Shown: positions 1 through 64,000 of the stretch, piece by piece | Position numbering within the stretch: position 1 is the first letter of the stretch | Layout of the letters: every line of letters starts with the position of its first letter | Origin: Methanolinea sp. | Lineage (GTDB): Archaea; Halobacteriota; Methanomicrobia; Methanomicrobiales; Methanospirillaceae | Reading direction: 5' to 3' | DNA length: 64,000 nt | NCBI GenBank assembly: GCA_024518585.1 | Contig: JANIHI010000003.1 | Coordinates: 62,001-126,000, forward strand | Program-made: the position numbers and the translations under genes | Notes under the pieces: generated by a model | Databases searched by the model: none | The model's input: the letters and a program-made list of their open reading frames with translations, nothing else | Told to the model about the DNA's origin: nothing

Positions 1-89
1 GCCTCAACCAGGCGGAGAGTGCTGCTTTCCTTACCCCGCGGGCTTGCAATGAGCCCGAGCACCGTCGGGGCCTTCCCTGTCTGCGGCAT
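1..89 (-). CDS. Flavodoxin-like NADPH-dependent FMN reductase / iron-sulfur flavoprotein, N-terminus only
   Basis: The reverse strand from the ATG at 89 reads MPQTGKAPTVLGLIASPRGK and continues ESSTLRLVEA to the window edge. A beta strand followed by G-x-x-A-S-P-R-G and a Ser/Thr pair is the FMN phosphate loop of the NADPH-dependent FMN reductase / iron-sulfur flavoprotein family. Only about 29 residues are present, so the cysteine motif that would separate the subfamilies lies outside the window. A TATA-like TTTTATCC (about 117-124, reverse strand) sits roughly 30 bases before the ATG, which fits a nearly leaderless transcript. It would be the fifth homologue of this fold here. The assignment rests on one motif. 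Confidence 0.55.
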   Translation of the reverse strand, partial: MPQTGKAPTVLGLIASPRGKESSTLRLVE

Positions 90-191
90 ACAAATTGGAA
101 TCAGCGGGCGGGGAGGATAAAACTGCTGGTGAAAGGGGTACAGGGGACGGTTCGCAAAAAACAGGGGAGGATTTTCCCTGGAGAATGCCGG

Positions 192-980
192 TCACGACCT
201 GAAGAAGAGGACCCTCTTGACATCATCAACCGTCATCCCGTTATCCATTCCCAGACCGTACATGACCTGGACAGCCTTTTCGTCCAGGAAAGACAGTGAT
301 GTTGCATTGTTCTCGGGGTAGGCAAAGATGCTGTCCCGGTACCGGAGGGAGTCTCCCTTGAAACCGAGGGTGTAGAGGAGGGCACGAAGGAGGTAATGTG
401 ACCTCTGGTCCCCCTCCATCCGGTCGTTGATGTAGATGTCATAGCCCTTGATCTTGGCAAACGTCACACCACCGGAAGAGAACTCCCTGTTCAGCCATCC
501 CACCTCTGAAGCAAGGTCGATTGCCTTCAATCCGTCCGGCGAAAGAAACTTTATCCGTATGTCACCGGACTGGCCCGTTTTTGTATTTTCGAAGAGCCTG
601 TTTGACTGGGAAAGGGCGTTAAACTTCAGGATAAAGGTCTCGATGATCTCCCTGTCAGAGGGACGTCCTGCGTTCAGGGATATTGTCGTCCGCCTGTCGG
701 AGAGCGGGAGACGTTCGAGGAAGATATTTCCACTTCCGAACGCCACGTCGATGAAGTGGAGGTTGATGTCCTCGCTGGAGAGCAGGGTCGGGGAGGGGGT
801 GAAGGCCGCGATGACGGGCGTCTCTGTCACGGTGACCGCCGTATCGGGGAGGGGCGGCAGGGTGGGAACGGGGGTAGCCTCTTGCACTGATGGGGTTACG
901 GCGGGGGAGAGGCATCCCGCGACGGTGAGAGATGCAACGAGAAATATTACCGGAAATGGTAAAAAGACCCGGGAATTCAT
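192..980 (-). CDS. Secreted lipoprotein with DUF2927-like domain
   Basis: 262 residues. An N-terminal hydrophobic segment ends in a lipobox-like V-A-G-C at about residues 20-23, so the mature protein is probably lipid-anchored outside the membrane. A Pro/Thr/Val-rich linker (about 25-65) follows, then a globular domain. Its C-terminal half (Y-L-L-R-A-L-L-Y-T-L-G, D-S-I-F, then L-x-x-L-D-E-K and Y-G-L-G-M-D-N-G-M) resembles DUF2927, a family related to secreted zinc peptidases. The usual H-E-x-x-H is absent, so catalysis is doubtful. It stands alone between the partial flavoprotein and aIF1A. Function unknown; the lipoprotein call is firm, the domain call tentative. Confidence 0.72.
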   Translation of the reverse strand: MNSRVFLPFPVIFLVASLTVAGCLSPAVTPSVQEATPVPTLPPLPDTAVTVTETPVIAAFTPSPTLLSSEDINLHFIDVAFGSGNIFLERLPLSDRRTTISLNAGRPSDREIIETFILKFNALSQSNRLFENTKTGQSGDIRIKFLSPDGLKAIDLASEVGWLNREFSSGGVTFAKIKGYDIYINDRMEGDQRSHYLLRALLYTLGFKGDSLRYRDSIFAYPENNATSLSFLDEKAVQVMYGLGMDNGMTVDDVKRVLFFRS

Positions 981-1237
981 GAATAAAGTTCCTGTCCGGG
1001 AGAGGATAATGGTTGTGATGAGGCACCGGAGAGGGGGTTTTTGCCGTCAGGGAGGAGGAGAGCAGGCCGGGTGACAGAAGGGGGTTTTTCCATGATCAGT
1101 GGTATATGCTAGGAGAACCAATAGATATCCCACGGGGATGAGGAAATTGTTCCCAGTGGAGTTGCTGACCTATTAGTAATCATACAAGGACCGACAGAAA
1201 CGAGGAGATTGTTGTTGACCAGGCGGCACCGGACGGG

Positions 1238-1513
1238 ATGGAAACGATCCGGGTGCGCCTCCCGAAGAAACGCAACAAGGAACAGTTCGCAATCGCCGAG
1301 CTGATGCTTGGCTCAAACCATATCCGCGTGCGGTGTATCGACGGCGTCACGCGCATGGGCCGGATCAAGGGCAAGATCAAGAAGAGGGCCTGGATCAGGG
1401 AAGGGGATACCCTGATCGTTACTCCCTGGAGCTTCCAGGACGAAAAGTGCGATATATCCTACCGGTACACAAAACCGCAGGTCGACTGGCTTCGGAGAAA
1501 CCGGTTTCTATAA
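1238..1513 (+). CDS. eif1A: Translation initiation factor aIF1A
   Basis: Archaeal homologue of eIF1A/IF1, an OB-fold protein that binds the ribosomal A site and promotes initiator tRNA binding and start selection. The sequence contains I-R-V-R-L-P-K, H-I-R-V-R-C-I-D-G, R-M-G-R-I-K-G-K-I-K-K-R and W-I-R-E-G-D, and ends Y-T-K-P-Q-V-D-W-L-R-R, all family hallmarks. From the first ATG it is 91 residues, slightly short. The same frame is open and looks coding for 22 more codons (1172-1237: SNHTRTDRNEEIVVDQAAPD...), but contains no ATG, GTG or TTG. The only plausible upstream start is ATT at 1172, with GGAG ten bases before it. The ATG at 1238 has no good ribosome site. A TATA-like box lies near 1103-1108. 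Confidence 0.93.
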   Translation: METIRVRLPKKRNKEQFAIAELMLGSNHIRVRCIDGVTRMGRIKGKIKKRAWIREGDTLIVTPWSFQDEKCDISYRYTKPQVDWLRRNRFL

Positions 1514-2176
1514 CCTTGTTTTTCCAACGAAACTCTCTTTTTCGTTTTCTCCCTCACGGGAAATTCTTCCGGCATGGAAACGTATCCCCAGAAGGATGAA
1601 CGGGATGAGGGCATAGCACCACATGCTCCCGGGGGGATCGAAAAAAGAGATTGCAATGGCAAGCGCGATGACCAGGGGGATGATCACCGAGCGGGAGAGG
1701 TCCAACGCCTCCCTCGAATCCATTCCCGGTGCCAGCACGCCTTTTTTCCTCACGATATAGACTGCCATACCCGACAGCAGCAGGCTCGATGCGAGGAGGT
1801 TCGCGTGGAAGAGGAGGACTGCCTCGAGGACATTGGTATAATCGCCGGAGATCGACGTCGTGAAAGGGATGAGCACGATAGAAAAGAGGAGAAAAATGTT
1901 GATCCGGACGAGGGGCCCATCAACACACCTCACATTTTCCAGTATCCGGTGGTGAGAGGCCCAGTAGCCGGCAAGGATGAAGAAGGCGATCACGAAGAGC
2001 ATAAACTCGGGGAAGAGTGATGCGATCCGGCCCGGCAGGAGAGAGGGTGCCTGGTCCGGGGGGATCTCGGGGACGGTGAGGGAGAGGACGAGGAGTGTCA
2101 TTGCAATGGCAAAGATGCCGTCACTCAGTGCTTCGAGCCGGGACTTTCCTATCGTCTCCATGGAGATCGTCTCCAC
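1508..2176 (-). CDS. TMEM175-family (DUF1211) potassium channel-like membrane protein
   Basis: 222 residues with about six hydrophobic segments. The start carries the family signature R-L-E-A-L-S-D-G-I-F-A-I-A-M-T-L-L-V-L, equivalent to the R-x-x-x-F-S-D filter helix of prokaryotic TMEM175 channels. Here the usual Phe before Ser-Asp is Leu. Prokaryotic TMEM175 proteins have one six-helix repeat and assemble as tetramers conducting K+. Two in-frame ATGs (2176 and 2161) are possible starts; METIGKSRLEAL from the second matches the usual family N-terminus better. The 3' end overlaps the convergent aIF1A gene by six bases. It lies 93 bases downstream of the OFA transporter, separated by a hairpin, so it probably has its own promoter. 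Confidence 0.8.
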   Translation of the reverse strand: METISMETIGKSRLEALSDGIFAIAMTLLVLSLTVPEIPPDQAPSLLPGRIASLFPEFMLFVIAFFILAGYWASHHRILENVRCVDGPLVRINIFLLFSIVLIPFTTSISGDYTNVLEAVLLFHANLLASSLLLSGMAVYIVRKKGVLAPGMDSREALDLSRSVIIPLVIALAIAISFFDPPGSMWCYALIPFILLGIRFHAGRISREGENEKESFVGKTRL

Positions 2177-2210
2177 ACTTTACACAGGGAGATTTGGTGC
2201 GTATCAGGTA

Positions 2211-2233
2211 AAAGGGCTCTCCCGTGCCGGGAG
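2211..2233 (-). terminator. Hairpin plus short T-run after the acs-OFA operon
   Basis: A perfect six-base stem CTCCCG (2219-2224) / CGGGAG (2228-2233) with loop TGC lies 36 bases past the OFA transporter stop. On the reverse strand it is followed by CCTTTT. The position and T-run suit a terminator for the acs-transporter transcript. Confidence 0.4.
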
Positions 2234-2269
2234 GAATTGGAAAAAAAGCTCGGGGACAGCGGCATCCCG

Positions 2270-3529
2270 TCAGCGCTGTCCCGATCTGTCTCGCGGCGGT
2301 TTCATCAGGACGAGTGCGAGGGTCAACCCGAGGAGTGCGAGGACAAGCACGTAGGGAAAGACGCCCATGTAGGAGCCTGTCGTCGCCTTGATGAACCCTG
2401 CCAGTTGCGGACCGGCGATTGCCCCTGCACCGTAGGCGAGGAAGACGATACCGTAGCACCGGGGATAGTCGCAGGTCCCGAAGTACGAGGCGGTCGCCGT
2501 CGGGGCGATGGCGAGCCATCCGCCCAGGCAGCCCCAGAGGAGGGCAAAGCCGACGACGTAGACCGGTACGGACGGGGCCTGCCAGAGGGCCACGGAAGCA
2601 GTGGCGATGAGGACGAAGGAGACAATTGCCGTGTTCCTGGGAGAGATACGGTCTGTCAATGCCCCAAAGAGCGGTCTTCCCCCTCCATTGAAGATCGCAA
2701 AGAATCCGACGAGAAGGGTCGCAAGCCCGGTCTCGATGCCGACTTCCGTCCCGACAGGCTTGGCAATCGAGATAGCCATCAGCCCTGCCAGGCAGCCGAT
2801 GAAGTAACAGGACCACAGGCCATAGAATGCCGGTGTCCTGACCATGGCAGCACGGTCACATTCGCAGGTCTCCTCCCCTTTTTTCACCGGCGGGGGTGTC
2901 CAGCCCGCCGGTCTCCACCCCTGCACGGGGAACCGCAGGGGGAGGGCAAGGAGAAGGATGAGGACGATGAACGCGATCCCAAAGACCCGGAACGTTCCCA
3001 TGACACCCGCCGTCTCGATCAGGTAACCCGCAACGTTTGCCGTCAGGAATGCCGAGAACCCGAAACCGAGGAGTGTCAGGCCGACAGCCGTCCCCCTCCT
3101 GTCCGGGAACCACCGCGCCGCCACCGCGACCGGCACACCGTAGGCGATACCGACGCCGACCCCGCCGATGATGCCATAGACGAGGTAGAGCATCCAGACG
3201 GATGTCACGGTCGAGGCGAGCAGCCATCCGGAACCTGTAAGAATCCCGCCGATGACGGTGACCTTCCGGGGCCCGAGCGTCTCGATATACTTCCCCGTCA
3301 GGGGCATCGCTATCGCAAAGAAGGCGAGGAATACGGAGAAAGGCATCAGGATCTCGTTAGGGGTGACGGCCTGGCCGAGCATTTCTGCAAAGTATTTCGT
3401 GAGGGGCCCGACAAAGACGCTCCACGAGTAGATCGTGCCGAGGCAGAGGTTGATGACGAGCCCGATGGCGACAAGCAGCCAGCGCCCTCTCTCGGCCGGC
3501 ATGCCCAGGACTTTTTCCGGTTCAGCCAT
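2270..3529 (-). CDS. OFA-family MFS transporter (oxalate/formate antiporter-like)
   Basis: 419 residues with about twelve membrane segments. The first helix carries N-L-C-L-G-T-I-Y-S-W-S-V-F, the signature of the oxalate:formate antiporter (OFA) family of the major facilitator superfamily, followed by G-P-R-K-V loops and W-F-P-D-R-R-G-T-A-V-G-L. A central cytoplasmic loop holds C-E-C-D near residue 215. It starts 27 bases after the acetyl-CoA synthetase stop on the same strand, so the two are probably co-transcribed. Methanomicrobiales commonly need acetate as a carbon source, so uptake of acetate or another small carboxylate is a reasonable inference. The substrate cannot be read from the sequence. 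Confidence 0.86.
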   Translation of the reverse strand: MAEPEKVLGMPAERGRWLLVAIGLVINLCLGTIYSWSVFVGPLTKYFAEMLGQAVTPNEILMPFSVFLAFFAIAMPLTGKYIETLGPRKVTVIGGILTGSGWLLASTVTSVWMLYLVYGIIGGVGVGIAYGVPVAVAARWFPDRRGTAVGLTLLGFGFSAFLTANVAGYLIETAGVMGTFRVFGIAFIVLILLLALPLRFPVQGWRPAGWTPPPVKKGEETCECDRAAMVRTPAFYGLWSCYFIGCLAGLMAISIAKPVGTEVGIETGLATLLVGFFAIFNGGGRPLFGALTDRISPRNTAIVSFVLIATASVALWQAPSVPVYVVGFALLWGCLGGWLAIAPTATASYFGTCDYPRCYGIVFLAYGAGAIAGPQLAGFIKATTGSYMGVFPYVLVLALLGLTLALVLMKPPRDRSGQR

Positions 3530-3556
3530 AGGATCAATCCAAAAAAGAGGGAGGGG

Positions 3557-5458
3557 TTATTCTTCCAGGGTAGAGACATCACCCGGGTCGATTCCCATCT
3601 CCTTTGCCTTCAGGACCCGCCTCATGATCTTTCCGGACCGGGTCTTGGGCAGCTTGTCCACGAACTCTATCTCGGAGGGCATCGCGATTGGCCCGATGGT
3701 CATCCGGACGTGGTAGATCAGGTCTGTCTTGAGCTTCTCGCTCGGGGAGAAACCCACGCGCAGGATCACGAATGCCTTGATGATGTTGCCCTTCACCGGG
3801 TCCGGTTTCCCGATGACGGCGGCTTCAGCGACCGCCTGGTGCGACACGAGGGCACTCTCGACCTCGGCGGTGCCGATGTTGTGGCCGGCGACGATAATGA
3901 TGTCATCGGCCCTCCCGATGATCATGATGTACTCGTCCGTCTTGCCCTTGACGGCAAGGTCCCCTGCCGTATAGCAGTGGGGGATGGTGTTCCAGTACGT
4001 GCGGTACCTCTCATCGTTCTTGTAGACTGTCCGGAGCATGGCGGGCCATGGCTTTCGGATGACGAGGAATCCCCCGTTGCCGGGAGCGACAGGGTTCCCT
4101 GCCTTGTCCACAACGTCGGCGACCACACCGGGAATGGCTTTTCCTGCAAATCCCGGGCGCATGGGCTCCCCCACCATCGTGGTAATCATGTGCATGCCCG
4201 TCTCTGTCTGCCACCACGTGTCCACGATCGGGCATTTCTGCTTCCCGATGACCCTGTAATACCACTCGAATGCCTCGGGGTTCAGCGGCTCGCCCACCGA
4301 ACCCAGGATTCGAAGGGACGAGAGGTCGTACTTGTTGGGCCATTCCTCACCGACCTTCATGAACATCCGGATGGCTGTCGGTGCCGTGTAGAAGATGGTG
4401 ACGCCAAGGTCCTGGATGATCTTCCAGAACGCACCAGGGTCAGGGTAATCAGGCACGACCTCACCGATCACGACGGTTGCCCCGATTGCAAGCGGGCCGT
4501 AGACCACGTAGCTGTGCCCGGTGATCCAGCCTGTATCTGCCGTGCACCAGTAGACATCGGTATCCTTGAGGTCAAACACGTGCTGGGTCGTGTAGCCCGT
4601 CCCGACCATGTAACCCCCGCAGGTATGGACGATACCCTTGGGAGCCCCCGTCGACCCGCTCGTATAGAGGATGAAGAGGGGGTCCTCGGAGTCCATCACC
4701 TCGGGTTCGCAGGTGGAAGGGACACCCTCCATGATCTCGTAGTAATCAACCTCCATCTCCCGGTGCAGTTCGACAGGCTGGTCAATCTCGCGGGAGAGGA
4801 CGATGACCTTCTCCACGCTGGGTGCGTTGATGATGGCCTCTTCGACGATGGTCTTCAACGGAATGGTCTTGCCGCGGCGGATGGTCACGTCTGCGGTAAT
4901 TACCAGCTTGGCCTCAGCGTCCTTGATCCGCATGTTGAGGGCGTTGACCCCAAAACCGCCAAAGACAACGCTGTGTATGGCCCCGATGCGGGCACATGCG
5001 AGCATGGCGATGATCTGCTCGGGGACGAGGGGCATGTAAATGCAGACCCGGTCGCCTTTCCGAATGCCGAGCCGCTTTAAGCCGTTGGCAAACCGGCAGA
5101 CCTCGGTGAAGAGCTTCTTGTAGGTGAATATCCTCTCCTCGCCCTCCTCGCCCCGCCAGACGAGGGCTACCTTGTTCCTCCGGTGGTTTGCCACGTGGCG
5201 GTCAAGGCAGTTCGCGGTGATGTTGAGCTTGGCGTTGACAAACCACTTGGCATAGGGATAATCCCAGTCCAGGACCCGGTCCCACTTCCGGATCCATTCA
5301 AAGTGGTGGGCCTGCTTCTCCCAGAAACCCTCGGGATCTGCGATGAATTCACTGTATGCCTTTTTGTAATCCTTCGTCCATGCGTTCTGCTTGTAGGATG
5401 GGTCCGGGACGTAGACTTTCTCGGCCTCGACCAGCGGCACCTCAAACGACTCTGCCAT
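3557..5458 (-). CDS. acsA: Acetyl-CoA synthetase, AMP-forming
   Basis: 633 residues, usual length. It converts acetate, ATP and CoA to acetyl-CoA through acetyl-AMP. Visible motifs are the P-loop [11 protein letters not shown], the acetate-pocket and adenine-binding segment W-W-Q-T-E-T-G, the hinge Y-x-x-G-D, and the C-terminal lysine loop [11 protein letters not shown], the Lys normally acetylated or used for adenylation. The A8-like loop reads [16 protein letters not shown], where the family normally has G-H-R; Asn replaces a highly conserved Arg. The start has a good ribosome site (AAGGTG, six-base spacing). A TATA box TTTATAAA at 5637-5644 implies a leader of roughly 150 bases. It heads an operon with the OFA transporter and is the acetate-assimilation entry point. 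Confidence 0.96.
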
Positions 5459-5933
5459 TCTATCGCACCTTTCCGTTTGGACTCATTCGATCAGCCATCG
5501 GTGTTTTCTATTCTTTGGGGCAGGAATTATTCTCCCTGCTGTTCCTCTTTTTTTGTCCTCTCTCCCACATAAGGGCGGGTGTTTTGCGTGCTGTTCCCTG
5601 GGTGCTTCCACAGACCAGAATTCCATGAATGAACTGTTTATAAAGCAATTTTTCCTGATCCCTCCCCGTGTGTTGATATTTTAATGATTAATCATTATAA
5701 TTATTAAACCTGATGTTTTGCTGATACAGTCGCTATCTGCCGCGTGAGTCCCGATCGAACCCCGGAGGGGTGGGTGCCGTGCGATGAATGGCACTCCCGG
5801 GGAGAAACAAAGGGCTCAATAGTACCCCCTTTTCCCGGAACCCGGGATGCCGGCCGGGACCCTGCATATCGGGAGGAACAGCTGTTTTCTGGAAGAAAGA
5901 AGGATTAACATCTGCGAATTAAAAAAGAGATCT
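5459..5933. promoter_or_regulatory. Divergent acs/argC control region with TATA box and 16-bp palindrome
   Basis: 475 bases with no convincing gene. The symmetrical TATA element TTTATAAA (5637-5644) fits the acs promoter on the reverse strand. A perfect 16-base palindrome, TAATGATTAATCATTA (5682-5697), lies in a run of A/T-rich DNA (about 5675-5712) about 40 bases upstream of that TATA box. It resembles an operator for a dimeric helix-turn-helix regulator. The argC side has A-rich stretches close to its ATG (about 5916-5927) but no distinct TATA box at the usual distance. The longer open frame that begins at 5847 is not needed for ArgC. Confidence 0.45.
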
Positions 5934-6920
5934 ATGGATATTGCCATCGTCGGCGCCTCTGGGTATACCGGGGGCGACCTTATCCGCCTGCTCCTTACCC
6001 ACCCCCACGCCCGCGTGGTGTGTGCCACGTCCCGGAAACTGGCCGGAAAACCTATCGAGTCAGTCCATCCCCACCTGAAAGGACTGATAGACCTCCGTTT
6101 TACAAACCCGTCGCCGGACGAGATGGACGCCGATGTCGCCTTCCTGGCCGTACCCCATACGGCGGCCATGGCGTACGTCCGCCCCCTCCTGGCGCGGGGG
6201 ATGAAGGTCATCGATCTCTCGGCCGATTACCGTCTCCCCCGGGAGGTCTACGAGAAGGTCTATGGCGTGACCCATACGGACTACTTCCCTGCGCCGTACG
6301 GGATACCAGAGATACACCGCGACTCGTACCGGAATGCCGATTTCGTGAGCAACCCCGGGTGCTTCCCAACGGGGGCAACTCTTGCTGCGGCACCCCTGGC
6401 CCGGTATGCCCACACGGTCATCTACGACTCCAAGACGGGCGTGTCAGGGGCCGGGGACAACCCCTCGGCGACAACGCACTACCCAAACGTTGGAGACAAC
6501 GTCAACCCCTACAAGTGGACGACCCACCGCCACCTCGCGGAGATGAAGCAGGAACTGGAGGCACTCGGTTCCCGGGCACGGTGCTACTTTACCCCCCACC
6601 TCGTCCCCGTGAACCGGGGTATCCTCACGACGGCCCACATCCTCCTTGATACCCCCATGGACCAGGCCGAGGTGGACGAACTCTTTCGGGATTACTACCG
6701 CCGGGAGTTCTTCGTCCGCCTCCAGAATCCCGTCCTCGCCGCCGTCAGGGGGACGAACTTCTGCGATATCCGGGCGGAGAGCGAGGGAGAGAGAGTCGTC
6801 GTGGTCTCGGCAATCGACAACCTCGGCAAGGGTGCCAGCGGCCAGGCGATCCAGAACATGAACATCATTTGTGGCTTTGACGAGCGCGACGGGCTCGCCC
6901 AGGCCGGACTCCTCCCGTGA
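5934..6920 (+). CDS. argC: N-acetyl-gamma-glutamyl-phosphate reductase
   Basis: 328 residues from the ATG at 5934, which begins [20 protein letters not shown], the canonical ArgC N-terminus with the NADP Rossmann loop. An upstream in-frame ATG at 5847 would add 29 uncharacteristic residues and is rejected. The catalytic cysteine lies in N-P-G-C-F-P-T-G-A, and the conserved [10 protein letters not shown] follows. ArgC reduces N-acetylglutamyl-5-phosphate to the semialdehyde, the third step of arginine (ornithine) synthesis. It heads argC-CBS-argJ-argB, with gaps of 12, 18 and -4 bases. A near-start poor ribosome site suggests a short leader. Confidence 0.96.
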
Positions 6921-6932
6921 GGTGAGATACCA

Positions 6933-7406
6933 ATGCGTGTCCGAGACATCATGACAAAGGACCCCGTGACGATCGGGGCCAGGGCCCCCGTGCGGGAGGC
7001 TGCAGTCCTCATCAGGGAGCATAAGATAGGCGGGCTGCCGGTCATGGAGGGACAGACCCTCGTCGGCATGATTACCGAGTCAGACATCCTCCGACTCCTG
7101 CAGACCGGGAAGATATCTGACGACCTCTGGCTCCCCTCGCCCCTCGAGGTCATCGAGGTCCCCATCAGGGAATTCATCAACTGGGAAAAGACACGGCATG
7201 CACTCACCTCGATCGGGAACATTGAGGTGCGGAAGGTGATGAGCCACCCGGCAGTGACGATTGGCGAGGACGCCGATATCGAGGAGGCGGCTTCGCTGAT
7301 GCTTTCCCGGAAGATCACGCGTCTCCCTGTCGTCCGGGAGGGAAAACTGGTTGGGATCGTGGCCCGGTCGGACATCATCCGTGGCATGGCAAAGCCGGGT
7401 GCGTGA
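6933..7406 (+). CDS. Two-CBS-domain protein embedded in the arginine operon
   Basis: 157 residues forming one Bateman module: CBS1 about 1-60 (V-R-D-I-M-T-K-D-P-V-T-I, G-G-L-P-V, L-V-G-M-I-T-E-S-D-I) and CBS2 about 95-157 (V-R-K-V-M-S-H-P-A-V-T-I, R-L-P-V-V, L-V-G-I-V-A-R-S-D-I). An insert with P-I-R-E-F-I-N-W-E-K-T lies between them. Such modules bind adenine nucleotides or SAM and regulate partners. There is no enzyme or DNA-binding domain. GGTGAG before the ATG is a ribosome site. Its place between argC and argJ suggests an allosteric sensor of energy state for arginine synthesis, or simple co-expression; this is inference. Confidence 0.9.
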   Translation: MRVRDIMTKDPVTIGARAPVREAAVLIREHKIGGLPVMEGQTLVGMITESDILRLLQTGKISDDLWLPSPLEVIEVPIREFINWEKTRHALTSIGNIEVRKVMSHPAVTIGEDADIEEAASLMLSRKITRLPVVREGKLVGIVARSDIIRGMAKPGA

Positions 7407-7424
7407 ATGAGGGGTGCCGGTCTA

Positions 7425-8576
7425 ATGAAGAGTATCTGTGGCGTGGAAGGGGTGGCCGCCTGGGGTGTGAAGGAAGGCAAGTTCGGCCTGGCCCTGATCC
7501 GGGCAGAGGGAGAGGCAGCCGGGGTATTTACTTCAAACCTCATGAAGGCGCCCGTGATTCGGCTCATGGAGGAGCGGATCAGGAGGGGAAGGCTTGCTGC
7601 GGTGATGGCCAACAGCGGGTGTGCAAACGCCTATACGGGCGAGAGGGGCTACCGGGACGCCGGGGAAATGGCGGCCATCGGTGCAGAATGCCTGGGCGTG
7701 TCCCCGGAAGAGGTGGGTGTGGCAAGCACCGGCATCATCGGGAGGTATCTTGACCTCCCCCTGATCCGGGACCAGAGCCGCCGTATTGCACCGCTCCTTG
7801 CCCGGAACGAGGAGGCGGAGACGAGGGCGGCCCGGGCCATCATGACGACGGACCTCTCCGAGAAACATGCCCTTGTCAAGAGGGAGACGTTCTCGGTCGG
7901 CGGCATCACGAAGGGCTCGGGCATGATCGCCCCTAATATGGGGACGATGCTTGCATTCATCTACACGGATGCAGAGGTCCCTGCGCCCCAGCTCCGCGAT
8001 GCCCTGCGGTCGGCTGCACGCCGCACGTTCAACAGGGTCGTCGTCGACGGGGACATGAGCACAAACGACATCGCGCTCTGCACGGCGACCGGGATGGCCG
8101 GGAAAGTGCCCCTGCCGGAATTCTCGCGGGCGCTCGAGGAGTGCTGCAGGCATCTTGCCGTCCAGATCGCGATGGACGGGGAAGGGGCGACAAAACTCCT
8201 GGAAGTGACGGTCAGGGGCGCCACGAGCGAGGAGGCTGCAGCAACGGTTGCCCGGACCATCGTCTCCTCCCCGCTTGTCAAGACCGCGGTCTACGGGGCC
8301 GACCCGAACTGGGGGAGGGTGATCGCTGCCGCGGGAAGGGCAGGCGTGGAGTTTGACCCGGAGAACGTCGACCTCTGGATGGGGGACGGGAAGGAGTCGG
8401 TCCCGCTCGTCAAGGGGGGAGAGATCGTCGTAGACCTCGCCCGGGCCAAGTCCCTCATGCAGGGGAAAAAGGTCGTCTTCGTCCTTGACCTCGGTTCCGG
8501 GAAGGACGAGGCAACGGCATGGGGCTGCGACCTTACCGAGAAGTACGTGGAGATCAACGGGAGGTACACGACATGA
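7425..8576 (+). CDS. argJ: Bifunctional ornithine acetyltransferase / N-acetylglutamate synthase
   Basis: 383 residues from the ATG at 7425, chosen because GAGGGGTG lies at 7411-7418; an ATG at 7407, directly after the CBS gene stop, would add six residues. ArgJ transfers acetyl from N-acetylornithine to glutamate, making the pathway cyclic. The self-cleavage site is visible in [14 protein letters not shown]: cleavage precedes the Thr, which becomes the nucleophile of the beta subunit. Here the residue before Thr is Gly, where Ala is commonest. Conserved S-G-C-A-N-A-Y-T-G and D-P-N-W-G-R segments are present. The stop overlaps the argB start (ATGA). Confidence 0.96.
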
Positions 8577-9448
8577 AGCGGGAAGACGTCCTGATGGAGG
8601 CCCTGCCCTACATCCAGAAGTTCCACGGAAAGACGATGGTGATCAAGCTCGGGGGGCACGCGATGGTCGATCCCGCAATCCTCGAGATGGCGATCAGGGA
8701 CGCGGTCCTCCTCCAGCTGGTCGGGGTCCGGCTTGTCCTTGTCCATGGCGGGGGGCCCGAGATCACGGAGAAGATGAAGGTGATGGGCAAGGAGCCGCGT
8801 TTCGTCTCAGGCCTTCGCATCACCGATGAGGAGACCCTCGAGATCGCCCAGATGGTCCTCGTGGGCAAGATCAACAGCAACATCGTCTCGCTGATCGCAA
8901 AGAGCGGCGGGAAGGGGATCGGGCTCTCCGGGAACGACGGGAGCCTGATCATCGCCCGGAAGATGGTCCCCAGGCGCGTTCGGGTGGAGGGAGAGGAGCA
9001 CGAAGTCGACCTCGGGCACGTGGGGGAGATCGAGGAGATAAACCCCGCAGTCCTCCATACCCTCCTCGACAGCGGGTACATCCCGGTCATCGCACCGATT
9101 GCCATTGACCGGGGGGGGCAGAGCCTGAACATCAACGCAGACACCGCCGCGGGCGAGATCGCAATCGCTCTGCAGGCCTACAAGCTCATCAACATGACCG
9201 ACGTCGATGGGATCATGGATGGAGAGAGGAAGCACGTCTTCCGCCGGCTGGAAATCGGGGATGCCGAGGACCTGATGGAAAAGGGGGTCGTGTCCGAGGG
9301 GATGATCCCGAAAGTGGCATCCATCGTGCGGGCGGTCAACAACGGCGTCTCGTTTGGGCACGTGATCAACGGGAACATTCCCCACAACCTCCTCCTGGAG
9401 ATGTTCACGGACGAGGGTGTCGGGACGATGATCTCCGGCCACGAGTAG
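8573..9448 (+). CDS. argB: Acetylglutamate kinase
   Basis: 291 residues beginning [20 protein letters not shown]. The ATG overlaps the argJ stop by four bases and has GGGAGGT eight bases upstream, so translation is coupled. An earlier ATG (8519) in the same frame lies inside argJ and is rejected. Motifs of the amino-acid-kinase fold are K-L-G-G-H-A-M near the start, L-V-H-G-G-G-P-E-I, and [12 protein letters not shown]. ArgB phosphorylates N-acetylglutamate, the step before ArgC and the usual arginine feedback point. The N-terminal helix before K-L-G-G is of the type seen in arginine-sensitive hexameric enzymes, which hints at feedback inhibition. Confidence 0.96.
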
Positions 9449-9462
9449 AAAGATATCTCCCT

Positions 9463-9481
9463 CCCCTCCCTTGTGGAGGGG
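9463..9481. terminator. Hairpin between convergent argB and chorismate mutase genes
   Basis: A perfect seven-base stem CCCCTCC (9463-9469) / GGAGGGG (9475-9481) with loop CTTGT lies 14 bases after argB and about 30 bases past the end of the convergent chorismate mutase gene. Its position fits a bidirectional terminator, although no long T-run follows. Confidence 0.3.
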
Positions 9482-9511
9482 GACCATCTTCCCCTTCCTG
9501 TGTAATTCTAT

Positions 9512-9796
9512 TCAGGGGAGGTTCCCGTCCCCCTGGCACTCCCTCTGTTTCTCCTCGCTCATCTCGATGAGCAGGGCAAAGACCTTCTGGACAGAGACGG
9601 GGTTGATGCTCTTTTCCACGGCATAGTTGAAGGCGTGCTCGAGGACATCGTGGGTCCGCTCCGCGTCGTGGACGGGGAGGCCTTCTGCCATCTTGATGTG
9701 GGCCATGCGGGCTGCTAGCTGCTGCCTCTTTGCAATCAGGTCAATTATCTGTTCATCAATCCTGTCGATCTCGGTCCTGAGTGCGTCGATGGGCAT
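9512..9796 (-). CDS. Chorismate mutase, AroQ type
   Basis: 94 residues, all-helical AroQ fold. The N-terminus L-R-T-E-I-D-R-I-D-E-Q-I-I-D-L-I-A-K-R carries the conserved active-site Arg and Asp/Glu positions. It is followed by A-x-x-I-K and a helix with E-R-T-H-D-V-L-E. It rearranges chorismate to prephenate for Phe/Tyr synthesis. It is a stand-alone mutase, not fused to prephenate dehydrogenase or dehydratase. A TATA-like CTTTAAAT (about 9823-9830, reverse strand) lies roughly 30 bases before the ATG, suggesting a nearly leaderless transcript. It is divergent from the M50 protease. Confidence 0.9.
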   Translation of the reverse strand: MPIDALRTEIDRIDEQIIDLIAKRQQLAARMAHIKMAEGLPVHDAERTHDVLEHAFNYAVEKSINPVSVQKVFALLIEMSEEKQRECQGDGNLP

Positions 9797-9898
9797 ACAC
9801 TTTACCTACGGGGAGTGGGGAGATTTAAAGGTGGTGGACCCGGCCCCGCTCCAAAGGGCATAAGGCCTGCAAGCGCCAACCATGGTACCGGAAGAAAC

Positions 9899-10525
9899 AT
9901 GCTTGAGCGAATCACACGCCGGGAGAGGTCTGACCTCCTGATCGCGTGGCTGGCCATCTCCATCGCCTTCTCCCTGGTCTTCATCAGGGGAGGGGTAACA
10001 CTGGAACTCTTCCTCGTCTTCCTCCTCGTCTCCATGGTCACCGTGGGCATCGGGTTCATCCTCCACGAGATGGCCCACAAGTTCACGGCGATGAAGTACG
10101 GGTTCTGGGCTGAGTTCCAGAAGGACAACCTCATGCTGCTCGTTGCAGTCGCCATGGCAGCCCTCGTCGGGGTGGTGTTTGCCGCTCCCGGTGCCACCCT
10201 CATCTACGGAACCTATATTTCGCGGGAACAGAACGGCAAGATCTCAGCGGCCGGACCCGCGGTCAACCTCGCGTTATGCGGGATATTCGCCCTCCTCCTC
10301 TGGGCCTCCGGGACGGTCTTTCTGCCATTCCTCTCGCGGAACCTGCTCTCCCTCATCGGGATGGTAGGGCTCCAGGTGAATGCCATGATTGCCGCGTTCA
10401 ACATGCTGCCCGTCAGCGTTCTCGATGGAAAGAAGATCCTTGCCTGGAACCCGGTGGTCTTTGCCATCATGATCGTCGCGGCGTTCGGAATACTGCTGGC
10501 CTCCTATTTCCCGGCCATCCTCTGA
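9899..10525 (+). CDS. Membrane zinc metalloprotease, M50 (site-2 protease) family
   Basis: 208 residues from the ATG at 9899 (MLERITRRERSDLL); an upstream in-frame ATG at 9815 adds a low-complexity leader overlapping the promoter. Four to five membrane helices are visible. The zinc motif H-E-M-A-H lies in helix 2 (about residue 57), and the second motif appears as V-S-V-L-D-G-K-K-I, equivalent to the N/L-x-x-D-G of the family, preceded by F-N-M-L-P. Such small polytopic M50 proteins cut substrates inside the membrane; the substrate is unknown. Archaeal members of this size usually lack PDZ domains, as here. Confidence 0.88.
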   Translation: MLERITRRERSDLLIAWLAISIAFSLVFIRGGVTLELFLVFLLVSMVTVGIGFILHEMAHKFTAMKYGFWAEFQKDNLMLLVAVAMAALVGVVFAAPGATLIYGTYISREQNGKISAAGPAVNLALCGIFALLLWASGTVFLPFLSRNLLSLIGMVGLQVNAMIAAFNMLPVSVLDGKKILAWNPVVFAIMIVAAFGILLASYFPAIL

Positions 10526-10554
10526 ATTTTTCGGGCCAGGTTCAAAAAAAAAAC

Positions 10555-10595
10555 GCAAGCATTAAATAAAAATACAAATAAACTTGCTATAAATA
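10555..10595 (+). promoter_or_regulatory. cbiMNQO promoter with TATA box and flanking inverted pair
   Basis: Very A/T-rich 90-base stretch after the M50 gene. TATAAATA at 10588-10595 is 30 bases before the cbiM ATG. An inverted pair GCAAG (10555-10559) / CTTGC (10583-10587), with 23 bases between, directly abuts the TATA box, where a metal-sensing repressor could bind. No riboswitch is seen; bacterial cobalt genes often use a B12 riboswitch. Confidence 0.4.
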
Positions 10596-10621
10596 AAATT
10601 AAATTGAATAGGTGATTGTTC

Positions 10622-11317
10622 ATGCACATCATGGAAGGTTTCCTGCCCCTGGAATGGGCGGCGTTCTGGTGGGCCGTCGCCATCCCCTGCCTTGTATTTG
10701 GCATCTACCAGCTGCGGCGCACCCTCTCTGCCGACAGGGAGGCGCTCCCGCTCCTCGGGGTGACGGGGGGCTTCATCTTCATCCTCTCGTCCCTCAAGCT
10801 CCCCTCCGTGACCGGGAGCTGTTCCCACCCGACCGGCACGGGCCTCTCGGCGGTCTGTTTCGGACCCTTCGTCACGTCCGTCGTCTGTGCCATCGTCCTC
10901 CTCTTCCAGAGCCTCTTCCTTGCGCACGGCGGACTGTCGACCCTCGGTGCCAACATCGTCTCGATGGGGGTCGTTGGTCCCTTCGCCGGGTGGGTGGTCT
11001 ACCGGGCCCTGCGGGATACCCGGGTCTCTCTCCCCCTCACGATCTTCCTCTCCTGTGCAATCGCGGACCTGCTGACCTACGTTGTCACATCGCTCGAGCT
11101 CGCCCTCGCCTATCCCGCCGGGGTGGGAGGGGTCGTCTCCTCCTTTGTCCTCTTCCTGGGCATCTTTGCGATCACCCAGGTCCCCCTCGCGATCGTGGAG
11201 GGAATCGTGCTTGCCCTGGTCTTCAAGTACATCGTCTCCCTCAAGCCGGAGATCCTTGTCCGCCTCCGGGTGTTTCCCGAGGAGAAGATCCGGGCCGCAG
11301 GGGGTGGTGTGCAATGA
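10622..11317 (+). CDS. cbiM: Cobalt ECF transporter substrate-binding component CbiM
   Basis: 231 residues from the ATG at 10622, with AGGTGA six bases upstream. It begins MHIMEGFLP, the diagnostic CbiM/NikM N-terminus whose His2 helps coordinate the metal. The second signature S-L-K-L-P-S-V-T-G-S-C-S-H-P-T-G-T-G-L is present. It has about seven membrane segments. CbiM is the S component of the energy-coupling-factor transporter for Co2+. A separate cbiN follows, the arrangement typical of cobalt rather than many nickel systems. Methanogens need cobalt for the corrinoids of methyl transfer. Confidence 0.96.
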   Translation: MHIMEGFLPLEWAAFWWAVAIPCLVFGIYQLRRTLSADREALPLLGVTGGFIFILSSLKLPSVTGSCSHPTGTGLSAVCFGPFVTSVVCAIVLLFQSLFLAHGGLSTLGANIVSMGVVGPFAGWVVYRALRDTRVSLPLTIFLSCAIADLLTYVVTSLELALAYPAGVGGVVSSFVLFLGIFAITQVPLAIVEGIVLALVFKYIVSLKPEILVRLRVFPEEKIRAAGGGVQ

Positions 11318-11619
11318 AGAAAGGGTATACCCTTGAAATACTCGCCGTCGTGGCAGTCGTAGCGTTCTGTGGCATATTTCTCTACACGAGTACGCTCGGA
11401 GGAAACGCAGAGTTTTCCGGCTCGGACACGGTCGGGTCAGAAAGGGTCAGCGAGTTATCAGGAATCCCCCTCGAGGAGTTCCACCCCCTCATCCCCCAGT
11501 GGGAACCCCCGAGCGGAGAGGTCGAGTCCGGCCTCTTTGCCCTGCAGGCAGCAATCGGGGGGATCGTCGTCGGGTGGGTGTTTGGGTACTGGAAAGGCCA
11601 GGCTGCCGGGAACCGGTGA
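11314..11619 (+). CDS. cbiN: Cobalt transport accessory protein CbiN
   Basis: 101 residues starting MKKGYTLEILAVVAVVAFCG at an ATG that overlaps the cbiM stop (ATGA). It has one N-terminal and one C-terminal membrane helix flanking a short extracellular segment containing F-S-G-S-D (Cbi-type) and W-x-P-P-S-G-E-V-E-S-G-L-F-A-L-Q-A-A-I-G, the conserved CbiN signature. CbiN makes transient contact with CbiM and is needed for metal insertion into it. Confidence 0.95.
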   Translation: MKKGYTLEILAVVAVVAFCGIFLYTSTLGGNAEFSGSDTVGSERVSELSGIPLEEFHPLIPQWEPPSGEVESGLFALQAAIGGIVVGWVFGYWKGQAAGNR

Positions 11620-11640
11620 AAGGACCCCCTCCGCTCCACC

Positions 11641-12429
11641 ATGTACGAAGAACTCCTCGAGGATATTGCCCATAAGAGTGCCCTGCGGGAGACACATACA
11701 GGCGTCAAGATCGTGACCGGTGCCGGGGCGATCATCCTCTGCCTCCTCTCCCCCGGGTTCCTCGCACCCCTCCTCGTCGCGGCCGTCCTCCTCATGGCGC
11801 TCGTCTTCCTTGCCCGGGTCGATGTCTCGACATTGGGCCACGTGTATGCAGCACCTGCACTCTTCGCGGTGTTTAGCGTATCCGCCATCGTCCTTGTCGC
11901 CGGGGGAGGTGAGACCTTCTGGCAGTGGCAACCGGCCCCGTGGTTTTCCCTCTCGGTCTCCCGTGCCGGCATAAACCAGGGAGTGCTGGTCTTCGCCCGT
12001 TTCATCGGGGGGACGACGGGGCTCGTCTTCATCGCCCTGACAACCCCGATGACCGACCTCTTTTCCGTGATGAGGCGTCTCCGCGTGCCGGATGAGGTCA
12101 TTGACCTCGCCATGATCATCTACCGGACGATATTCATGGTCATGGCCCATGTCGTGCAGGTCTACGGGGCCCAGGTCATGCGCCTGGGTTACAGCACATT
12201 CCGGGAGTCCCTCCACTCCTTTGCCAGGCTGTGCGGGGCGGTCTTCATCTCGAGCTGGGAAGCAGGCGAAGACCTCATCAGGGCCATGGAGGCACGGTGC
12301 TATGCGGGGAAGTTTGCGGTCCTCGGGAAAGACCGGCCGGCAGACCCCCTCTCCCTGGCGGCAGTGGCTACCTTCTTCGTTCTCACCGGCGCCGTGGCGG
12401 TAACCACTGCAGACGTCACGCTCTTCTAG
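11641..12429 (+). CDS. cbiQ: Cobalt ECF transporter transmembrane component CbiQ
   Basis: 262 residues starting 21 bases after cbiN. It has about five membrane segments, an N-terminal cytoplasmic D-I-A-H-K-S-A-L-R helix, and the two coupling helices typical of the EcfT/CbiQ family near residues 185-220 (Q-V-M-R-L-G-Y and E-D-L-I-R-A-M-E-A-R-C-Y-A-G, the second Ala-Arg-Gly-like motif). It links the S component CbiM to the ATPase CbiO. Confidence 0.94.
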   Translation: MYEELLEDIAHKSALRETHTGVKIVTGAGAIILCLLSPGFLAPLLVAAVLLMALVFLARVDVSTLGHVYAAPALFAVFSVSAIVLVAGGGETFWQWQPAPWFSLSVSRAGINQGVLVFARFIGGTTGLVFIALTTPMTDLFSVMRRLRVPDEVIDLAMIIYRTIFMVMAHVVQVYGAQVMRLGYSTFRESLHSFARLCGAVFISSWEAGEDLIRAMEARCYAGKFAVLGKDRPADPLSLAAVATFFVLTGAVAVTTADVTLF

Positions 12430-12442
12430 GAGGCATCCACAC

Positions 12443-13609
12443 ATGGGACCGGTCATCCTCGAGGCCAGGGACATCTGGTACAGGTACCCGAGGGGAATGG
12501 ATGCGATCAGGGGGATCAGCTTCCACATCCGGAGGGGGGAGAAGGTCGCATTCGTCGGCCCCAACGGTGCCGGGAAGTCTACGCTCCTCCTGATGTTCAA
12601 CGGGATGATAAGGCCGGACGGCGGTGTCATCCTTTTTGATAACAAGCCCATCCAGTACGACAGGGCATCTCTTCGGGACCTGCGCAGGAAAGTGGGGTTC
12701 GTGATGCAGAACCCCGACCGCCAGATCATCGCGCCGACGGTCTACCAGGACGTTGCCTTCGGCCCGGTCAACCTCGGTTTCAGCGCGGAGGAAGTCCAGG
12801 CCGCAGTCGGGAGATCACTTGCCCAGGTCGGTCTCTCGGGCTTTGAGAGGCGACCGCCCCACCAGCTCTCGGGGGGAGAGAAAAAGAGGGTTGCCCTTGC
12901 CGGTGTCCTTGCCATGGATCCTGACGTCCTCGTCCTCGACGAGCCCACGACGGGTCTTGACCCCTCCGGTTCCGAGGACATCATGGAGCTCCTCGAGGAG
13001 CTCTCCCACCAGGGGAAGACGGTGATCATCTCCACCCACGACATCGAGCTCGCCTACCCCTGGGCTGACAGGGCGGTCCTCCTGACGAATGGCACAATCC
13101 TCCAGGAGGACGTGCCGGACGTCGCATTCGGCGACCCGGACTTGATAAAGCTTGCCCGTCTCTCCATGCCCACCCTCCTTGAGCTCTACATGGAGCTGAA
13201 AAAGCGGGGTTTTTCTCTCCCGGAACGCAAGCCCCGAACCGTCCTCGACATGCTCAACGTCATCGACCGGGCATTCCGGAACAGGCCCTGCTACACGGAG
13301 CCGGGCCGGATCACCGTGTACGATGTGGACGCCCCCTGCGGGCTCTCGCTCGCGGACTGGAAGGCGGGCCACGCGGGTGTCGCCATCGGGGCGATGGGGA
13401 CGAGGGCCAAGCAGAGGGCTGCAGAGGAGAACATACCCCTCGATTTCACGTACGGTGTCATCGACAAGTGCATCCTCAAGGCCCTCCTCGGGGAGGACAG
13501 CCTGATTGTCACGACCGGGAGCATGGTCGGAAGGGTCCAGGAGAGGGTCCGCGAGTTTGGCAGGGAGAACAGGATCGAGATTCCGGTCAATATAGCAGGG
13601 GAGGAGTAA
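12443..13609 (+). CDS. cbiO: Cobalt ECF transporter ATPase CbiO with C-terminal extension
   Basis: 388 residues. ABC ATPase domain about 1-270: Walker A G-P-N-G-A-G-K-S-T, Q-loop V-M-Q-N-P-D-R-Q, signature L-S-G-G-E-K-K-R, Walker B V-L-V-L-D-E-P-T-T-G and switch His (S-T-H-D). The usual CbiO is about 270-280 residues; here about 110 more follow, with G-A-M-G-T-R-A-K-Q-R-A, Y-G-V-I-D-K-C-I-L-K-A and S-L-I-V-T-T-G-S-M-V. This separate alpha/beta-looking domain carries none of the known ABC regulatory motifs I recognise. I recall such tailed CbiO proteins in other methanogens but know no assigned function for the tail. Last gene of cbiMNQO; gaps are 13-21 bases. Confidence 0.95.
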   Translation: MGPVILEARDIWYRYPRGMDAIRGISFHIRRGEKVAFVGPNGAGKSTLLLMFNGMIRPDGGVILFDNKPIQYDRASLRDLRRKVGFVMQNPDRQIIAPTVYQDVAFGPVNLGFSAEEVQAAVGRSLAQVGLSGFERRPPHQLSGGEKKRVALAGVLAMDPDVLVLDEPTTGLDPSGSEDIMELLEELSHQGKTVIISTHDIELAYPWADRAVLLTNGTILQEDVPDVAFGDPDLIKLARLSMPTLLELYMELKKRGFSLPERKPRTVLDMLNVIDRAFRNRPCYTEPGRITVYDVDAPCGLSLADWKAGHAGVAIGAMGTRAKQRAAEENIPLDFTYGVIDKCILKALLGEDSLIVTTGSMVGRVQERVREFGRENRIEIPVNIAGEE

Positions 13610-13657
13610 AATTCAGAAAGGGGAATGATTTCGGGGCAGGAGGCCGTTTTCGTATCA

Positions 13658-14266
13658 TCATGAGTCTCCTTTCAGCTTCCTGATCACCCCAACGACCGAG
13701 AGGCCTTTTTTCCGGGCCTCTGCCAGTGCGGTCGGGTGCCCCTGGATCCCCCCATACTGGTCCATGTTATTGGCAATGATGTTGTCATAGTATTCGAAAC
13801 CGAGGGTGTTGAAAAATGCGGTCACAGCAGGGAATGCCGCATCGAACACGTTGTCCCAGGAGAGGCCGGCCGTCGAGATGAAGATGCCCTTGTGTCTCCT
13901 GACGTGGTCATCAGAAAAGTACATCGTCTTTAGGATGAACTTCCTTGCCCACAGGAACTGGGCCCTGTCTATCAGCCCCTTCAACTCGGCCGTTATCCCC
14001 ATGCTGTAAATGGGCGATGCGACGGCCAGGCAGTCTGAAGAGAGGATGCGGTCAAAGAGGGGGATCGCATCGTCCCGGACGATACATTCCCCTGTCTTGT
14101 GGCAGGCGTTACACCCTCGGCAGGGGGTGTAGGAAAGGTCCTTGAGGACGACTTTTTCGACGTCTCCTCCCCCTTCCTCTGCACCCGCCAAAAAGGCGTC
14201 AAGGAGTCGCTCCGTGTTCCCGTGCCGGTGCGGGCTCCCCGAAAGACCGATCACCCGGACGGGCAT
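13658..14266 (-). CDS. Iron-sulfur flavoprotein (Isf family), second of a tandem pair
   Basis: 202 residues from the ATG at 14266 (MPVRVIGLSGSPHRHGNT); the longer open frame to 14371 is the tail of the preceding gene's region. FMN phosphate loop G-S-P-x-x-x-G-N-T at 10-18. Compact cysteine motif C49-x2-C52-x2-C55-x5-C61, as in Methanosarcina Isf, which binds one 4Fe-4S cluster near FMN and reduces O2 or H2O2 using ferredoxin. It starts one base after its upstream paralogue stops, so both are in one operon with the peroxiredoxin. Known Isf proteins are homodimers; the electron donor here is inferred. Confidence 0.9.
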   Translation of the reverse strand: MPVRVIGLSGSPHRHGNTERLLDAFLAGAEEGGGDVEKVVLKDLSYTPCRGCNACHKTGECIVRDDAIPLFDRILSSDCLAVASPIYSMGITAELKGLIDRAQFLWARKFILKTMYFSDDHVRRHKGIFISTAGLSWDNVFDAAFPAVTAFFNTLGFEYYDNIIANNMDQYGGIQGHPTALAEARKKGLSVVGVIRKLKGDS

Positions 14267-14267
14267 G

Positions 14268-14882
14268 TCACTCTCCCCGTCTCTTCCGGAGTTCTCCCAC
14301 AACGTCCCGCCCCAGCTGCCCGGCATCCCGCTCCGCGGTCGGGTGGGAGAGGATGGCACCCTTCTCGTCAACGCCGTTGACCATCAGGTAACGGATGTCC
14401 CGGTCGGGAATATCAACGACGTGGAAGAAACACTTCACCGACGGGACGGCACCGTCAAACACGTGGTCCCATTTCTGACCGGCCGTAGAGAGGAAGACCC
14501 CCATCCGCGTCCCCTTCCGCTCGGGGGGGACGATCGGGAGTTTCAGGACGTATTTCCTCGACCTGAAGACCTGGAACCGGTCGATCAGGGCCTTTGCCTG
14601 GGCGCAGATTCCCATGCAGTAGATCGGGGCAGAGAGGATGATGCAGTCGGCATCGATGATCCTGTCGTGCAGGTAGTCCATCCCGTCGCGCTGGACGCAC
14701 TTGTTCAGTTTCTCGCAGGCGTTGCATCCCCTGCACGGGTTCACATTTGCCTCTGTGAGGGCGACTTTCTCGATGGCAACCCCTCCCTCCTGCTCCATGG
14801 CAGAGATGACCCAGTCAAGCAGCGTTTCTGAGTTTCCGCCCCGCCGCGGGCTGCCGGCAAAGGCAAGGACCTTTATCTCCAT
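14268..14882 (-). CDS. Iron-sulfur flavoprotein (Isf family), first of a tandem pair
   Basis: 204 residues from the ATG at 14882 (MEIKVLAFAGSPRRGGNS). FMN loop at 10-18 and a complete C50-x2-C53-x2-C56-x5-C62 4Fe-4S motif. It is clearly related to the following gene (same motif spacing and common I-x-x-M-G-I-x-A segment) and probably arose by duplication. A triple 17-bp repeat lies directly upstream. An upstream in-frame ATG (14930) would extend through that repeat and is rejected. Confidence 0.9.
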   Translation of the reverse strand: MEIKVLAFAGSPRRGGNSETLLDWVISAMEQEGGVAIEKVALTEANVNPCRGCNACEKLNKCVQRDGMDYLHDRIIDADCIILSAPIYCMGICAQAKALIDRFQVFRSRKYVLKLPIVPPERKGTRMGVFLSTAGQKWDHVFDGAVPSVKCFFHVVDIPDRDIRYLMVNGVDEKGAILSHPTAERDAGQLGRDVVGELRKRRGE

Positions 14883-14917
14883 CACTGACCCTCTTTGGTC
14901 CCGGAGCTGAAAAAATG

Positions 14918-14968
14918 TTGGAATCGACAAGGTGTTAGAATCGACAGGGTGTTGAAACCGACAGGGAT
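14918..14968. repeat. Three tandem 17-bp direct repeats upstream of the Isf pair
   Basis: Consecutive units 14918-14934, 14935-14951 and 14952-14968 follow the consensus TTGGAATCGACAGGGTG, with two to four changes per copy. They lie 36-86 bases before the ATG of the first Isf gene, in the 114-base gap after the peroxiredoxin gene. Spacing of 17 bp (about 1.6 helical turns) and position suggest a regulator-binding array or a small expansion; there are no spacers, so this is not CRISPR. Confidence 0.7.
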
Positions 14969-14996
14969 GGCAGCAGGAAAAGGGGGAGGGGGAGGA

Positions 14997-15638
14997 TCAG
15001 ATCTTCCTGAAGCAGAGGTACCAGTCCTTGCACTCGTACCCCTCTGAGAGGCGCCGGTCCATCTCTTCCTTGTTCTTTGGTGCGGGGACAACGACCTTGT
15101 CTCCCGGCTGCCAGTTTGCGGGGGTCGCAACCCCGTACTTGTCGGTGGTCTGGAGGGACTTTACCAGGCGGACGATCTCGGGCATGTACCGCCCGGCCGT
15201 GAGCGGGTAGTAGATCATGGCCCTGAGGATCCCCTTGTCGTCGATGAAGAAGACTGCCCGGATTGCCGCCGTGCTGCTCTGGCCGGGGTGGATCATCCCG
15301 TACTTCCGTGCAACCTTCATGTCGAGGTCCGCGATGATAGGGAACGGGATGTCGACTCCCATCTTCTCCTTGATATTTCGGATCCACGCGAGGTGGGAGT
15401 AAACCGAATCGATGGAAAGTCCCATCAGCTGGACGTTGAGGGCTTTCAATTCCTCGGCAATCGCGGAGAAGGCCATGAACTCCGTGGTGCACACCGGGGT
15501 GAAATCTGCCGGGTGCGAGAAGAGGACAAGCCATTTCCCCTTGAAGTCAGAGAGCCTGACCGTTCCATGCGTGGTGAGGGCCTCAAAGTCAGGGGCCGGC
15601 TCGCCAAGGATTGGCATTGACCCGGTTTCGCCGCACAT
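14997..15638 (-). CDS. Peroxiredoxin, Prx6/archaeal AhpC-like
   Basis: 213 residues. Peroxidatic cysteine C50 lies in H-P-A-D-F-T-P-V-C-T-T-E-F, with the Arg of the active site later. A Prx6-type C-terminal dimerisation domain contains two more cysteines, C203 and C209 (Y-E-C-K-D-W-Y-L-C-F), matching archaeal enzymes that use C-terminal cysteines for resolution. It reduces H2O2 and alkyl peroxides. ATG 15638 has GAGGCGGA just upstream; an alternative ATG is at residue 8. It lies in a reverse-strand run: zinc ribbon, desulforedoxin, CMD protein, this gene, two Isf genes. The glutaredoxin-AhpF fusion at 18.7 kb is a candidate reductant. Confidence 0.93.
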   Translation of the reverse strand: MCGETGSMPILGEPAPDFEALTTHGTVRLSDFKGKWLVLFSHPADFTPVCTTEFMAFSAIAEELKALNVQLMGLSIDSVYSHLAWIRNIKEKMGVDIPFPIIADLDMKVARKYGMIHPGQSSTAAIRAVFFIDDKGILRAMIYYPLTAGRYMPEIVRLVKSLQTTDKYGVATPANWQPGDKVVVPAPKNKEEMDRRLSEGYECKDWYLCFRKI

Positions 15639-15644
15639 TCCGCC

Positions 15645-15989
15645 TCACTCCGGCATGAGCTCGTCGAGCTGTGCCTTTCCGTACACGTAGGCAGGCATGC
15701 CTGCAAGGAGGAAGGCGACCCGCAGGGCTTCCTCGACCTCTTTCTTGGAGATCCCCAGGTTCTTTGCCCCGGCAAGCTGTGCCCTCGTCGCATGCTGGTC
15801 ACGCAGGGACGCCGCGATTGCGATCGCGATCAGCTTCTTCGTCTTCCGCGTCAGGGCACCATCGTCCCAGATGTGACCTTCCAGCTTCATCACCATCTCG
15901 TACATCTGGGGGTCCTTTTCTGCCAGTTCCTTGAAGAACTTCGGGACCTTGCCGATCATCCTTTCCAGGTCTTTTGTGTCCTTTACCAT
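15645..15989 (-). CDS. Carboxymuconolactone decarboxylase/AhpD-like protein without cysteines
   Basis: 114 residues, all-helical CMD domain: L-T-R-K-T-K-K-L-I-A-I-A-I-A-A-S-L-R-D-Q-H-A-T-R-A with A-x-x-L-G-I-S-K-K-E-V-E-E-A. In AhpD-type members the segment after the first helix is C-x-x-C-x-x-H; here it is R-D-Q-H, and the whole protein has no cysteine. The conserved His remains (about residue 66). Thiol peroxidase activity like AhpD is therefore unlikely despite its place six bases before the peroxiredoxin gene. It starts seven bases after the desulforedoxin stop, so it is in the same operon. Confidence 0.87.
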   Translation of the reverse strand: MVKDTKDLERMIGKVPKFFKELAEKDPQMYEMVMKLEGHIWDDGALTRKTKKLIAIAIAASLRDQHATRAQLAGAKNLGISKKEVEEALRVAFLLAGMPAYVYGKAQLDELMPE

Positions 15990-15996
15990 GGGACCA

Positions 15997-16122
15997 TCAC
16001 TTCACGAGTTTCATCGGCTGGCCACAGCAGACAAGCTCTCCGCCGCCGACTTCCTTGACCACAACAACGTTTCCGCAGATCTCGCATTCAAAGACCTGCC
16101 CTTCCTTTGTCACGTTTACCAT
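15997..16122 (-). CDS. Free-standing desulforedoxin
   Basis: 41 residues, start ATG at 16122: [10 protein letters not shown] then [13 protein letters not shown]. The spacing C13-x2-C16 ... C32-C33 is exactly the desulforedoxin centre I (Fe(Cys)4, two adjacent cysteines), which normally forms the N-terminal domain of desulfoferrodoxin or stands alone as a homodimer. No superoxide-reductase domain follows; the stop comes directly after L-V-K. It is probably a small electron carrier for the peroxidases around it. A purine-rich ribosome site (GGAG) is about 11 bases before the ATG. It is short enough to be missed by length-filtered gene finders. Confidence 0.9.
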
Positions 16123-16270
16123 TTGCTTCTCATCTCCGTCATCTCTTCCCTGGTCTCCCGGTACCTTTCCGCTCCCGCAGACATGGTTCCCGGGGGTTAT
16201 TTCCTGCCCTGGTGGGGCATTTCCTCTTGCGTTACACCCCCTGGGTGCTGAAGAGGTAAAAAAATGGGGG

Positions 16271-16507
16271 TTAAATGTTACTCTTTCCGCGCTTGGGCGG
16301 GTTCATCGCATCCTCCGGGGTCTTGATGTCCGGGCGGATGTGGGTCATCGGGAAACACTGGTACTCTTCACAGGCACACTGGGGGCATTTTCTCAGATCC
16401 TGTTCTGCCTTGTCGAGCACGAACTCACGCCCGCAGTCAAGGCAGACATACTTGCCGGGACCGACTTTCTGCCCGGCTTTCACGTTCTCGGTCAGATCTA
16501 TCACCAC
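16271..16507 (-). CDS. Zinc-ribbon / rubredoxin-like small protein
   Basis: 78 residues, GTG start at 16507. Two cysteine knuckles, Y-V-C-L-D-C-G at about 20-25 and R-K-C-P-Q-C-A-C near 40-46, are separated by about 16 residues with F-V-L-D-K. This is the pattern of a zinc ribbon or short rubredoxin. The tail is polar. TATA-like GATAAATAA (about 16529-16537, reverse strand) lies about 25 bases before the GTG, so the transcript may be leaderless. It is the first gene of the reverse-strand redox run, 148 bases before desulforedoxin. Whether it binds Fe or Zn is open. Confidence 0.75.
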
Positions 16508-16656
16508 GGAACTACATAGTAGCAGACATTATTTATCACTTTTGTTCTTGCCCCTCTAATCGCGAAATATCGCATTTTATGGAAAGATTTGGCAGTTCCT
16601 TATTTCCCCTCCCCGCACCCACTGGGATTATGTAGGGAGGCGTTCCATCTCGTTCC

Positions 16657-17259
16657 ATGGGATTCCGGATCGTGGGGGTGCTCGGCAGCCCCTTGGCCGG
16701 CGGAAACACGGCAAAGCTGCTCGAAAGGGCACTTGCAGGTGCCCGGGACGCCGGGTGCGAGGTCGAACGGATCGACGTGTATGACCTTACGTTCCGTCCG
16801 TGCAGGGAGATCTTCTACTGTCGCGAACACGAGACCTGCGCCATGAAGGACGACATGATCCCCGTGTACAGGGAGTTCGCGGAACTGGACAGCCTCATCG
16901 TGGCGACACCCGTCATGACCATGGGGATTCCGGGAGCGTTGAAATCCTTCATGGACCGGTTCCAGGTCTTCTTCATGGCCAAGTACATGAGGAAAAAACC
17001 CCTCGTCCCGGAGGAGAAGAGGGCCCATCGCCGCGGCCTTTACATCGGTATATCGGGGATGGCAGTCCCGTACGTCTTTGACGGTGCAAAGCTCACGATG
17101 AAGGCCTTCTTCTCCATAATCGACGTGGAATACTGGGACGAGCTGCTGACGAATGACATGGACACGATACGCGACATCTCCACCCGCCCCGACATCCTCG
17201 ACGCGGCCTACCGGAAAGGCTTTCGCCTCGGGGAACTCCTCCACCAGGAAGGCCCCTGA
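16657..17259 (+). CDS. Isf-like flavoprotein with incomplete cysteine motif
   Basis: 200 residues; FMN loop G-S-P-L-A-G-G-N-T at 10-18 and overall similarity to the Isf pair at 13.6-14.9 kb (P-x-M-x-M-G-I-P-G-A-L-K-S-F-M-D-R). Aligned with those, its cysteines are C49, C55 and C61, while the second ligand (position 52) is Ile in C-R-E-I-F-Y-C. A standard four-Cys 4Fe-4S cluster therefore cannot form from this motif alone. It may bind a 3Fe cluster, use another ligand, or act as a plain flavin reductase. It converges on radC with one base between. Confidence 0.87.
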   Translation: MGFRIVGVLGSPLAGGNTAKLLERALAGARDAGCEVERIDVYDLTFRPCREIFYCREHETCAMKDDMIPVYREFAELDSLIVATPVMTMGIPGALKSFMDRFQVFFMAKYMRKKPLVPEEKRAHRRGLYIGISGMAVPYVFDGAKLTMKAFFSIIDVEYWDELLTNDMDTIRDISTRPDILDAAYRKGFRLGELLHQEGP

Positions 17260-17260
17260 A

Positions 17261-17929
17261 TCAGAGCAGGCCCTTCTCCCGGAGGCTCGTGTACCCTGAC
17301 CGGGCCACGATCACGTGGTCGAGGAGCCTGATCCCGAGGATCTCCCCTGCCTCCTTCAGCTGCCTCGTTATGGAAAGGTCCTGCTGGCTCGGCTCCAGGG
17401 ACCCGGAGGGGTGGTTGTGGACACAGACAACTGCCGCAGCCCGGTCCGTGACTGCATCGGCGTATACTTCGCGGGGGTGGACGAGGCTGTGGTTCAGGAG
17501 ACCGACGGTGATGGTCCTCCTCTCGATCACTTCGTGGGCACCATTGAGGGTGATACACACGAAATGTTCCTGGTTCTTCCCGTTGAGATCTGCAACCAGG
17601 GGGAGGATATCGGCAGGGCACTGGACGCGTGTCCGCGACCCCTCCTCATTGCGCAGGTACCGCCGTGCGAGCTCGAGCGATGCGAGTATCTGCGAGGCCT
17701 TGCTCTGCCCGACCCCCGGGAGTCTGACCAGGTCGTCGTACGAGATATCTCCCCCCCGCTGCGAAAAGAGGCGTGCGATATCCTTTGCCAGCGAGAAGAC
17801 GTCCCGGTCCGGCGTCCCGTGGCCGATGATCGCGGCGATCAGTTCGTTGTCCGAGAGGGCCCGGGCGCCCTTGTGGGCAATCTTTTCCCGTGGCCGGTCA
17901 CAGCTGGCAAGCTCGCGCATCCGCTTCAT
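17261..17929 (-). CDS. radC: RadC family protein (JAB/MPN domain)
   Basis: 222 residues, close to bacterial RadC. An N-terminal helix-hairpin-helix region (L-P-G-V-G-Q-S-K-A-S-Q-I at about 70-80) precedes a JAMM metalloprotease-like fold with V-H-N-H-P-S-G-S-L-E-P-S-Q-Q-D (zinc ligands His, His, Asp). R-E-K-I, L-S-D-N-E-L-I-A near the start are family hallmarks. Its old link to DNA repair is disputed and biochemical function is unknown. RadC is mainly bacterial; methanogen copies probably come from transfer, which is inference. It is monocistronic between two convergent or divergent redox genes. Confidence 0.93.
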   Translation of the reverse strand: MKRMRELASCDRPREKIAHKGARALSDNELIAAIIGHGTPDRDVFSLAKDIARLFSQRGGDISYDDLVRLPGVGQSKASQILASLELARRYLRNEEGSRTRVQCPADILPLVADLNGKNQEHFVCITLNGAHEVIERRTITVGLLNHSLVHPREVYADAVTDRAAAVVCVHNHPSGSLEPSQQDLSITRQLKEAGEILGIRLLDHVIVARSGYTSLREKGLL

Positions 17930-18118
17930 GGAATCGTGGAAAGAACGGTGGGAGCCTGACGATAAAAAAGGGGATGGTTCATCCCCCGTGGATCCCGGCC
18001 ATGTAACCCGGTTTTTCTCTTCACCCGGTCATCACGTGGCACCATGACCACTGGCCCACCCCTCCCTGGCCCCACCGGGATGGATATGTTTTTACACCGC
18101 CCCTCCCGATGTATGACC

Positions 18119-18619
18119 ATGGCAACGATGGAAAATGCAATGGAGGCTTTTGCAGGCGAATCGCAGGCAAACCGCAAGTATGCTGCATTCGCCGAGCAGG
18201 CCGAGTCGGAAGGGTTCAGGAATATCGCACGCCTCTTCCGGGCTGCATCCGAGGCCGAGGCGATCCATGCAAAGAAGCTCCTCAAGGCGATGGGAAAGAT
18301 CCATTCCACGAAGGAGAACCTTGCCGGCGCCATCTCGGGGGAGACCCACGAATATACCGAGATGTACCCCGGATTCCTTAAGCAGGCCGAGGCCGAGAAG
18401 AAGAGTGATGTTGCCCTCGTCTTCACCTACGCGATGAAAGCCGAGGAGGTGCACGCCACACTGTACAGGGAGGCCCAGAACAACCTCAACCATGGCCAGG
18501 ACATGTCGAACCGGACGGTTTACCTCTGCCCCGTTTGTGGGAACATCTTCCTTGGCAACGCCCCGGAGAAGTGCCCTATCTGCATGGCAGTGCGCAAGGT
18601 CTTCAAGACAGTGGAGTAA
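18119..18619 (+). CDS. Rubrerythrin
   Basis: 166 residues from the ATG at 18119 (MATMENAMEAFAGESQANRKY); an ATG two codons earlier (18113) is also possible. A four-helix ferritin-like domain carries the di-iron ligands (E-S-Q-A-N-R-K-Y, E-A-E-A-I-H, E-Y-T-E-M, K-A-E-E-V-H). It is followed by a rubredoxin domain with C-P-V-C-G and C-P-I-C. Rubrerythrin reduces H2O2 to water in anaerobes. A TATA-like TTTTTA (about 18089-18094) lies 25-30 bases before the ATG with no ribosome site, so the mRNA is probably leaderless. It is followed by the glutaredoxin-reductase fusion 110 bases downstream. Confidence 0.95.
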   Translation: MATMENAMEAFAGESQANRKYAAFAEQAESEGFRNIARLFRAASEAEAIHAKKLLKAMGKIHSTKENLAGAISGETHEYTEMYPGFLKQAEAEKKSDVALVFTYAMKAEEVHATLYREAQNNLNHGQDMSNRTVYLCPVCGNIFLGNAPEKCPICMAVRKVFKTVE

Positions 18620-18729
18620 CCCAAAACCTAATTTTTCCCTGTGCCCGCTCTCCGGATACCCGGGACCCGGGGAAGACCCGGATCCCGGTGTGACACCTTT
18701 ATTAGCCATTCCATTCAAACCCCCCAGAC

Positions 18730-19881
18730 ATGCCCAGGGTGACTGTCTATTACACCCAGAACTGCCCCTATTGCCGCATGGCAAAGGCGTACCTGGAACG
18801 ACACGGCGTCGACTACATGGCGATCGACGTTGGTTCCGACCGGGAACAGGCCAAAAAGATGGTCGAGCTCTCGGGGCAGTACGGTGTTCCGGTCATCACC
18901 GTTGATGACGAGGTCATCATCGGCTTTGATGCCCAGAGGTTGAACGAACTCTTTGGTACCGCAAAGGGAGAGGACGTCACCGACGTCCTCATCATCGGTG
19001 CCGGGCCCGCAGGACTGACCGCCGCGGTCTACTGCTCGCGCAAGATGCTGAAAACAACAGTCGTCTCTGAGAACATCGGGGGGCAGGCCCTGGAGAGCTG
19101 GGCCATCGAGAATTACATGGGGTACCGGATGGTCTCGGGGGCCGACCTCATGCAGAAGTTCGAGGAACAGGTCAGGAGCGAACAGAACATTCACCTCGAA
19201 CTGGACCGCGTCCGGTCTCTCCAAAGAGAAGGGGACCTGTTTGTCGCAGAAACCGCGACCGGCAGGACAATCCTCGCAAAGACAGTGATCCTTGCCCAGG
19301 GCAAGAGACCCCGCAAGCTCGGCGTCGAGGGAGAGGAGCGGTACCTCGGGCGGGGGCTCTCGGTCTGTTCCACATGTGACGGCCCCCTCTTCCGCGACAA
19401 GGTCGTTGCCGTTGTCGGGGGTGGAAACTCGGCCTTGCAGACGGCAATCGAGATGAGCAAGATTGCCCGGCAAGTCCACCTCATCGTCCGGAGCACGATA
19501 AAGGCTGACCCCTCCTACGTGAAGCAGTACGAGGAGAGGAAGAATATCACGACGTACCTCCACCACACCGTCTCTGGCCTCCAGGGGAACGGGATGCTGA
19601 CCGGTATCACTGTCCGGGACGAAAAGAGCAAAAAAGAGACGACGATTCCCCTCGACGGGGTCTTTGCAGAGATCGGCTGGATCCCGAACACCGATTTCCT
19701 GGACGGGCTCGTGCCCCTCAACGACCAAAAAGAGGTGATCATCGACATCAACTGCACCACGGCGACCCCCGGCCTCTTTGCAGCAGGGGACGTGACAAGT
19801 ATCCGGACAAAACAGATTATTACGGCCGCGGGGGAGGGTGCCAAAGCAGCCCTCGAGGCCTATGCCTACCTCACCCGGTGA
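18730..19881 (+). CDS. Glutaredoxin-AhpF/thioredoxin reductase-like fusion flavoprotein
   Basis: 383 residues. Residues 1-78 are a glutaredoxin domain with C12-P-Y-C15 and G-V-P-V-I-T. Residues 83-383 are a thioredoxin-reductase fold: FAD loop I-I-G-A-G-P-A-G, redox pair C213-S-T-C216-D-G-P-L-F, NAD(P) loop V-V-G-G-G-N-S-A-L, and G-L-F-A-A-G-D-V-T. The end, K-Q-I-I-T-A-A-G-E-G-A-K-A-A-L, is closest to bacterial AhpF rather than TrxB. AhpF has a two-fold thioredoxin N-terminal domain; a single glutaredoxin takes its place here. The H-R-R-x3-R motif for NADPH is absent (V-R-S-T-I-K-A-D), so NADH or another donor is possible. Probable partners are the peroxiredoxin and rubrerythrin. Confidence 0.92.
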   Translation: MPRVTVYYTQNCPYCRMAKAYLERHGVDYMAIDVGSDREQAKKMVELSGQYGVPVITVDDEVIIGFDAQRLNELFGTAKGEDVTDVLIIGAGPAGLTAAVYCSRKMLKTTVVSENIGGQALESWAIENYMGYRMVSGADLMQKFEEQVRSEQNIHLELDRVRSLQREGDLFVAETATGRTILAKTVILAQGKRPRKLGVEGEERYLGRGLSVCSTCDGPLFRDKVVAVVGGGNSALQTAIEMSKIARQVHLIVRSTIKADPSYVKQYEERKNITTYLHHTVSGLQGNGMLTGITVRDEKSKKETTIPLDGVFAEIGWIPNTDFLDGLVPLNDQKEVIIDINCTTATPGLFAAGDVTSIRTKQIITAAGEGAKAALEAYAYLTR

Positions 19882-19883
19882 CC

Positions 19884-21116
19884 TTATTTTTCCCCCGCTT
19901 CCCCTTTCCGGAAGACGACAATCCTGTTTGTGTTCGTCCCGGAGGAATTGTTGTCTACGCCCCAGATGTGGGAAGTCTTCGTAAAGGGCTGGGTGTTGAC
20001 GAAGACCCTCTCGCAGGTGAAACCGGCCCGGACACCGAGGGGGATAACAACCTCGTCGAGGCACAGGGTTCCCCGCCGGACCTCCCCCACCTCAAAGGCG
20101 ACGTATCCCCCCTCCCGGGTGATGCGGAAGAGCTCCTGGAACGTCTGCTGCATCACGCGTTTCCACTCGGGCAGCGACCGGGTGACCGTGATCCGCTTCT
20201 CGGTTGCCTCCGTGTCGATCCCACAGAACCAGCACCGCAGCCAATTGTCCTTCGAGTACTGGACCACGTCAAGGAACGGGGGTGATGTGACGGTGAGCTG
20301 CACGGAGCCGTCAGGGATAGGTGGGGTCTCCCGTGCGTCACTCGAGAGGAAGAGGCCCGTCTCTCCCGCCACACGGAGCCGGGCCCTCTCTTCTGGCGTC
20401 ACGGTCCTCAGGAGCGATCGTGTCTTTTTCACAATGAGCTCTTTTGTGTCCCTGTATTCCGGGACCTGACCGCGTTCCCTGTTGATCTTTGCCTGGCGTT
20501 CCGGTAACACAGCCTGGTTGGGGGGGAGCGTATAGACCGAGAAGAAACCGGGAGAGTGCCCTGTCAGGCGGTTCGTTGCAACCATCCTGATCCACTCGTC
20601 GAGGGTGTCGAGGGACCCATCCTCCTCGCGGGAGAGGAGGTAGGTGCGCAGGGAAACGATCTCGGCCTCTGTCCGTGCGTGGTAGAACATGGAGAGGTCA
20701 GGCCCGGTTCCCGCCCCGCGGTCACCGGGCGGGATCTCCCCCAGCCGTGCGGCGACCTCGGGCACCGTGGGGAGGAAGAACCGTGGACGGGTCAGTAACC
20801 GGGAGAGCGGGTTGATATCGTTTGCAATGACGCGCCTCCCCCGGAGTCCGGCCTCGATGACCGTTGTGCCACGCCCGCTGAAGGGGTCATAGACGCAGTC
20901 CCCCTCGCGGGTGTACATCTCGATGAAGAAAGCCGGGAGCTGGGGCTTGAAACAGCCCCTGTAGGAGACCTCGTGGATCGAGGAGGCCTGCCTCTGCCCC
21001 GATGTCCAGAACTCACCATGGATCCTCTCCACCCGTGTCCCCCAGATGTCCAGGTGTTCCCTCGTCGTGACTGTCTCCGGGAGCCTGGCGCCGGACAGGG
21101 AGGTATGCAGGGTCAT
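19884..21116 (-). CDS. Solitary DNA methyltransferase (N4/N6 amino-methylase)
   Basis: 410 residues from the ATG at 21116. The AdoMet loop D-P-F-S-G-R-G-T-T-V-I-E-A is near residue 60, and the catalytic T-S-P-P-F-L-D is near residue 260. This order (AdoMet loop first, catalytic motif later) is that of alpha/gamma-type amino-methylases, with a roughly 180-residue segment between that may hold target recognition. Similar TSPP enzymes methylate N4-cytosine or N6-adenine. No restriction endonuclease, specificity subunit or vsr gene is adjacent, so it is an orphan in this window. A long frame upstream of the start merely mirrors the divergent gene. TATA-like CTTTATC lies about 30 bases before the ATG. 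Confidence 0.9.
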   Translation of the reverse strand: MTLHTSLSGARLPETVTTREHLDIWGTRVERIHGEFWTSGQRQASSIHEVSYRGCFKPQLPAFFIEMYTREGDCVYDPFSGRGTTVIEAGLRGRRVIANDINPLSRLLTRPRFFLPTVPEVAARLGEIPPGDRGAGTGPDLSMFYHARTEAEIVSLRTYLLSREEDGSLDTLDEWIRMVATNRLTGHSPGFFSVYTLPPNQAVLPERQAKINRERGQVPEYRDTKELIVKKTRSLLRTVTPEERARLRVAGETGLFLSSDARETPPIPDGSVQLTVTSPPFLDVVQYSKDNWLRCWFCGIDTEATEKRITVTRSLPEWKRVMQQTFQELFRITREGGYVAFEVGEVRRGTLCLDEVVIPLGVRAGFTCERVFVNTQPFTKTSHIWGVDNNSSGTNTNRIVVFRKGEAGEK

Positions 21117-21222
21117 TCCAGTGGGTATGGGGTATTCCCAGCCGATAAAGATCACCCTTTTTCCCGCGTCTCCCGGGGCGGCCATCCCCCTTATGTGGTG
21201 CAAGAGACCATCCCTCTTTGTA

Positions 21223-21774
21223 ATGAACGAGCAGGCCCGCAAGATCGTGCACCTCGTCTTTGGCGTGGCCATTGCGGCTGCCATCTTCCTGCTCCCCCGG
21301 GACTCTGCCGTGACGCTCCTTGCGGCCGGTCTCCTTGGCGGTTTCGTCCTCGTCGAACTCGTGAGGTCCGGCTGGCACGTGCCCCTCGTCTCCTTCCTCC
21401 TTGCCCGCCTGGAACGCGAGGGCGAGTTCCCCGGGAAGGGCGCCATCACGTTCACTGTCAGTTCCCTCTTCTGTGCCGCCGCCTTCCCTGCCCCCGTTGC
21501 AGCGTCAGGGGTCCTCACGCTCGCAGTCCTTGACTCTGTGTCGGCCCTTGCCGGGATGCGCTGGGGGCGGTACAGGGTGAACGGGAAAAAGACGGCCGAG
21601 GGTTTCCTGGCCGGGGTATGCCTCAACACTCTTGCCCTCCTCGTCTTCCTCGACCCCGGCAGGGCATTTCTCGCCTCGCTCTGCGCAGGGGTGGTCGAGG
21701 TCCTCGGGCCGCTGGATGACAACCTGCTCATCCCCCCCGCAGTCTCCCTCATCCTTGTCCTCACCGGGGTATAG
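21223..21774 (+). CDS. Polyprenol/diacylglycerol kinase-like CTP-transferase family membrane protein
   Basis: 183 residues from the ATG at 21223 (MNEQARKIVHLVFG). About five to six membrane segments. The family signatures E-x-x-R-K-I-V-H near the start, and L-D-S-V-S-A-L-A-G-M-R-W-G-R followed by N-G-K-K-T-A-E-G, match the SEC59/VTE5 dolichol and phytol kinase group, which uses CTP to phosphorylate isoprenoid alcohols. In an archaeon it may supply dolichyl phosphate for protein N-glycosylation or recycle phytol-like lipids; substrate is inference. The longer open frame from 21046 starts inside the divergent methylase and is rejected. Confidence 0.83.
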   Translation: MNEQARKIVHLVFGVAIAAAIFLLPRDSAVTLLAAGLLGGFVLVELVRSGWHVPLVSFLLARLEREGEFPGKGAITFTVSSLFCAAAFPAPVAASGVLTLAVLDSVSALAGMRWGRYRVNGKKTAEGFLAGVCLNTLALLVFLDPGRAFLASLCAGVVEVLGPLDDNLLIPPAVSLILVLTGV

Positions 21775-21836
21775 GGTGCACTTTCCCCCCGCATCCTCCA
21801 TGTTTATCTCTCCGTGCCGGTAAGTACCCCACAGCA

Positions 21837-23066
21837 ATGGCAACGGGAAAGGCCGCTTACCTCCGGTCGATCACCAGGCCAGCCATGGGTAGGTCCCGTC
21901 CCGTGGGAAAGACGATGGAAGGGGCCACGCCCCCCGCCGTCTTCATCGGGAGCTGGAACTACCCCAAGGTCTACGCCGGGCCGCTCGTTGCACCCGTGCA
22001 GGAGGAATGCGGGATCATGGACACTCCCGAGTCCTGGATCCCGTCGGGCTGGTCCCAGGAGGAGATCCTCTCCTGCCGCCTCGACCTCGTCCGGGGAAAG
22101 AAGTTCCACGAAGTCAGCCGTGTCGATGACCCTTTTGCACTCCGGCTTCAGGAAGTCGTCCTCTCATCCACCTCGCTCGAGAGCGAGGTCTCCTTCCTCC
22201 AGGCCCCGTTGGGATCTTCTTTGAGCGAGGAGTTCATCCCCTTTGGTCCCAGTGCCCCCCTGGAGGACTTCCATGCCGAGAGCAGCCGGTTTGAACCGAA
22301 CCTGGAACGCTGCTACTATGACGGGGACCTTTCGGCAGGAGAGGCAATCGTCGACCTCCAGTCCAGGGGGGTACCCTTCTCCCGGATCCAAAAGGCCCTC
22401 TCTGTCGGTGCCCTGGGAGTAGGACGGAAGAGGCGGTTTGTCCCGAGCCGGTGGTCGATCACCGCCTGTGACATGGTTCTTGCCGACCACTTCCTCCGGT
22501 CGGTGAAAAGGAACAGCCCCATCGATTCCGTCAGGGTCCACGAGTTCTCCAGCCTCAACAACCACTATGCCGTCATCCTCGTCCCCGGTCCCTGGCAGTA
22601 CGAGTGGATGGAGGCATTTCTCCGGGTCCGCGGGGAGGAAGAGGTCATCTTCGCGGACCACGAGGGGCCGGGAGGAAAGAGGGAATACTCCCAAGTCGGC
22701 GGGTGCTACTACTCGTGCAAGATGGCAGTGCTCGAGGCCCTTGCCCGGGAAGGCCTCCAGGCAGGGGCAATCGTGCTTCGTGAAGCCCGGAAAGGCTACA
22801 TCCCTCTCGGTGTCTTCAATGTCCGGGAGAATGTCCGGCATGCCATGCTCCAGCCCGCCAGGGAATTCGAGGACCTCAAAAGTGCCCTTGCCGATGTTTC
22901 CTGCAGGATGGCTCTCCCTGTCGGGAGGTTTATTGCTGAAAGCACGCTCCTTGCCGAGCGGTTAAAGGGTCGCCAGGCAACCCTCGACTCCTTCGGGAAA
23001 CGGGAGAGGCCAGGGCTGGAGTCAGACCCCGCGTTGCCGGGCATTCAGTCAAAGACGATCCGGTAG
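21837..23066 (+). CDS. nreA: DNA repair protein NreA
   Basis: 409 residues. It matches the archaeal Nre family (former DUF650/DUF651): P-P-A-V-F-I-G-S-W-N-Y-P-K-V-Y-A-G-P-L, S-R-W-S-I-T-A-C-D, and the later G-C-Y-Y-S-C-K. No N-terminal zinc finger is present, which fits the NreA group. A PCNA-interacting box Q-x-x-L-x-x-F is visible near the C-terminus (R-Q-A-T-L-D-S-F-G-K-R). Nre proteins are linked to DNA-damage tolerance (mitomycin C) in Haloferax. It follows the kinase-like gene by 62 bases. Its last 22 bases are overlapped by a convergent small reading frame. Confidence 0.93.
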   Translation: MATGKAAYLRSITRPAMGRSRPVGKTMEGATPPAVFIGSWNYPKVYAGPLVAPVQEECGIMDTPESWIPSGWSQEEILSCRLDLVRGKKFHEVSRVDDPFALRLQEVVLSSTSLESEVSFLQAPLGSSLSEEFIPFGPSAPLEDFHAESSRFEPNLERCYYDGDLSAGEAIVDLQSRGVPFSRIQKALSVGALGVGRKRRFVPSRWSITACDMVLADHFLRSVKRNSPIDSVRVHEFSSLNNHYAVILVPGPWQYEWMEAFLRVRGEEEVIFADHEGPGGKREYSQVGGCYYSCKMAVLEALAREGLQAGAIVLREARKGYIPLGVFNVRENVRHAMLQPAREFEDLKSALADVSCRMALPVGRFIAESTLLAERLKGRQATLDSFGKRERPGLESDPALPGIQSKTIR

Positions 23067-23269
23067 AGCGCTTCCATTGCAGCCCGGGCGGCGCTTTCGC
23101 TGTTTTCATTCACGGGGAGGATGAATTCCGGTCTTTCCGGGAGGGGACGGCCGCGTGTGACGGTCCGTTCCGGCAGGTTGTAAACAACGTCTTCGATCTG
23201 TACGATACCGGGAGCAAGGATGTATGCCCGGAGGGGAGGTACCTTGAAGGGAAGCCACGGGTTGGTCAT
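23045..23269 (-). CDS. Small hypothetical protein overlapping the nreA 3' end
   Basis: 74 residues, ATG 23269 with AGGGG about ten bases upstream. No recognised domain; a short proline-rich N-terminus (N-P-W-L-P-F-K-V-P-P-L) and C-terminal helix (A-A-R-A-A-M-E-A-L-Y-R-I-V). Codon choice looks like a real gene. It fills most of the gap between nreA and tfrB. Function unknown. Confidence 0.5.
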   Translation of the reverse strand: MTNPWLPFKVPPLRAYILAPGIVQIEDVVYNLPERTVTRGRPLPERPEFILPVNENSESAARAAMEALYRIVFD

Positions 23270-23390
23270 GGGAATCCAACCCCTCTCTTGGTCCCCGGGA
23301 CGAAAAATGTTGTTACCAGCAAAATTCCCGGGGAAGGTTTGTCCAAATGCCCAGGAATATCCTGGCGGTGATGGGGGGAAATGGTTGTGT

Positions 23391-24863
23391 TCAGGAAGAA
23401 ACGGTCCCTTTTGCCTTCTTCCGGTCCTTTTCCCGGTACCCCTCGAGGAGGATGGAGGTGACGTTCCTGACGGGGCGGTCGGTGTGCTCGGAGATGTGGA
23501 ACTCGCAGAAGGGGCAGGAACTTACCACGATCTCGGCACCCGTCTTCTCGATCTCCTTCCGGCGGTTCTCTGCGAGGGCCGCTGCCACCTCCGGCATGCC
23601 GGAGCGGACACCGCCACCGGAGCCACAGCAGATGGATGGCATCTCGACCAGCTCGACCACCTGGGTGATAAGTTCCCGGGGCTGGTCCCGTATCCCCTGG
23701 CCGCGGAGCAGGTGGCAGGGGTCATGGTAGGTCGCCTTCACAGGGAGCCTTGCCGGGGGTTCGATCCCGAACTTGGTCAGGACTTCGTTGATGTCCATGA
23801 CCCGGAATGGCGTCCTGTAGTCATTCTTGAGGGTCGACCCGCAGCCGGCACACATCGTGAGGACGGTGTCGATTTTCCGGAAGACGAAGGCATCGATGTT
23901 CCTCTTCTTGAGCGTGTCGAGGAAGTCGACCTGGCCGGTACGGATGAGGGGGGACCCGCAGCAGACCTGTTCCCGGGGAATGATAACCCGGATACCGTTC
24001 CTTTTGAGGACCTCCATCGCATCGCGGGCAGTCTGGGGGAGGCGGCCGTTGTACATGCAGCCGACAAAGAAGCCGACAGTTGCCTTGACCGGACCGTCGG
24101 GCTCGATGACCTCGGGGGCGTCCTCGAGGAACGTCGGGCCTGTCCTGACGATGCTCCTCCCTGTCTCGCGGACCAGGCGGGCCACCTCCTGGTGGCGGGG
24201 AAGCGTCAGGCCCTCCCTGTTTGCGAGCGCCCGCAGTTTCTCAATGGCCTTGCCAGGGATCTCGATATCTTTCGGGCAGACCTTCCAGCAGGCCTGGCAC
24301 GAGGTGCAGGTAAACAGGCCGTGGGAGACTGCCTCCCTGACCCTGTCTCCCCCCTTGTCCCGCGGGTCGAGCGCAAGGCGCAGTTCCTGGCGCATCGCCG
24401 TCGGGCCGTCGAATGACGCGACATCCATCGCCGGGCAGACGGAGACACAGCAGACGCACTCGATGCAGCTGCGCAATGGCTTGAGGAGCTCGACCTTCTC
24501 CCTGTCGGGGACCTCCGGCTCTCCGCGCGGGCATATGCGGGGGAGTGTCGCGAGGAACGGCTGCAGGTCAACGACCAAATCCTTTTTGATCGGGAGGTCG
24601 AGGGGTTCGACCGTCATTCCGTCTCGTGCCTCTTCCATGCAGGCCAGGCCGGGTTCGCCGTTTATCCGGACGGCACAGCTCCCGCACTGGCCAGCCCCGC
24701 AGCAGTACCGGAACGCCAGGGTCGGGTCGATCTCGTCGTGGATGGCCTGGAGGACGTGGAGGACACGGGCACCCTCGTTGACCTCCACGACGTAGTTCTG
24801 GTAATGGGGTTTTTCGTCTTCTTCAGGATCAAAGCGGAAGACGCGGGCATGAACTTTCATCAT
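23391..24863 (-). CDS. tfrB: CoM/CoB thiol:fumarate reductase subunit B
   Basis: 490 residues from the ATG at 24863, overlapping the tfrA stop (ATGA). N-terminal plant-type 2Fe-2S domain: C-C-G-A-G-Q-C-G-S-C-A-V and a later Cys. Two 4Fe-4S motifs follow: C-I-E-C-V-C-C-V-S-V-C-P and C-T-S-C-Q-A-C-W-K-V-C-P. The C-terminal half is HdrB-like, with two cysteine-rich (CCG-type) blocks at V-C-C-G-S-P and I-C-C-G-S-G-G-G. It oxidises CoM-SH and CoB-SH to the heterodisulfide and passes electrons to TfrA for fumarate reduction. This unique methanogen enzyme feeds succinate into the reductive side of the incomplete TCA pathway. Cytoplasmic; no membrane anchor. Confidence 0.96.
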   Translation of the reverse strand: MMKVHARVFRFDPEEDEKPHYQNYVVEVNEGARVLHVLQAIHDEIDPTLAFRYCCGAGQCGSCAVRINGEPGLACMEEARDGMTVEPLDLPIKKDLVVDLQPFLATLPRICPRGEPEVPDREKVELLKPLRSCIECVCCVSVCPAMDVASFDGPTAMRQELRLALDPRDKGGDRVREAVSHGLFTCTSCQACWKVCPKDIEIPGKAIEKLRALANREGLTLPRHQEVARLVRETGRSIVRTGPTFLEDAPEVIEPDGPVKATVGFFVGCMYNGRLPQTARDAMEVLKRNGIRVIIPREQVCCGSPLIRTGQVDFLDTLKKRNIDAFVFRKIDTVLTMCAGCGSTLKNDYRTPFRVMDINEVLTKFGIEPPARLPVKATYHDPCHLLRGQGIRDQPRELITQVVELVEMPSICCGSGGGVRSGMPEVAAALAENRRKEIEKTGAEIVVSSCPFCEFHISEHTDRPVRNVTSILLEGYREKDRKKAKGTVSS

Positions 24864-26467
24864 TCCCTCACCACCGTCTCGATACCCGACCGCGTGAGCG
24901 ACTGGTAGGTATGGCCGTACGGAGAGGTCTGGGCGTCCCAGGCCTGGACGACGTCCCTCCTCGTGTGGGCTCCCCGGCTCTCCTTGCGCAGGAGGGCCCC
25001 CCGGACGACCAGTGTGGCGGTCAGCAGCATGTTCTGCACTGTGCAACACTCGCCGAGGTTCTCCCGTGTCCGGGCAAGGAGGGGCAGGGAAGAGAGGTGG
25101 GCGATCACACCGAGGGTCTTTTCGAGGTCCCGTGCCGTCCGGAATATCCCTGCCCCCTCCCACATCGCCGTCCTGAGCGACCGGACCACGGTTGAGGGAG
25201 GGACTTCTCCCCCGAGGAATAGAGAGAGGCGCTCTTCCTGTGCTTCAATAGCTTTTTCACCGATGCGCACGTCCCGCCTGGGTGCCCTCCCTGCAGATTC
25301 ACCGGCCCGTTTCCCAAAGACCTGGGTGTCAGCAAGGGCATTTCCACCCAGGCGGTTTGCCCCATGCACGCCCCCCGTCACCTCGCCGCAGGCATAGAGG
25401 CCCGGCAGAGTCGTCTCTCCGTGGGGTGAAATGCGCAGGCCACCCATGATGTGGTGGGCGGTCGGGGCCACTTCCATGGGCTCCTCCCGGATATCAACCC
25501 CGAACTTGAGGAACTGCTCGAGCATCACGGGCAGCCTCTCCTCGATCTGCTGCCGTGGCAGGTGGGTGACATCGAGGTAGACGCCCCCGTGTGCAGTCCC
25601 GCGTCCCTCCAGGATCTCGGTGGCGATAGCCCGGGAAACGACGTCGCGCGTCGAGAGTTCCTTTTTGACAGGGTCGTATTTCTCCATGAACCGCTCGCCG
25701 AGGGCATTTTTCAGCACACCCCCCTCGCCACGGACCGCTTCCGTGATGAGTCTCCCCCTCGCGTCGTAGGGGTAAACAGCACCGGTCGGGTGGAACTGGA
25801 CCATCTCCATGTCTATCAGCTCGGCCCCTGCACGGTACCCGATGGCAAACCCGTCACCCGTGCCGCTTGACGAGTTCGTGGAGATATCGTAGATCTGCGT
25901 GCCTCCCCCCGTTGCGAGGACGGTTGCATCGGCCCGGACTGCAACGATGTTGCCCTTTCCATCGAGGCCGAGTGCCCCGACCACCCTGCCGCTTTCCACA
26001 ACAAGGTCAAGAACCGTCACTTCGCTGATGACCTTGACGTCGGTGGATGCCAACCGCTCGATGAGTGTCACCATCATCTCGTGGCCCGTCCGGTCACCGG
26101 CGTAGCACGTCCGCGGAAAACTCTGGCCTCCAAAGGGCCTCTGGGCGACCTCACAGCAGTCTGTCACGTCAAAGACAGCACCCCAGCGAAGGAGGTCTTC
26201 CATCCGTTCCGGGGCTTCAGCAACGAGGATACGGACGAGTTCAGGGTCGTTGAGGTACGATCCGCCCTTCATCGTGTCCCCGTAGTGAATCTCGCACGAG
26301 TCCTGTTCCCGGAGGACAGCGTTGTAGCCGCCCTCGGCCATGGGCGTGCACCCCCCCTTGCCGGCGAGGGTTTTGGAGAGGAGGATGGTCTTCCCATATC
26401 CCGACGCCTCGATGGCCGCCCTGACCCCGGCCCCGCCACTCCCGATCACGAGGACGTGGCAATCCAT
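24860..26467 (-). CDS. tfrA: CoM/CoB thiol:fumarate reductase subunit A (flavoprotein)
   Basis: 535 residues from ATG 26467, beginning MDCHVLVIGSGGAGVRAAIE; an ATG six codons upstream (26485) is possible. FAD loop G-S-G-G-A-G, H-x-x-x-x-x-G-G substrate segment (A-H-H-I-M-G-G-L-R-I), T-G-A-V-Y-P, and a C-terminal helical domain with F-R-T-A-R. It is homologous to FrdA/SdhA and to the methanogen Tfr flavoprotein. It reduces fumarate to succinate with electrons from TfrB. A TATA-like element is centred 24 bases before the chosen ATG, which favours a leaderless start at 26467. Divergent from lysC. Confidence 0.95.
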   Translation of the reverse strand: MDCHVLVIGSGGAGVRAAIEASGYGKTILLSKTLAGKGGCTPMAEGGYNAVLREQDSCEIHYGDTMKGGSYLNDPELVRILVAEAPERMEDLLRWGAVFDVTDCCEVAQRPFGGQSFPRTCYAGDRTGHEMMVTLIERLASTDVKVISEVTVLDLVVESGRVVGALGLDGKGNIVAVRADATVLATGGGTQIYDISTNSSSGTGDGFAIGYRAGAELIDMEMVQFHPTGAVYPYDARGRLITEAVRGEGGVLKNALGERFMEKYDPVKKELSTRDVVSRAIATEILEGRGTAHGGVYLDVTHLPRQQIEERLPVMLEQFLKFGVDIREEPMEVAPTAHHIMGGLRISPHGETTLPGLYACGEVTGGVHGANRLGGNALADTQVFGKRAGESAGRAPRRDVRIGEKAIEAQEERLSLFLGGEVPPSTVVRSLRTAMWEGAGIFRTARDLEKTLGVIAHLSSLPLLARTRENLGECCTVQNMLLTATLVVRGALLRKESRGAHTRRDVVQAWDAQTSPYGHTYQSLTRSGIETVVRE

Positions 26468-26485
26468 AACCTCGGCTGACCGCAT

Positions 26486-26496
26486 CTTATTATAAG
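26486..26496 (-). promoter_or_regulatory. TATA-like box for tfrAB
   Basis: CTTATAATAAG on the reverse strand lies 19-29 bases before the tfrA ATG at 26467, the usual TATA-to-start spacing for a leaderless archaeal mRNA. A second TATA-like TATATGA further upstream would similarly serve the ATG at 26485. Confidence 0.4.
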
Positions 26497-26546
26497 GTGC
26501 GTCATATACGTACATAAAGAGCTTGTAAAGGACAGTGTGAGCCCAA

Positions 26547-27947
26547 ATGAGGTTTTTAATGAAATTTGGTGGCACTTCCGTTGCAGATGGAGGAAGTGTC
26601 TCCCGCGTCGTGGACATCATCGACTCCTGTTACCGGGCCGGAAACGAAGTTGCAGTCGTTGTCTCAGCCCAGAGGGGGGTGACGGACCAGCTGATTGCCA
26701 TCGCGTCCGAACTGGCCAACACCCCCGATTCCAACGAGATCGACCCGTTCATCAACTCCCTGCGTGTCCGGCATGGAAAGGTCCTGCTCGAGACGGCAGA
26801 GGACTATGCCGACGAGGTTGGGCTCCTCCTCGAGGAGCAGCTCTGCAACCTGGAAAACATCCTTTCTGCTGTGCAAAACCTGCGGGAGCTCACCCCCCGG
26901 TCCCGTGACTACATCATCACCTTTGGCGAGCGGCTCAACAGCCTCGTCGTCTCGGCGGCACTCAGGCAGAGGGGCATCCCGTCCACCACGCTCGACGGCT
27001 GCGAAGCCGGGATCGTGACCACGGCAAACCACGGGGAGGCCGTCGCCATCCCGGCGAGCGAGGGCAGGATCAAGAGCAGGGTCCTCCCGCTCCTGACCAG
27101 CTCTGTACCCGTGATCATGGGTTTCATGGGGTGCACGGAAAAAGGGGTGGTCACGACCCTCGGGAGGTCGGGATCCGATTACTCGGCTGCAATCATCGGT
27201 GCTGCAATCGATGCCGACGAGATTATCATATGGACCGACGTGGACGGGATCATGACATCGGACCCGCGCATCATCCCCGATGCCCGCGTCATCCCGACAA
27301 TCTCGTACCACGAGGTGATGGAGCTCTCCTACTTCGGGGCCAAGGTCATGCACCCACGGTCCATCGAACCTGCCATGAAGAAGGACATCCTCGTCCGTGT
27401 CAAGAACACGTTTCACCCGGACCACCCCGGGACAGCGATTGTCCGGGGCCAGAAGAAGGACACGCGGGTCGTCAAGGCGCTCACCTACATCGAGAAGGTC
27501 GCCCTCGTCAACATCTGCGGGGCGCAGATGATCGGGAGGCCGGGCGTCGCCAAGGCCATTTTTACCCTGCTCGCCGACAGGGACATCAACGTGATGATGA
27601 TCTCCCAGGGTTCATCAGAGGCAAACATCACGCTTGTCATCGACGAGAGCCAGGCCGAGGCCGCGGCGGACGCCCTCTCGGTCCTCGTGGCCGAGGGCAG
27701 GGTCCGGGAGGTGACGACCAACACCGATGTCTGTGCCGTTGCCGTTGTCGGCGCCGGCATGGCGGGAGCGAGGGGGACGGGGGGAAGGATATTTTCGGCG
27801 CTGGGAAAGGGCGGCGTCAACGTGATGATGATCTCCCAGGGCTCGTCGGAGGTCAACATCTCCTTCGTCGTCACGAAGGCAGACGGGCCCAGGGCAGTCC
27901 GGATACTCCACGACGAGTTCCGGCTCTCCGAGGAGGACGATGAGTGA
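26547..27947 (+). CDS. lysC: Aspartate kinase with tandem ACT domains
   Basis: 466 residues. Amino-acid-kinase domain about 1-300: M-K-F-G-G-T-S-V-A, I-T-F-G-E-R-L, and T-L-G-R-S-G-S-D-Y-S-A-A. Two ACT regulatory domains (about 310-466) each carry I-N-V-M-M-I-S-Q-G-S-S-E, the Lys/Thr-sensing segment. It phosphorylates aspartate, the first step to Lys, Thr, Met and Ile. The first ATG is at 26547; MKFGGTSV four codons on is an alternative. It is divergent from tfrAB and overlaps purM by eight bases. Confidence 0.95.
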   Translation: MRFLMKFGGTSVADGGSVSRVVDIIDSCYRAGNEVAVVVSAQRGVTDQLIAIASELANTPDSNEIDPFINSLRVRHGKVLLETAEDYADEVGLLLEEQLCNLENILSAVQNLRELTPRSRDYIITFGERLNSLVVSAALRQRGIPSTTLDGCEAGIVTTANHGEAVAIPASEGRIKSRVLPLLTSSVPVIMGFMGCTEKGVVTTLGRSGSDYSAAIIGAAIDADEIIIWTDVDGIMTSDPRIIPDARVIPTISYHEVMELSYFGAKVMHPRSIEPAMKKDILVRVKNTFHPDHPGTAIVRGQKKDTRVVKALTYIEKVALVNICGAQMIGRPGVAKAIFTLLADRDINVMMISQGSSEANITLVIDESQAEAAADALSVLVAEGRVREVTTNTDVCAVAVVGAGMAGARGTGGRIFSALGKGGVNVMMISQGSSEVNISFVVTKADGPRAVRILHDEFRLSEEDDE

Positions 27948-28941
27948 GAAGCCTCCCCGGACATACCGCGAGGCCGGGGTCGACATCGATCTCGAGGCAC
28001 GGGCCATAGCTGCACTGGTCCAAAAGCTCTCCTATCGGCGGGAAGGCAGGTTCCGGATGGTCTCTCCCGTCGGCCATTTCGCCGGCTTCATCGAATGCGG
28101 AAGTTACGTGCTTGCCCTCACCGTTGACGGCGTCGGCACGAAGATGAAGGTTGCCGACCGGTTGCAGGACTGGCGGACGGTCGGCATCGACTGCATGGCC
28201 ATGAACGTCAATGACCTGTACGTCATGAATATCGAGCCCGTGGCCTTCGTCGACTACATCGCGACAGACTACCTCTCCGTCTCCCAGATGGAACAGATCG
28301 GGGAGGGACTCAACGAGGGGGCCCGGCAGGCGAACGTGAGCATCGTGGGGGGCGAAACAGCAACGCTGAAAGGTCTCGTCAACGGCCTCGACCTGGCCGG
28401 GACGTGCCTTGGTATCCAGGAAAAGGAAAAGGTCATCTCGGGGGACAGGATCTGCCCCGGGGACCTTGTGATCGGGGTTCCCTCCTCAGGGATCCATAGT
28501 AACGGCCTCTCGCTGGCCCGGCGGGTCGTCGAGAGCTGTGATGCGTGGGACGAGGAACTTTCGTCAGGCCGGACCATTGCCCGGGAACTCCTCGTCCCGA
28601 CGAGGATTTACTCCGAGGCCCTGGCCATCGCCCGCGAGGCAGAGGTCCACGGCATGTGCCACATCACGGGCGGAGGTCTCCTCAACTTCAGGAGGCTGAC
28701 GGGATACGGGTTCGAGATCACCGACCCCCTGGCCCCGCATGAGATCTTCATGTGGCTGCAGGAGAAGGGGGGGATCGGCAGGGAAGAGATGTACAGGACG
28801 TTCAATATGGGCATGGGGTATGCGTATATCGTTCCCGAAAGCTCGGCGGCCGCCGTCCTCTCCCGCGTCCCAGGGAGCCGCGTCGTCGGGGAGGTGAGCC
28901 GGACGCCCGGTGTCCGGCTGCTCGGCCAGGAGATCCGGTAA
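27940..28941 (+). CDS. purM: Phosphoribosylformylglycinamidine cyclo-ligase (AIR synthase)
   Basis: 333 residues; ATG 27940 with GGAGG five bases upstream, within the lysC 3' end. Motifs: T-Y-R-E-A-G-V-D-I-D at the start, T-V-D-G-V-G-T-K, D-C-M-A-M-N-V-N-D, G-G-E-T-A, and G-V-P-S-S-G-I-H-S-N-G. It closes FGAM to AIR with ATP in purine synthesis. Its coupling to lysC is unexpected metabolically but simple overlap makes co-translation likely. purF is 2.2 kb downstream in another transcript. Confidence 0.95.
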   Translation: MSEKPPRTYREAGVDIDLEARAIAALVQKLSYRREGRFRMVSPVGHFAGFIECGSYVLALTVDGVGTKMKVADRLQDWRTVGIDCMAMNVNDLYVMNIEPVAFVDYIATDYLSVSQMEQIGEGLNEGARQANVSIVGGETATLKGLVNGLDLAGTCLGIQEKEKVISGDRICPGDLVIGVPSSGIHSNGLSLARRVVESCDAWDEELSSGRTIARELLVPTRIYSEALAIAREAEVHGMCHITGGGLLNFRRLTGYGFEITDPLAPHEIFMWLQEKGGIGREEMYRTFNMGMGYAYIVPESSAAAVLSRVPGSRVVGEVSRTPGVRLLGQEIR

Positions 28942-28997
28942 CGAAAAAATAAACTGCCCCCTCGCCGGTCCGGCCGCGGTGCACCCCGTCGTCTCTG

Positions 28998-29537
28998 TCA
29001 GTTGCTCTCCTCATAATCGACGGCAACGAGCGGAAAGACACGTGCCCTGTCGTCCAGGATTGCCGAGTTCCCCGTCGGGTCATCGATCTGGAGAGTAACC
29101 GGGAGGAGCCCCTCCCTGACCCTCGCAATCTTTTCCCGGAGGGCGCACGCCCGTCCCCGTTCCTCTTCATCCTCTGCCCAGAGGAGCACGCCGGCGACCA
29201 CCCGGTCAACGCGGTCGAGAACCCCCTCCACGTTGGAGACAAAGCCCTCGCACGCAGGGCCGGGTGTGATCTGGACACCGAGTTCCGGGATCCTGATAGT
29301 CCCGTTCATGCTCCTGACGACCCGTGCATTCAGGTCAGCAGGGGACTCGACGGCAAGTTCCCACCGCGATGGCTCGGCGTTCTTCAGGAGCTGGGTATCG
29401 ACAAACCTGTAGCCGCACGAGGGACACCGTGCACTGATGATGAGCAGGCCAAAAAAGTAGGGGATATCTTCTGTCTGGTAAATGTATTCGATCTCGCTGT
29501 TACACGAAGGACACGGCCCACAGACGACCTGCCGCAC
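28998..29537 (-). CDS. ZPR1-type zinc-finger protein
   Basis: 179 residues. A single N-terminal zinc finger C-P-S-C ... C-P-S-C-G-Y-R (about 9-42) of the ZPR1 type, followed by a beta-rich domain with R-V-V-R-S-M-N-G-T-I-R-I-P-E-L-G-V and a G-x-V-S-N-V-E-G motif. Archaeal ZPR1 proteins are half the eukaryotic double-module form. Eukaryotic ZPR1 binds eEF1A as a folding chaperone; an aEF1A role here is inference. It starts three bases after sepF stops, so they form an operon. Confidence 0.88.
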   Translation of the reverse strand: MRQVVCGPCPSCNSEIEYIYQTEDIPYFFGLLIISARCPSCGYRFVDTQLLKNAEPSRWELAVESPADLNARVVRSMNGTIRIPELGVQITPGPACEGFVSNVEGVLDRVDRVVAGVLLWAEDEEERGRACALREKIARVREGLLPVTLQIDDPTGNSAILDDRARVFPLVAVDYEESN

Positions 29538-29540
29538 TCT

Positions 29541-29912
29541 TCAGCTGACCCCGCCGATCTTTTCCCGCGATATCTTGACGGAATTGGGGGTAATCACGAC
29601 GTACCGCTGGTCTCCAAGCCCGATGATATCCCCATTAACGTCTTTTGCGACCTCTTTGAGGTCCTTGAGGACGCGCTCGTACATGACCTTGTCACCTTTC
29701 AGCTTTGCGATGTCGACGATCACGATATTGCCATTGTAGACCTCGTCCTTGACACGCGGGCTGTCCTTGATATCACCCACCGATGCGATCTTCACGAAGA
29801 GGGCAGGGGCCCCTTCCTCTGCCGCCTCGATGGCCTCAAGGTCGAGGTCCATGTAATCGTCCTCTGTTGACGGGGAACTCCTCCCAAGCAGGGTATCCAG
29901 GAATTTTACCAT
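29541..29912 (-). CDS. sepF: Archaeal cell division protein SepF
   Basis: 123 residues from ATG 29912 (MVKFLDTLLGR); an upstream in-frame ATG at 29933 is possible but would place extra residues before the amphipathic membrane-targeting helix. An acidic linker leads to the DUF552 core: I-x-D-S-P-R-V-K-D-E-V-Y-N-G-N-I-V-I-V-D-I-A and G-D-I-I-G-L-G-D-Q-R-Y-V-V-I-T-P. In archaea with FtsZ, SepF is the membrane anchor of the division ring. Cotranscribed with the ZPR1 gene. Confidence 0.91.
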   Translation of the reverse strand: MVKFLDTLLGRSSPSTEDDYMDLDLEAIEAAEEGAPALFVKIASVGDIKDSPRVKDEVYNGNIVIVDIAKLKGDKVMYERVLKDLKEVAKDVNGDIIGLGDQRYVVITPNSVKISREKIGGVS

Positions 29913-30034
29913 GAAAAATTTGTCTATTGTCATTTATTTAATAGTATCTATGCATTTTTCATTATCTCTCCTGCCGGTGCCCGGATTTTTTGATTTGGGA
30001 ATGGTGGTGCAGGTCTGCCCCGGGATTCTCCCGG

Positions 30035-30532
30035 TCACAGCTCGAGTGCCCAGACCTCGTCACCGACAAAGTGGAACGTCCGGACGACCTTGCCTTTCTC
30101 CTGCTCCTTCATCCCGGCTGCGTCAAAGAGGGCAATTCCCACCGCAAGTGGTTTTCCATGGCGTTCCTCGACGACCTGGACGGGCCGTCCGGCCCTGACA
30201 TCCGGCGAGATCGCGGTGACCCCCGGCCGCATCACGTCGGCACCCTTGACGACAAAGGGGACTGCCCCGGAATCGACAACGACTTTCCGTTCCGGGAACG
30301 GTCTCTCCAGCAGGCCCCGGAGGGTGGGAAAGACAACCCCCTTCGTCTCCATCAGGAGCGGTTTTTTCCCGATGAGGTAAATGGTGAGGTCTGCGTCCGT
30401 CTCCACTATCTCGGTCCCCTCCTCTGAAAAGAGGGCTGCCGAATCCCCGATCTCCTCTTTGAGTCTCCGAAAGAGGTCTTCTACCTGGGACTTCCGCAGC
30501 ATGTGACGTTTCCGTGTTGTAATCCTTGCCAT
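30035..30532 (-). CDS. PUA-domain RNA-binding protein (MCT-1-like)
   Basis: 165 residues from ATG 30532 (MARITTRKRHMLRKSQVEDL). N-terminal domain about 1-75 with K-R-H-x-L-R-K-S; C-terminal PUA domain about 80-165 with V-V-D-S-G-A-V-P-F-V-V-K-G-A-D-V-M-R-P-G-V and G-I-A-L-F-D. The layout equals the archaeal homologue of eukaryotic MCT-1, which works in translation re-initiation and recycling. A longer frame to 30622 crosses the promoter and is rejected. It lies divergent from lsm-rpl37e-purF. Confidence 0.88.
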   Translation of the reverse strand: MARITTRKRHMLRKSQVEDLFRRLKEEIGDSAALFSEEGTEIVETDADLTIYLIGKKPLLMETKGVVFPTLRGLLERPFPERKVVVDSGAVPFVVKGADVMRPGVTAISPDVRAGRPVQVVEERHGKPLAVGIALFDAAGMKEQEKGKVVRTFHFVGDEVWALEL

Positions 30533-30714
30533 CTGTTCTCCATGACTATGTCGGTGACCGACACCAAAAAAATCTTGCCCCGGCAAGGTGAAAAACCCCC
30601 GGAATCTCTGGTAAATCGGCATGAAGTACCGTCATTTCCCGGATCATCCTGATTGTTGGTCCTCTACAGCACCTTTATGTATCCTCGTTGCGCACATATA
30701 GTACCCCAGACTGA

Positions 30715-30960
<246 letters not shown>

Positions 30961-30986
30961 CAGGAAAAACAAAAAAGTGGTGAACC

Positions 30987-31169
30987 ATGTCAAAGGGAAC
31001 TCCATCAATGGGAAAGAGGCAAAACAAGACCCACATCGCATGTCGGCGGTGCGGGCATGTCTCCTATCATGTACGGCACAAGACCTGTTCTGCCTGTGGT
31101 TTTGGTAAGAGTACGAAACTGCGCAGTTACAAGTGGACGATGAAACGGCCGAAGGTCCCCACCCATTAA
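30987..31169 (+). CDS. rpl37e: Ribosomal protein L37e
   Basis: 60 residues: [11 protein letters not shown], then the zinc knuckle C-R-R-C-G ... C-S-A-C-G-F-G with R-S-Y-K-W. Full length for the archaeal/eukaryotic L37e. Overlapping reading of its mRNA with lsm and purF (9-base gap to the next) shows one operon. Large-subunit zinc protein. Confidence 0.97.
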
Positions 31170-31178
31170 AGTCTTACC

Positions 31179-32600
31179 ATGTGCGGTATCGTTGGCATCA
31201 GGGATGCTGGCGGTGTTTCTTTTTCCATATATCATGCACTCTATGCACTCCAGCACCGGGGGCAGGAGAGTGCAGGGATCTCCACGTTCGACGGGACACG
31301 ACTTTTCAAGCACAAAGGCCAGGGACTTGTTGCCGAGGTCTTTGATTCGGCAATCCTCGAGGCACTCGAGGGAAACGTCGGGATAGGCCACGTCCGGTAC
31401 CCGACGACGGGGGCAAACCGCCCGGAGAACGCCCAGCCATTCAATTTTGTCTTCCGTGACCGCATCATCTCCATTGCCCATAACGGCAACCTGGTCAACA
31501 GCCGCGAACTCCGGGAGGAGTTCGAGCGTCGCGGGCAGATATTCTGTTCCACCACGGACACGGAACTGATCGCCAAGGTCATCACCGACGAGATGAGCAC
31601 CTCGGGGTGCATCGAGGACGCCGTCCACCGGTGCATGAGGGTCCTGAAGGGGTCCTATTCCGTCGTGATGATGATAGACGGAGTCCTGTACGGGTTCCGT
31701 GACCCCCTGGGAATAAAACCCCTCTGCCTGGGCAGGACAGAGAAAGGGATCATTATTGCATCCGAGAGCGTTGCCGTCGATGCCCTCGGCGGGTCATTCC
31801 TCCGGGACGTCCTCCCGGGGGAACTCATCTGCATCGACGACGAGGGGATGCGGAGCCTGCAGATCGCCCGGTCGTCCCAGAGGGCCCACTGCATATTCGA
31901 GTATATCTATTTTGCCCGTGCAGACGCCGTCCTGGACGGGGCACTCGTCTATGACGTGCGGCTGAAAATCGGTGAAAAGCTCCACGAGGAGGCCCCCGTG
32001 TGTGCAGACTCGGTCTGTCCGGTCCCGGACTCGGGGACGGCATATGCCATCGGGTACTCGGCCGGGTCAGGGATACCCTTCGTTGAAAGCCTCCTCAAGA
32101 ACCGGTACATGGGCAGGACGTTTATCATGTCCACCCAGAACGAGAGGGAGAAGGCTGTCCGGATCAAGCTCAACCCTATCCGGAAACACCTGGAGGGCAG
32201 GTCCGTTGTGCTGGTCGATGACAGCATCGTGCGGGGGACGACGTCACGCCGCATCATCGGGATCATGCGGGACGCCGGAGCCCGGGAGATACACGTGCGA
32301 ATCGGGTCTCCCCCCATCATTGCCCCCTGTTACCTCGGGGTTGACATGCCCACCCGCGAGGAACTCATCGCAAACGGGAGGGCTGAGGAGGATGTACGCC
32401 GGCGGATCACGGCAACCACTCTCCACCACGTCACGATCGATGCACTCGTCGAGGCAATCGGCCTGGGCAGGGAAAACCTCTGTACCGGGTGCCTGACAGG
32501 GTGTTACCCCGTGGAGATTGCCGGGGAAAAAAGTGCTCCCCCTGCAGTCGATTACGTTGACGGGACCTACCAGACAAAACTCGAGACCTTCGGGACATGA
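31179..32600 (+). CDS. purF: Amidophosphoribosyltransferase
   Basis: 473 residues. N-terminal nucleophile Cys2 (M-C-G-I-V-G-I) of the glutaminase domain, with no propeptide. The phosphoribosyltransferase domain carries the PRPP loop V-V-L-V-D-D-S-I-V-R-G-T-T. Cysteines C-I-F-E-Y and L-C-T-G-C-L-T-G-C match the Bacillus-type 4Fe-4S ligands, so the enzyme is probably iron-sulfur and oxygen-sensitive. It makes phosphoribosylamine, the first purine step. Last gene of the lsm-rpl37e-purF operon. Confidence 0.96.
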   Translation: MCGIVGIRDAGGVSFSIYHALYALQHRGQESAGISTFDGTRLFKHKGQGLVAEVFDSAILEALEGNVGIGHVRYPTTGANRPENAQPFNFVFRDRIISIAHNGNLVNSRELREEFERRGQIFCSTTDTELIAKVITDEMSTSGCIEDAVHRCMRVLKGSYSVVMMIDGVLYGFRDPLGIKPLCLGRTEKGIIIASESVAVDALGGSFLRDVLPGELICIDDEGMRSLQIARSSQRAHCIFEYIYFARADAVLDGALVYDVRLKIGEKLHEEAPVCADSVCPVPDSGTAYAIGYSAGSGIPFVESLLKNRYMGRTFIMSTQNEREKAVRIKLNPIRKHLEGRSVVLVDDSIVRGTTSRRIIGIMRDAGAREIHVRIGSPPIIAPCYLGVDMPTREELIANGRAEEDVRRRITATTLHHVTIDALVEAIGLGRENLCTGCLTGCYPVEIAGEKSAPPAVDYVDGTYQTKLETFGT

Positions 32601-32747
32601 ACAGCTGTTCTACCCCGCCGGGAGCAGAGGATAATGGCCTTTTCCCCTCAAAATGGTTCACATGGCCGGGGGGATTTCGTTCTCTTCCAATGGTATCCGG
32701 GAACGAGGGACGTCTGTCTTCTTTTAGTGTCGAAGAAAAGGTCTCAT

Positions 32748-32821
32748 AGCGAGGGATGGATTTGAACCATCGATCTACGGGTTATGAGCCCGTCGGGATA
32801 TCCTGACTACCCCACCTCGCT
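32748..32821 (-). tRNA. Initiator tRNA-Met (CAT)
   Basis: 74 bases on the reverse strand fold as a cloverleaf: acceptor AGCGAGG / CCTCGCT, anticodon arm ACGGG-CTCATAA-CCCGT with anticodon CAT, and T arm GATGG-TTCAAAT-CCATC. The A1:U72 end pair and the run of GGG/CCC pairs in the anticodon stem are initiator features; the elongator tRNA-Met lacks them. CCA is not encoded and no intron is present. A TATA-like CTATAT (about 32860-32865, reverse strand) lies roughly 40 bases upstream. Confidence 0.93.
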
Positions 32822-32945
32822 GCACGGTATGGTGCGTGATCTATTCACTATCTGCAGAGATATAGTTTGCCCCGATTGCACAGCCAGGGGAATGCCGGGC
32901 TGCAGGAGAGTGATTATCTCTCCCCTGCACCCCATATCAGTATAC

Positions 32946-33371
32946 ATGGAAGACGAGGAACTGCAGCGAATCAGGGAAAAGAAGCTTCGCGAGCTCGAAG
33001 CCCGGCTTCTCCGGAACCGCGACGGAGAACCCACCGTGCCCGTCCACGTCATCCCTGTGGACGAGGCGAACTTCCGCCCCCTCCTCTCGCAGCACCCGCG
33101 GCTTGTCATTGATTTCTGGGCGGAATGGTGTGGCCCCTGCCGCATGGTTGGGCCCATCATCGAAGACCTCTGCCAGGAGATGGCAGGGCGGGTCAGTTTC
33201 GGGAAGTGCAATACCGACCAGAACCCCCGGCTGGCCGCCCGGTTCGGGATCTCTGCAATCCCCACCATCCTCCTTTTCAGGGATGGCAGGCTGATCGACA
33301 GGATTACCGGGGCGTATCCCCGGGAGGCGCTGAAGGCGCGGATCGCACGTGCATACGGTATTTCCCCCTGA
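32946..33371 (+). CDS. Thioredoxin with N-terminal helical extension
   Basis: 141 residues from ATG 32946. An N-terminal charged helix (E-E-L-Q-R-I-R-E-K-K-L-R-E-L-E-A-R, about 3-20) precedes a classic thioredoxin fold with W-C62-G-P-C65-R-M and the cis-Pro I-P-T-I-L-L-F. The helix may give coiled-coil dimerisation or a partner site. The upstream open frame (from 32784) runs across the tRNA and is rejected. TATA-like ATATCAGTATA directly precedes the ATG. It probably reduces the peroxiredoxins or other targets; no reductase is adjacent. Confidence 0.92.
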   Translation: MEDEELQRIREKKLRELEARLLRNRDGEPTVPVHVIPVDEANFRPLLSQHPRLVIDFWAEWCGPCRMVGPIIEDLCQEMAGRVSFGKCNTDQNPRLAARFGISAIPTILLFRDGRLIDRITGAYPREALKARIARAYGISP

Positions 33372-33473
33372 TTGCCGGGATCCTATGGCGGGGAGGGGGC
33401 CGGCAGACCCATTCGCATCCAGCCTCTGTCATCACAACCATATTAATGCCCGGAGCGTCACATCACTCAGTGA

Positions 33474-34049
33474 ATGGCCAAAAACCGGATAATTGTCGCA
33501 CTCTCTGGTGCGAGTGGGATTGTCTATGGGATCCGTCTTCTCGAGGCAGCCCGCGAGCTCGGCATCGAGACAGACCTGATCATGACGGACCTGGCCGCGA
33601 AGATGATCGAGATCGAGACCTCGCTATCGCCAGAAAAGGTAACAACGCTTGCCACGAGGGTCCACGACAGCTTCGACTTTACCTCTCCCCTCGCATCAGG
33701 AGGGATTCCGCACCAGGGTATGGTGGTGATCCCCTGCAGCATGAAGACTGTCGCGGGGATTGCGAGCGGTTTTTCCGACAATCTCCTGCTTCGTGCTGCT
33801 GACTGTACCTTAAAGGAACGCCGCCCCCTCGTCCTCGTCCCCCGGGAGACCCCCCTCTCGGTCATCCACCTCCGCAACATGCTCGTGCTTGCGGAGGCGG
33901 GGGCGGTCATCCTCCCGGCATGCCCGGGGTTCTACCACCGCCCCTCGAACATCCAGGGGCTGGTCGACCACGTCGTTGGGAAGGTCTTTGATATCCTCTC
34001 GATCGAACATCGCCTCTACAGGAAATGGCGGGAAGGAGATACAGGATAA
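33474..34049 (+). CDS. ubiX: UbiX flavin prenyltransferase
   Basis: 191 residues. N-terminal I-V-A-L-S-G-A-S-G-I-V-Y-G-I-R-L-L-E-A; C-terminal P-R-E-T-P-L-S-x-I-H-L-R-N-M and P-G-F-Y-H-R-P are the UbiX/Pad1 signatures. It makes prenylated FMN from FMN and dimethylallyl phosphate for UbiD decarboxylases; no ubiD is in this window. TATA-like CATATTAA (about 33439-33446) is about 30 bases before the ATG, fitting a leaderless transcript. Confidence 0.94.
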   Translation: MAKNRIIVALSGASGIVYGIRLLEAARELGIETDLIMTDLAAKMIEIETSLSPEKVTTLATRVHDSFDFTSPLASGGIPHQGMVVIPCSMKTVAGIASGFSDNLLLRAADCTLKERRPLVLVPRETPLSVIHLRNMLVLAEAGAVILPACPGFYHRPSNIQGLVDHVVGKVFDILSIEHRLYRKWREGDTG

Positions 34050-34141
34050 CCGACCAGGGGGCAGTGCATCCGCCGTCATGTGACCGGGGCCGGGGATCTC
34101 CCCTCCCCGGTGAGAGACAGGACGAAACTCCGGGCTGATGA

Positions 34142-34645
34142 ATGGAACAGGACGAGCAGTTAAGGGGTGAGGCTCCCGGGAGATCCCGTCTCCCGTTTTT
34201 CCAGAGGCCGTTTTTTCTCTCTCTCACCATCGGCATCCCCTTCTGCACGTTCAAGTTCCTCTTTGGCATCACAGCGGTCCGTGTTGCCGGACTCCCGGGG
34301 ATTTCTCCCCTCCTCGTTCTCGGGGGAGCGGTCGTTGCCTGGGCCTTCGCTGACCTGGCCATGAATGCCGGCCGGGCAATTTTCGATCTCTTCGGCCGGG
34401 AGGCGCCCTTTGAATACTGCACGATAGCCCAGATGGGGACAATCTTTGGGATGTCCACCGTCTTCCTTGCTGTCGATACCCTCGTGACGTTCACCATCAT
34501 CTGTGCCATGCTCTGGTCAGGCTGGATCACCCTCCTTGGGACTTTCGAATCGTGGCTGTGGTATGGGGCAACCACCCTGAACCTGATTTCCCTCTCCCTC
34601 GTCTCTCTCTACGCCGAGACAAAAAGGGTCAAAGACAGGGTCTGA
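34142..34645 (+). CDS. Hypothetical four-helix membrane protein
   Basis: 167 residues, ATG 34142. After a polar 25-residue N-terminus there are about four membrane helices (around 28-48, 52-72, 92-120, 125-155) and a basic C-terminal tail (E-T-K-R-V-K-D-R-V). It contains G-R-A-I-F-D-L-F-G-R-E-A-P-F-E-Y. No family recognised. It lies alone between ubiX and a COG2426-like protein. Confidence 0.7.
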   Translation: MEQDEQLRGEAPGRSRLPFFQRPFFLSLTIGIPFCTFKFLFGITAVRVAGLPGISPLLVLGGAVVAWAFADLAMNAGRAIFDLFGREAPFEYCTIAQMGTIFGMSTVFLAVDTLVTFTIICAMLWSGWITLLGTFESWLWYGATTLNLISLSLVSLYAETKRVKDRV

Positions 34646-34855
34646 AGGATCGCCTGTCCGGGGGGCGACAGAGGCCCCGTCAGCGTCCTGGTTAAAGCAA
34701 AATCACGGGGTGGTCTTTTGGGGAGGGAAACCCGGTCCCCCCCGCCGGAGACCACACTTCAACGCGGCCCCGGAGAAGGAGGGGGTGGTTGGGCGAAAAA
34801 ATGCAGGTTGATGGCGCATTTATGTAGATTCACCGAGAGATATCAATGCACAGGT

Positions 34856-35527
34856 ATGCCATCCGGCACGGGTGAGCCTCTGTCAGCGGTCGATCACCCT
34901 CTCATGAAGGTCCTGGCCCCCTTCGCCCTGGGGACACTCTACTATGGGGTCTGTTTCCTCCTCCTCCCCCGCGACCAGGCCCTCCTCCTCGGCGGCCTTA
35001 TGGTTGCCTACGTCATCCCGCCGGCAGGAAAGGAGACGGTGATCCCCCTCGGCGTCGCGCTCGGGCTCCCTTGGTGGCTGATAGGGACATCGATTGCCCT
35101 GCTCGATGTCCTTGCCGGCCTGTTCATGGCCCTCAACTTCGAGATGGCGTTCCATATCCCGCTGCTGGGGGTATGGGTCGAGCGTTTCATGGGCCATGGC
35201 CAGGAATTCCTGTCCAACCGCCCCTGGCTCCGGAAATTCTGCTTCACGGGTGTCGTCCTCTTCGTGATGTTCCCCCTCCAGGGGACGGGAGGAATCGGGG
35301 CATCGCTCGTCGGCCGGTTACTCGGCATGTCAAAGAGGTCCGTTTTTTTTGCCATCGTCCTGGGGGCTTTCCTCGGCTGCTACCTGATCGCCCTCTCGTC
35401 GGCGTTTGTCTGGGAGATCATCGTCACCCGGCCGGCCCTCGGGGTCGCTCTCGCCCTCTCCATCCTCGGCACCCTGGGAGCAGCCTACGTGCTCTACCGG
35501 AAAAAGATGAGAAAAGCGGGGCATTAG
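34856..35527 (+). CDS. COG2426-family small multidrug export-like membrane protein
   Basis: 223 residues from ATG 34856 (MPSGTGEPLSAVDHPLMK). About six helices. A conserved loop P-P-A-G-K-E-T-V-I-P-L-G-V-A-L-G-L-P and P-L-Q-G-T-G-G-I-G-A-S-L-V-G-R-L-L-G-M are the pair of glycine/proline motifs of the COG2426 'small multidrug export' family, which resembles DedA-like half-transporters. Upstream TATA-like TTTATGTAG lies near 34820. Transport function not proven in the family. Confidence 0.8.
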   Translation: MPSGTGEPLSAVDHPLMKVLAPFALGTLYYGVCFLLLPRDQALLLGGLMVAYVIPPAGKETVIPLGVALGLPWWLIGTSIALLDVLAGLFMALNFEMAFHIPLLGVWVERFMGHGQEFLSNRPWLRKFCFTGVVLFVMFPLQGTGGIGASLVGRLLGMSKRSVFFAIVLGAFLGCYLIALSSAFVWEIIVTRPALGVALALSILGTLGAAYVLYRKKMRKAGH

Positions 35528-35645
35528 AGGAGCATCGTGCCTCCCCCACTCTTCCGGGAATGGCGGGATCCATTCGAAGATCCCCACGAGCCGGGAGGGG
35601 CCTGCACAAAATGTGTATGTCCGGGTCAGTTCCCGGAAAAAATTG

Positions 35646-37211
35646 TCAGGATGGGTTTCCTCTCCCCTGGCCCCGGGACGAGAGGTGCTGGAGGAGGAGT
35701 ACCGTGACGGCCGAGAGGGGCAACCCGATGACCAGGGGGTCGATTGCGCTCCAGGGATAGGGGAGGACGGCCTGCGTTCCCAGGAGTGCCTTTGAGACGC
35801 CAAAAACCGCCGCGTAGCGTGAATTGACGAAGAGGGCCCAGAGGGTCCAGACGAGTGCACCGACAACGAGGCTTGTTTTCGCCGCAAAGGCACTCGGCTG
35901 CCTGCAGTAAACCGCCACGGCAAAAACGGGGAGGAACGCACAGGCGCACAGGCCCATGAACATGGCGGTCGCGATGGCGATGATACTCCCCGGCATGAGG
36001 AACGCAACGACGACGCTCGCACCGATCATCACGAGGACGCCGGCCTGGTTTGCCTTGAGCGAGAGGGCACATTCCCTCCCGCGTCCCCATACATCGCAGA
36101 TGAGAGCCGTGCCCATGGCGTGAAAGAGCGAGGAGAGTGTGGACATCGCGGCCGCAAGCAGGGTTATCATGAAGAGGACCGTGAACCAGTCAGGTGTTGC
36201 GAGATTGATGAAGAGGGGGATGATCGAGTCTACGTTTCCCCCGGCAGCCGTGATGGCGATCTTTCCCTGCGTCTCGTAGAAATACACGTTCGTGAGTGCA
36301 CCGACGGTAAATGCGACCCCGGTCATCATGAGGATGAAGGGGCCCCCGACAAGCACAGCGCGGTTGAGGGAACGGCTGTCCCTCGCTGTCATGAACCGGA
36401 CGACCAGCTGGGGCTGGGCGAGCACACCTATCCCCACGCCGAGGACGAGGGTTGTGACCAGGGTGAACCATATCGGGGATCCCAGGTCCGGCATGACCGT
36501 CCAGCCATGCATTCCCTGCTCGGCAAGCTTCGCGGGGACCAGGTTCGCCATCGCGGTGAGGGCCTCGTGAGCCCTGGTCACACCCCCGAGGATGGTATAG
36601 GTGAAGACGAGGAGGAAGGTCATCCCTGCGAGCATGATGCCACCCTGGACGGCATCGGTATACATGACCGCGATCAGGCCCCCAAAGACAACATACGCGG
36701 CGACAATAACCGCAAACCCGATCAGCGCGATACTGTATGATACCCCCAGGGTCTCCTTGATGAACTGGGCCCCTCCGATGAGAACGGCCGCGGAGTAGAG
36801 GGGCATCCCCACGATGATGACAAGGCCGGAAGCGACCTGCATGAAAGTCGACTGGTAGACTTTTCCCATGAGGTCCGGGAAGGTTATGGCCTTCAGCCGG
36901 TGGCCAACCTCCCGGGTCTTTTTCCCGAAGATGACGAATGCGAGCAGGACGCCCACCCCGATGTTGAAGACGGTCAGCCAAATCAGGCCCATACCGAGGT
37001 TCGCCGCCTGGCCACCAAATCCCACGATGGCCGAGGTGCTGATGAAAGTTGCGCCGTAGGAGAGGGCAATGACGACCGGGTGGGCGTTTCGCCCGGCGAC
37101 AAGGTAGTCCTCTGCCTCGCGAGTCTTTTTGTACCCGATGTACCCGAGTGCCAGGATGACCGCGAGGTAGATGACGGTGACGAGGGCGATCCAAAAGAGG
37201 CTTGCTGCCAT
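35646..37211 (-). CDS. Sodium:solute symporter (SSS family)
   Basis: 521 residues, about thirteen membrane segments. The start A-L-G-Y-I-G-Y-K-K-T-R-E-A-E-D-Y-L-V-A-G-R is the SSS signature, followed by Y-G-A-T-F-I-S-T-S-A-I-V-G-F-G-G-Q-A, the Na+/substrate site, and L-A-A-A-M-S-T-L-S-S-L-F-H-A-M-G-T-A. Related proteins carry acetate, pantothenate or proline; substrate here unknown. The gene starts three bases after a 36-residue partner, an arrangement typical of this archaeal SSS group. Confidence 0.91.
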   Translation of the reverse strand: MAASLFWIALVTVIYLAVILALGYIGYKKTREAEDYLVAGRNAHPVVIALSYGATFISTSAIVGFGGQAANLGMGLIWLTVFNIGVGVLLAFVIFGKKTREVGHRLKAITFPDLMGKVYQSTFMQVASGLVIIVGMPLYSAAVLIGGAQFIKETLGVSYSIALIGFAVIVAAYVVFGGLIAVMYTDAVQGGIMLAGMTFLLVFTYTILGGVTRAHEALTAMANLVPAKLAEQGMHGWTVMPDLGSPIWFTLVTTLVLGVGIGVLAQPQLVVRFMTARDSRSLNRAVLVGGPFILMMTGVAFTVGALTNVYFYETQGKIAITAAGGNVDSIIPLFINLATPDWFTVLFMITLLAAAMSTLSSLFHAMGTALICDVWGRGRECALSLKANQAGVLVMIGASVVVAFLMPGSIIAIATAMFMGLCACAFLPVFAVAVYCRQPSAFAAKTSLVVGALVWTLWALFVNSRYAAVFGVSKALLGTQAVLPYPWSAIDPLVIGLPLSAVTVLLLQHLSSRGQGRGNPS

Positions 37212-37214
37212 TCC

Positions 37215-37325
37215 TCACTCACCACCCTTGTTCCAGTTGAGGTATCCATAGACGACACAGGCAAAAGCAAGGGCTATGCAGAGCATGTACGCGATCCAGA
37301 TTTGAGGGTCAGGAATTCCGAGCAT
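37215..37325 (-). CDS. Symporter small accessory protein
   Basis: 36 residues, ATG 37325, with GGAGGT eight bases upstream: M-L-G-I-P-D-P-Q-I-W-I-A-Y then a single helix and the tail Y-G-Y-L-N-W-N-K-G-G-E. It matches a known family of tiny proteins encoded directly before SSS symporters, probably a stabilising or regulatory subunit. The stop is three bases from the symporter ATG, so they are translated from one mRNA. It is below most length cut-offs. Confidence 0.87.
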   Translation of the reverse strand: MLGIPDPQIWIAYMLCIALAFACVVYGYLNWNKGGE

Positions 37326-37365
37326 GAGAGAAACCTCCGGTAAACTCCAGGATTGATGCCAGTAC

Positions 37366-37395
37366 AGGGGAACCAGAAAAATTGCCTGGTCCCCT
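37366..37395 (-). promoter_or_regulatory. Leader hairpin upstream of the symporter operon
   Basis: Inverted repeat AGGGGAACCAG (37366-37376) / CTGGTCCCCT (37386-37395): ten pairs with one bulged base and a nine-base loop. It ends about 41 bases before the small accessory protein start, in the presumed 5' leader, or at the promoter. It could be an RNA regulatory hairpin or an operator. Confidence 0.4.
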
Positions 37396-37565
37396 ACCTA
37401 AACAGGAAGAAGAATACGCCGGCGCCAGTGCGAGAAGAGACAATCACGTGCGTCGTCGTCATCCTGGTTTACCTGATCATAAGTGAAAATGGCATCCTAT
37501 TTATGGTTTTTTCTTTGTCGCAGCACAAGAGATAACCGGCGCCAGGGAAAACATGGAGGTACCCC

Positions 37566-39710
37566 ATGGCATCCCCGGTCTTTTATGGCCTGCACGAGTC
37601 CCTGCAGGACGTCATCTCCCACCGGCTGGGGTGGTCTGACCTCCGGGAGATCCAGGTCCGGTCATATGATGCAGTCAGTGCCGGCAGGGATACCCTCATC
37701 ATCGCTCCCACCGCGGGGGGAAAGACAGAAGCGGCCCTCATCCCCGTCATTGACGCTATCCTGAAAACCGGGCTGCAGGGTGTTGCATGCCTCTATATAT
37801 CTCCCTTGAAAGCCCTGATCAACGACCAGGAAGACCGGTTCTCCGCCTTCTGTGTCCCGACCGGGCTTGACCTCAGGGTCTGGCACGGGGATGTACCCCG
37901 GGGCGACCGGGCCTGGACCGACGGGGAGCCACCGCACATCCTGATGATAACACCCGAGTCTCTCGAAGTCCTCATGGGGGAGAGGCAGCTTGCACGGGAC
38001 CTCTCCCGTGTCCGCTTCATCATCGTGGACGAGCTCCATTCCTTCGTCGAGTCTGAGAGGGGAGTCCACCTGAAAGTCCTCCTCGACAGGCTCGCCGCCA
38101 CGGCCAGGTCCCCCGTCCAGCGGATTGGACTCTCGGCAACGGTGGGAAACCCGGAACAGGTCCTCGACTGGCTTTTGAGACCCGGGGGGGAAAAAGAGCT
38201 CGTTTCTGTGGCGCAACCCACACGGGAAAAGAGGTTCTCGTTCCACGTGGAGGAAGACTGGTCGGGGCGGGTAAAGGCAGTGTCCCGCCTCGTTGCCGCC
38301 AGGAAAGCGCTCGTTTTTGTCAACAGCCGGGGCGAGGCAGAGGAGCTGGGCCGGGCACTCCGTGGCCGCGTCAGGTCGCTCTTCGTCCACCACTCATCCC
38401 TCTCGCCGCAGATGAGGCGGGAGGCCGAGGAGTCCCTTGCCGGGCAGGACAGTGCCTGCATCATCTGCACGAGCACGCTGGAACTCGGGATCGATATCGG
38501 CGACCTTGACGTTGTGGTCCAGGTCGGAGCACCGGTCTCGGTCTCCTCCTTTCTCCAGCGGATGGGCCGGAGCGGCCGGAGGGGCAGCTCGCCGTACATG
38601 GCGTTTGTCCTCCCGTCCTCCCTCGACCTCCTCGTGTGTGCTGGCGTCATCGAGAGCGCACGGAAAAAGGTAGTCGAGCCACTCGTGCCGATGAAAAGGC
38701 CCTACAACGTCCTTGTCCAGCAGGTCCTGCTCGGGCTCGTGCGCCACAGGAGGGTCACGGTAAGAAGGCTCTTACGGGAGATCGGGGCCCTCTCAGTCTT
38801 TCGGGAGTTCACCCCCGGCGTCCTGCCCCGCCTCCTCTCCTTCCTCGAGCAGGAGGAGTATTGCGTCAGGGACGGGGACTTCCTGATGCCGGGCCCGCGA
38901 TTGGAGGACCAGCTCCTGCGGGGACAGGGAAAGGACCTCTACTCGGTTATCCAGGGCGGGGGTGAAGTGCGGGCAGTCACGCCCGAGGGAGAATCCGTCG
39001 GCCGCCTCGACGCCCGGTTCCTGGCAGGCAGGGGAAGGGAGAGCTTTTCCCTCGGGGGAAAAGACTGGACACTTGTCAAGAGGGACGACCACCACGACCT
39101 CGTGGTCGTGGTACCGGGGGAAGGCGCGACAGGCAGAGCGTTCTGGACCGGTGGAAAGGCCGGGTTCTCGGCAGAGGTGTGCGCAGCTGTCCAGCGGGTC
39201 CTCTCGCGGGGGCGGACGCTGCTTCCCCTCGCCCCCCCCGAGGAAGAAAGGCTCTCCTCCTGCATCGCAGCATTCCCTCCCCTGCACGCACGCGGTATCC
39301 ATGTCCTTGAGACCCGGGGGAAGCGTAATGTCGATGTCATCGTTTTCTCGTTCCTGTCACGGGAGAAAAACGCCCTGCTTGCTCATCTCGTCAGGGCAGA
39401 GCTGGGGGAAAAGACCCGCGTCAGGTACGACGATTTCTCCCTCCTCTTCCCCGGTCTCGGAAAGGAAGGATCGTCAGATTCAGTCATGTCTGCCCTCCGG
39501 AAGATCCAGGCCCTCGGGGTGTCCGAGATGATGGGCATGCTCCCACCCCCCGTCCCGCAGGCATGGAAGTTCGGGATGGCACTACCACCAGACCTGCTCA
39601 AGGAAATGGCAGCCCTCGATTCATGGCATATCGAGGAGTTCATCCAGGTATTTTCGACCCTGCCGCTCTACCGGGTGCAAGGCCCCCCCGGGCAATTCCC
39701 CCTCACGTGA
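37566..39710 (+). CDS. Lhr-like DEAD/DEAH-box helicase
   Basis: 714 residues. SF2 core about 1-400: Walker A A-P-T-A-G-G-K-T-E, D-E-L-H (motif II), L-S-A-T-V-G-N (III), F-V-N-S-R (IV), T-S-T-L-E-L-G-I-D-I-G (V) and Q-R-M-G-R-S-G-R-R-G (VI). A winged-helix and beta-rich C-terminal part follows. The D-E-L/I-H and G-I-D-I-G segments point to the Lhr family, which unwinds DNA/RNA-DNA duplexes in archaeal repair. At 714 residues it is shorter than Lhr-core proteins (about 850). A TATA-like TATTTATGG is near 37498. It converges on the ABC permease with eight bases overlap. Confidence 0.9.
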   Translation: MASPVFYGLHESLQDVISHRLGWSDLREIQVRSYDAVSAGRDTLIIAPTAGGKTEAALIPVIDAILKTGLQGVACLYISPLKALINDQEDRFSAFCVPTGLDLRVWHGDVPRGDRAWTDGEPPHILMITPESLEVLMGERQLARDLSRVRFIIVDELHSFVESERGVHLKVLLDRLAATARSPVQRIGLSATVGNPEQVLDWLLRPGGEKELVSVAQPTREKRFSFHVEEDWSGRVKAVSRLVAARKALVFVNSRGEAEELGRALRGRVRSLFVHHSSLSPQMRREAEESLAGQDSACIICTSTLELGIDIGDLDVVVQVGAPVSVSSFLQRMGRSGRRGSSPYMAFVLPSSLDLLVCAGVIESARKKVVEPLVPMKRPYNVLVQQVLLGLVRHRRVTVRRLLREIGALSVFREFTPGVLPRLLSFLEQEEYCVRDGDFLMPGPRLEDQLLRGQGKDLYSVIQGGGEVRAVTPEGESVGRLDARFLAGRGRESFSLGGKDWTLVKRDDHHDLVVVVPGEGATGRAFWTGGKAGFSAEVCAAVQRVLSRGRTLLPLAPPEEERLSSCIAAFPPLHARGIHVLETRGKRNVDVIVFSFLSREKNALLAHLVRAELGEKTRVRYDDFSLLFPGLGKEGSSDSVMSALRKIQALGVSEMMGMLPPPVPQAWKFGMALPPDLLKEMAALDSWHIEEFIQVFSTLPLYRVQGPPGQFPLT

Positions 39711-40542
39711 CCACGGCCTCGTGAAACCTCCACCATGCCAGCCCGAATGTTGCGAGGGCAAAGGCAGAAAGGAAACCCAGTGAAACGGCGAGGTCTTCCG
39801 GGGACGTCACGTACCGGACGCCGATGACCTGGAAGTCGGGCCCGATAGCAAAGTAACGGACGCCGTTGACCAGGTGTGTGAGGGGATTTCCCCATGACAG
39901 TTCCTGGAGGACAGGGGGAAAAGCGCTTATCGGGTAGAGAGCGTTGCTCACGAAGAAGAGCGGGAGGGAAAGGAGGGTGATGATACCCTGGAGGCCTTCG
40001 GGGCTCTCGAGTGACACGGCTATTGCGGAGGAGAGGAACACGAAACCCAGGGAGAAGACCCCACAGAAGAGGAGGACTCCGAGGAACGCCAGGACAGCCT
40101 GGCCGGGGGAGTAACCCGGGAAGAACCCGACACCGATGAGGAGACCAAAGGCCGTGATGATGAGGACCTGGATGAAGGACTTCGTCATCCCCGAGAGGGC
40201 GATCCCGATGATGATATGCTCACGGGGCAGGGGACTTGCCATCACTTCCCGCATCATCCCCCAGTTCTTGTCAAAGAGGATCACGATCCCCCCAAAGAGG
40301 CTCGTAAAGAGCGTGGTCAGCGCAATGACACCTGCCGCCATGAAAGTGAGGTACCCGACCACGGTTACGCCCGGGATAGCCGGCAGTCCGGCAGAGAGGC
40401 GGGAGAAGTTTGCTGACATCGCAATCCCGAAGAATGCGAGCCAGAGCGCCGGCTGGACAAGGGAAGAGAAGAGGAGTGTCTTGAACCGGACAAACCGCAG
40501 CATGTCACGCCAGTAGATGGTCAGAAATCCCGTCCCGTTCAT
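39703..40542 (-). CDS. ABC-2 type exporter permease
   Basis: 279 residues from ATG 40542 (MNGTGFLTIYWRDMLRFVRFK). Six membrane segments and the ABC2 loop S-P-L-P-R-E-H-I-I-I-G-I-A near the middle, with F-F-V-S-N-A-L-Y-P-I-S near the end. It belongs to the DrrB/NodJ-type permease family. Only four bases separate it from the ATPase gene, so they form one exporter. Cargo unknown (drug, lipid or polysaccharide types are known). Confidence 0.9.
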   Translation of the reverse strand: MNGTGFLTIYWRDMLRFVRFKTLLFSSLVQPALWLAFFGIAMSANFSRLSAGLPAIPGVTVVGYLTFMAAGVIALTTLFTSLFGGIVILFDKNWGMMREVMASPLPREHIIIGIALSGMTKSFIQVLIITAFGLLIGVGFFPGYSPGQAVLAFLGVLLFCGVFSLGFVFLSSAIAVSLESPEGLQGIITLLSLPLFFVSNALYPISAFPPVLQELSWGNPLTHLVNGVRYFAIGPDFQVIGVRYVTSPEDLAVSLGFLSAFALATFGLAWWRFHEAVVT

Positions 40543-40546
40543 GCCA

Positions 40547-41473
40547 TCACCTCCCCACCGGGTGAATGGCCGCACGTTTTTCATTCCCGACACCCCCGTC
40601 CCGGAGGTCGCGCCCGGTGTAATAGAGAAAGACATCCTCGAGCGAGGGTTTCTTGAGGTTCACGGTCTGGACACGGATCCCGGCACCCTGGAGGTCAGCC
40701 ATGAGGGCCGGGAGGAGGTGTGTGCCGTCTTCCCGGACCATGGCAAGGAGCCCGTGGGCCTTGCCCTGGACACTTTCCACGCCGGGAGCCTTTGAAAGGA
40801 CCTCTCCTGCACGGGTATCGTCACTTGTCTCGAGGTAGATGAGGTCCTGTCCCAGGCGGTTCTTGAGCTCCCAGCCCTCACCTGTCACGATGATTCTCCC
40901 CCTGTCCATGATACTGATCCTGTTGCTCAGCCTGTCGGCCTCGTCCATGTAGTGTGTGGTCAGAACGATCGTCGTCCCTTCCCGGTTGACATTCCTGATG
41001 TAGTCCCAGATCTTCCGCCGGGTCTGGGGGTCAAGCCCGATTGTCGGCTCGTCCAGGAAGAGGATACGGGGCCGTGTCATGAGCCCCCGCGCTATCTCGA
41101 GGCGCCGTTTCATACCGCCCGAGAGGTGTTTTGTCAGGGTATCGGCCCATTCGTCCAGTTCGACGAGGGAGAGGAGCTCGCCTGTCCGGGACTGCCTCTC
41201 CCTCTTATCCATCCTGTAGAGCCTTCCATGGAAGTCGAGGATCTCCCTGCAGGTCATGTCCCGGTCCAGTGTCACCTCCTGGAACACGATCCCGATGGAC
41301 CTGCGGACGCAGGCTGGCTGTGTCGCAAGGTCACAACCGGCAAGTGTCACGTGCCCTTCCTGGAGGGGGAGGAGCGTGGTCAGGACGTTGATGACGGTAC
41401 TCTTGCCCGCACCATTGGGTCCAAGGAGCGAGAAGACCTCCCCATCAACGACGTGGAACGAGACTCCATCCAC
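40547..41473 (-). CDS. ABC exporter ATPase (DrrA-like)
   Basis: Walker A G-P-N-G-A-G-K-S-T, signature L-S-G-G-M-K-R-R-L, Walker B I-L-F-L-D-E-P-T-I-G-L-D and switch T-T-H-Y. A C-terminal 80-residue accessory domain follows, ending in L-K-K-P-S-L-E-D-V-F. Coordinates use the first GTG (308 residues). The frame continues upstream as V-S-G-L-R-H-R-Y-G-D-Y-T-A-V, which is the normal first strand and A-loop Tyr of an ABC ATPase, so the real start is upstream. No ATG/GTG/TTG exists there; candidates are CTG 41539 (with GAGG four bases before), ATA 41530 and ATT 41518. It lies between an Isf gene and its permease. Confidence 0.92.
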   Translation of the reverse strand: MDGVSFHVVDGEVFSLLGPNGAGKSTVINVLTTLLPLQEGHVTLAGCDLATQPACVRRSIGIVFQEVTLDRDMTCREILDFHGRLYRMDKRERQSRTGELLSLVELDEWADTLTKHLSGGMKRRLEIARGLMTRPRILFLDEPTIGLDPQTRRKIWDYIRNVNREGTTIVLTTHYMDEADRLSNRISIMDRGRIIVTGEGWELKNRLGQDLIYLETSDDTRAGEVLSKAPGVESVQGKAHGLLAMVREDGTHLLPALMADLQGAGIRVQTVNLKKPSLEDVFLYYTGRDLRDGGVGNEKRAAIHPVGR

Positions 41474-41571
41474 TGCAGTGTAATCCCCGTACCGGTGGCG
41501 GAGGCCGCTGACGACAATGACAGGGTCTATCTCCTTCAGATATCCTCACACTCCGGTTCCACGTGTTTTCT

Positions 41572-42135
41572 TCATGATATCTTCTTGATCAGACGTGCAA
41601 CATTCTCTGCAAACACCCTGACTGTGTTCATCCCCTCGACGTCCTTCCAGACTTCCCCGGGGTCCCGGCCGAAAACAATGTTCCAGTAGGTGGAGCCAGG
41701 AACAATCATGTTGTTGATGAGGAAGAACATGAGCATCTCCTGGATGGTGGCGGTGTGGCCCCCCCGGCGGGCCACCGCGATCGGCCCCCCGACCTTCCAC
41801 GAGAGGAACCGGTCGGTGGAACGGGAGACCATCCCGATCCTCTGGAGGGCTGCCATCACGTCCCCGCGGGCCGTCCCAAAGTAGACAGGGGATGCCACGA
41901 TGAATCCCTCGGCATCGCGGACGCTCTCGATGATCCTGGAAAGCCCGTCATCAAGGACACAGGTCCCCTCCTTTGCACACCTGTTGCACGCCGTGCAGGA
42001 CTCAATTTTCATCCCCGCAAGCGAGATGATCTCTGTCTCCAGTCCCTGTTCCTGGATGACCCTTGCGCATTCCTCCACGACCTGGATCGTATTTCCCCCT
42101 GGTCGCGGGCTCCCCGAAAGCAGTACGACTTTCAC
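41572..42135 (-). CDS. Iron-sulfur flavoprotein (Isf family)
   Basis: 187 residues; GTG start at 42135 with GGAG eight bases upstream. FMN loop G-S-P-R-P-G-G-N-T at about 8-16 and a complete C47-x2-C50-x2-C53-x5-C59 cluster motif. Compared with the 13.6-14.9 kb pair it lacks about 15 residues near the C-terminus and has A-R-R-G-G-H-T-A-T. Likely FMN/4Fe-4S homodimer. It lies 98 bases before the ABC ATPase, possibly in the same transcript. Confidence 0.88.
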   Translation of the reverse strand: MKVVLLSGSPRPGGNTIQVVEECARVIQEQGLETEIISLAGMKIESCTACNRCAKEGTCVLDDGLSRIIESVRDAEGFIVASPVYFGTARGDVMAALQRIGMVSRSTDRFLSWKVGGPIAVARRGGHTATIQEMLMFFLINNMIVPGSTYWNIVFGRDPGEVWKDVEGMNTVRVFAENVARLIKKIS

Positions 42136-42258
42136 GCAGATTTCTCCAGGAAAGATTGCGTTTGTTTCTTATTTAGGTATGGAGGGTCAAAGGCCGGAGG
42201 GGAGGGGAGAGGAGGGACCTTTTTTCCCCGCTTCCGCTCTTTTGGGCGGCACGGGGGT

Positions 42259-42279
42259 TTTTTTGGCCCCGCCAAAAAA
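42259..42279. other. Perfect T/A-tailed hairpin in a divergent gap
   Basis: TTTTTTGGC (42259-42267) / GCCAAAAAA (42271-42279), a perfect nine-base stem with loop CCC, between the divergent Isf and HEAT-repeat genes. Its form is that of an intrinsic terminator, but its position between divergent starts suggests an operator or a terminator of an antisense transcript. Confidence 0.4.
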
Positions 42280-42318
42280 GTAGATTTTTATGCCTGTGCC
42301 ACCCTGCGTACCTGTCAT

Positions 42319-42648
42319 ATGGAAGGAGATGGTCCCCCTTCGGAAGAGGAAATCCTTGCCCATTACCAGCGGATGATTTCAGACGGCAACCCGGTCAGCC
42401 GCTGGAAGGCAGTCGAAGGCCTCGCACGCATGGACAGTCCGGCAGCCTTTCCCCTCCTGGTCCAGGCCCTCTCTGACGAGGACTGGAGGGTGCGCCAGAA
42501 GGCGGCCTGGGCACTGGGCGTCGTTGGTGACGCCCGGGCCATCCCCATCCTCCAGAGGGCCCTTCAGGGCGAGAAGGAAGACGTCCGCGAGATGATCATG
42601 GAAGCCCTCTCATCGATTCGCAGGCGCCCGCCTGCCGAAGGACGGTAA
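42319..42648 (+). CDS. HEAT-repeat protein
   Basis: 109 residues from ATG 42319. Two clear HEAT units: R-W-K-A-V-E-G-L-A-R-M ... A-F-P-L-L-V-Q-A-L-S-D-E-D-W-R-V-R and K-A-A-W-A-L-G-V-V-G-D-A-R-A-I-P-I-L-Q-R-A-L, then a partial third. This is a protein-interaction scaffold. A TATA-like TTTTTATG is about 30 bases before the ATG. No partner evident. Confidence 0.85.
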   Translation: MEGDGPPSEEEILAHYQRMISDGNPVSRWKAVEGLARMDSPAAFPLLVQALSDEDWRVRQKAAWALGVVGDARAIPILQRALQGEKEDVREMIMEALSSIRRRPPAEGR

Positions 42649-42842
42649 AATTCCCCCCAAAGATTGTATCTTTCCCCCGGTCGCCGCGGGTAATATACCC
42701 TTATTACCTTATCCCGCCAATTCTCTGGGAAAACCCGTGGCCCGGGGGCAGCCTGTCCCCCGGCGATGGACAATGGACAGGCATCTTTGGGAAATATCCC
42801 CCCATCCAGGCCGAATAACACGAAAGTGACAGGGAGAAGACA

Positions 42843-44354
42843 ATGGAGAACAGGTACCCGGACCTTGCATTTGACCAGTCCCGTTGGGAGAAGCAGCGAG
42901 AGCTTTTCGCGCGGGGAATAGTCCCGTATCCCTACCGGTACGGGGAAAGGGAGACCATCGCAGCCATCCGGTCGGCAAACGCGGATGCTGGCCATGAAAA
43001 GGGGACAAAGCGGGTCCGGGCTGCAGGGCGACTCTCTACTGTCAGGAACCATGGCAAGACGGTTTTTGCCGACCTCCAGGACGAGAGTGGAAAGATCCAG
43101 ATTTACATCCGCAAAAACGACATCGGGGAAGAAAAGTTCGACCTTTTCCTGACCTGTATTGAGAGGGGGGATATCGTGGGTGTGGAGGGGTATATCTTTC
43201 GCACGAAACTGGGGGAGCTGACCCTCTGGGTGGAGGAGATCACGCTCCTTGCCAAGGCCCTCTGTCCCCTCCCCGAGAAGTTCCACGGACTGCGCGACGT
43301 CGAGAAGAGGTACCGGCAACGGTATGTCGACCTCATCGTCAACCAGGATGTCAGGGAGACATTCCGGACACGGAGCCGGATCATTGCTTCCCTGCGGGCG
43401 TACCTGACGGAAAGGGGTTTCCTCGAGTTTGAGACCCCGATCCTGCAACCGGTCTACGGGGGAGCCAATGCGCGTCCCTTCACCACATTCCACCACTACC
43501 TCCAGCAGACACTCTTCCTGCGCATTGCCCCCGAGCTCTACCTCAAGAGGCTGATCGTGGGGGGTTTTGAGAAGGTCTTTGAGATTGCGAGGAACTTCCG
43601 CAACGAGGACATCGATACCCAACACAACCCCGAGTTCTCCATGGTAGAGATCTACGAGGCCTACCGTGACTACACGGACATGATGGCACTATGCGAAAAT
43701 ATCATCACAACCCTCGTCGCAGAGGTGCACGGGACGCAGGTCATCTCCTTTGGAGATACCACCCTTGACTTCACCCCTCCCTGGAAGAAGATGAGCATGG
43801 ACGAGGCTGTCAGGGACCTGGCAGGGATCGATGTCTGGGCCTACTCCCTGGAAGAGCTCCGGCGGATCGCGCAGGAGAAGGACGTGGAGGGGTGGGAGAA
43901 CGTGGGCACAACCCGGGAGATGCTCGTCCTCCTCTTTGAGGAACTCGTGGAGGAACAGCTCGTCCAGCCAACCTTCATCTATGATTTCCCGGTCGAGAAC
44001 TCGCCGCTCGCAAAGAAGCACCGCTCACGCGAGGGTTTCACCGAGCGTTTCGAGCTCTTTATCTGCGGGATGGAGGTTGCAAACGGGTTCTCGGAGTTAA
44101 ACGACCCTGTTGACCAGCTCGAACGCTTCCAGCGCCAGGAAGAGAAGAGACGGGCGGGAGACCTGGAAGCGCAGATGCTTGACTATGACTTCATCAATGC
44201 CCTTGGCTACGGGATGCCACCGACGGGGGGAGTCGGCATCGGTATTGACCGCCTCGTCATGATCCTGACCAACAGGACATCGATCAAGGAGGTCATCCTC
44301 TTTCCCCAGTTGAAACCGGAACCCTCCGAGAGGAAAGATTCCCCCGATACCTGA
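42843..44354 (+). CDS. lysS: Lysyl-tRNA synthetase, class II
   Basis: 503 residues. N-terminal OB-fold anticodon-binding domain (about 60-150: V-R-A-A-G-R-L-S-T-V-R-N-H-G-K-x-x-F), then class II core: motif 2 F-E-I-A-R-N-F-R-N-E-D-I-D-T-Q-H-N-P-E-F and motif 3 G-I-G-I-D-R-L-V-M. It is a bacterial/eukaryotic-type LysRS. Most archaea, including many methanogens, use class I LysRS (LysK), so this class II enzyme suggests transfer or a dual set. A TATA-like TAATATA lies near 42690. Confidence 0.95.
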   Translation: MENRYPDLAFDQSRWEKQRELFARGIVPYPYRYGERETIAAIRSANADAGHEKGTKRVRAAGRLSTVRNHGKTVFADLQDESGKIQIYIRKNDIGEEKFDLFLTCIERGDIVGVEGYIFRTKLGELTLWVEEITLLAKALCPLPEKFHGLRDVEKRYRQRYVDLIVNQDVRETFRTRSRIIASLRAYLTERGFLEFETPILQPVYGGANARPFTTFHHYLQQTLFLRIAPELYLKRLIVGGFEKVFEIARNFRNEDIDTQHNPEFSMVEIYEAYRDYTDMMALCENIITTLVAEVHGTQVISFGDTTLDFTPPWKKMSMDEAVRDLAGIDVWAYSLEELRRIAQEKDVEGWENVGTTREMLVLLFEELVEEQLVQPTFIYDFPVENSPLAKKHRSREGFTERFELFICGMEVANGFSELNDPVDQLERFQRQEEKRRAGDLEAQMLDYDFINALGYGMPPTGGVGIGIDRLVMILTNRTSIKEVILFPQLKPEPSERKDSPDT

Positions 44355-44481
44355 TCAGTCACTCTCCTTCACCCATCCAGAAGAGTCGGCCCGGGTATCG
44401 CCGGGAAGGATACCAAGGGTGTTATTCCTTTTAAAAGAAGGGGGAGCACTGCCCTCCCTTTTTTACAAAAAAATGTATTTT

Positions 44482-44988
44482 TCAGAGGAGTGCGGTGGTG
44501 ATCCCGATGACCCCGGACTGGATGATGACGGCAGTCGCGATGATGACCCCGGCCATCTCCAGTGCCACCGCCACGTTGCCCTTCTTGATCTCCTCGAACT
44601 CCTCGACACCCTTCGTAAGCCTGTCGAGGATGGAGAGGGCAAGGTAGATCGCACCAATGGCAAGGACGATCCCGAGGATCAATTGCAGGAAGGCAACGCC
44701 GATTGCCGTGATCCCGTCAAGGGAGAGGAGACCCACCGAGAGGGCCTTGGAGATCCCGACCGAGATGCCCGATACACCGGACTGTACCACGAGGGCGATG
44801 GCAAAGAAGACGGATGCAACGATGATCCCGACCGCCACGTTGCCCTTGGCAAGTTCCTTTTCTTCATCGATACCCTTGGTGATCCGTGAGAGCACGGAAA
44901 ACCCGATATACAACGCGACGACTGCCAGCAGGATGGCAATGACAAGCTGTATAATACCAATGACTGCGTTTGCCCATAACATGTTCAA
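44482..44988 (-). CDS. DUF350 membrane protein with internal duplication
   Basis: 168 residues, ATG 44988, with GGTGA six bases upstream. Four helices arranged as two homologous halves: Q-L-V-I-A-I-L-L-A-V-V-A-L-Y-I-G-F-S-V-L-S-R-I-T-K-G-I-D-E-E ... A-K-G-N-V-A-V and Q-L-I-L-G-I-V-L-A-I-G-A-I-Y-L-A-L-S-I-L-D-R-L-T-K-G-V-E-E-F ... K-K-G-N-V-A-V. The DUF350 unit is often single; here it is duplicated. Function unknown; probably inner membrane. Convergent with lysS, with T-rich sequence (about 44458-44480) between. Confidence 0.9.
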   Translation of the reverse strand: MNMLWANAVIGIIQLVIAILLAVVALYIGFSVLSRITKGIDEEKELAKGNVAVGIIVASVFFAIALVVQSGVSGISVGISKALSVGLLSLDGITAIGVAFLQLILGIVLAIGAIYLALSILDRLTKGVEEFEEIKKGNVAVALEMAGVIIATAVIIQSGVIGITTALL

Positions 44989-45485
44989 TCACCCTAACTA
45001 AATTTCCTCACTATATCTCCCTACCCAATAATTAATCTATCGTGGCTCCATTCTGTGAATAGGACCTTTTTTCACGGTATCCTTCCTCAGGGGAAAAACA
45101 AGTTCCACCCCGGCCGTGACTTCCCCCCATAATAGGGAGGGCCCGTCCCGAAAGGGATCAGTCCCGGGAAACCGATAGGGGGACCCCCGGGATCAGGCGG
45201 GGGCATTCCTGCCGGGAAGGATAGACTCACTTTCCCGGGATGGGCACCTGCGGTCTGGATTTTTTGGTTTTCCAGGGGAAATGGAGGAAAATTTCAGGCA
45301 ATTTGGGGGAAAAATTTATAATCTAAAAAAGGAGAGGGTTTTTAAACAGGAATCTGATCAGAAAAATCCATCCTGTAGCCGGACGTGGAGTGCCACGAGG
45401 GTGGAAGTCGGGGTCCTCTCGAGGTGGCGGGACAGTACTTCCCCGGATGGTCTGCCATGTCCCGGTGATATCGGAGGCTAAATTC
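44989..45485. promoter_or_regulatory. Gene-free control region before the surface-protein pair
   Basis: 497 bases without a convincing gene. The left part holds the DUF350 promoter (ATTAATTATTGG near 45030-45042). The middle is GC-rich with short inverted repeats. TTTATAATC at about 45316-45324 fits a promoter for the large surface protein, giving a leader of about 140 bases. The leader contains a CGTGG-agtg-CCACG hairpin near 45384-45397. A GGAGG site is at 45474-45478, before the ATG at 45486. Confidence 0.4.
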
Positions 45486-48400
45486 ATGTCATTAGGTCTG
45501 CGCAGTATAATCCTATTTGGTGTCCTCGCCCTGTTCCTGTCAGCGACCGTCATTGCGGTCCCTGCCGGTACCCCTGTCTCTGTCGATGTCTCAGGGATAC
45601 CCCTCGTGTTCATTGCAAACGAGGGACAGGCCGGCGAGGAAGTACTCTACCATGCAAACGCTCCCGGGCATTCCATTTACTTCCTGAAGGATGCAATGGT
45701 CTGTCTCCTCCCGCGAAAAGAAGGGGGTGCCCCTGCACTCATCAGGGTGAGCCTCGACGGGTATGACCCCCTCCTTTCGGTCACGGCAGAGGAGAAGCTC
45801 CCGGGAACGGCAAACTTCCTGGTCGGCAATGACCCCCAGGCATGGGTCAGGAATGTCCCCACGTACGGGAAAGTGAGGTATAGTGGCATCCTCCCCGGTG
45901 TTGATATTGTCTACTACGGCACACAAGGTGTCCTGAAACGGGACATCATCCTCGCACCGGGCGTTGACCCCTCCACCATCCGGTTCCGCTACACCGGCCA
46001 GGAGACCCTCGCCCTTGACGACGAGGGAAACCTCCTCGTGGAAACGACCGGGGGCAGGATCAGGGAGGCGGCACCCCTCTGTTACCAGTTGAAGGGGGGA
46101 GAGGAAGTGCCCGTCTCGTGCAGGTATGTCCTTTCCGGTGACGGTCTTGTTGGTTTCAGTATCGGGACCTACGACCCTGCCCTGCCGCTTGTCATCGATC
46201 CTTACCTTGACTTCTCGACGTACCTGGGAGGAGCCCGGGAGGACCGCGGGTATGCCGTTGCCGTCGATTCCCTGGGAAGCACGTATGTCACGGGCGGCAC
46301 GCAGTCGATCGACTTTCCCTACCCGTCATGGAAGGCCCGGTACCAGGAGTTCCCCGGGGGAGCCATGGATGTCTTTGTCACCAAGATCGAGCCCGACGGC
46401 CTTGCCCTCAATTACTCGACGTACATCGGGGGACGCAACGATGATGTGGGATTCGGGATTACCGTGAACGAATCTGGTTTTGCCTACATCACAGGATATA
46501 CAATATCGCCGGATTACCCCGTTTTAAAAGCTTTTCAGGACAATATAAGTTACAGCGGGAGTTGTTGTTCATCTTCTGATGCCTTCATCTCTGTTCTTGC
46601 CCCCGAGGGCAACGACCTCGAGTTTTCGTCGTTCCTGGGCGGGAACATGACCGATGTCGGCCGGGCAATCGCTCTCAACAGCACGGGCCAGGCAGTTTTG
46701 ACAGGATACACCGGCTCATGGGACTTCCCGACTACGACGGGAGCATATGACCGAACCTTGAATGGGACGTGGGACGCCTTCGTTACCGGGATATCCTACG
46801 ATGGATCGGTATCCACCATCGGATTCTCAACATTCCTGGGGGGAGAAAACACCGATAAAGCATTCGGGATTGCCCTGGGTCCCAATAATGATATTTTTGT
46901 TACGGGATTGACCCAGTCGATGTTCTTCCCCGTGAAATTATGGAAACAGAGGTTCTTATCGGGGTCCCAGGACGCATTCGTGACCCGTCTGGCTCCTGAC
47001 GCCAGTGACATCATCTCGTCGACATACCTTGGAGGTTTTAACGACGAGAGCGGAAACGGAATTGCCGTCGATAACCAAACGGCAATGTACGTGACAGGGT
47101 TCACGAGGTCAGAGGATTTCCCTGTTTTCCCCAAATCACCCTATGGCACGGCTTTCCAGTCACGCCTTGGCGGCCTCCAGGACGCCTTCCTGACAAAGTT
47201 CAACCCCGGCGGGACATCCCTCAACTTCTCCACGTACCTGGGCGGGTCCCAGGTCGAGGAGGGCACGGGAATAGCGGTTGACGGCATGGGATCTGCATAC
47301 GTCACGGGCTATACCGATTCCCTGAATTTCCCTGTGAAAAATGCGGTCCAGTCGACCCTCAACTCCTACACCTACGATGCTTTCGTCTCCCGGTTCTATC
47401 CCAATGGCACTGCAGTCATGTATTCGACGTACCTCGGCGGCAGGCTGGATGACAGGGCCATGGGGATCGCGCTCCTGGGGAGCAATGCAACCGTTGCCGG
47501 GTGGACAGAATCTGCGAACTTCCCGGTGAAAAATGCCATCCAGTCGGGTTTTGCCGGAGTCTCTGATGCATTCGTTGCCCGGATCGTCTCTGTCCCGCCG
47601 GTAGCAAACTTCACCGCCGAGGCAAACGGCGTGGAAAACTATACCCTCATCAAGGGTCTGCCCCCGCTGCGTGTCAACTTCACCGATCTCTCCACCGGTG
47701 AACCGACAGCCTGGTCATGGCTCCTGGGAGACGGGAATACCTCGTCCCAGCAGAACCCGAGCCACACGTATTACACCGGGAACTGGACGGTCAACCTGAC
47801 GGCAAGTAACCTGGACGGGAGCAACTCGACAGGCAAGTACTGGTACATCCAGGTCGGTGCGCCACTCATTGTGAACTTCTCGGCGGCAAACGTCTCGGGT
47901 GTCCCCTGCACCTTCTGCCAGGGCCAGGTCCCCTTCGGCGTGAACTTCACCGACCTCACGAACGATACCCCGATCGCATGGAACTGGAGTTTCGGTGACG
48001 GGAACTTCAGCACGGACCAGCACACCAACTGGACGTACCACATCCCCGGGCTCTATAATGTCACCCTGATCGCGACGAACGACTATGGCTCCAACAGCAC
48101 AACGAAGTGGGGACTCGTCGAAGCGGGAGACGTCCCGACCGCCAATTTCACCGCCAACGTGACCTCCGGTATCGCACCCCTCGCAGTCCAGTTCACGGAC
48201 CTCTCAACGGCAATTCCTGCAATCTCCTCCTGGAACTGGACGTTTGGCGACGGGTCACCCAACGGGACGACAAAGAACCCTGTCCATGTGTTCACAGCGA
48301 TGGGGAACTATACCGTCAATCTCACGGTCCGCAACCTCTGGGGCAACGGCACGATGTCCCGGTTCGAGTACATCAGGGTCGGCGAGATACCCGTGGCCGA

Positions 48401-49280
48401 TTTCACCGCTGAACCAACCAGCATCGTTGAATCCCAGGCGGTCAATTTCACGGACCTCTCCACGGGATACCCGACCTGGTGGTTCTGGAACTTTGGCGAC
48501 GGCCAGACAGAGAACAGGACGGGTAACCTCACATTCAACCACACGTATGCCCATGCGGGGAACTACACCGTCTCCCTGACGGCCGGAAACGAGTTCGGGA
48601 GCAGCACAAAGACACGGCCACGTTACATCTTCGTAGCCGGGAACGCAACGGTGGCAAACCTGACATTTGTCCCGTCGTCTGCGATCATCCCCACCAACTC
48701 CACGACGGCAATGAAGCTCATCCTTGAGAAGGCGGAGAGGGGCCTCTCGGGTTACAATATCACCATCTACTTCGTGAACCCCTCTGCGGCTGACATGGTG
48801 GCGTTCCACCTGCCTTCGTGGGTCAACCCTGCGTTTGCCCTCAACAGCACGGTACCCGCCTCCTCCGTCTGGTTGAAGGTCTCGGATATCGCTGACGTCA
48901 TCAGGCCGGGGGCAACGAATGTCGAACTTGCTCTCTTCAACAGCACCGGGAAGACGCCCATGGCGACGACGATAAACGTGACAGTGACCCAGATCGACAC
49001 CGATACAGGGGATATCGTCCATACCTACCTCAACCCTGCCCAGGTCACGATCGTTGCCCTCCTCCCGCTTCCCGGCCATGCCAATCCCCCAACGGATCCG
49101 TTCCATGACGGAGTCTACTGGGATGTCAATGGGAACGGGCGTATCGACTTCGATGACGTCGTCCAGTACTTCCTCTTCCTCGAGTGGATCCAGGACAACG
49201 AACCGATCAGCCTGTTTGACTACAACGACAACGGCCGGATTGACTTTGATGACCTCTTCATCCTCTTTACGATGGTCTAG
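45486..49280 (+). CDS. Large secreted protein: SBBP repeats, four PKD domains, cohesin-like and dockerin-like domains
   Basis: 1264 residues from ATG 45486, chosen for its GGAGG site and signal peptide (MSLGLRSIILFGVLALFL...). A DUF7948-like domain is about 30-230. SBBP beta-propeller repeats are about 240-700, with repeated Y-S-T-Y-L-G-G, A-Y-V-T-G and D-A-F-V. Four PKD domains are about 702-1050, each with F-T-D-L-S and W-x-F-G-D-G. A cohesin-like module is about 1055-1190. Residues about 1205-1264 form a dockerin-like pair of EF-type loops, D-V-N-G-N-G-R-I-D-F-D-D-V and D-Y-N-D-N-G-R-I-D-F-D-D-L. Many N-glycosylation sequons. There is no C-terminal membrane helix or sorting signal, so anchoring may be via the dockerin. 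The next gene encodes a related cohesin module. Confidence 0.9.
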   Translation: MSLGLRSIILFGVLALFLSATVIAVPAGTPVSVDVSGIPLVFIANEGQAGEEVLYHANAPGHSIYFLKDAMVCLLPRKEGGAPALIRVSLDGYDPLLSVTAEEKLPGTANFLVGNDPQAWVRNVPTYGKVRYSGILPGVDIVYYGTQGVLKRDIILAPGVDPSTIRFRYTGQETLALDDEGNLLVETTGGRIREAAPLCYQLKGGEEVPVSCRYVLSGDGLVGFSIGTYDPALPLVIDPYLDFSTYLGGAREDRGYAVAVDSLGSTYVTGGTQSIDFPYPSWKARYQEFPGGAMDVFVTKIEPDGLALNYSTYIGGRNDDVGFGITVNESGFAYITGYTISPDYPVLKAFQDNISYSGSCCSSSDAFISVLAPEGNDLEFSSFLGGNMTDVGRAIALNSTGQAVLTGYTGSWDFPTTTGAYDRTLNGTWDAFVTGISYDGSVSTIGFSTFLGGENTDKAFGIALGPNNDIFVTGLTQSMFFPVKLWKQRFLSGSQDAFVTRLAPDASDIISSTYLGGFNDESGNGIAVDNQTAMYVTGFTRSEDFPVFPKSPYGTAFQSRLGGLQDAFLTKFNPGGTSLNFSTYLGGSQVEEGTGIAVDGMGSAYVTGYTDSLNFPVKNAVQSTLNSYTYDAFVSRFYPNGTAVMYSTYLGGRLDDRAMGIALLGSNATVAGWTESANFPVKNAIQSGFAGVSDAFVARIVSVPPVANFTAEANGVENYTLIKGLPPLRVNFTDLSTGEPTAWSWLLGDGNTSSQQNPSHTYYTGNWTVNLTASNLDGSNSTGKYWYIQVGAPLIVNFSAANVSGVPCTFCQGQVPFGVNFTDLTNDTPIAWNWSFGDGNFSTDQHTNWTYHIPGLYNVTLIATNDYGSNSTTKWGLVEAGDVPTANFTANVTSGIAPLAVQFTDLSTAIPAISSWNWTFGDGSPNGTTKNPVHVFTAMGNYTVNLTVRNLWGNGTMSRFEYIRVGEIPVADFTAEPTSIVESQAVNFTDLSTGYPTWWFWNFGDGQTENRTGNLTFNHTYAHAGNYTVSLTAGNEFGSSTKTRPRYIFVAGNATVANLTFVPSSAIIPTNSTTAMKLILEKAERGLSGYNITIYFVNPSAADMVAFHLPSWVNPAFALNSTVPASSVWLKVSDIADVIRPGATNVELALFNSTGKTPMATTINVTVTQIDTDTGDIVHTYLNPAQVTIVALLPLPGHANPPTDPFHDGVYWDVNGNGRIDFDDVVQYFLFLEWIQDNEPISLFDYNDNGRIDFDDLFILFTMV

Positions 49281-49289
49281 GAGGGAGCA

Positions 49290-50594
49290 ATGATACTCAC
49301 CGAATGGCAAAAACTGGCACTCGTGGCAGCATGCATCTGCATGCTTGCCATTCCCGGGCTGGCAACGACCGTGACGGTCGGTTCCGCCACGGTTCCTGGA
49401 GCAGGGACGACTGTTCCCATCAATGTGACCGCCGACAACTTCCCCAACGGCCTTTCGGGGTACAGCATGAACGTGTCTGTGGCATCTCCTGCCGTTGCAG
49501 AAATAACGGGAGTGACGTTCCCTTCATGGGCGTCATTGAGCATCCATTCCCCCCTCCCATCCGGTGAAGTGTCGGTCCGTGCTTCTGACCTTGCTCAGGC
49601 GGTTGGGCCAGGGGCATCCAATGTTCTCCTGGTGACGGTCACGGTCCGCGGCAAGGCCGCAGGCTCGACACCCATCACCGTGGTGGTAAAAAAGATGGAC
49701 CCGGACGGTGCTGGTGATCCGATCCTCCCCACCATTGTCGCAGGGACGGTCACCGTGGGCGGGACCCCCACACCGACCGCAACACCGACGTCCACACCCA
49801 CACCAACACAGACCGCGACACCGACTGCAACACTGACGTCCACACCCACACCAACACCGACCCCCACGTCAACACCGACCGCGACACCGACTGCAACACC
49901 GACGTCCACACCCACACCAACACCGACCCCCACGTCAACACCGACTGCGACACCGACTGCAACACTGACGTCCACACCCACACCAACACCGACTCCTACG
50001 TCAACACCGACAGTCACTCCCACTCCGACGCCTGTCGACCCGGGGTACATCACTGTCTTTTCCTATCCCCTGGGGGGAACAGTGTACCTCGATGACGTGG
50101 TGATAGGCACAACCCCCCTCCAGGACCGGAGTATCGATCCCGGCACCCACACCCTGGTGGCAAAGTACACCGGCTACCAGGACTACTCAGCAACCATCAC
50201 GGTCAGTCCCGGGCAGCACTTCAAGCTCCCCCTCATCATCTTCTTAAAGGGCCAGCCGACGCGTCCCCCGACGACCATACCGACCATCCCGGTAACGAGT
50301 ACCCCCACACCAACGGCGTCTGGCACCGCCACGACCGCCGTCCCGACGCCAACGGTCACGGGAGGGGGCACGGGGAGTCTGACGGTCAAGACCCTGCCGT
50401 CGGGGGCACTCATTTACCTCGATAACCAGCCGAAAGGAACAACCCCCGCAACGATCTCCAACATCCCCGCCGGGGACCACGAGCTGAAGCTCATCAAGCA
50501 GGGGTATAAGACGAGTGTCCGGACCGTGCGGATACAATCCGGGATAACAACGACACTCCCCCTGATTGTCCTCTCTCCGCAAAGGCTGTTCTGA
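49290..50594 (+). CDS. Secreted protein: cohesin-like domain, Thr-Pro linker, two PEGA domains
   Basis: 434 residues; GGAGG precedes the ATG, nine bases after the previous stop, so the two genes are co-transcribed. Signal peptide about 1-26. Cohesin-like domain about 27-155 ([22 protein letters not shown]), sharing spacing with the module of its neighbour (G-L-S-G-Y ... P-S-W ... P-G-A-T-N-V). A Thr/Pro-rich linker about 160-250 follows, probably glycosylated. Two PEGA domains at about 250-330 and 370-432 each carry P-x-G-x-x-x-Y-L-D. No C-terminal anchor is seen. Likely partner for dockerin-bearing surface proteins. Confidence 0.88.
49787..50032 (+). repeat. 66-bp tandem repeat encoding the Thr-Pro linker
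   Basis: Unit boundaries at GACGTCCACACC: 49787 (48 bp, an 18-bp deleted copy), 49835 (66 bp), 49901 (66 bp), 49967 (partial, diverging). The 66-bp unit encodes 22 residues of alternating Thr/Pro/Ala. Near-identical DNA suggests recent expansion; linker length may vary between strains. Confidence 0.9.
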
Positions 50595-50822
50595 TACACT
50601 ACCCCATTTTTACTCTCTCCGCTTTTTCGTGCGGGTCGGTCAGGATCTCAGGAGGGAACTTTCCAGTCCCCGGTCTGTTATCAAATGGCTTCGCGGGTAT
50701 CCCGTCAGGCACGCCCCCTGCAGTGTCCCTGGCCAGCTGTTCCTTATGGAGCCCGGGGTGGGCTAGTGGAGTTATTGGGATTCTTTCCCTTGAGAAGAAG
50801 AGGCGTGTGACGGAAATATTCT

Positions 50823-53048
50823 TCAGTCATCCCGATCGAGCGTTGCAGCAACAACGCACTGCCCAAAGGAGATACAGCCGTCGCCGAGCGGGTAGGAGGG
50901 GTTCATGTGGAAGGTGAGTCCCGCCGCCGTCACCTCGTCCCGGATGGTCTCCCGGATGGCCCTGTTATAGGCAACGCCCCCGGAGAGGGCGACGAGCGGG
51001 ATATCCCTCTCTGTTGCCGCATGGATCGCGAGGCCCGCGATCCCCCGGGCGAGGTTAAACTGGAAAGAGGCCGCGATCGACCGGAGGTCAGCCCCGTCCT
51101 TTGCCCTCTTCGCCTCCAAAAGAGCCTTTTTAAGGAGGCCCCTCGTCGAGAGGACCTCTCTTCGCCCCTCCCTCTCATAGGCGAGGTCCCATGCCTCGAC
51201 CCTTCCCCCGATGGCAAAGGACTCAAGTTTCATTGCCGGTTCGCCGTCATAGGTCCTCTCCCGGCAGACTCCCAGGAGCGACGACACGGCATCGAGAACC
51301 CTGCCGGTGCTTGACGTCGGGACGACGTTGAGGTTCTGCCGGAGCTGGGTCTCGAGGAACGAGAGCTCGACATCGGTCCACCCCCTCGCGGCAAGGATCT
51401 CGGTCACCTCCGGTTCGGGGAGAATCCCATAAAGCATCCTCTCCGGGTACCGCGTCGCGAGGTCACCGCCTGGCATGGGGACGACCTCGAGGTGGCCGAT
51501 GCGCTCGTACGAGGCCGGCGAACCCACGAAGACCTCTCCGCCCCAGACAGTCCCGTCTTCCCCGTAACCGACACCATCTATCGCTATCCCGACGCAGGTC
51601 TCGCGGGTTGTCGCCGCGATGTGGGCCTGGTGGTGCTGGACGGGGACGAGGGTTGCTCCCCACCGGTCTGCAAGTTCGCGTGCAGACCGGGTTGAGAGGA
51701 ACTGGGGGTGGGCGTCGTGGGCGATGATTTCAAACCCCTCCCCCAGGAAACGGCAGAAGGTCTCTATTGTCTCCCGGTGGTAGGCATAGGTCTGGGGGTT
51801 CCGCACGTTGCCCACGTGGGGGGATGTCGTGGAAAAGCCATCGCGGTAGACCGTCACGTTCGCGTTCAGTTCCGGGCCAACGGCGAGGATCGAACGTTTC
51901 CCAAGATCGATTGCCGTCCGGAGCGGGGCAATCCCCCGGGAGAGGCGGATGATGAAACCATCCCGGACCACCGAATCGTCGCACCTGTTCTGGATCCTGC
52001 GGTTGTGGGTGAGGAAGAAGTCGACCTTGTCGTGCATCCGGGCCATGGCGGCATCGATCTCGGTGATCATGGGGTACCCCGGCATGTTGGCACTCGTCAT
52101 GATCAGGAGGGGGTGCGAGAGGTGGGAGAAGAGGAGGTGGTGGAGACCGGTGTAGGGGAGCATGCACCCGATCGTGTGCAGGTTCGAGATGTCCTGGTGG
52201 GCTTCGGGGTCACGCTTTTTCAGGATTACAATAGGTCTTGCGTGGCCTTTCAACAGCGCCCATTCCCCGGGAGAGACCGTGGCTATCCGGTCGACATGGT
52301 CGGGCCTGACCATGACAGCAAAGGGCTGTTCGAACCGCCCGAGCCGCTTCTTGAGTTCCCCCGCAAGGTTCTCGATGCAGGCCAGGTGGAATCCCCCCAT
52401 CCCCCGTATCGCAACGATCGAGCCCGCATCGAGCAACGCGGCCGTCTCCCGGATGACATCGCCGGACGTCACATCGTTGCCGGCGGAGTCAAGCAGGCGC
52501 AGGGAGGGACCGCATTTCGCGCAGGCAATTGTCTGGGCATGGTGACGACGCGAGCCGGGATCGGTATACTCCGCCCTGCAGGCATGGCAGGGGGGAAACG
52601 CGTCCATGGATGTTCTCTCCCTGTCATAGGGCAGGTCGCGGATAATGCTGTAGCGGGGACCGCAGTTGACGCACGATGTGCACCAGTACCCCTCGTACCT
52701 CCCGCTGGGGGTGGTGATGTCCGAGAGGCACTCGTCGCACGTGGCAATGTCCGGCGGTATCATCCCGGTAAGGGAACCGGGGTCGCTCTCTGCGATCACG
52801 AAGTCTCCGGGAAATGGTCCAGGGTCAGGCAGGACCTCGACCCGGTCTATCCGGGCCAGGGGCGGTCCCCGCGAGACGAGGGAGAGGAATTCCTCGAACC
52901 TCTCGCCGGCGGCCTGCACTTCGACCTCGCTGCCCCTGTTCTTGACAAAACCGACGATATCCAGCCTCTTTGCAGCGGCATACACGAAGGGCCGGAAACC
53001 GACTCCCTGCACGATTCCCCGTATTTTTATCCGTCCGCTCCTGCGCAT
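50823..53048 (-). CDS. hypF: Carbamoyltransferase HypF
   Basis: 741 residues from ATG 53048; a TTG three codons upstream is possible. An acylphosphatase-like domain is at 1-90 (G-I-V-Q-G-V-G-F-R-P-F-V-Y). Two zinc fingers follow: C-D-E-C ... C-V-N-C-G-P-R-Y-S and C-H-A-C ... C-A-K-C-G-P. A YrdC-like domain comes next, then the Kae1-like C-terminal domain (Q-H-H-Q-A-H, A-L-S-G-G-V-A-Y-N-R). HypF makes the carbamoyl group that becomes cyanide on [NiFe] hydrogenase, required here for hydrogenotrophic growth. No other hyp genes are adjacent. Convergent with the PEGA gene. Confidence 0.96.
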   Translation of the reverse strand: MRRSGRIKIRGIVQGVGFRPFVYAAAKRLDIVGFVKNRGSEVEVQAAGERFEEFLSLVSRGPPLARIDRVEVLPDPGPFPGDFVIAESDPGSLTGMIPPDIATCDECLSDITTPSGRYEGYWCTSCVNCGPRYSIIRDLPYDRERTSMDAFPPCHACRAEYTDPGSRRHHAQTIACAKCGPSLRLLDSAGNDVTSGDVIRETAALLDAGSIVAIRGMGGFHLACIENLAGELKKRLGRFEQPFAVMVRPDHVDRIATVSPGEWALLKGHARPIVILKKRDPEAHQDISNLHTIGCMLPYTGLHHLLFSHLSHPLLIMTSANMPGYPMITEIDAAMARMHDKVDFFLTHNRRIQNRCDDSVVRDGFIIRLSRGIAPLRTAIDLGKRSILAVGPELNANVTVYRDGFSTTSPHVGNVRNPQTYAYHRETIETFCRFLGEGFEIIAHDAHPQFLSTRSARELADRWGATLVPVQHHQAHIAATTRETCVGIAIDGVGYGEDGTVWGGEVFVGSPASYERIGHLEVVPMPGGDLATRYPERMLYGILPEPEVTEILAARGWTDVELSFLETQLRQNLNVVPTSSTGRVLDAVSSLLGVCRERTYDGEPAMKLESFAIGGRVEAWDLAYEREGRREVLSTRGLLKKALLEAKRAKDGADLRSIAASFQFNLARGIAGLAIHAATERDIPLVALSGGVAYNRAIRETIRDEVTAAGLTFHMNPSYPLGDGCISFGQCVVAATLDRDD

Positions 53049-53105
53049 GCCGTTCAAACAAAGATTTATTGATTTATCCTGCCATATAATAATAGGGTTT
53101 TACCA

Positions 53106-53621
53106 GTGACCGGCCATATACGGATAGTCAACGATCCCGTGGACCTCGTGCCCCTTCTCATCACTTTTCACAATGCGACCTACAAGAAGGTCTACGATCT
53201 GTTGACCAGGTCCTGGATGACAGAGGAGGAGCTCTGCTCCCATGTCACCGACGGGGACGTGGGACAGTGCCTCATGGTCCTCAAGAAGGGCAGCCTGGTC
53301 GAAGAGCAATGGAGGATGCCTGGTCCCGGCCAGAAACCTCTGAAGGAATACCGGGCGACCTACAACCGGTTCCGGGCAAATTTCCAGTGCAATTTCAACG
53401 ATCTCTCCGACCTCCTCTTTATCGCCGTCTCCAACGACGAGTACCTCCGGTCCCTGGTCGACAGGGTCGAAGAGGAGCTGCGTGCAGGCAACACGTCCAT
53501 CAATGACATCGCACGCAAGTTCGGGGTCAATCCTGTCTTCATCAAGGGGCTGGCCAAGCGCATCCCCCACCTCGACGTGAAGGGACAGGGGCTGGTTCTC
53601 CTTGACCGAAACACGTACTGA
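53106..53621 (+). CDS. ArsR-like winged-helix regulator
   Basis: 171 residues with GTG start at 53106; A/T-rich ATAATAATAGGG lies just upstream. An N-terminal winged-helix segment (about 15-70: V-Y-D-L-L-T-R-S-W-M-T-E-E-E-L-C) and a C-terminal helical HTH-like part (I-N-D-I-A-R-K-F-G-V-N-P-V-F-I-K-G-L) are visible. Two Cys residues (about 43, 55) could sense metal or redox. Target unknown. It overlaps the next regulator by 20 bases, which in turn overlaps the helicase, so the three form one operon. Confidence 0.78.
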   Translation: MTGHIRIVNDPVDLVPLLITFHNATYKKVYDLLTRSWMTEEELCSHVTDGDVGQCLMVLKKGSLVEEQWRMPGPGQKPLKEYRATYNRFRANFQCNFNDLSDLLFIAVSNDEYLRSLVDRVEEELRAGNTSINDIARKFGVNPVFIKGLAKRIPHLDVKGQGLVLLDRNTY

Positions 53622-54411
53622 CCCGCTCTCCACCCTCCTCCGGAGCAAGAGGGTAATAACCCGGCTGCAGATTCTCGTCGAGATCGCAGAACACCAGCCC
53701 GCCGTCCGCCAGCAGGAAATCGCCCAGAAGATGGGTGTCACGCCCCAGGCGGTATCCGAGTACATCCGGGAGCTGGTCGACGAGGGGATGGTCGCAGCCC
53801 ACGGGAGGGGACGCTATAGCGTGACCCGGAGCGGGATCGAATGGATCCAGTCCCAGGCAGAGACCCTTGAGGCGTATGCCCGCCACATCCGGCGTGACGT
53901 CATCCAGCAGGTCGCGACCTGGACGGCCATCGCGGCAGTTGACCTCCGGGAGGGGGACCAGGTCGGCGTCTACATGAAGGACGGGTTCCTCTATGCCTCC
54001 CGGGAACCGAGAAGCGCCATGGGGACTGTTGTCCGGGACTCCCGGGCAGGCGAGGATGTGGGGGTCACGCGGCTCTCGGGACTGATCGACCATTCAGAGG
54101 GGTGCGTCCGCGTCTGCAAGGTCCCCCGGATCGAGAGGGGTGGTTCCCGCCGAATCCAGAAAGACCGGCTCCGGGACCTCATCCGGGACGTCGGGATGGT
54201 GGCGGCAGTAGGCGTCGAGGGCTACATCGCCTTGGAACAGGTCGGGAGAAAACCGGACATGTTCTTTGGTGCCCGGGAGGGCGTCATCGAGGCGGCGTTC
54301 CACGGGATCTCATCAGCCATCCTCATCGTTGACGAGGAATTTACCGATTTTCTCAAGCGACTGGAGGGTGCCGGGCTTTCCTATACCCTCCACGACCTCA
54401 CCGCCCCATGA
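53602..54411 (+). CDS. MarR/winged-helix regulator with C-terminal sensor-like domain
   Basis: 269 residues, TTG start at 53602 inside the previous gene. N-terminal winged HTH: Q-Q-E-I-A-Q-K-M-G-V-T-P-Q-A-V-S-E-Y-I-R-E-L, followed by a wing G-R-G-R-Y-S-V-T. A roughly 180-residue C-terminal domain of unknown ligand contains V-A-A-V-G-V-E-G-Y-I-A-L and G-A-R-E-G-V-I-E-A-A-F-H-G. Its stop overlaps the helicase start (ATGA). It may autoregulate the operon; no target established. Confidence 0.82.
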   Translation: MTETRTDPLSTLLRSKRVITRLQILVEIAEHQPAVRQQEIAQKMGVTPQAVSEYIRELVDEGMVAAHGRGRYSVTRSGIEWIQSQAETLEAYARHIRRDVIQQVATWTAIAAVDLREGDQVGVYMKDGFLYASREPRSAMGTVVRDSRAGEDVGVTRLSGLIDHSEGCVRVCKVPRIERGGSRRIQKDRLRDLIRDVGMVAAVGVEGYIALEQVGRKPDMFFGAREGVIEAAFHGISSAILIVDEEFTDFLKRLEGAGLSYTLHDLTAP

Positions 54412-56456
54412 ACATCGTTGTCCAGCCGCAGAAAGGGGAGTACAAGATCCTCTTTCTCGACAACCTCACGGTCGTTGCCGTGGGAATTGCGCAGGTCGAG
54501 GCCACCGCGAAGGGGTACAGGCCGGGACAGTACCGCCTGCGCTGGGGGACCAAGCGCCAGTTCCGCCACACCCCCTCCAAGGAACTCGTCGTCTCACTGC
54601 GGAAGGGCTCGGTGTACCTGACCGGCAAAGACGAAGCCTTCGAGGGTTTTCTCCAGGACTTCCAGATCCCCTACACGATCACCGACGTGTGCCGGATCTG
54701 CCTGATGGAAGACCGCGTCACGCCCCTTAACAAAAAAAACAGCGTCCGCTACACGACCGGAGAGAGGATATGCTTCGATTGTGCCCGCCGGGAATTACGA
54801 CGGGAACTCGCAACCATGGGGAAGGTGGGCAAGGGGGCCGTGGGGCACCTCGAGGAGCTGCTGCGGACCCTCCGTGACATGGAGAAGGTCCTTGCCTCGG
54901 TCCAACCCGAGAAGGTCAGGATCTCTGCAACCCTCTTTGACCGGCTAGAAGCACACCCCGTCCAGAAGACACAGGAGATCGTTGAGCTCCCCCTCCCCGC
55001 CGAGTTCGTTGATGCTGCGGGCGTCGAGAAGCTCATGCCCGTCCAGCAGATGGCCGTGGACGCCGGGCTCCTCCACGGAAAGCACCTCCTGATCGTCTCG
55101 GCAACAGCCAGCGGAAAGACGTTCATCGGGGAGATGGCCGGGCTCAAGAACTACCGGGAAGGCAGGGGGCACTGCCTCTTCCTCGTCCCCCTCGTTGCAC
55201 TCGCTGTCCAGAAATACCAGCGGTTCGAAGAGCGGTATGGAGAGATCGCCGGGGTGGGCCTCCTCGTTGGGCAGGCCCGCATCAATATCCCCGAGAACCG
55301 ACCAGCGGGAGACCGGAATATCAGGGCCCCCCTGGTTGTCGGGACCTACGAGGGCGTGGACCACTTCATCCGGACCGGCGGCGTCCTCCCCCCGGTTGGG
55401 ACTGTCGTCATCGACGAGGTCCAGATGCTCACCGACCCGGACCGTGGCCACCGGCTCGATGGTCTCATCGCCCGCCTCAAGTACCTCTATCCCGGTGCCC
55501 AGTTCCTGTACCTCTCCGCAACAATCGGGGTTCCCACGGTCCTTGCAAAGAAACTCCATGCCACGCTCGTCCGGTACGACGACCGGCCGGTCCCCCTGGA
55601 ACGGTACCTCATTTTCCTCGAACACAAGCAGAAGATCCCGACGATCAAGCGGCTCTGCACCCAGGAATACGCAAAGGTCTCCTCCAAGGGGTACCACGGA
55701 CAGACGATCATCTTCACGCATTCACGGGCCCGGACCCACGTCATTGCCGATGCCCTCGGCCCGGGGTATGCAGCCTACCATGCCGGGCTCACGTCCCAGG
55801 AAAAACGCGAGATCGAGGCCAGGTTCCTCTCCGGGAAGATAAAGGCCGTGGTCACGACGGCGGCACTGGGAGCGGGCGTGGACTTCCCGGCATCGCAGGT
55901 GATATTTGACTCTCTCGCGATGGGGATATCCTGGCTCTCGGTCCAGGAGTTCAGCCAGATGGCGGGTCGGGCGGGACGACCCGACTTCCATGACCTGGGA
56001 AAGGTCGTTGTCCTCGCCGAACCCGGGGCGTCCTATTCCCGGGCATCAGGGACGACCGAGGAGGAGGTCGCCATGAAGCTGCTGAAGGGAGAGATGGAGG
56101 AGGTCGCCCCCGAGCATGACCTTGAACAGAGCTCAGAGGAGTACGTGGCAAACGCGGTTGTCTGCCGGGGGAGACTTGCCGACCTGGAACTCATCAACAG
56201 GACGATGGTGGGATCGATGGAACCTGTTCTCGATACTCTCCTCGAGAAGGGCCTCGTGGCCCGGGAGGAGGAAAAGATCGTGCTTTCGCCTCTCGCACGC
56301 GTGATGGCCGAGCACTTCATCGGGGTGGAACGCCTGCTCGAGATCCGGGAACTGGCAAAAAAAGTGGACGACCCCCTCGAGATCGTGGCAGACCTCTCCC
56401 TGGCAGAGATGGAGAAGAGGAAGGAGAGGGAGAGGGAGAAGAGGAAGGGAAAGTGA
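54408..56456 (+). CDS. COG1202-type SF2 helicase with N-terminal zinc finger
   Basis: 682 residues. N-terminal beta-rich domain (1-100), then a zinc finger with C-R-I-C ... C-F-D-C (about 104-125). The helicase core starts at the variant Walker A S-A-T-A-S-G-K-T (about 225) with motif II D-E-V-Q, G-A-G-V-D-F-P and Q-M-A-G-R-A-G-R-P. A C-terminal winged-helix follows, ending in a K/R/E-rich tail (E-K-R-K-E-R-E-R-E-K). It resembles the archaea-only COG1202 helicase group, a relative of Hel308. Probable DNA/RNA remodelling; precise role unknown. The ATGA overlap links it to the upstream regulator. Confidence 0.9.
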   Translation: MNIVVQPQKGEYKILFLDNLTVVAVGIAQVEATAKGYRPGQYRLRWGTKRQFRHTPSKELVVSLRKGSVYLTGKDEAFEGFLQDFQIPYTITDVCRICLMEDRVTPLNKKNSVRYTTGERICFDCARRELRRELATMGKVGKGAVGHLEELLRTLRDMEKVLASVQPEKVRISATLFDRLEAHPVQKTQEIVELPLPAEFVDAAGVEKLMPVQQMAVDAGLLHGKHLLIVSATASGKTFIGEMAGLKNYREGRGHCLFLVPLVALAVQKYQRFEERYGEIAGVGLLVGQARINIPENRPAGDRNIRAPLVVGTYEGVDHFIRTGGVLPPVGTVVIDEVQMLTDPDRGHRLDGLIARLKYLYPGAQFLYLSATIGVPTVLAKKLHATLVRYDDRPVPLERYLIFLEHKQKIPTIKRLCTQEYAKVSSKGYHGQTIIFTHSRARTHVIADALGPGYAAYHAGLTSQEKREIEARFLSGKIKAVVTTAALGAGVDFPASQVIFDSLAMGISWLSVQEFSQMAGRAGRPDFHDLGKVVVLAEPGASYSRASGTTEEEVAMKLLKGEMEEVAPEHDLEQSSEEYVANAVVCRGRLADLELINRTMVGSMEPVLDTLLEKGLVAREEEKIVLSPLARVMAEHFIGVERLLEIRELAKKVDDPLEIVADLSLAEMEKRKEREREKRKGK

Positions 56457-56598
56457 TTCAGCCGTGCGGCCATGAATGGCACAGGAGGGGACCTGTCGCG
56501 ACTCCGGCCCTTTAATCAGAATGCAGAGAGTTGCAATGAAAAGGAGGCGTTATTTTTCCTGTTCGGGCATTATATCCTGTCGGCACTCAAGGTTACTC

Positions 56599-56607
56599 TT
56601 TATATAA
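56599..56607 (+). promoter_or_regulatory. TATA box for the sensor kinase gene
   Basis: TTTATATAA, close to the archaeal consensus, lies 43-51 bases before the GTG start at 56650. A start site near 56630 would leave a short leader carrying GGTGA (56640-56644). Confidence 0.55.
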
Positions 56608-56649
56608 CGGAGAGGGAAAATTCAGATCTGTGGCTATCGGTGAAGTAAT

Positions 56650-57912
56650 GTGATCTCAGTCCTGACGGTCGATGACGAACCCGCGTTCCTTGAAATAATA
56701 AAGAAGATTCTCGAGCGCTCAGGTCGTATCACCGTTGATACTGCAATATCGGCGCATGAAGGCCTTGAGAAGATTTCAGGGAACAGCTACGACCTGGTTG
56801 TCTCTGACTACCAGATGCCGGCGATGGACGGTATAAAATTTCTCCGCGCACTCCGGGAATCAGCAAAGACCATCCCGTTCATCATTTTCACCGGTAAGGG
56901 ACGCGAGGAGATCGCAGTTCTGGCCTTTGAGAACGGCGCTGATTTCTACCTCCAGAAGGGTGGCGACCTCCGGGCACAGTTTGCGGAACTGGAAAAAAAG
57001 ATCGTCCTGGCCCATGAACTTTACAGGGCGCAGCAATACCGGAAAGAGAACGAGGACAGGCTCCGGCAGGTCATCGATTTCTTACCGGATGCAACCTTTG
57101 CCATCGACAGAGAAGGCCGCGTCATCACGTGGAACCGGGCAATCGAGAAGATGACCGGCATCCCTGCCGGGGATATCCTGGGGAAGGGGAACTACGAGTA
57201 TGCCATCCCGTTCTATAAAGAGCGGCGCCCCATCCTCATCGACCTGGCCCTGCGGAATGACCCGGACATCGGGGAGAAGTATAAATACGTCAGGCAGAAC
57301 GGGGACAGTCTCGTTGCCGAGACATTCATCCCCCACTTCAACGAGGGAAAAGGAATCCATCTCTGGGGGATCGCAACCCTCCTCCACGACTCGGAGGGAA
57401 AAGTCACCGGCGCCATTGAATCCATCCGTGACATAACCGCATGGAAAGTCGCAGAAGAGGAGCTCGTCAGGAGGAACGAGGAACTCCATGCCGCGTATGA
57501 ACAGATTGCGGCGTCCGAGGAGGAACTCAGGCAGAACTTCCGGGAACTGGAGAAAAGCCACAGGAATCTTGAGAGAAGCGAAAGGAGGTTCCGGCAGCTT
57601 TTCGAGGCCATGCACGAGGGACTTGCTCTCCACAGGGTCCTTCGGGATACCGGGGGCCGTGCCGTCGATTACCGCATCCTTGCCGTGAACCGTGCCTACG
57701 AGGAGATCCTCGGGTTGAAACGTGACGCCGTGGTAGGAAAGAGAGCCCGGGAGGTCTACCAGACCGGGGAACCACCGTTCCTTGAGATCTACGCAGGTGT
57801 GGCAGAGTCCGGGAAGCCCACATCATTCCAGGCATTCTTCTCTCCCCTCGCCAAGTATTTCCGGATCTCGGTTTACTCGCCTAGGAAAGACCAATTTGTC
57901 ACAGTTTTTTAA
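56650..57912 (+). CDS. Hybrid sensor kinase, N-terminal part (receiver and two PAS domains), ends at a frameshift
   Basis: 420 residues, GTG start. Receiver domain 1-120 with phospho-acceptor D in V-S-D-Y-Q-M-P (about 51) and conserved Lys in F-T-G-K-G. PAS 1 about 138-255 (I-D-R-E-G-R-V-I-T-W-N-R-A), a coiled coil about 265-310, and PAS 2 about 310-415 ending F-R-I-S-V-Y-S-P-R-K-D-Q-F-V-T-V-F then TAA. Dropping one T from the run at 57905-57910 continues as V-T-V-F-K-D-I-T-D-R and joins the kinase part in the +1 frame. Reads as one about 777-residue protein split by a single-base event. Confidence 0.88.
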   Translation: MISVLTVDDEPAFLEIIKKILERSGRITVDTAISAHEGLEKISGNSYDLVVSDYQMPAMDGIKFLRALRESAKTIPFIIFTGKGREEIAVLAFENGADFYLQKGGDLRAQFAELEKKIVLAHELYRAQQYRKENEDRLRQVIDFLPDATFAIDREGRVITWNRAIEKMTGIPAGDILGKGNYEYAIPFYKERRPILIDLALRNDPDIGEKYKYVRQNGDSLVAETFIPHFNEGKGIHLWGIATLLHDSEGKVTGAIESIRDITAWKVAEEELVRRNEELHAAYEQIAASEEELRQNFRELEKSHRNLERSERRFRQLFEAMHEGLALHRVLRDTGGRAVDYRILAVNRAYEEILGLKRDAVVGKRAREVYQTGEPPFLEIYAGVAESGKPTSFQAFFSPLAKYFRISVYSPRKDQFVTVF

Positions 57913-57914
57913 AG
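57905..57914 (+). other. T6 run with in-frame TAA: slip site or frameshift
   Basis: The sequence GTT-TTT-TAA-AG spans the end of frame one; the next frame needs GTT-TTT-(T)-AAA-GAC. A Phe tRNA on TTT can re-pair one base forward on TTT, as in the bacterial prfB +1 shift, with TAA as the slow codon. It could equally be a mutation or sequencing error in the homopolymer. Confidence 0.6.
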
Positions 57915-58981
57915 ACATAACGGACCGGGTCATCCTAGAGCAGGAACGGGAGAAAGCCGAGGAGAGGCTCCGCGAAGCAATCCACCTTGCACGACTCGGT
58001 TTCTGGGAATGGGACATCGGAAAGGACAAAATCTGGTGGTCACGCGAGCTCTGCGAGATACTTGGCTGGGACCCTGACCAACCTCCGCCGTCCTATAGCG
58101 ACCTTTCCCGGATTTATACCCCCGTAAGCTGGCAGAAGCTTTTTTCGGCCGTCGAGCGGGCAGTCTCGTCCGGTGAACCCTACGACCTGGAACTAGAGGT
58201 TATCCGCCCCGATGGGGAGAGGTTATGGACCCGGGCGACGGGCGGGCCCGTGCGGGATGTCGACAAGACCATCACCGGTCTCCATGGCACGGTGCAGGAC
58301 ATCACGGGGACGAAGAGAGCCGAAAACGCTCTGAAAAAGGCAAACAGGCAGTTAAATCTCCTTGTAAGCATCACCCGGCACGATATCCGGAACAGCGTCA
58401 CGGCAGCCCAGGGGTACCTCGAACTGATGGAGAATGCTGACCCGGGACAGCCAGGATTGGCACGTGAGAGGCTGGGACAGATCCTGGCCCAGATTGCCCG
58501 CCAGATCCAGGCGACAAACGAATGCGAGAGTCTCGGGGAGGAGGAACCCTCCTGGCAGTGCATCGAGGGTCTCCTCGATGGCATCGAGGTCCCCCCGTCA
58601 GTCTCTTTCGTTCGGGACTCCTGCCCGGTCTCGGTCCTTGCCGACCCCGTCCTCCGCCGGGTTTTTGACAACCTCCTCGATAACTCGCTGCGCCATGGCG
58701 GGCCCACGATGGACCGGATCCACGTCTCTTGCGTCATCGACGGGGACGAGCTGGTCATTGCCTGGGAGGACAACGGTTGCGGCATTCCTTTTGAAGAAAA
58801 GGAAAGGATCTTTGACAGCCATTACGGGAGGAACACTGGCCTTGGCCTCTTCCTCGTCCGGGATATCCTGGCCATAACCGGGATGAGCATCCGCGAGACC
58901 GGGGAGCCGGGGAAGGGGGCATGCTTCGAGATCAGGGTGCCTGCCGGCATGTGGCAGAAGAAGGAAGACCTGTCTGGCTAG
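57908..58981 (+). CDS. Hybrid sensor kinase, C-terminal part (PAS and histidine kinase)
   Basis: About 357 residues in the +1 frame after the T6 run; the frame is open from an ATG at 57782 but codes sensibly only from 57908. A third PAS domain is about 20-140 of this part (F-W-E-W-D-I, W-W-S, I-R-P-D-G-E-R-L-W-T-R). The H-box follows in S-I-T-R-H-D-I-R-N-S-V, then the HATPase domain: N-L-L-D-N-S-L-R-H-G (N-box), W-E-D-N-G-C-G-I-P (G1) and G-L-G-L-F-L-V (G2). It forms the catalytic end of the sensor. There is no independent ribosome site; it depends on readthrough or is dead. Confidence 0.88.
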   Translation, partial: FKDITDRVILEQEREKAEERLREAIHLARLGFWEWDIGKDKIWWSRELCEILGWDPDQPPPSYSDLSRIYTPVSWQKLFSAVERAVSSGEPYDLELEVIRPDGERLWTRATGGPVRDVDKTITGLHGTVQDITGTKRAENALKKANRQLNLLVSITRHDIRNSVTAAQGYLELMENADPGQPGLARERLGQILAQIARQIQATNECESLGEEEPSWQCIEGLLDGIEVPPSVSFVRDSCPVSVLADPVLRRVFDNLLDNSLRHGGPTMDRIHVSCVIDGDELVIAWEDNGCGIPFEEKERIFDSHYGRNTGLGLFLVRDILAITGMSIRETGEPGKGACFEIRVPAGMWQKKEDLSG

Positions 58982-59085
58982 GGGGGGACGTGTCGTGGGT
59001 CTGGTGATAGATCCCCCCTTCTCCCCGCGAAAAAAGCCAGGGATTTGCCGGGGGATTACAATCACCCTGGAATGGGGTTGACCTT

Positions 59086-59952
59086 TCAGTGCCGTTCCAC
59101 GTCGCAGACCCACCGGTCGTAGAACGGGTCGCGGGTGTTTTCATCGGTTGAGACATTCGCCCCCCTGTCCTCGGCCCATCTCCGGACCAGCTCTGCCTCC
59201 CGTTCTGTCCCGACAGTGATCAGGCAGAACTCCGTGAGCCCGAGCAGCTCGGCAGTAACCATCTCCCAGACCTGCTCGGTGAAGGCATTGATCTCCCCGA
59301 ACATGAGGCCAAGACCCGCCTCGGCACCCTGGCAGTAGTGGTGGGCGAGGGTCCCGTCGATGCACATCGTCTTTTCGGGGAGGAGCCGGCCCTTTGAGAG
59401 GCCAAGGGAGAGGAGGGAGGGATCGTTGTCGTAGGCAAGGGGCGTTATCCCCCTCTCTGCGAGGAGGAGCGAGCCAAGGCCTGACCCGCAACAGCAGTCG
59501 AGGCAGGAGAAATCCCCACCGCGGTCTCCCCAGTACTCGGAGAGGAGGTCGCGGGCTTTTTTTACCCTCTCGGGGTTGAGGTCATCGAGAGCAGGGGTGA
59601 CACTCCCCCCGAGGAGAAGGCTGTAGTACTCCCTGATCGCGTCCTCGTAGGTCTCCCTCTCCTCCTGGAATATCTCGCCGGGGAGTTCCTCGAAGTGCTC
59701 GATGACGGCGAGGGTTGGCGCACGCAGGTGAAAGGAGCCAAGCTGCCACCCCTCCCCGGTGTGAAAGGCAACTGCAAGGGGGGCGTCCCCCTCGTCGACC
59801 AGCATCCGGCCCTCGTCGGCAGGCAGACTCTCCAGCCACGCGGTGTACCTGTCGTCGATCAGGTCTGCGAACGAGGGCTCGACGCAGCGTACCTGGTCCA
59901 GTTCCATGACCTCTGCCAGCAACGGCCTTTTTCCGAAAAAAGGTCCCTCCAT
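59086..59952 (-). CDS. SAM-dependent methyltransferase-like protein
   Basis: 288 residues. The Rossmann loop C-L-D-C-C-C-G-S-G-L-G-S-L-L-L with A-Y-D-N-D is at about 145-170. The N-terminal about 130 residues look separate and contain A-F-H-T-G-E-G-W-Q-L-G-S-F-H-L-R. It starts six bases after apgM stops, in the same operon. Substrate unknown; the three consecutive cysteines in the SAM loop (CCCGSG) are uncommon but not decisive. Confidence 0.82.
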   Translation of the reverse strand: MEGPFFGKRPLLAEVMELDQVRCVEPSFADLIDDRYTAWLESLPADEGRMLVDEGDAPLAVAFHTGEGWQLGSFHLRAPTLAVIEHFEELPGEIFQEERETYEDAIREYYSLLLGGSVTPALDDLNPERVKKARDLLSEYWGDRGGDFSCLDCCCGSGLGSLLLAERGITPLAYDNDPSLLSLGLSKGRLLPEKTMCIDGTLAHHYCQGAEAGLGLMFGEINAFTEQVWEMVTAELLGLTEFCLITVGTEREAELVRRWAEDRGANVSTDENTRDPFYDRWVCDVERH

Positions 59953-59958
59953 GGTCCC

Positions 59959-61194
59959 TCACGCCCCGTACTTGGGCGACCGGTCCAGGAGGTCGAGGAG
60001 GATGGGCATTAAGGATGACCCCCGGATGCGGTGGAGCCCTCCCTCGGCACACGAGACCTCGTCGAAGGCGGTCACGCGGTCGACCCTGACACCTTCGCCT
60101 CTTATGACGACCGGGACGGGATCGGCACTGTGGTCTCTCACGCTGCAGGGGGTGGAATGGTCGGCACAGATGACAAGGAGGGTGTCCTCGAGCGTCGCCA
60201 GCGGTGCCATGGCCGCGTCGATCTTCTCGATGAACGCCATCTTCGCCCGGGGGTTCCCATCGTGTCCTGCCTCGTCTGCTCCCTTGATGTTGAGGAGGAC
60301 GAAGCCCGACGAGGCAAGGGCTTCCCGGGTCGCCTTCACTTTCCCGGAAAGGTTCGTGTCGACCGACCCCGTTATCCCCGGTACATCCACCCGCTTTAAC
60401 CCGACGGCAGTCCCGATCCCGGAAATGAGGGCTGCAGCAGAGATGACGGTCCCTGAGAGCCCGTATTTTTTTTCGAACGGCTCAAAGTGCCCCATAACCC
60501 CTGCCCCCCGGACCAGGACGGTGTTTGCCGGCGGGAGGCCTTCTGCCTGCCGCCGGAGGTTGAGGGGGTGGGCCCGGAGGATCTCGCCTGCCTGGCGCAC
60601 GAACTCGCCCAGGGCCCTGGCAGTCCTCCTGTCTGCCTCGTCCCCGTCCCGCGGGAGGAAGGGGAGGGGAGGGACCCCCTCCTTCTTCGGGTCGTTCGAC
60701 GTGACAGAGACGCCAAGCCCCTCCCCCCGGAACGCGAGAGCCGCCCGGTGCCCGGCTCCCGACCGGAAGACGAACTGGACTCCGAGGGAGGAGAGGTCGA
60801 CACCGTCCTGGATGGCCTGCGAGAGTGGTTCTGTCTCATGTATCCGCCCGGCCCGGCGGTCAATGACCTTCCCCTCGTTGTCGACTGTCGCATAATTGCA
60901 GCGAAACCCGATCATCCCGGGTTCCATCCGGATGCCGCAGCCCTCTGCTTCCAGGGGCCCCCTGCCGGTGTAGTACCGTTTCGGGTCGTAGCCAAGCAGG
61001 CTTAAGTGCGCCGTGTCGGAACCCGGGCGGATTCCCGGGGCAATGGTGTCCATGATCCCGCAGATACCATCGTGCGCCACCCGGTCGAGGACAGGGGTGA
61101 GTGCCGCCTGGAGGGGTGTCCTGTTCCCGAGTTCGGGGCAGGGGCGGTCAGAGATGCCATCGAGGACAATGAAGAGGATCCTGTGGGCCGTCAT
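59959..61194 (-). CDS. apgM: 2,3-bisphosphoglycerate-independent phosphoglycerate mutase, archaeal type
   Basis: 411 residues of the alkaline-phosphatase superfamily: L-F-I-V-L-D-G-I-S-D, then the catalytic Ser in G-S-D-T-A-H-L-S-L-L-G, C-A-D-H-S-T-P, and E-A-G-H-D-G-N metal ligands. It interconverts 3- and 2-phosphoglycerate in gluconeogenesis/glycolysis; archaeal enzymes use two metal ions. It lies 211 bases downstream of the rps3ae stop. A TATA-like CATATAT (about 61257-61263, reverse strand) precedes it. Confidence 0.95.
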   Translation of the reverse strand: MTAHRILFIVLDGISDRPCPELGNRTPLQAALTPVLDRVAHDGICGIMDTIAPGIRPGSDTAHLSLLGYDPKRYYTGRGPLEAEGCGIRMEPGMIGFRCNYATVDNEGKVIDRRAGRIHETEPLSQAIQDGVDLSSLGVQFVFRSGAGHRAALAFRGEGLGVSVTSNDPKKEGVPPLPFLPRDGDEADRRTARALGEFVRQAGEILRAHPLNLRRQAEGLPPANTVLVRGAGVMGHFEPFEKKYGLSGTVISAAALISGIGTAVGLKRVDVPGITGSVDTNLSGKVKATREALASSGFVLLNIKGADEAGHDGNPRAKMAFIEKIDAAMAPLATLEDTLLVICADHSTPCSVRDHSADPVPVVIRGEGVRVDRVTAFDEVSCAEGGLHRIRGSSLMPILLDLLDRSPKYGA

Positions 61195-61264
61195 CGGGAG
61201 GAGGGTTGGTCCTGCGCTGACTTATGCTTGACCATCAGGGGGCTTGCCCGGTCGGGATATATGG

Positions 61265-61285
61265 CCCCCCCGTGCGGAGGGGGGG
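61265..61285. terminator. G/C hairpin between rps3ae and apgM
   Basis: CCCCCCC (61265-61271) / GGGGGGG (61279-61285) with loop GTGCGGA, about 120 bases after the rps3ae stop (61406, reverse strand) and just upstream of the apgM TATA box. It could end the ribosomal transcript or act as an operator; no long T-run. Confidence 0.35.
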
Positions 61286-61405
61286 TTATTGAGGGAGATG
61301 CTGACGAAAAAGTGGAGTCTCCCCATCCCTCCTGCACCTGCACCGGCCGGCGAAAGGGGAGAAAATGGAAGGGCAGGCAGGCCCTCCCGTGTGAGACGGC
61401 GGGTG

Positions 61406-61999
61406 TCAGGTAACCTTGATGGCGCCGAGCTTGGACTTGATGACCTCGACCCTTCGGACGGGGAAGATGGGCTTGACCGCCTTGAAGGCCTCGCGGGAGA
61501 AGTCCCCGTTCACGATCCCGCTGATGATGCCGTTCATGTCGGCCTCTGCACCCATCTTTGCCACGAGTTCCCCGATGAGCTTGCGGATCTCGTGCTCCTG
61601 GGAGAGGTTTGCCCGCGTCAGCGTGAAGCACGTCACGGTGAGGTCAACTCTCTTTCCGTCCTTTGTCGTGATGGGGACGTGGCAGTCGATGCGCGAGGTG
61701 CGCCTCTTGATCATCGAGCGGAGGTAATCGCGGGTGAGTTCATGCCCCACGAACTCGGTATAGGCAGAGTCTCCCGCAACGTTTGCGATCCTGAACTTCA
61801 TCTTCACGTTCTGCCGCGCATAATCGTTGATGATCTCACCGAGTGTCGTCTGCATAATCCGCCCGACAACACTCTCGGGATCATTGGCGATGGTATCCCC
61901 GATGTAGGTCTTTCCCAGGACCTCGGGCGCGTACACCTTGTACCAGCTCTTGGCTTTCCAGCCTTCTACTCTTCTTCCAGCCTGTTTTTTCTTTGCCAT
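61406..61999 (-). CDS. rps3ae: Ribosomal protein S3Ae
   Basis: 197 residues: MAKKKQAGRRVEGWKAKSWY, then K-V-Y-A-P-E-V-L-G, and a C-terminal R-R-V-E-V-I-K-S-K-L-G-A. Full-length archaeal/eukaryotic S3Ae (S1e), a small-subunit protein. GGTGA lies four bases before the ATG. It follows pcc1 by 80 bases in the conserved archaeal rps15-recJ-pcc1-rps3ae order. Confidence 0.96.
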   Translation of the reverse strand: MAKKKQAGRRVEGWKAKSWYKVYAPEVLGKTYIGDTIANDPESVVGRIMQTTLGEIINDYARQNVKMKFRIANVAGDSAYTEFVGHELTRDYLRSMIKRRTSRIDCHVPITTKDGKRVDLTVTCFTLTRANLSQEHEIRKLIGELVAKMGAEADMNGIISGIVNGDFSREAFKAVKPIFPVRRVEVIKSKLGAIKVT

Positions 62000-62079
62000 G
62001 TGTTCACCATTAATCCATTAACCAGTTGTGTTCTCTTGTCTGCAGGCCACAATTCCCCTGCGGCCCCATCCAGCCATGG

Positions 62080-62334
62080 TTATCCCCGGGGTGCATCCTC
62101 CCGCCGGTTTCTTTCCCCTGCCAGAGAACAGAGCTCCTCTGCAATGGCGAGGTTCATCAGGTAGTCATCGACCGATGCGATCAAGGACCGGAGGGAGGTC
62201 CCCTCCACGTCGGTTATGACGCACCCCTTCCCCGCCCGTGTGTGCATGTTCTGGAGGTTGTCGGGCGAGAGGGATGCGGCAATGCACTCGGGCCGGGAGT
62301 GGACGGTACATATCCTGCCCCTGATCTCCATCAT
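62080..62334 (-). CDS. pcc1: KEOPS complex subunit Pcc1
   Basis: 84 residues: S-L-S-P-D-N-L-Q-N-M-H-T, then G-T-S-L-R-S-L-I-A-S-V-D-D-Y-L-M-N-L matches Pcc1. It makes the dimerisation platform of KEOPS, which adds t6A to tRNAs. Two ATGs (62334, 62331); the first overlaps the recJ stop (ATGA). Kae1, Bud32 and Cgi121 are not in this window. Confidence 0.92.
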   Translation of the reverse strand: MMEIRGRICTVHSRPECIAASLSPDNLQNMHTRAGKGCVITDVEGTSLRSLIASVDDYLMNLAIAEELCSLAGERNRREDAPRG

Positions 62335-63551
62335 GCAGCCACCGTCCTCTGGAGCGCATCAACGAACTGGGGGAGGCGCCCGGCAGGGATTGTTGCTCCC
62401 GCCCGGTTCCTGTGTCCCCCTCCGAATCCCCCGAGCTGGAGTGCCACCTCGTGCACGTCATCGCCAAGCTCGGTCTTTTGGCCCTGCACGGCGCGGACCG
62501 AGACAAAGACGAGGTCCCGACTCCGAGCGGCAACGAGAACGAGCGGTTCTGACCGCGGGCAGTCCCGGGAGAGGGCATCGGCAACGTCGCTTGCAACCGC
62601 GGGGTCTTCCACCTCGATGACGCCGGTGGGGTTCTCCTTCTCGCATGCAGCCCGGATAGCCCTGATCACGTTTTGCCGGTGCTGGAACGAGCGGTCATAG
62701 GCCTCGGCAAGGCACGTGCTTGACCGCAGGCAGAGGGATGCCGCAAGCCCCCCGTACCCCGACTTCCCGCAGGCATCGACAACCGCTGCGAGGGTATGGG
62801 CATCGGAAATTACCTCCCTCCCGAGGGTGTAGCAAGTGCCGTACAGGGACTCGAGTGTCGTTGCCGGGGCGAACGGTGCGACCCGCAGGACGACGAGGGA
62901 GAGGAGTTTTGACAGGGAGACCTTCTCCCCATCAGACGCACTCTCCAGGAGGTCCGAGACTGCCACCTCATCGCCGCTCACCTGGTGGAGGTAGGGTGCA
63001 ACGGCACCGTAGAGCCTCTCGTGGTCATCCCTCCCGGGGAGCAGCAGACCTTTATCCGGCGAGACCAGGCCCAGCGCCACGGCATCATTGAAGATGGCGA
63101 GGTTCTCGCCTGCAAGATCCTGGCCGTCTCCGATTATCCCGAGCATGACAAGCCCGGCGAGATCGCGGTTATCGCCCATTGCCTGGGCAACCAGGAACGC
63201 GGCCCCCGCCGAGGAGAGCTCGCGTTCACCGTCGATGCCGCAGAGGCGGGGGTTGACCTGGAGTTCTCCCGTAAACCGGGGGATGTGGTGGTCGATGACC
63301 ATCACCTCCGGGGGAAGGTCGCCTGTCCCTGACCCGAGGTCACACAGGAGTGTCGGGGTCTCCGGGGAGAGGGCGGCAGGGCTGATGTGCGAGACGATGC
63401 GGAGCCGGAACCGGACCCCCTTCCGGAGGAGGGCCGTGCAGGCAATCGCACCGGCCGCTATTCCATCCGCATCGTGGTGGGCGTACACGTCCACGAAGTC
63501 CTGCCGGGAGAGGTGCCCGGCCAGCCTGGTTGCGGCCTCGGCAAGGGGCAT
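62331..63551 (-). CDS. RecJ-like DHH-family single-strand exonuclease
   Basis: 406 residues from ATG 63551 (MPLAEAATRLAGHLSRQDF). DHH motifs: Y-A-H-H-D-A-D-G-I (motif I), L-L-C-D-L-G (II), V-I-D-H-H (III), and G-G-G-H-style C-terminal DHHA1 segment F-G-G-G-H-R-N-R-A-G-A. Archaeal RecJ-like proteins associate with the replication helicase (GAN) or act on ssDNA/RNA. The rps15 neighbourhood is a standard archaeal one. An earlier ATG at 63581 is rejected. Confidence 0.93.
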   Translation of the reverse strand: MPLAEAATRLAGHLSRQDFVDVYAHHDADGIAAGAIACTALLRKGVRFRLRIVSHISPAALSPETPTLLCDLGSGTGDLPPEVMVIDHHIPRFTGELQVNPRLCGIDGERELSSAGAAFLVAQAMGDNRDLAGLVMLGIIGDGQDLAGENLAIFNDAVALGLVSPDKGLLLPGRDDHERLYGAVAPYLHQVSGDEVAVSDLLESASDGEKVSLSKLLSLVVLRVAPFAPATTLESLYGTCYTLGREVISDAHTLAAVVDACGKSGYGGLAASLCLRSSTCLAEAYDRSFQHRQNVIRAIRAACEKENPTGVIEVEDPAVASDVADALSRDCPRSEPLVLVAARSRDLVFVSVRAVQGQKTELGDDVHEVALQLGGFGGGHRNRAGATIPAGRLPQFVDALQRTVAA

Positions 63552-63555
63552 GGAT

Positions 63556-64000
63556 TTACCGGGACAGGAGGATCTCGGCACTCTCCGGCTTGTAGCTCCA
63601 GTCGGCAGGCAGGCGTCCCGTTCCCCTGTAGTACTTGACGAGGCGCCGGACCTTGGACTCAGTGAGCTGCAGCTGCCGCTTGTTGTGCAGGTCGTTCTTG
63701 TTCTCCGCCATGTGCTTGCGGAGACCGAGAGCCTTTGCGATCAGGTTGCGCAGGTCCTCGGGGATCTCGGGCTCCATGCCCTTCTCCTTCAGGATTTGGC
63801 CGATCCGTTTTCCCGTGACGAGCTTCACGTCGGGGACGCCGTGGCGGTCCCGCAGGATTAGACCGATCCGGCTCGCAGAAAGGCCTTCTTTCCGCAGGTC
63901 GACGATGATCTTCTCGATGGCCGCGACATCCGTGTTCGCCCACGACGGGGCTTCCTTGCGGAACGGGCGGACCGACCCCGAGTGTCCCCTGCGCCGTGCA
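63556..64000 (-). CDS. rps15: Ribosomal protein S15 (5' end cut by window)
   Basis: At least 147 residues; the window begins inside the gene at about A-R-R-R-G-H-S-G-S-V-R-P-F-R, just after the expected M-A-R-M start. W-A-N-T-D-V-A-A-I-E-K-I-I-V-D-L-R-K-E-G and T-E-S-K-V-R-R-L-V-K-Y-Y are S15/uS15 signatures of the archaeal long form. First gene of the rps15-recJ-pcc1-rps3ae cluster. Confidence 0.95.
   Translation of the reverse strand, partial: ARRRGHSGSVRPFRKEAPSWANTDVAAIEKIIVDLRKEGLSASRIGLILRDRHGVPDVKLVTGKRIGQILKEKGMEPEIPEDLRNLIAKALGLRKHMAENKNDLHNKRQLQLTESKVRRLVKYYRGTGRLPADWSYKPESAEILLSR

Follow-up and report, generated by a model that had tools for sequence, protein, structure and literature searches.

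Architecture of the fusion protein

The window analyzed here, a stretch of 64,000 nucleotides from Methanolinea sp., encodes a protein in which an N-terminal glutaredoxin domain (Pfam PF00462, residues 4-63, 60.7 bits against a cut-off of 22.9) is fused to a flavoprotein core of the thioredoxin reductase (TrxR)/AhpF kind (Pyr_redox_2, PF07992, residues 85-370, 142.4 bits against a cut-off of 26.1; Table 1). The four cysteines of its two CxxC sites (C12, C15, C213 and C216) are invariant in all 18 aligned relatives, as are G90, G92, P93 and G95 of the FAD-binding motif, and C213/C216 are kept in every one of the 56 Methanomicrobiales fusion cores. The C-terminal stretch TKQIITAAGEGAKAAL is similar to YKQIIIATGEGAKASL of AhpF. 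A sequence-only reading of this DNA had described a single CPYC glutaredoxin followed by a FAD/NAD(P) core with CSTC and an AhpF-like C-terminus, a composition that the open reading frame, the Pfam matches and this C-terminal similarity bear out. The gene is not an assembly artefact, since the same protein is present in 59 of the 61 nearest genomes (see below).

Among the NCBIfam models, the AhpF model (TIGR03140) matches the core only, with 299.6 bits against a cut-off of 502.9, and the core scores 294.9 bits with the TrxB model (TIGR01292), below its cut-off of 343.45. The first 74 residues fall slightly below the cut-off of the GlrX_YruB model (TIGR02196; 82.9 bits against 88.55), as does the fused glutaredoxin with the Uxx-star model (NF041212; 61.2 bits against 66). 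Its CPYC active site fits the CP[YW]C pattern that is common in the Cp9 group.

Table 1. Features of the fusion gene, its neighborhood and related loci. Positions are those of the window unless a locus is named.
Feature	Position	Strand	Evidence or remark
Grx-TrxR/AhpF-like fusion gene	18730..19881	+	383 aa plus stop; ATG to TGA, complete ORF
Glutaredoxin domain, YruB/Cp9-like, residues 1-76	18730..18957	+	PF00462; TIGR02196 82.9 bits; fold order in model
CPYC active site of glutaredoxin, C12/C15	18763..18774	+	sequence; invariant 18/18
Short linker, ~residues 77-83	18958..18978	+	between helix 68-75 and strand 84-89
FAD-binding GAGPAG, residues 90-95	18997..19014	+	sequence; alignment of 18
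CSTC redox site of flavoprotein core, C213/C216	19366..19377	+	56/56 cores
GGGNSA dinucleotide-binding motif, residues 230-235	19417..19434	+	conservation in 56 cores
RSTIK, R254-K258, where TrxB has the 2'-phosphate motif HRRx3R	19489..19503	+	conservation in 56 cores
Rubrerythrin gene, upstream neighbor	18044..18619	+	PF02915, PF21349 (Pfam); below NCBIfam cut-offs
Prx6-type peroxiredoxin, candidate electron acceptor	14997..15638	-	PRK13189 311.6 bits, cut-off 211; Pfam
Thioredoxin (WCGPC), candidate acceptor	32946..33371	+	TIGR01068 109.2 bits, cut-off 96.8; 13 kb away
Upstream cluster	13658-16507 and 16657-17259		see text
SdhB/TfrB-like and SdhA/TfrA-like ORFs	23391-26620	-	by eye
Thioredoxin and Fno, abutting genes in locus L172	2151-2456 and 1498-2175	-	
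TGA codon in loci L051, L060, L067 and L069	codon before 682, 6028, 667 and 6028, respectively		
Tandem fusion-gene copies in locus L163	460-4332		see text

Distribution of the fusion

A search of the 61 nearest genomes of the order Methanomicrobiales recovered the fusion in 59 (E<=1e-30). All but two of these matches take in at least part of the glutaredoxin; the exceptions are a stop-containing fragment of 125 residues in G009 and, in G004, the latter half of a copy split between frames. The two genomes without a match (G013 and G029) belong to one genus of the same family and are metagenome-assembled genomes of 85% and 62% completeness; with TIGR01292 at E<=1e-20, the former has no match and the latter a single one of 73 bits. 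At E<=1e-30, a separate TrxB was found in none of the 61 genomes. Among 246 genomes drawn across the phylum, which overlap the 61-genome set, all 45 Methanomicrobiales show a match that runs from residue 1-3 to residue 381-383. One member of the order (G241, a single-contig genome) has an in-frame TAG in its fusion gene at match residue 48, where its relatives have Gln50, which may reflect a pseudogene, a sequencing error or recoding. Another (G043) carries tandem copies of the fusion gene with 52% and 60% identity to that of the window.

Among the matches listed from outside the order, most begin near residue 80, eight take in the glutaredoxin only by reading past one or two stops and hence represent adjacent in-frame genes (G092, G077, G202, G071, G138, G250, G240 and G109), and three extend to it without a stop (G140, G156 and G221). 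Of 149 genomes from the phylum to which the Pelotomaculum genome belongs, 67 were matched at E<=1e-55, and in two of them (G393 and G357) the match spans the glutaredoxin in one frame. The literature titles and abstract openings that we searched yielded no glutaredoxin-TrxR fusion of Methanomicrobiales, which we do not take as a claim of absence from print.

Glutaredoxins encoded beside the reductase

Separate glutaredoxin genes next to related reductases were recovered across several lineages. Of 17 Chloroflexota loci, 16 have a glutaredoxin ORF whose end precedes the reductase core by 8-144 nt, and the remaining locus (L061) begins within the reductase; adjacent glutaredoxins are also found in Bacillota and in other archaeal loci. 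Three of the four separate partners that were scanned exceed the YruB cut-off of 88.55 (99.6, 100.4 and 97.4 bits) and the fourth, from L104, lies slightly below it (85.6 bits); a profile of the fused glutaredoxin detects separate partners of the clade defined below at 1e-27 or better. Such glutaredoxin ORFs adjoining reductase cores indicate an old partnership of the reductase with a YruB/Cp9-type glutaredoxin, the two being joined into one chain in Methanomicrobiales. One Chloroflexota genome (G273) additionally has a second reductase, of the type with the HRRx3R motif (L142), that has no glutaredoxin beside it.

In four of the 16 Chloroflexota partners (L051, L060, L067 and L069), a TGA codon occupies the position of the first active-site cysteine and is followed by P-x-C. 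We predict that this TGA, at the position of the catalytic C12, is a probable selenocysteine in a UPxC pattern; RNA folds computed for a SECIS element at these four loci gave z-scores of -0.18, -2.16, -1.91 and -3.28. The YruB and Uxx-star families (TIGR02196 and NF041212; the latter mentioned in the available part of PMC13188914) supply the glutaredoxin type, with probable selenocysteine forms beside the sister reductases, while the domain studied here differs from them in being fused, in having cysteine instead of selenocysteine and in scoring slightly below both cut-offs.

Phylogeny of the reductase core

We computed two trees of the reductase core, a quick one with 93 rows and a careful one with 53, after dropping three distant rows (L002, L129 and L137), cores shorter than 250 residues, identical cores and many of the close fusions from the order; further rows of the 93, among them L099, L100 and that of Sulfolobus, are not part of the 53-row tree. 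In the 53-row tree, a clade of 37 rows with support of 100/99 unites 15 fused proteins, 12 reductases with an adjacent glutaredoxin, seven AhpFs and three solo cores. The HRR-type reductases lie outside it, including those of family f8 from the same phylum, which also have a redoxin-like ORF upstream. The fusions of Methanomicrobiales form a single group within the clade (13 rows, 99/98), which in the best tree joins the reductases with adjacent glutaredoxins, outside AhpF, at a weak 86/84.

That the core is AhpF-like and distinct from standard TrxB, in line with the proposal made from the sequence, is supported by the clade shared with AhpF, by the rejection of a clade of the 13 fusions with five TrxB rows (AU p 6.4e-10) and by AhpF being the source of the top three structural matches (see below). 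A standard TrxB bearing a stray domain is ruled out by the same test and by the lack of HRRx3R. A sister relationship of the fusion and AhpF is not rejected (AU p 0.22), and neither is one origin for the 15 fusions inside the clade (p 0.175). The fusion of glutaredoxin and reductase nevertheless probably happened more than once, because two Bacillota fusions group with AhpF (83/86 in the 53-row tree) and the fused proteins L099 and L100, which come from other families of archaea, fall outside the clade in the 93-row tree; given the position of these two, fusion alone is no mark of the clade.

Structure model and relation to AhpF

An AlphaFold2 model built from 18 sequences is of moderate quality (pLDDT 78, pTM 0.69), for which reason we make no claim on fine docking. 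Its N-terminal domain has the glutaredoxin-type order beta-alpha-beta-alpha-beta-beta-alpha and is followed by the reductase fold, with a flexible linker (pLDDT <50 at residues 79-81). The top three PDB matches by E-value in Foldseek are full-length AhpFs aligned over 405-413 columns; these matches have rmsd values of 13.7-20.2 and TM-scores near 0.53, which point to a domain placement unlike that of AhpF, and several TrxBs have better TM-scores, up to 0.69, on the core. In VIA-align, which mainly covers residues 79-383, AhpF and TrxB are not separated (best Z 29.7 vs 30.2).

The fusion resembles AhpF in having a tethered thioredoxin-fold domain with a CxxC site ahead of the FAD/NAD core, in its CDGPL motif and in its membership of the same supported clade; AhpF has two N-terminal thioredoxin folds, whereas the fusion has one of about 76 residues. 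The glutaredoxin domain finds no match at E<1 in any of the seven AhpF rows. Tblastn with the whole fusion against three plasmid AhpFs (H1-H3) gives alignments that begin at residues 10, 10 and 3 and run to residue 364, and on the strength of these the redoxin domains of the fusion and AhpF may be distantly akin.

Donor-site and docking motifs

The sequence-only reading had taken the missing HRRx3R motif as an argument against ordinary use of NADPH. The motif is indeed gone, with LIVRSTIKADP standing where TrxB has VxxxHRRDxxR, but the loss is partial: among the 56 Methanomicrobiales cores, a count without L099, L100, L145 and L150, which are fused rows of genomes outside the order, R254 is kept in 55 and a lysine or arginine at position 258 in 54. 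We take the spacing of R254 and K258 to be that of R177 and R181 in E. coli TrxB. The dinucleotide-binding motif is equally well preserved, with G230, G232 and A235 in 56/56 and G231 and N233 in 55/56 cores. A basic residue at either the 254 or the 258 position is absent in all 17 Chloroflexota rows, and AhpF shows (L/V)(L/I)E(F/Y) in this stretch. The alignments indicate that HRRx3R is gone from the clade and that the archaeal fusions keep, or have regained, an R-x3-K/R pair. With R254, K/R258 and GGGNxA conserved, the argument against NADPH was too strong; NADPH is a possible donor, and an AhpF-like use of NADH is equally possible.

Downstream of the core CxxC, most fusions have CDGPL(F/Y), like all seven AhpFs, whereas six TrxB rows have FF or AF. 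CDGPL does not mark AhpF-like docking reliably: it also occurs, as CDGPLF, in the HRR-type reductases L093 and L142, and in a further six HRR-type rows, archaeal or other, a proline stands there too or the residue varies; the motif is accordingly weak evidence on the docking partner. The GRG/GKG motif of the thioredoxin contact is kept in 53 of the 56 cores (R in 45, K in 8, H in 3).

Gene neighborhood and candidate acceptors

The sequence-only reading had also placed a Prx6-type peroxiredoxin and a rubrerythrin nearby, and both identifications were confirmed. By raw count, 39 of the 60 order loci (58 genomes) have a same-strand rubrerythrin gene upstream of the fusion at a distance of 78 to 2258 bases, with representation in all six families (21/32, 4/4, 1/4, 3/5, 5/5 and 5/10); two of the 21 loci without it hold less than 150 bases of upstream DNA. 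By eye, rubrerythrin and the fusion look like separate transcription units. The peroxiredoxin of the window is found within the flank in 17 of 21 order loci, mostly from close relatives, and three of the four misses concern contigs that begin within about 1 kb, leaving L046 as a true miss. Its cysteines are at positions 50, 203 and 209, with C203 and C209 C-terminal, presumably the arrangement of those Prx6-type enzymes of archaea whose resolving cysteines are C-terminal.

The peroxiredoxin is part of an upstream cluster, preserved in many related loci, that also comprises three flavodoxin-fold/FMN-reductase-like ORFs (by eye), a CMD-family protein and a zinc-ribbon protein. Downstream, the adjacent SdhB/TfrB-like and SdhA/TfrA-like ORFs are likewise near the fusion in many related loci. 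Elsewhere, the genome encodes a second WCGPC thioredoxin in addition to that of the window, two further glutaredoxin matches and two matches to the ferredoxin-dependent FTR-beta family, one of them with an internal TAG. Fno, the F420H2:NADP reductase, is present in 59 of the 61 nearest genomes of the order, and of 31 Fno loci that were read from the 59 genomes matched, 14 have an abutting thioredoxin gene, including that of this genome. This adjacency suggests that NADPH made from F420H2 could be a source of thiol reductant.

Predicted electron path and alternative readings

The closest described system is Cp34/Cp9/Cp20 of C. pasteurianum: according to the available part of PMC3720550, the gene of Cp9, a YruB-type redoxin of a group with mostly CP[YW]C, is flanked by cp34, which encodes an NADH-dependent TrxR, and cp20, which encodes a peroxiredoxin; Cp9 carries electrons between the two proteins. 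The likeness, drawn to Cp34 by its description in that source, consists in a TrxR-like flavoenzyme, a YruB/Cp9-type glutaredoxin and a linked peroxiredoxin acceptor; Cp34 and Cp9 are two separate proteins, whereas the fusion is one archaeal chain. With TrxB (TIGR01292), it shares the fold, CxxC and GGGxxA, and differs in lacking HRRx3R and mostly FF, in the rejected grouping and in the fused glutaredoxin. From these comparisons, the fusion most likely works like Cp34 plus Cp9 and like AhpF while being classified as neither. We favor, as the probable reading, a one-chain, AhpF-like redoxin reductase of the Cp34/Cp9 type with one thioredoxin fold instead of two. Electrons would pass from NAD(P)H, either NADH or NADPH that Fno might supply from F420H2, to FAD, thence to C213-C216 and on to C12-C15 of the tethered glutaredoxin, which would reduce the peroxiredoxin and probably other disulfide proteins too.

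One alternative is that the fusion is a true AhpF that lost its first thioredoxin fold. AhpF belongs to the same clade, its sisterhood with the fusion is not rejected by the AU test, it provides the best Foldseek match by E-value, and the plasmid AhpFs align from near the start of the fusion; these alignments, together with CDGPL not being exclusive, slightly weaken our preferred reading and slightly raise this one. We still judge it quite improbable, given that the best tree places the fusion with glutaredoxin-adjacent reductases, if weakly, that the AhpF model scores far under its cut-off and on the core only, and that the glutaredoxin, which finds no match at E<1 in the seven AhpFs, detects separate partners of the clade. 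Nothing here shows an origin by trimming of AhpF, and the glutaredoxin is YruB/Cp9-like. As an F420H2-dependent reductase like Mj-DFTR, the fusion would have lost HRRx3R because deazaflavin replaced NADPH, in keeping with the missing motif and with the host order consisting of F420-rich methanogens. Both are methanogen TrxR-like flavoproteins without HRRx3R. Low-Mr reductases are sorted by their pyrophosphate and 2'-phosphate motifs in the available part of PMC5627308, where TRi has a degenerate pyrophosphate motif and CpFTR and Mj-DFTR have less conserved residues at that site. The fusion, compared with Mj-DFTR by that description only, has a fused redoxin and an intact pyrophosphate motif, unlike the weakened one of these three, and keeps GGGNxA together with R254/K258; the accessible text of PMC8498797 lists DFTR for Methanococcales only, and Fno would provide NADPH from F420H2 in 59 of the 61 nearest genomes. 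We regard this reading as highly improbable, and these observations lend direct use of F420H2 no support.

A further alternative, which we consider unlikely, is that the fusion acts as a general thioredoxin reductase, the only FAD-containing TrxR of its genome, mainly for free thioredoxins, with the glutaredoxin as a relay or accessory disulfide reductase. It is the sole strong TIGR01292 match of its genome (295 bits, the next having 78), a search of the 61 nearest genomes recovered no separate TrxR at E<=1e-30, the genome has two WCGPC thioredoxins, the thioredoxin-contact motif is largely kept, and the abutting of thioredoxin and Fno points to an NADPH-thioredoxin link. Against this, the canonical FF has mostly given way to PL(F/Y), as in AhpF, a weak objection since L093 and L142 share it, and the two FTR-beta matches, one with its internal TAG, could serve the thioredoxins. 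The compact peroxidase reductase envisaged from the sequence alone is in line with the linkage to rubrerythrin and peroxiredoxin genes, but the protein may do more than reduce peroxidases, as the fusion is order-wide and without a strong rival of the TrxR family in its genome. More tentatively, and as a doubtful possibility, Methanomicrobiales might do without the usual free TrxR and use the fusion as the flavin hub of a thiol network, fed by NADPH from F420H2 or by F420H2 itself and serving peroxiredoxin, rubrerythrin-linked defense and thioredoxins.

Implications

The two-protein Cp34/Cp9 and AhpF systems are already known; the order-wide, single-chain archaeal form is a further variant of this kind. 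If our preferred reading of it as a one-chain redoxin reductase is true, it would provide Methanomicrobiales, hydrogen-using methanogens of wide occurrence, with a defined flavoenzyme pathway by which thiols are reduced and peroxides removed. The core tree also places AhpF as a single branch within a broader clade of reductases with glutaredoxin partners, whose forms include gene neighbors, probable selenoprotein pairs and fusions. This makes it testable how a reductase and its redoxin are united in one enzyme, and whether NADH, NADPH or F420H2 is the carrier that feeds it.

Follow-up and report, generated by a model that had tools for sequence, protein, structure and literature searches.

Reading frames and domains at the locus

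The window analyzed here is a stretch of 64,000 nucleotides (G000:C21:62001-126000) from a 1.78-Mb draft assembly. Genes for an S3Ae ribosomal protein, a RecJ-like protein, an ApgM-like protein and a helicase indicate an archaeal source, presumably a methanogen of the Methanomicrobiales type. Near its end, two reading frames on the forward strand carry the two parts of a sensor kinase. The features of this locus are listed below.

56599..56606, + strand: TATA-box-like TTTATATA, about 45 bases upstream of the start codon (read in the sequence)
56650..57912, + strand: 5' reading frame, GTG start, 420 aa, ending in TTT TAA (ORF listing and Pfam)
56659-56970, + strand: receiver (Pfam Response_reg, 7e-24)
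about 57058-57441, + strand: first PAS domain (Pfam, 5' frame)
from about 57583, + strand: second PAS domain (Pfam, 5' frame)
57883..57898, + strand: AGGA (57883-57886) and in-frame TTG (57896-57898), nearest possible internal start of the second piece
57905..57910, + strand: T6 run holding the extra base (sequence and alignment to the intact orthologue)
57910..57912, + strand: premature TAA stop (read in the sequence)
57911..58981, + strand: 3' reading frame, +1 (Pfam)
about 57962-58303, + strand: third PAS domain (Pfam PAS_3, 3.9e-13, 3' frame)
58352-58510, + strand: HisKA (Pfam, 5.7e-6, 3' frame)
58652-58945, + strand: HATPase_c (Pfam, 4.5e-20, 3' frame)

The last codons of the 5' frame read GTC ACA GTT TTT TAA, and the +1 frame is open from 57737 until its stop codon at 58979-58981. 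PAS-type Pfam matches in the 5' frame were PAS_8, PAS_4 and PAS. Receiver, PAS, HisKA and HATPase_c, the domains that define a hybrid receiver-PAS-histidine kinase, were all detected, spread here over two frames. An intact orthologue of 775 aa was identified in another species of the same genus (G007, locus L055, 11722-14049), with its domains in one frame; HisKA was not scored there by Pfam. In a search of the sampled genome, residues 1-420 of this orthologue matched the 5' piece in frame 1 (566 bits, 67% identity) and residues 413-769 matched the 3' piece in the adjacent frame 2 (404 bits, 55% identity). Both matches are far above chance, which places the shift at about 57904-57911. In addition, residue 420 (F) of the orthologue is contiguous with the next residue (E in G007, K here), and the shift therefore lies in the T run.

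The original prediction had described a single sensor kinase that a one-base shift at TTT-TAA divides; its missing PAS-kinase half continues in the +1 frame, and one T fewer rejoins VTVF to KDITDR. This description held: both ORFs and the orthologue alignment agree with the split, PAS, HisKA and HATPase_c were found at 57911-58978, and the join agrees with the orthologue residue for residue. The frame break in this sequence is thus confirmed.

Gene order is common to both genomes (hypF, HTH, HTH, helicase, kinase, methyltransferase, ApgM-like, S3Ae, RecJ-like). Elsewhere in the window, positions 49290-50594 encode a protein of secreted type that carries a long tract of Thr-Pro repeats, and its G007 counterpart has a similar tract and adjoins hypF. 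Two segments of this protein are presumably PEGA-like.

Two ABC ATPase frames were also noted in this genome. One, of an ABC transporter, on the minus strand of the window at about 40550-41560 (VIVVSGLRHRYGDYTAVDGVSF...), lacks ATG, GTG and TTG near its apparent start and has AAGGAG just upstream of it, and may possibly use a non-standard start codon. The other, at about 8750-8800 of L090 (G000:C12; VPAIEVRNVSYWRGKEQVLNNVSL...), also has no standard start codon in the vicinity of where it apparently begins.

Conservation of the site and condition of the kinase half

At the position of the break, G007 reads GTC TTT GAG GAC, in frame and free of a T run. A more distant homologue (L045) reads GTT TTT ATG, a natural T5 that is also in frame, which illustrates the way Val-Phe codons give rise to such runs. 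Neither a stop nor a T6 was present at the site in any aligned homologue (G007, G024 and about ten further), all of which are unbroken and in frame, and order-wide searches found long open frames around it. Comparison of the site in relatives, which had been proposed together with the original prediction, thus revealed intact homologues that lack the T6 and a T6-stop that is not conserved. A scan of the collected genome contigs for relatives yielded only distant bacterial kinases. In a pattern scan of viral contigs, the two 18-base matches were chance hits that lacked any similarity beyond them.

A frame broken relative to an intact orthologue, at an unconserved site, is the first sign of a pseudogene created by a recent indel. 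The other signs, relaxed selection or further lesions, were not found in the kinase half, although a very recent event would not yet have produced them. Differences from G007 were most frequent at third codon positions (0.52, compared with 0.31 at first and 0.27 at second positions); the kinase half has kept its coding character. Relative-rate counts against five outgroups (changes unique to this genome versus unique to G007) were 30:42, 26:36, 25:33, 30:30 and 37:36. They revealed no accelerated evolution of the kinase half relative to G007, and relaxed selection on it was not seen. No second lesion was found there. Upstream of the gene, TTTATATA probably acts as a promoter element, and TTTAAATA precedes the start of the G007 orthologue, likewise by about 45 bases. 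The lack of a rate increase, the lack of a second lesion and the retained TATA-like box together imply that the frameshift arose very recently or is a consensus error.

Origin of the extra base

The explanations below were weighed by judgement rather than by computed values. We favor, with a probability of about one half, a recent and real insertion of a single T, which would make the gene a young pseudogene or a segregating null allele. The ancestral state would have been one gene for a receiver-PAS-PAS-PAS-histidine kinase. Ordinary replication slippage could then have added one T where the codons GTT TTT form a run, bringing TAA into frame, so that only a 420-residue receiver-PAS-PAS protein without the kinase would be made. 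The insertion would be very recent, the extra T would be present in the organism and not merely in the assembly, and full-length protein would presumably not be produced. The break in frame, the homology spanning it, the presence of an intact syntenic orthologue and the lack of further decay are all established. However, the lack of a second lesion or rate increase would be expected equally if the gene is healthy and the consensus sequence is wrong.

Quite possibly, the extra T is instead such a base-level assembly error and the real gene is intact. This is consistent with a kinase half free of relaxed constraint and second lesions, with retention of the TATA-like box, with a singleton break within a homopolymer and with the draft state of the genome (27 contigs, 96.5% complete). 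According to PMC3711429, a frame-broken singleton validated by homology is expected to reflect a sequencing error more often than a true indel. On the other hand, indel errors appear to be rare in this assembly. A comparison of 455 kb from this genome against 400 kb of G007 yielded 99 genes with strong, well-covering matches, and the sensor kinase gene was the only true split among them. About 650 homopolymers of at least 6 nt lie inside predicted genes of the 455-kb sample. Apart from the kinase, the survey's apparent frame breaks came down to shadow ORFs (some adjoining true genes, others on the opposite strand), one weak match and genes with an unclear start; on these grounds the three other split candidates were dismissed, two as shadow frames adjoining true genes and one as a weak match. 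A single split in 99 orthologues makes a generally indel-ridden assembly unlikely, and we rejected this possibility. Frame-breaking errors are rare in this assembly, and one per half megabase is compatible with the survey. A recent mutation or an assembly error at the base level is the most likely source of the frameshift, which is ordinary in either case.

The original prediction had gone further and proposed that the shift could be programmed or phase-variable; unlike the one-base split, this part was not borne out, as the site is unconserved and recoding signals were not found. Programmed +1 ribosomal frameshifting of the prfB type, or RNA polymerase slippage at the T6, would yield some full-length kinase. 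Several features agree with this: a slippery codon is followed directly by a stop (TTT TAA), Phe-tRNA can pair again with TTT following a +1 slip, the kinase half is still under constraint, and archaeal poly-A recoding exists (fucA1, PMC8211752). Against it, the T6-stop is unconserved among aligned homologues, and the bases just 5' of the shift codon (TTTGTCACAGTT) contain no SD-like stimulator, the nearest AGGA being about 20 bases away. TTT is not a rare codon here (14.6 per thousand codons in the sampled genome), the site reads TAAA and A is the base that most often follows TAA (45 of 89 in the sample), and the 80 bases 3' of the site fold no better than shuffled sequences (z +0.56). Slippage also usually requires longer runs: runs of 9 nt are commonly tied to transcriptional slippage and are selected against in many genomes (PMC1088944), whereas only a T6 is present here. 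Such T runs are common, with 60 T6 runs and 28 longer ones (88 T runs of at least 6) on the coding strands of the 406 predicted genes in the 455-kb sample, and a second T6 occurs in the same kinase gene at 58140, in frame there. The T run at the break is thus unremarkable. With upstream SD, downstream fold, codon rarity and stop context all checked and none supportive, we consider programmed recoding or slippage very unlikely. Still slightly less probable is its specific form, in which +1 recoding at UUU-UAA would set the ratio between full-length protein and a receiver-PAS-PAS form that lacks the kinase.

Gene fission is similarly improbable. Here TTG 57896 would serve as the start of a separate PAS-kinase, whose translation would be coupled to termination at 57912 and which would accompany the receiver-PAS-PAS protein. 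An AGGA lies nine bases upstream of this in-frame TTG, the frame from it overlaps the first frame by 17 bases, and TTG starts do occur in this genome (e.g., the HTH regulator gene at 53602-54411, whose G007 orthologue also begins with TTG). However, an SD-like signal of this kind precedes 20% of out-of-frame internal TTGs and just 3 of the 13 TTG starts that are unambiguous, the site is unconserved and no aligned relative is split here; a separate kinase is a weak possibility. Phase variation, in which T-run length would differ between cells and switch the kinase on and off, is the least credible explanation: the lesion lies within a homopolymer and is reversible in principle, but six Ts fall below the minimum of 7 nt for poly-A/T phase variation (PMC3711429), T6 runs are common in genes, and the run is absent from G007.

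Comparison with known systems

The locus is best annotated as a single frameshifted hybrid kinase rather than as two genes, and its significance beyond that is small. If full-length protein were made despite six Ts in the DNA, this would be an unusual case of +1 recoding in an archaeal cellular gene.

Among recoded genes, prfB (RF2; PMC5009743) resembles the kinase in its slippery codon directly before a stop and in its +1 direction. In contrast to prfB, the T6 site has no SD-like stimulator, is unconserved and is in an archaeal host; the break is mid-gene rather than near codon 26, and the stop is TAA rather than UGA. In a review on archaea, the -1 shift of Sulfolobus fucA1 serves as the main example of cellular frameshifting (PMC8211752); fucA1 is likewise a split archaeal gene at a homopolymer. 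Its shift is opposite in direction to that in the kinase. The fucA1 site is conserved in Sulfolobales and includes a slippery heptamer, with rare codons and a putative stem-loop, and the product of the shift has been detected. Archaeal hybrid receiver-PAS-histidine kinases share the domain order of the present gene, as in the intact syntenic G007 copy (67% and 55% identical by half), and this copy differs in being split by one base. Unconserved singletons with homology and Pfam domains on both sides are assigned to pseudogenes or sequencing errors in the feature table of PMC3711429, and the kinase shows no notable difference from the GeneTack singletons designated there as "hypothetical pseudogene or sequencing error".
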